Assembly: GCA_001824455.1 (NCBI GenBank)
Contig: MHXL01000064.1
Span: forward strand, 6,734 to 18,040
DNA: 11,307 bases
Source of the DNA: Desulfuromonadaceae bacterium GWB2_53_15
Lineage (GTDB): Bacteria > Desulfobacterota > Desulfuromonadia > Geobacterales > Pseudopelobacteraceae
Direction: 5' to 3'
Below, piece by piece: positions 1 through 11,307 of the stretch. The notes under the pieces are model-generated. The model saw only the letters and a program-made list of their open reading frames with translations, made no database searches and was not told where the DNA came from. Both the position numbers and the translations under genes were made by a program. Every line of letters starts with the position of its first letter. The stretch's first letter is position 1.

Positions 1-1750
1 TGACATCATGCATGTTTTCATCAGGCCCCAATTCGATCGGCTCATCCTCGCGGTAGTAGTCAACCACCTGCGGATTCTTGGCAACCCCGTTCTCGGTGAC
101 GAAAATATCCAGGAAGGCATTGATAACGCCGTACTGAAGCTTGTAAAGCCGCCAGGTTTCCAATTCCCTTTCATGGCTGTTGTTCAGGTCGGAGGCGTCC
201 ATGATCAGCACCATCTTGGAACCGCCTTCGTAGATGTCCTTGTTCTTCAGATGCTGAGTGTGCGCCAGGACAAAATTCTCCCGGAAAATGGTGTTGGCAT
301 TGGTAATAAGGTCATCCTTGCTGCGGGCGATAACCGTGCGCCAGCCACCCCGGGCGATGTCCGAGAAGCCGATATGATTGCCGAAGCCGAAACGACTGGA
401 GAAGAAGGTTACCCGGAAGGGGGTGGCCTGGGGGAGGTCGGCGGTGTAGCTCATGCCCAGTTCCGCCAGATAGGCGGGATCAAGCCGGAACGAGAGGGCC
501 TGCTTTTCCAGCACAAAGAAGTTTGTTTTCAGTGTGTAGCGGATAAACAGCAGGCAACAGTGAAAGATGGCCCGGCGGACCTCGTCAAGGTAGCGGTGCC
601 CGGTGTTGTAATCTTCAACAGCCTTTTTGGCCTCGGCCAGCAATTGGTTGTAAGCGTCGGTATTGCCGGCAACAGCCGGGTCAAAACGGGCCCGGAAGAG
701 TTGCACCAGATGCAGGGTGATGTCGGGATGGCTGTAAAAGGCGCTGCGCACGTCTTCCATGCCGAAGCGATCCGGCTGATTGTGCCCCAGATTGGTTTGG
801 CAAAACGAGATGAAGGCGTTGACCAGGGATGCGTCCATGCCGCTCATGGTGCCAGTGGCAACAAACTCTCTGTAGGTTTGGGAATGGGTTCCCATGATCT
901 GGATATTGTATAATTCCTGCTGCAGGCGGGAAAAAAGCTCTGAATCCCGTTCTACGGCCATCCCGTCCAGGCGGCGAACATAAAATGTCCCCAGGAAATA
1001 GGGGTGGGTGCCGTTGCTGATGGTAAGGCAATAGGCGCGGTTGACCCCCAGATCAAGACGCTTGAAGACTTCCATGATCTGGAGGAAGAAATCCTTCTGC
1101 GGAGGGTTTGCCACTGCAAACAGTACCCGCGATTCCTTTCCACCTGACATCGGCTCCACATCCAGGGACAGTCCGCCCCGGCGGTTTGCCTTCTGGTACA
1201 AGGAGAGGATCTGGGCGACACGCGCCGGTGGCGACACTCTGACATAGCTTTCATTATTGAGCCACAGGATGCGGAGTAACCGGTCAAGGCAATGGAACTC
1301 AAAATCCGGATAATTTGCTTTCAATTCCTTTACAATCTGCTTTCGCAGGCCGACTGGAATCGAGGTTTCAGCTCCATCTGTGATTTCTTGATTGCTCTTT
1401 CGGTCAAACTCAAAGCGCTGGATCTCCAGCGTCTGTTTCAAGCCCGGCATCGCCCCCTCGGAATGGGCGATCATGGCATAGGAGATTTCTTTTTCCGGGA
1501 TGCTACGCAAGGTGTCGTACAATGTTCCCGGCTTGTTTACCATTGCCAGGATGAGCGCCTTCTCCCGATCCGCCAGGATAATGCGCCGGTTGCGTTGAAG
1601 GACTCCGAGATCGCGCGCGAGGACCTCGATCGCCTCCGGCTCGTCCTTCATGGCAACAAAAAAATAGGGATTCAGCTGTTCCTTTAACCACCGACTATTG
1701 GTAATGCACTGATCTCCATTGCTCTTTGAGCCCAATGTGGCGACATGCAT
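1..1750 (-). CDS. Large GDH2-type NAD-dependent glutamate dehydrogenase, C-terminus beyond the window
   Basis: Oxidative deamination of L-glutamate to 2-oxoglutarate and ammonium, presumably with NAD+, in the cytoplasm. The minus frame is open for 583 codons from ATG 1750 to the window edge, with no stop. The start is chosen because AAGGAGA (1765-1759) lies 8 nt upstream. The first ~440 residues are the long regulatory N-terminal part typical of large GDHs (motifs such as NPYFF, RNRRIILADR, EISYAM). The catalytic domain then begins: SDIARGGW (D464 onward), KNKDIYEGGSK with the probable substrate/catalytic Lys at about 512, and LGPDEN near residues 574-579. These match the ~115 kDa family of yeast Gdh2 as I recall it, not the ~450-residue hexameric GDHs. 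The nucleotide-binding part is missing only because the window ends. It lies 49 nt downstream of the aldehyde oxidoreductase on the same strand, with no visible terminator between, so co-transcription is likely. Family call is firm; NAD over NADP preference is from family knowledge. Confidence 0.88.
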   Translation of the reverse strand, partial: MHVATLGSKSNGDQCITNSRWLKEQLNPYFFVAMKDEPEAIEVLARDLGVLQRNRRIILADREKALILAMVNKPGTLYDTLRSIPEKEISYAMIAHSEGAMPGLKQTLEIQRFEFDRKSNQEITDGAETSIPVGLRKQIVKELKANYPDFEFHCLDRLLRILWLNNESYVRVSPPARVAQILSLYQKANRRGGLSLDVEPMSGGKESRVLFAVANPPQKDFFLQIMEVFKRLDLGVNRAYCLTISNGTHPYFLGTFYVRRLDGMAVERDSELFSRLQQELYNIQIMGTHSQTYREFVATGTMSGMDASLVNAFISFCQTNLGHNQPDRFGMEDVRSAFYSHPDITLHLVQLFRARFDPAVAGNTDAYNQLLAEAKKAVEDYNTGHRYLDEVRRAIFHCCLLFIRYTLKTNFFVLEKQALSFRLDPAYLAELGMSYTADLPQATPFRVTFFSSRFGFGNHIGFSDIARGGWRTVIARSKDDLITNANTIFRENFVLAHTQHLKNKDIYEGGSKMVLIMDASDLNNSHERELETWRLYKLQYGVINAFLDIFVTENGVAKNPQVVDYYREDEPIELGPDENMHDV

Positions 1751-1799
1751 GACTTAGGTCTCCTTGACTTTTGATAAACCGAAATCCGTTATGTTTTAT

Positions 1800-3509
1800 C
1801 TAATCAGCGTAAACCTTATCGAGATCTTCATCCGCCACGTCAAACAGACTCCCGCCAGGAATCAGCCGTTCCTTGCTGAAAAAATCCGGGAGCCGGTCGT
1901 CCTTGGGACCGAATCCGGCCAATTTATTGAATTCCCGCTCCTGGCAACAGACGCTCCTGCCCATTTCCATGACATAGCCAGGCGGCAGTTCAATGCCGAG
2001 TTTGGCTGAGACTACGTCCACCAGGTGCTGCTGAAGATCTGGGGCATCAAGCAGCGGCAAGGAAGCAAACAGGCACATACCCAGGGAATCGATGGCGGCG
2101 AAATAGGATTGCAGGAAAGCCGATATCTCATTTTGCCCTTTTGGGCTGGACGCGTCGTAGCCGGGGTTTGCCGGGCTGGGAATCGCATTGCCGCAGGTGT
2201 GATCGGCGCCCATGGTGGAGGTTGCGTAGGTCACGCCTGTTCCCTTGAGTATCCGGGGATCGTAGGCGGATAGCGCCTGTCCCTTGACCGTCGGGATTCT
2301 AGTCACGCCAAGTGCTTTGCCTGTTGCGGTACATCCATTGCCGACCAACAGGCCAAGCTGGTCTTCTGTGTAGATAGATTTAACAACTTCAGCAAGCTTT
2401 TCGCCATCGCCCCAAGGGATGCGTCCTGCTTCCATGGCCACACCAATGGCACAGGCAACATCGATGGTGTCAAGACCCAGGTCGTCACAGGCTCTATCAA
2501 AACGGGCAATGGCGTCCAGGTCGTCAACTTCGCAGTTGCTTCCGGCCAGGCCAACTGTCTCGAATTCCAGACCGGTTGTTATGACTTCCCCCTGTTCATC
2601 GGTGTAGATTTGCGAGCATTGGACAATACAGCCCCGCATGCAGCCATGGGCCGCAGCCGCATTTTTTCTTTCGCCAAGCACCTTTGCAAAAGCCTCGCCA
2701 CCGATCTTCTCTGCTCCTTCAAACTTGCCTCGGGAGAAGTTTTTGGTTGCCAAGCCGCCCATTTCGTTCATTAGCCCCACGAGCAGCGGTGTGCCAAAGG
2801 CCCGCAAGCCGCCGATAAGCGGGTGTTTGAGAATCAGGTCTGTAACTTTTTTAGATGCATCCTTGAATTTACCCGGTTCGGCGATCACTATCCCTGGGCC
2901 GCCCGTGTCATCAATCACAACCGCCTTGACCTTTTTGGCACCCAGTACGGCTCCCAATCCGCCGCGCGCTGCAGCGCGCAGATGATAATCATTAGTAGTG
3001 ACGATAATTGCTGATGCCTTGAGACCCTTTTCCCCAGCCGGACCAACTGTAATCAGAGCCGTACCGGGATACTCTTCTTTCAGCAGATCTACCGCAGCAA
3101 AGTTACCCTTTCCCCAGAGCGAGGCTGCTGAATGAAACGTCACCTCATCGTTTTTGATCACCACGGTCACAGGTTCAGTGGAAACTCCCTGGATTATGAC
3201 CGCTGCTATTCCCAAGCGGGCGATCTTCTGCGCTGCAGCCCCACCTGCATTGGCCTCTTTGATGGTACCGGTCAACGGGCTTTTGCCCCCCACCGACAGA
3301 CGGCCGTTATTGGGAAACGTTGTGGCCGCCAGAATTCCCGGGGCAAGCACGATGATATTGTCCGGTCCCATGGCGTCCGTCATGGCAGGGACTTCTGCCG
3401 AAATTATCGCAGAGGAGAGCCCTCGTCCGCCCATGCCGCTGTATGCTTCCGGAATAACATCCCAAGAGCTTTCTTTTCTTGTCAGATTAATTCGTAGAAT
3501 TCTCGTCAT
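1800..3509 (-). CDS. aor: Aldehyde:ferredoxin oxidoreductase (tungsten/molybdenum pterin enzyme, AOR family)
   Basis: Oxidises aldehydes to carboxylic acids and passes two electrons to ferredoxin; cytoplasmic, using a bis-pyranopterin W (or Mo) cofactor and one [4Fe-4S] cluster. The protein has 569 residues, slightly shorter than the ~600 usual for the family, but both ends are complete. Visible features are the N-terminal MTRILRINLT strand, GMGGRGL (25-31), GRLSVGGKSPLTG (69-81), RGGLGAVLGAKKVKAVV (182-198), the cluster-binding cysteines C290, C294 and C298, GLDTID (345-350), and a distal C479 in DSLGMCLF as the likely fourth ligand. No signal peptide is seen. The start is supported by AGGAG six bases upstream. 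The C-x3-C-x3-C spacing differs from the C-x2-C-x3-C of the archaeal type enzyme. It sits between the permease and the glutamate dehydrogenase, which suggests it removes the aldehyde made by the divergent aminotransferase. Family certain; substrate unknown. Confidence 0.95.
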   Translation of the reverse strand: MTRILRINLTRKESSWDVIPEAYSGMGGRGLSSAIISAEVPAMTDAMGPDNIIVLAPGILAATTFPNNGRLSVGGKSPLTGTIKEANAGGAAAQKIARLGIAAVIIQGVSTEPVTVVIKNDEVTFHSAASLWGKGNFAAVDLLKEEYPGTALITVGPAGEKGLKASAIIVTTNDYHLRAAARGGLGAVLGAKKVKAVVIDDTGGPGIVIAEPGKFKDASKKVTDLILKHPLIGGLRAFGTPLLVGLMNEMGGLATKNFSRGKFEGAEKIGGEAFAKVLGERKNAAAAHGCMRGCIVQCSQIYTDEQGEVITTGLEFETVGLAGSNCEVDDLDAIARFDRACDDLGLDTIDVACAIGVAMEAGRIPWGDGEKLAEVVKSIYTEDQLGLLVGNGCTATGKALGVTRIPTVKGQALSAYDPRILKGTGVTYATSTMGADHTCGNAIPSPANPGYDASSPKGQNEISAFLQSYFAAIDSLGMCLFASLPLLDAPDLQQHLVDVVSAKLGIELPPGYVMEMGRSVCCQEREFNKLAGFGPKDDRLPDFFSKERLIPGGSLFDVADEDLDKVYAD

Positions 3510-3568
3510 TTGCTTCTCCTGTCTCCATTGACGTAATTTATAAGGTCTCTGCTGAGGATTCTGGTCAT
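3506..3568 (-). other. 20-codon upstream ORF overlapping the aldehyde oxidoreductase start (possible leader peptide or gene remnant)
   Basis: An ATG at 3568, seven bases after the permease stop, opens a 20-residue frame (MTRILSRDLINYVNGDRRSK). Its TGA (3508-3506) overlaps the ATG of the aldehyde oxidoreductase in an ATGA arrangement, the layout used in translational coupling. Its first five residues, MTRIL, are identical to the first five of the oxidoreductase. The two 15-base stretches differ at only three positions, all synonymous third bases. No strong Shine-Dalgarno is visible; GGATGA lies about 11 bases upstream, inside the end of the permease gene. It may be a translated leader coupling the permease to the oxidoreductase, or a fossil of a duplicated oxidoreductase 5' end. 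Translation is unproven. Confidence 0.4.
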
Positions 3569-3575
3569 CTTAAAT

Positions 3576-4967
3576 CTAATCATCCAACGCACATATCGCA
3601 TCCGGATTAACTAATGAATTATTTTCAAGGAGATCCTTGAAGTTCTGCGAAGCAAAAGAACGCACTACCAGATAAATAATCCCAACGCCCATCCAGCTGA
3701 AACCGACTGTCTTTGCCAGGGTGGACATGCCGTACAGGATGTAAGCGCAAATAATCATTCCCAGTAACGGGAAGATAACGTGCCTGACGATTTTTCCGCT
3801 CTTGCACTTGATATAATAGTGAAAAATGACTGAAAGATTGACGCAAATGAATCCGAACAGACCGCCGAAGGCAACCAAATCGGCAAGAGTAGCAAAGCTG
3901 ATGGTAAGAGCGCCGGCAATACCGGCAACAGCCATGAACAGGATGCTGTAGGTCGGGGTTCTATAGGTAGGATGCAGATAGGCGAAGAACGCGCCGGGGA
4001 TCAGCTTGTCTCTGCCCATGCCATAAAGCAGACGGCTGGCTGCCGCCTGGCCGGCCAATGCCGTAGATGCGCCGGAAATGATGATTACAAGGGTTATGAA
4101 GATCTGCAGTGCAGAACCGCCAACTTTATAGGTCAATTCAAAAAAGGCGGTATCAGGATTCGTGATGGTGGTAAAATCAGGGGCTACGACGGTGGCAAAA
4201 TAGGACAGGGAAAAGTAGAGAACAGATTGCAAGGTCAAGGCGATAAATATGGCGAGTTTTATTTTCTTGGCGGAATCATGTACCTCTTCAGCCAAGGTCG
4301 TTATGCTGTCAAAGCCCAGATAGGATAATACTGCCAGCACAGACGCGGAAATCACAGCTTTCATGGAAAACATCTTGGGATTGTAAATCGCATTCATGGA
4401 AAACAGGGAGACGCCAGTTCCGGTAACCGCATAGTGGATGGCTGCTATGACAAATGCCAGCAGGGCAGCAATCAAGAGTGCGGAGACAACGGTGTTTGTC
4501 TTAGCCGCAACTTCAACTCCTCTGATATTGATATAGGATACCGGGATCACGTAGATCAGAATCCAGCCCCATAAAGGTATTTGCGGTATCATTTCATGAG
4601 CATAAATGGAGCTGATCACATACAGCAGCAGCGGGATCAGAAAGTAATCCATCAGCATGACCCAGCCGGCGATGAAACCGAGCTTGGGGCTCACCGCTCT
4701 TTGGGTATAACTGTAGGCTGAACCGGCAATCGGGAATGCTTCCACCATCTTTCCATAGCTGTAAGCGGTAAAAAGCATCGCAATGAAACCGATGGCGTAG
4801 GCGATAACGTTATGCCCCTGTGAAATTGTCGTCATGAGCCCAAACAGTGTCATACACGAGGCTGGTGACATGAAGATAATTCCGAAAATAACCAGGTCTC
4901 TGACACCCAGGGACCGTTTCAACTCCTGTTTGTATCCGTATTCCTCTACTGATGCCTGATGTTCCAT
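3576..4967 (-). CDS. APC-superfamily amine/amino-acid permease, PuuP-like
   Basis: Inner-membrane secondary transporter, expected to import an amine or amino acid with a cation. The 463 residues form a cytoplasmic N-terminal tail of about 20 residues followed by about 12 hydrophobic segments, the normal APC length and fold. Conserved stretches are SYGKMVEAFPIAGSAYSY (70-87), LGFIAGWVMLMDY (96-108), SYLGFDSITTLAEE (215-228), SRLLYGMGRD (311-320) and HPTYRTP (332-338). These line up closely, as I remember it, with the E. coli putrescine importer PuuP, so a polyamine or other amine is the best substrate guess, but specificity in this family cannot be read from sequence alone. AAAGGGG lies about 10 bases upstream of the ATG. 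It follows the STAS gene by 68 nt and precedes the aldehyde oxidoreductase by 66 nt on the same strand, so it is probably the import step of the same catabolic operon. Confidence 0.92.
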   Translation of the reverse strand: MEHQASVEEYGYKQELKRSLGVRDLVIFGIIFMSPASCMTLFGLMTTISQGHNVIAYAIGFIAMLFTAYSYGKMVEAFPIAGSAYSYTQRAVSPKLGFIAGWVMLMDYFLIPLLLYVISSIYAHEMIPQIPLWGWILIYVIPVSYINIRGVEVAAKTNTVVSALLIAALLAFVIAAIHYAVTGTGVSLFSMNAIYNPKMFSMKAVISASVLAVLSYLGFDSITTLAEEVHDSAKKIKLAIFIALTLQSVLYFSLSYFATVVAPDFTTITNPDTAFFELTYKVGGSALQIFITLVIIISGASTALAGQAAASRLLYGMGRDKLIPGAFFAYLHPTYRTPTYSILFMAVAGIAGALTISFATLADLVAFGGLFGFICVNLSVIFHYYIKCKSGKIVRHVIFPLLGMIICAYILYGMSTLAKTVGFSWMGVGIIYLVVRSFASQNFKDLLENNSLVNPDAICALDD

Positions 4968-5035
4968 GTCTGTTTTGCCCCTTTCATTATGTGCTGCAAA
5001 ATGTAGCTATATTAAATGTATTGGCCGCATATGAA

Positions 5036-5293
5036 TCATTCGTCATAACACCCCAGAAGTAGCTTATGGTATGGGCTGACCCGCAAAAGCTTCACTCCGC
5101 GTGTAACCAGTTCACGAATCAATTCCACACCATCGCTTTCTATCAAACGAAGATCGTCAAGATCAAGGCAGATTGGTACGCCTGTCTTCCGGCAGAATTC
5201 TTCCAGTTCAACAACTCCGCGGCCTGTAAGTTCACCGCTGATCAGGACAATAGCTCCTGCACCAATTTGTTGTGTCTCTATTCTAAAACTCAT
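5036..5293 (-). CDS. Small STAS-like (anti-sigma-factor-antagonist-type) protein
   Basis: 85 residues with the pattern of a single STAS domain: an initial beta-strand (AIVLISGELTG, about 14-24), a helix, the strand ICLDLDDLRLIESDG (41-55), a helix (VELIRELVTRG), and a last strand/helix KLLRVSPYHKLLL. STAS proteins usually bind partner kinases, anti-sigma factors or transporters. The segment IESDG occupies the place of the classic DSSG phosphorylation loop; my alignment puts an acidic D54 at the normally phosphorylated serine. It is the first gene of the leftward cluster, 68 nt before the permease, so it may modulate the permease or a regulator of the operon; this is inference. The Shine-Dalgarno is weak (AGGA about 13-15 bases upstream). 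Upstream ATGs at 5299-5303 are out of frame. It was recognised by pattern only, and a non-STAS alpha/beta protein remains possible. Confidence 0.62.
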   Translation of the reverse strand: MSFRIETQQIGAGAIVLISGELTGRGVVELEEFCRKTGVPICLDLDDLRLIESDGVELIRELVTRGVKLLRVSPYHKLLLGCYDE

Positions 5294-5360
5294 TCCGCAT
5301 CATCGTCCTGACATCTGTCTATTCGCAAAGAAGTATCTTAATGAATGTTGGCGTATACGA

Positions 5361-5379
5361 AAAGCACATAACATGCCAA
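5361..5379 (-). promoter_or_regulatory. Sigma-54 (-24/-12) promoter candidate for the leftward cluster
   Basis: The minus strand reads TTGGCATGTTATGTGCTTT. GG (5377-5376) and GC (5365-5364) are separated by exactly 10 bases, as sigma-54 requires. It fits the consensus TTGGCAC-R-N4-TTGCWT with mismatches only at the C (T here) and the first T of the -12 box (G here). A transcript would start near 5352, giving a leader of about 60 nt before the STAS gene. Confidence 0.62.
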
Positions 5380-5511
5380 AGGATTCTCCAAGTCTTAATT
5401 AACTACAATAACAAGCTAATATCATAATGATTATTTCCAACAAACATCATTAAGCCCCACCCTCATAACCTGTTTTGCAGAGAAAATCCGAAACACCATC
5501 GCCAAAAGTCA

Positions 5512-5525
5512 CAACATATTGGACT
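5512..5525 (+). repeat. Candidate regulator-binding repeat, copy 1
   Basis: CAACATATTGGACT, repeated with a one-base insertion at 5606-5620, about 95 bp away. It lies within the inverted repeat CACAA (5510-5514) ... TTGTG (5529-5533). It lies roughly 130-150 bp upstream of both sigma-54-type promoters, a usual place for an enhancer-binding-protein site. The binding protein is unknown. Confidence 0.4.
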
Positions 5526-5543
5526 TTATTGTGGAGTTGGGTG

Positions 5544-5553
5544 CAACATGTTG
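5544..5553. repeat. 10-bp perfect palindrome in the control region
   Basis: CAACATGTTG is self-complementary and lies between the two CAAC(T)ATATTGGACT copies. Its left half is shared with those copies (CAACAT). It could be a third site of the same regulator, but a 10-bp palindrome in 477 bp may be chance. Confidence 0.3.
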
Positions 5554-5605
5554 ACCGCTGGGTTAGGTCTGCATGAATGCTGTTGTCTGTTTAGATGAAA
5601 AATAT

Positions 5606-5620
5606 CAACTATATTGGACT
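5606..5620 (+). repeat. Candidate regulator-binding repeat, copy 2
   Basis: CAACTATATTGGACT, the second copy of the element at 5512-5525, flanked by TATCA (5603-5607) and TGATA (5620-5624) as an inverted repeat. The stretch starting TATCAA is also a near but imperfect match to the IHF consensus, and it is about 35-45 bp upstream of the rightward sigma-54-type site. Confidence 0.38.
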
Positions 5621-5650
5621 GATAGGCACGGCTACTGTGGCGGGGGCAAG

Positions 5651-5668
5651 TTGGCACAATTATTGATA
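5651..5668 (+). promoter_or_regulatory. Weaker sigma-54 (-24/-12) promoter candidate for the aminotransferase
   Basis: TTGGCACAATTATTGATA has a perfect -24 box (TTGGCAC) and the right 10-base spacing to the -12 dinucleotide, but that dinucleotide is GA (5665-5666) instead of GC. Transcription would start near 5678, about 93 nt before the ATG. Confidence 0.45.
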
Positions 5669-5770
5669 ACTAGTATACGGCTGAGCAGAGTAAAGACAGA
5701 AAAATGTAGATTCGAATACACTGATCTGGCGTAACGTCGGCAGTGACAATTAAAAAAGGAGGAAGTTACA

Positions 5771-7120
5771 ATGGCATTTACAGAGGTAAAGAAGTTGTAT
5801 CCGAGTTTTCTTACGTTCGATGATGCAATGGCATTGGACAAGGAGACAGCCACCGCACTGCAACTAAAACACAACAATAAGAACAGGACGGAGCTGGCCC
5901 TTCAGTTGGGCGCATCTGGCGTTATTGCCAAAGCAGAAGGTTGCTATCTGTGGGATACCGATGGCAACAAGCACCTTGATTTCGTTGGATCCGTTGGCGT
6001 TTATTGCCTCGGCATCAACAACCCTTTCCTCAACAATAACATCAAGAAATATCTTGACTCCAAGCCTCTGACAATGGATCCGCTGATGGTTCATCAGACA
6101 ACTGCGGCCTTCTCCCACAACATGTCTCTCGTTACCCCGGGGCTTACCCGCACTGTTGTCTGCGGCGGCGGCGGTATGGAGGCTAACGAAACCGCGATTA
6201 AAATGGTCAAGATTGCCGCCCACAGAACCAAAAAAGGCAAAACCAGACTACTTGGCACCCTCAACGCCTTCCACGGGAAATCTTCCGCAACTGTTAATCT
6301 CGCTGGCAAACCAAAATGGCGTCAGTGGCAGGGCGAGGACCTTCCTGGCTACTCCTGGGTACCATACGGCGACCTTGCCGCAGTTGAGGCAGAACTGGCA
6401 AAGGGCGACGTTATTGCTTTCTTTGCCGAAACCATCCAGGGGGAAGGTGGTATCGTTGTTCCGCCGGAAGATTATTTCCCGGCTGTCCGCAAGCTGTGCG
6501 ACAAGTACGATACATACCTGGTGCTTGATGAAGTTCAGGCCGGCAGTTGCCGCACCGGACATATCTGGGCATGGCAGCACTATAAGGACTTCCAGCCGGA
6601 TGCATTTACCTTTGCCAAAGGTATTTCCGGCGGCGTTCTGCCGCTGGGCGGCTGCCAGGCGACAGATGATCTCTATATGGCGGCGTATGGCTCAAATGAC
6701 TCCTGTTTTCATCATACTGCAACCTATCAGGACAACCAGATCAGCGGCGCTTTGGCGCTTTCATCGCTCCAGTTCATGATTGAAAACAATGTTGCCGAGC
6801 ATATTCGATCTGAAGGTGCATATCTCCATGGCAGACTGAATGAACTGAAAGAGAAATATCCGAATGTCATCAAGGAAGTTCGTGGCAGAGGTTACATGAT
6901 CGGCGTCAAGTACGGCGCCAACGCAAAAGGTGAGTACTACACCATCCCTATCTGCGCGACCCTGTCCGGCAAACACAGGGTTCACACCATGTTCTCCATC
7001 AATGACGAAACTATCTGCCGTGCATACCCGAACTACACCACAACACGCGAGGACTTCGAATGGTTCCTGAGCGGCCTGGAAGACTCGATCAAAGAAGTTG
7101 TTGCTCAGATGGGTGAATAA
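5771..7120 (+). CDS. Class III (omega-amino) PLP-dependent aminotransferase, PatA/putrescine-aminotransferase-like, with atypical cofactor loop
   Basis: Transfers a terminal amino group from an amine or omega-amino acid to a 2-oxo acid, giving an aldehyde; cytoplasmic. The length of 449 residues is normal for the class. Visible are the N-terminal YPSFLTFDDAMALDKE segment resembling E. coli PatA, WDTDGNKHLDFVG (61-73), the substrate/cofactor motif AFHG (166-169), ETIQGEGG (220-227), the PLP-ring aspartate D253 in LDEVQAG, and the Schiff-base lysine K283 in FAKGISGG. The cofactor phosphate loop is unusual: CGGGGMEANETAIK (131-144) where the class normally has NSGTEANE, and TYQDNQ (318-323) replaces TFGGNP. 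The start is fixed by a strong AGGAGG (5757-5762) 8 bases upstream. It is transcribed alone, divergently from the permease/oxidoreductase cluster, and followed by a terminator. Substrate is inferred from neighbours: its aldehyde product would feed the aldehyde oxidoreductase, and its glutamate the dehydrogenase. Confidence 0.93.
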   Translation: MAFTEVKKLYPSFLTFDDAMALDKETATALQLKHNNKNRTELALQLGASGVIAKAEGCYLWDTDGNKHLDFVGSVGVYCLGINNPFLNNNIKKYLDSKPLTMDPLMVHQTTAAFSHNMSLVTPGLTRTVVCGGGGMEANETAIKMVKIAAHRTKKGKTRLLGTLNAFHGKSSATVNLAGKPKWRQWQGEDLPGYSWVPYGDLAAVEAELAKGDVIAFFAETIQGEGGIVVPPEDYFPAVRKLCDKYDTYLVLDEVQAGSCRTGHIWAWQHYKDFQPDAFTFAKGISGGVLPLGGCQATDDLYMAAYGSNDSCFHHTATYQDNQISGALALSSLQFMIENNVAEHIRSEGAYLHGRLNELKEKYPNVIKEVRGRGYMIGVKYGANAKGEYYTIPICATLSGKHRVHTMFSINDETICRAYPNYTTTREDFEWFLSGLEDSIKEVVAQMGE

Positions 7121-7157
7121 TTGATTTGATGGACTTTCAGCAGTAAGTACTTAAAAT

Positions 7158-7192
7158 CCCTCCTTGGCATATGGCTGAGGAGGGTTTTTTTT
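7158..7192 (+). terminator. Rho-independent terminator after the aminotransferase
   Basis: CCCTCCT (7158-7164) pairs with AGGAGGG (7178-7184). The stem extends inward by TGGC/GCTG (two wobble pairs, two GC pairs) around an ATATG loop, and is followed by eight T residues (7185-7192). It starts 38 bases after the aminotransferase stop. Confidence 0.9.
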
Positions 7193-7227
7193 GTGATTCC
7201 GGCATCGCTATTCTCTGTTTGAAGACA

Positions 7228-7241
7228 GGGACAATATATTG
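7228..7241 (+). repeat. GGGACAATATATTG direct repeat, copy 1
   Basis: Identical 14-base match to 7320-7333, 92 bp apart. This copy is followed by CA, so the palindromic extension is incomplete. Candidate operator half of a pair. Confidence 0.5.
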
Positions 7242-7319
7242 CACCTGGTGGCGCTTTTTATATTTTAAGTTGAATTTTAATCTGAAATCAGGCTGTTTTT
7301 TTGGAAAAGCAGGGATTAG

Positions 7320-7335
7320 GGGACAATATATTGTC
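7320..7335 (+). repeat. GGGACAATATATTG direct repeat, copy 2, inside a 14-bp palindrome
   Basis: Second copy of the repeat at 7228-7241. GACAATATATTGTC (7322-7335) is perfectly self-complementary, which suggests a dimeric regulator site about 75-85 bp upstream of the kinase-like start codon. The regulator is unknown. Confidence 0.5.
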
Positions 7336-7406
7336 TTTGGATATTAGATATGCAATATTGCTCATCAAAATAGTTGGGCGGTCACGTCAAAGAAGGGTGG
7401 TTTGCT

Positions 7407-10400
7407 ATGGAATGGGTTAATGACAAAATTGAAATTGGTGATGGTGAATTTTACACCCTCTACAAATCATCCGCTCAGGATGGAAAGCCGGTTATTCTCA
7501 AGGCAACCAAATCGGGCACTGATTTAAAAATTGCCTGCAGACGATTGCGCCGAGAGTATGAGGTCTGCCAGCAGCTTCAAATCAATGGCATTATCCGCCC
7601 GCTCAAGCTGCTGGAAGTGAACGCCCGTTCAATCCTGGTCCTGGAGGATTCCGGTTACCAACCGCTGGACAGCATACTCCGTCAAGGGGCGCTGGAATTG
7701 AAACTGGCCTTGAAGGTCGCCGGCAGCCTTGCCGATACGTTGGCTGCGCTGCATCAGGCAGGCTACCTCCACCGGGACATTCAGCCCGGCAATATCCTGA
7801 TCAACTGTGAAACCGATGAAATTCTACTGCATGGATTGGGCGCAGCTACACAGGTACCCAGGACGGTCCAGCGAGTGCAGTATGCCAGGATGCTTGAAAC
7901 CTCTCCAGCCTATATGTCTCCGGAACTTTCCGGACGAACCAATCAGCTGGTAGATTACCGTACAGACTTTTACTCTCTTGGCGTGACACTATTTCAGATC
8001 GTTACAGGACGTCTTCCCTTTGAATCGGATGATCCCCTGGCACTGGTTCACGCCCATGTGGCAAAACAACCGCCGGCGGCAAACGATATTAATCCTGATG
8101 TACCCCCCATTCTCGCCGAAATAATCCTGAAATTGATGGCAAAGTCGGCGGAGGACCGCTATCAGGGTGGGCATGGACTGCAGCGGGACATTGAAAAGTG
8201 TCTTGGCGAATTGGAGTCAACCGGTTTGATCCGGCAATTTGAGCTGGCAGAATATGATCCGCCCTCGCGCTTCGAGCTGCATCAACGGTTTTACGGCAGA
8301 GAGCTGGAAATCAAAAAGTTGCTGAACTGTTTCAGCAAAGCTGCCCGAGGGAAGCAACAGGTGGTCATGGTGGCCGGTTATCCTGGCGTCGGAAAGACCA
8401 CCCTGGTCAACGAACTAAGAAAAAATGTATTCGCACAACAAGGCTGGTTTATTTCCGGTAAATATGATGTCCTGGAACGTGAGACACCGTACAGCGGCAT
8501 TCGGGAGGCACTGCTCGATCTCTGGCGGCGGGTCATGTCCGATGAAAAAGAACTGGAAATACAATTCCGTGCCAAACTTGAAAGTTCTCTCGGTCAAAAC
8601 CTCGGCGTAATCGTGGAGGTCGTTCCGGAAATGAGGGAGATCTTCGGGGAGATCCCGCCGATTGTCGAGCTTGATGCGATCGAATCAAGAAACCGCTTTC
8701 TACTCTGTTTTATCCTCACCCTGAAGGCCTTGACCACAGAAGGACACCCGTTGGTGCTGTTTCTTGACGACCTGCAGTGGGCGGATCAGTCAAGTCTGGA
8801 GCTGATCGAAGGTGTTCTGGAAAAAGGTTTGAATAATTTTCTTCTCTTGGGAGCGTACCGGAGCAGTGAGGTAAACCAACGGCACCCCTTGATGCAGTCG
8901 ATGAGAAGGGTTGATGAAAAGCATATTCCGTATGAGGCCTTGAACCTGGCGCCACTTGAATTGCAGGACATACGGCAGTTTGTCGCCGAATCCATGCGGA
9001 TGAAGCTGAAGGATGCGGCTCCACTTGCCGATCTGGTATTCCAGAAAACCGGTGGAAATGCGTTCTATGCCAAGGCTTTCCTGACAAGCATTCACGAAGC
9101 CGGTCTGCTGCAACTGAAAGACGATGCCTCCTGGGGTTGGCATCTGCCCAGTATTGCCGGACATGAAACCACTGAAAACGTTATCGACCTGACTCTGCGT
9201 AAAATCAGCATGATGTCGGAGGGGATTCGACATACCGTTTCAATGGCTGCGGCCTTGGGCCGACCGATCGATACCGAAATACTGGCGGCTGTCTGCTCAT
9301 CAACACGGGAAAAAGTCGAGGCCGACCTTCTCGAAGCATGCAATGTCCGTATTCTGCTGAAGAATGAGGATGGTTATCAGTTTGAGCACGATCACCTGCA
9401 GGAGTGCGTATACTCACTAAGTCCGGAGCCGGAGCGCGCGGCAACACACCTGCGCATTGGCAGGCTCATTGCTGAACGTGAGGGAAAAAACCTGGCAGAG
9501 CCAAGGATATTTACCGTTCTCGACCATTTGAATAATGCCTTGGCGTTGATAAAGGACCCTGAAGAGAGGGAAAGAACGGCCCATATGAACCTGGCGGCAG
9601 GACGGTTAGCCAAGTCGGCAGCCGCATTCCCTGCTGCTTTTCATTATTTTACCAGTGGACTGACTCTGCTTGCCGATAGCGCGTGGAGCTTAAATTACGA
9701 ACTGGCCCTGGCTATCCATACCGAAGCTGCCGAGGCGGCTTTCCTGACTGTAAACTTCCATGAAGCCGACCGTTTTGTCCATCTTGTTATCACCAACGCC
9801 AATAACCTTCTTGATAAAATACCTGCATATGAAACACTGATCGCGCTCAAACATGCAAAGTTACAGGAGGCGGAAGCAATCAGGATAAGCCTGGAAGTCG
9901 TTAAGCTTTTGGGGGTCGAGGTGCCTGCAGACCCTTCACAAGATGAAGTCAAAGCTGCAATTATCGCGACCCAGAGAGCGGTTCATGCCACACTCTCCAA
10001 ACCTCTTTTGGGAACAGAAGTCACAACCGATGCCGAATGCACCGCAGCAATGAGGCTGTTGACGCGAGCAGCCATAATTGCCGGAACGGTAAATCATCAT
10101 CTGTATCTTGTTATCGGACACAAACTCTTCAACCTTGCCCTGTTGCACCCAAACAGTCCTGAGTCATCTCTCGCCTATATCATGGCTGGTGGAATGCTTT
10201 GCTATCTTCTGGATGACTATGCAAACGGATACAAGATTGCCGATCGCGGTACTGAACTGATGAATAATTCCGCAGCACCCCGCTTACATTCTTTTTGCAA
10301 CTTCCTGCTTACAGTGGACATTAACTGCTGGCGATTACACCTGGATTCTCTTGTTAGTGACTTTATAAAATCCTATCGGATCGGCCTCGAAAGCGGCGAT

Positions 10401-11307
10401 CTGATGACCGCCAGCATATCTACCTATTATTGCTGTGAAACAGCCCTTCATTCCGGTATGGAATTATCGCAACTGGAAAGCATGATCCACGAATATCACG
10501 ACAAAAATCAACGTATCGGCATGGAAAGGATTGCCCTTGGATTGTTGCGTCTGGAGCAAGTTTGCCGGTCGCTCAAGAATGGTGTGGAAACTTCGTATCA
10601 ATCCAGAATGGAATTACGGTCTCTTCCTGATACCTTGCTGAACTGGCATGTGGGTGCGGACCAGACGGTTCAGGAAATATCAGCCTGTCACGAAATGATG
10701 ACCCTGTTCATTTATCGGCAAACATCTCCGGCCCTGGAAGCATCTTTGCGCGCAAATGAGCTGCCCCTGGGAGGCGCTACAGCGCTTCTTCCTGCTGATT
10801 TTTACATCTGTCTCAGTATTATGGATGCCCTGCCGGGTGTGGCCGGACAAGAAAAAGATAAACTATTGGGAATTATTGCCGTGCGACGAGAGCGGCTTCG
10901 ACTTAAAGCGCAGGCGTGTCCGATCAATCACCAACACAAATTCTATCTCGTTGAGGCACAGAGATTACGCATGTCCGACGATCCACTTGCGGCAATGGAA
11001 TATTTCGACAAGGCCATAGCAGGAGCGCAGGAGAACCATTATATTCATGAAGAAGCTCTTGCCAATGAACTGGCCGCAGAATTTTATCTGGAGATGGGAC
11101 GTGAACAGATAGCCACCATGTATCTGCATGGCGCCATCTCGGCATATGGCCGCTGGGGGTCGTGGGGGAAGCTGGATCAATTCTATGATCGATACCGGAA
11201 ATATCTATCGCAGCAAAATTCCCTCTCAACCATGATCGCCCTGACCAGCCGCCCCCGGCATGAAGGTGGCAACAAGGCTGAATCACTGGACATCTCAAGC
11301 ATTGAAC
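7407..11307 (+). CDS. Large Ser/Thr kinase-like / AAA ATPase / helical-repeat signalling protein, C-terminus beyond the window
   Basis: Cytoplasmic signal-transduction protein of the multidomain family that usually ends in GAF and histidine-kinase (or other output) domains. The frame is open for 1300 codons from ATG 7407 to the window edge; GAAGGGTGG lies 6 bases before the start. Residues ~5-275 form a protein-kinase-like domain: VILK lysine K32, catalytic-loop HRD (122-124) with N129, SPE (171-173) and DYRTDFYSLGV. The DFG motif reads GLG (143-145), so the metal-binding aspartate is missing and the domain may be a pseudokinase. YGRE (296-299) opens an ATPase domain with Walker A GYPGVGKTT (324-332) and Walker B LFLDDLQWAD (D454, D455). 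From ~680 onward the protein is alpha-helical and TPR-like (e.g. ALANELAAEFYLEMG), as in the COG3899 predicted ATPases. The last residues, ESLDISSIE, resemble the linker just before a GAF domain. No signal peptide or membrane segment is seen. Any link to the amine genes is unproven. Confidence 0.92.
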   Translation, partial: MEWVNDKIEIGDGEFYTLYKSSAQDGKPVILKATKSGTDLKIACRRLRREYEVCQQLQINGIIRPLKLLEVNARSILVLEDSGYQPLDSILRQGALELKLALKVAGSLADTLAALHQAGYLHRDIQPGNILINCETDEILLHGLGAATQVPRTVQRVQYARMLETSPAYMSPELSGRTNQLVDYRTDFYSLGVTLFQIVTGRLPFESDDPLALVHAHVAKQPPAANDINPDVPPILAEIILKLMAKSAEDRYQGGHGLQRDIEKCLGELESTGLIRQFELAEYDPPSRFELHQRFYGRELEIKKLLNCFSKAARGKQQVVMVAGYPGVGKTTLVNELRKNVFAQQGWFISGKYDVLERETPYSGIREALLDLWRRVMSDEKELEIQFRAKLESSLGQNLGVIVEVVPEMREIFGEIPPIVELDAIESRNRFLLCFILTLKALTTEGHPLVLFLDDLQWADQSSLELIEGVLEKGLNNFLLLGAYRSSEVNQRHPLMQSMRRVDEKHIPYEALNLAPLELQDIRQFVAESMRMKLKDAAPLADLVFQKTGGNAFYAKAFLTSIHEAGLLQLKDDASWGWHLPSIAGHETTENVIDLTLRKISMMSEGIRHTVSMAAALGRPIDTEILAAVCSSTREKVEADLLEACNVRILLKNEDGYQFEHDHLQECVYSLSPEPERAATHLRIGRLIAEREGKNLAEPRIFTVLDHLNNALALIKDPEERERTAHMNLAAGRLAKSAAAFPAAFHYFTSGLTLLADSAWSLNYELALAIHTEAAEAAFLTVNFHEADRFVHLVITNANNLLDKIPAYETLIALKHAKLQEAEAIRISLEVVKLLGVEVPADPSQDEVKAAIIATQRAVHATLSKPLLGTEVTTDAECTAAMRLLTRAAIIAGTVNHHLYLVIGHKLFNLALLHPNSPESSLAYIMAGGMLCYLLDDYANGYKIADRGTELMNNSAAPRLHSFCNFLLTVDINCWRLHLDSLVSDFIKSYRIGLESGDLMTASISTYYCCETALHSGMELSQLESMIHEYHDKNQRIGMERIALGLLRLEQVCRSLKNGVETSYQSRMELRSLPDTLLNWHVGADQTVQEISACHEMMTLFIYRQTSPALEASLRANELPLGGATALLPADFYICLSIMDALPGVAGQEKDKLLGIIAVRRERLRLKAQACPINHQHKFYLVEAQRLRMSDDPLAAMEYFDKAIAGAQENHYIHEEALANELAAEFYLEMGREQIATMYLHGAISAYGRWGSWGKLDQFYDRYRKYLSQQNSLSTMIALTSRPRHEGGNKAESLDISSIE

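Follow-up and report, generated by a model that had tools for sequence, protein, structure and literature searches.

The left part of the 11,307-nucleotide window (the whole stretch of DNA analysed here) carries a divergent locus, in which a class III aminotransferase gene faces a leftward group of genes. We wondered whether these genes act together and, if so, on what kind of compound. A sequence-only reading had described them as a closed, ferredoxin-linked cycle of amine breakdown. The genes themselves are present, although the label 'PuuP-like' for the permease is not supported: the ORF map and domain profile matches confirmed leftward genes for a permease, an aldehyde:ferredoxin oxidoreductase (AOR) and a glutamate dehydrogenase (GDH), and the facing gene product contains the Aminotran_3 domain (E = 1.9e-73).

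We propose that the locus encodes an anaerobic amine-catabolism module, a variant of a known route. An amine would be imported by the APC permease, and the aminotransferase would shift its terminal amino group to 2-oxoglutarate, yielding an aldehyde and glutamate. The AOR would oxidise the aldehyde to an acid with reduction of ferredoxin, and an additional large GDH would convert glutamate to 2-oxoglutarate, NADH and ammonium. We infer these reactions and their direction, and estimate the probability of this reading at roughly 0.57, because of gene clusters in two relatives, an AOR-GDH pair in another genome together with the extra GDH copy, and the neighbours of AORs with the same signature. 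If the module is right, each deaminated amine would yield reduced ferredoxin as well as NADH, whereas an aldehyde dehydrogenase route yields NADH only. Reduced ferredoxin has a potential of about -400 to -500 mV, and would therefore offer anaerobes usable energy or reducing power.

The AOR (569 aa, positions 1800..3509, minus strand) is of the tungsten type. Both of its domains score far above the family cut-offs (AFOR_N, 5.8e-61, 206.1 bits versus 29.8; AFOR_C, 6e-69, 233.5 bits versus 27) and its solved relatives are 9mqx and 1aor. Motif alignment places Cys290, Cys294, Cys298 and Cys479 with residues that we take to be 4Fe-4S ligands, and His437 with the presumed active-site histidine. Spacing CxxxCxxxC occurs in all 18 alignment rows covering that region, as compared to CxxCxxxC in 1aor. 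Residues 432-442 form the signature TMGADHTCGNA. The enzyme presumably binds tungstopterin and passes electrons to ferredoxin.

The GDH gene (2..1750, minus strand) crosses the window edge, which directly adjoins a stretch of N in the contig sequence. Its N-terminal 583 aa lie in the window, whereas the remainder is found in the next ORF (379 aa, L005 5536-6675), which matches ELFV_dehydrog. The Bac_GDH_CD cut-off of 22.8 bits is reached on either side of the break (24.7 bits in the window, 30.7 bits beyond it); the window part also resembles the L008 GDH (see below) and, weakly, the NAD-specific GDH 7a1d (E = 1.7e-4). Full length of about 1000 aa is uncertain, as runs of N interrupt the sequence (52 N fall between positions 6187 and 6733 of L005). 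A frameshift, suspected from the two ORFs, was rejected since the break falls within a run of N. The genome has two GDHs, one adjoining the AOR and the other on contig C13. AOR-GDH adjacency recurs in a Desulfuromonadales MAG (L008), to whose GDH the AOR-adjoining enzyme is 70-74% identical and the C13 enzyme 60%. Judged by these sequences, the AOR-adjoining GDH is an extra copy.

The other half of the locus has its counterpart in two relatives. In G121, a genome of the same order, a permease 71% identical to that of the window adjoins an aminotransferase of the same subfamily, and the gene after the permease codes for an NAD-type aldehyde dehydrogenase (Aldedh 6.8e-142). Aminotransferase and aldehyde dehydrogenase (Aldedh 8e-145) are also found in G001, which belongs to the same genus. 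The two aldehyde dehydrogenases are 72% alike and both have aminobutyraldehyde dehydrogenase PRK13473 as top model (423 of 615 bits). The AOR of the window thus appears to stand where these relatives have an NAD-type aldehyde dehydrogenase. Search of the own, 52%-complete genome for the G121-type enzyme was empty, which does not establish its absence; another aldehyde dehydrogenase is located on contig C84 (Aldedh 9.6e-44), adjoining a further AOR-family gene.

Further, we examined neighbours of AORs elsewhere. Of 15 other AORs that carry the ADHTCGN signature, 8 have a class III aminotransferase gene no more than 5 kb away, compared to 1 of 20 AORs lacking the signature (Fisher p=0.0019, for hand-picked loci and uncorrected for kinship). 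TRAP large permease is found near seven of these eight, L013 being the exception. Alanine dehydrogenase scores above cut-off near L012 and L014 and also at L015, 5.4 kb away and on the other strand. Such loci seem to repeat the set of transporter, aminotransferase, AOR and acceptor-regenerating dehydrogenase from other parts. At the remaining seven loci (L008, L009, L010, L019, L097, L098, L099) no aminotransferase was seen nearby; the contig is cut close to the AOR in L008, L009, L019 and on one side of L099, and not in L010, L097 and L098. We suggest tentatively, at somewhat less than even odds, that ADHTCGN AORs are a distinct kind, often serving as ferredoxin-reducing aldehyde oxidase of anaerobic amine-catabolism plug-in modules. 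These would consist of APC or TRAP transporter, class III aminotransferase, AOR and either GDH or alanine dehydrogenase, and, in bacteria of Desulfuromonadales/Desulfobacteraceae type and of SAR324, would supply electrons of low potential from amines, the window being a case with AOR where relatives have aldehyde dehydrogenase. If true, one kind among the many AORs of unknown substrate would gain a physiological role, which the signature and neighbours would let one predict, with the substrate class named.

The four genes were not found together in any examined genome; only the halves recur, separately. The claimed cycle gains from the G121/G001 comparison, the extra GDH, the 2-oxoglutarate-binding Glu/Arg pair (see below) and neighbours of signature AORs, but not from conservation of the whole set. 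This leaves a reading that we consider unlikely, in which AOR and GDH form a separate unit (for aldehyde detoxification, oxidation of amino-acid-derived aldehydes, or acid reduction) merely adjoining a permease-aminotransferase pair. The L008 genome fits it, having AOR-GDH while searches of this draft for permease relatives and for the aminotransferase subfamily found neither, a weak negative (its best aminotransferase, at 33%, is ArgD-like as judged by its neighbour). So do signature AORs L097-L099 and L010 with no aminotransferase nearby, and the fact that, among the 29 best AOR loci found in relatives, 28 have an iron alcohol dehydrogenase within 5 kb. On the contrary, permease and AOR genes of the window share a strand with a gap of 66 bp between them, the permease goes with the aminotransferase in G121, and class III aminotransferase neighbours are commoner for signature AORs than for other AORs.

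The aminotransferase (5771..7120, plus strand; Aminotran_3, 247.9 bits, well within the family) represents a rare subfamily related to putrescine aminotransferase YgjG and to PigE. At E<=1e-70 the subfamily was detected in only 3 of 147 relatives, namely this genome, G001 and G121. Identity to the latter two members is only 39-42%, so that the substrate may differ from theirs. Comparison with YgjG relied on residue positions given in the available part of PMC4244111. YgjG residues Lys300, Glu243, Gln274, Arg426, Asp271 and Thr332 are all retained; by alignment, Lys283 and Asp253 of the window protein correspond to the PLP lysine and aspartate, and Glu225/Arg417 to the 2-oxoglutarate pair.

Kinship with YgjG raises the question of a putrescine or cadaverine route, in which a YgjG-type diamine aminotransferase would be followed by AOR oxidising aminobutyraldehyde to GABA. 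We find this improbable. E. coli YgjG structures are the best solved relatives, putrescine aminotransferase PRK11522 is the second NCBIfam match, Phe327 is retained with Leu419 replaced by Ile, and the G121/G001 aldehyde dehydrogenases score top against PRK13473. Nevertheless, identity to E. coli YgjG is 31% and scores are far under the NCBIfam equivalog cut-offs for YgjG (257 of 612 bits for PRK11522; 218.8 of 658.65 bits for TIGR03372). Moreover, Phe91 is replaced by Val, and Gln119, by which the second amine of putrescine is held, is retained in none of four subfamily members. As aligned, its position is Leu in the window protein; the loop carries an indel, and hand placements tried never give Gln, one of them setting Asp beside it. 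The homologues in G121 and Klebsiella variicola also sit with MoaF, in G121 with a MoaE-like gene too, which are monoamine genes. A Puu-type pathway is likewise not supported: none of 19 NCBIfam models matching the permease is named as putrescine importer. Neither PuuA (gamma-glutamylputrescine synthetase) nor PuuBCD was detected among the ORFs scanned on this contig of 18 kb; two of those ORFs have no family match. That the PLP enzyme is instead a lyase, or works towards amine synthesis like PigE, is very improbable: PigE (prodigiosin synthesis) is the top NCBIfam match (276.6 of 850 bits), ammonia-lyases share the class III fold (PbfA model match) and PLP-phosphate Thr151 is Met, but the Glu243/Arg426 pair for 2-oxoglutarate is retained, permease and GDH are the partners, and, on two plasmids that carry PigE-like genes, the annotated neighbours include none of the genes identified here.

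Returning to the catabolic module, its substrate may be a monoamine of the phenylethylamine/tyramine type, with a hydrophobic end, more likely than putrescine; MoaE/MoaF neighbours of the homologues and loss of the Gln that binds putrescine are weak pointers to this. The permease (463 aa, 3576..4967, minus strand; AA_permease 8.6e-37) is by sequence closest to ApcT/CAT-type transporters. Its best solved relatives are 6f34/5oqt, described as amino acid transporter, and cationic amino acid transporters; its top NCBIfam model is a generic amino acid transporter, with 144 bits far below the cut-off of 556.8. Relatives at E<=1e-80 were limited to this genome and G121, two of the 141 examined from the order, and in both the neighbour is the aminotransferase, divergent here and on the same strand in G121. 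Plasmid relatives, one neighbourhood of which was inspected, are 36-41% identical among the best 25 of 239 records; within these 25, matches are often annotated acetamidase/formamidase or cyclase, which gave no substrate lead. An aromatic acid as product was tried via phenylacetate-CoA ligase TIGR02155, a model matching 10 of 14 control genomes; it had no match in the own genome, which is uninformative at 52% completeness. The MoaF locus of a Pseudomonas aeruginosa plasmid was discarded as a parallel, its aminotransferase being of another subfamily (29.6% over 159 aa).

Several known systems resemble the proposed module. MoaE/MoaF clusters (Klebsiella, G121, Azoarcus KH32C plasmid) share the aminotransferase subfamily in G121 and K. 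variicola and, in G121, the permease. They differ in having aldehyde dehydrogenase in place of AOR; MoaE, MoaF and DUF3156 are absent from the set of genes identified near the module of the window. The E. coli putrescine route, in the part of PMC4244111 available, similarly combines a class III aminotransferase (YgjG) using 2-oxoglutarate as acceptor with oxidation of aldehyde to acid, but by the aldehyde dehydrogenase YdcW. Pseudomonas histamine genes HinACD, as portrayed in excerpts of PMC8231116 and PMC6467879, comprise APC permease, aminotransferase and aldehyde dehydrogenase converting amine to acid; the likeness is one of described gene functions, and AOR is again the difference. In Aromatoleum aromaticum, AOR and aldehyde dehydrogenase (StyD/PDH) are alternatives for phenylacetaldehyde, which derives from phenylalanine and not from an imported amine, according to sections of PMC9765128. 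That AOR is AorABC, whereas the window AOR is a single gene alone.

Open-access literature, to which the searches were confined, yielded no paper joining aldehyde ferredoxin oxidoreductase and aminotransferase with putrescine or TRAP transporter, and none joining it with transaminase and amine degradation; in wider searches, no title or abstract opening among those listed dealt with AOR in amine catabolism (best 15 of 43 in one set). In the methylotroph Methyloversatilis, growth on methylamine goes with a 2.6-fold lower level of an AOR transcript than growth on methanol, as stated in a portion of PMC5023235, an observation counting against a role of AOR in amine catabolism.

Finally, we inspected the layout for transcription units. 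Permease and AOR genes are separated by 66 bp, AOR and GDH genes by 49 bp, distances that are compatible with a single leftward transcript, from which the three genes would be co-expressed. The divergent gap assumed as shared control region does exist, but contains a small ORF (85 aa, 5036..5293, minus strand) resembling STAS proteins of anti-sigma-antagonist type, with scores below both cut-offs (TIGR00377, E = 3e-4; STAS_2, E = 0.017). Since this ORF, perhaps the first gene of the leftward unit, occupies part of the gap, the control region is probably 5294..5770 (no strand). Rfam and tRNA searches of the window gave no matches. A sigma-54-like -24/-12 site, TGGCACAATTATTGAT (5652..5667, plus strand, one mismatch), lies ahead of the aminotransferase gene and is suggestive by location alone; sigma-54 control was dropped, as the window has 7 such sites versus 7.54 expected, that is, chance level. 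The aminotransferase gene seems to be a separate transcription unit, ended by an intrinsic-terminator-like hairpin (7158..7184, plus strand; 11 pairs, 7 of them G-C, then 8 T), a kind of site found there 3 times as compared to 2.6 in shuffles, i.e. without excess.

On the minus strand of the window (positions 6734-18040 of contig C64; host genome of 1.83 Mb in 189 contigs, 52% complete), genes for a large glutamate dehydrogenase (GDH, from 1750 leftward), a tungsten-type aldehyde:ferredoxin oxidoreductase (AOR, 1800-3509) and an APC permease (3576-4967) were identified. A class III aminotransferase gene lies on the plus strand (5771-7120), with a terminator-like hairpin at its 3' side (7158-7184). 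AOR, permease and aminotransferase match their families far above chance. The sequence-only reading held that an imported amine is converted by the aminotransferase to an aldehyde and glutamate, that AOR oxidizes the aldehyde to an acid with reduction of ferredoxin, and that GDH regenerates 2-oxoglutarate. Such an amine catabolism scheme is the best-supported reading (probability about 0.57) and would represent aminotransferase-type amine catabolism in a new form.

Distribution of the permease and aminotransferase in relatives is narrow. Of 141 genomes searched in the order, two have permease relatives (E<=1e-80): the host and G121, whose permease (71% identity; locus L052) adjoins an aminotransferase of the window's subfamily and is flanked on the other side by an aldehyde dehydrogenase (Aldedh 6.8e-142). 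The aminotransferase subfamily (E<=1e-70) was detected in 3 of 147 relatives: the host, G121 and G001, a member of the window's genus. At E<=1e-75, a phylum sample of 395 genomes returned the host only, G001 and G121 (E about 1e-98) evidently lying outside this sample. In G001, where no permease relative was found, a 3.4 kb contig carries the aminotransferase together with an aldehyde dehydrogenase 72% alike to that of G121. In the company of this aminotransferase subfamily, and in G121 of the permease too, AOR would thus occupy in the window the place held by aldehyde dehydrogenase in G121 and G001. Precedent for such an exchange is provided by Aromatoleum, where, according to the consulted part of PMC9765128, phenylacetaldehyde is oxidized by AorABC or StyD/PDH.

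A search of the host genome for an aldehyde dehydrogenase of the G121/G001 type gave no match, an empty answer that is uninformative alone at this completeness. Two points weigh slightly against the scheme. The host possesses a second aldehyde dehydrogenase (Aldedh 9.6e-44), which on contig C84 directly adjoins a distant AOR-family gene (AFOR_C 9.9e-47; L007 1729-5337), and an excerpt of PMC5023235 contains a counter-example, an AOR transcript that is lower on methylamine.

Association of AOR with GDH was also observed elsewhere. The closest AOR among 12 loci of named genomes (75%) belongs to a Desulfuromonadales MAG (L008), whose contig begins within this gene; a GDH ORF of 1007 aa follows after 170 bp. 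The window GDH, interrupted at the window start by an adjoining N run and continued beyond the left edge on L005, a stretch of the contig with more N (52 in total), matches its family barely over the cut-off, yet shares 71.5% identity with this ORF. Most relatives (124 of 147) have a large GDH. Compared with the L008 GDH, the AOR-linked copy of the host shows 70-74% identity and its second copy, on contig C13, 60%; genus mates G002, G003 and G004 have, among matches listed, one GDH each (59-60%). The C13 copy (3353-6191) matches in two pieces, likely due to an assembly gap and not a broken gene, because the stretches fetched around it contain 234 N. No relative of the window permease was found in the L008 genome, which alone is uninformative; aminotransferase matches there reach 24-33% identity, two being ArgD- and BioA-like by reading of their neighbours.

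AOR relatives (E<=1e-60) are present in 103 of 147 genomes including the host, the best having 47-48% identity, and 28 of the 29 top-scoring loci that were fetched (L020-L048) have an iron alcohol dehydrogenase beside AOR. AORs of 51-57% identity (L011-L018) have a class III aminotransferase near by instead. Because these aminotransferases are 27-29% identical to that of the window, they are assigned by sequence to another subfamily. Putatively, L011-L018 represent a second amine-type module, mostly with a TRAP transporter (large permease within 5 kb in 7 of 8 loci) and in three cases (L012, L014, L015) with alanine dehydrogenase.

The ADHTCGN signature at the active-site histidine is present in AORs of the window, L008-L019 and L097-L099, and absent from 20 AORs of L054-L071. 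The 15 other signature loci comprise 12 from named genomes and three new ones from a search of 395 genomes, which gave six non-self matches, the remaining three being L010, L012 and L014 again. An aminotransferase lies within 5 kb in 8 of the 15 signature loci versus 1 of 20 without signature (L063, 42% AOR; Fisher p=0.0019, for hand-picked loci, some cut by contig ends, with kinship ignored). This AOR kind might, tentatively, be largely given to amine catabolism. The new signature AORs (L097 8784-10496, L098 9520-11253, L099 8534-10258) have no aminotransferase near by; that of L097 adjoins a pyrroline-5-carboxylate reductase-like gene.

A phylogenetic tree was constructed from 53 of 68 AOR ORFs; the 15 excluded beforehand were duplicates, partial ORFs or distant members. 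The window and L008 group together (starred). A starred branch also splits them from a group of 39 rows, including 28 linked to iron alcohol dehydrogenase and L063; the 14 rows on its opposite side are two distant paralogues, L008-L018 and the window. On the tree, 3 changes suffice to explain the aminotransferase label, against 9.0 for shuffled labels, and none of 500 shuffles went as low. Aminotransferase-linked AORs are thus clustered, with a single clade not established; long outgroup branches make the root uncertain.

We wondered which amine might be the substrate. The sequence-only reading gave the module a Puu/putrescine colouring, which is not supported. In the E. coli putrescine aminotransferase YgjG, Gln119 binds the second amine of putrescine; relative to this structure, as covered by the consulted part of PMC4244111, the window protein keeps catalytic and 2-oxoglutarate residues and Phe327, has Ile for Leu419 and Val for Phe91, and has lost Gln119. 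Since the Gln119 loop contains an indel, one placement of which sets an Asp beside the Gln119 position, a diamine is a possible substrate.

Among plasmids, K. variicola pKv8917 carries the closest match to the aminotransferase (44.8%). It lies in a cluster that has permease 2 (66%), DUF3156, a short-chain dehydrogenase (55%) and MoaF (40%) in common with G121. G121 also encodes a protein with 61% identity to K. aerogenes MoaE, in whose cluster MoaF and a "monoamine regulon transcriptional regulator" are annotated. In Azoarcus KH32C, a single region encodes MoaF and a MoaE-like protein together with alanine dehydrogenase and an aldehyde dehydrogenase of 65% identity. These neighbours give a monoamine lead for the homologues and are no proof for the window, among whose identified genes Moa genes were not found. 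The G121/G001 aldehyde dehydrogenases score highest as aminobutyraldehyde (PRK13473) and second as phenylacetaldehyde (StyD) dehydrogenases, both under the cut-off. Among solved relatives of the G121 enzyme, an aldehyde dehydrogenase family protein ranks first, phenylacetaldehyde dehydrogenase second and aminobutyraldehyde dehydrogenase lower (324 vs 293 bits).

Several further features surround the module. Ahead of the permease gene lies an 85-aa STAS-like ORF (5036-5293, minus strand; ORF map and profile matches under their cut-offs), possibly an anti-sigma antagonist regulator; what we take to be its DSSG-type phosphorylation motif seems to read ESDG. About 3 kb past the GDH ORF end, a Phenol_MetA_deg family protein (4.4e-35) is encoded on the same strand (L005 1586-2440). 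Near-repeated GGGACAATATATTG words occur at 7230-7340, in the intergenic stretch that separates the aminotransferase gene from the kinase gene. Beyond the hairpin, a giant protein of at least 1311 aa with Ser/Thr kinase and AAA_16 ATPase domains (7374-11307) runs off the contig; it shows partial likeness to TOMM kinase/cyclase and is a signalling protein, probably unrelated to the amine module.
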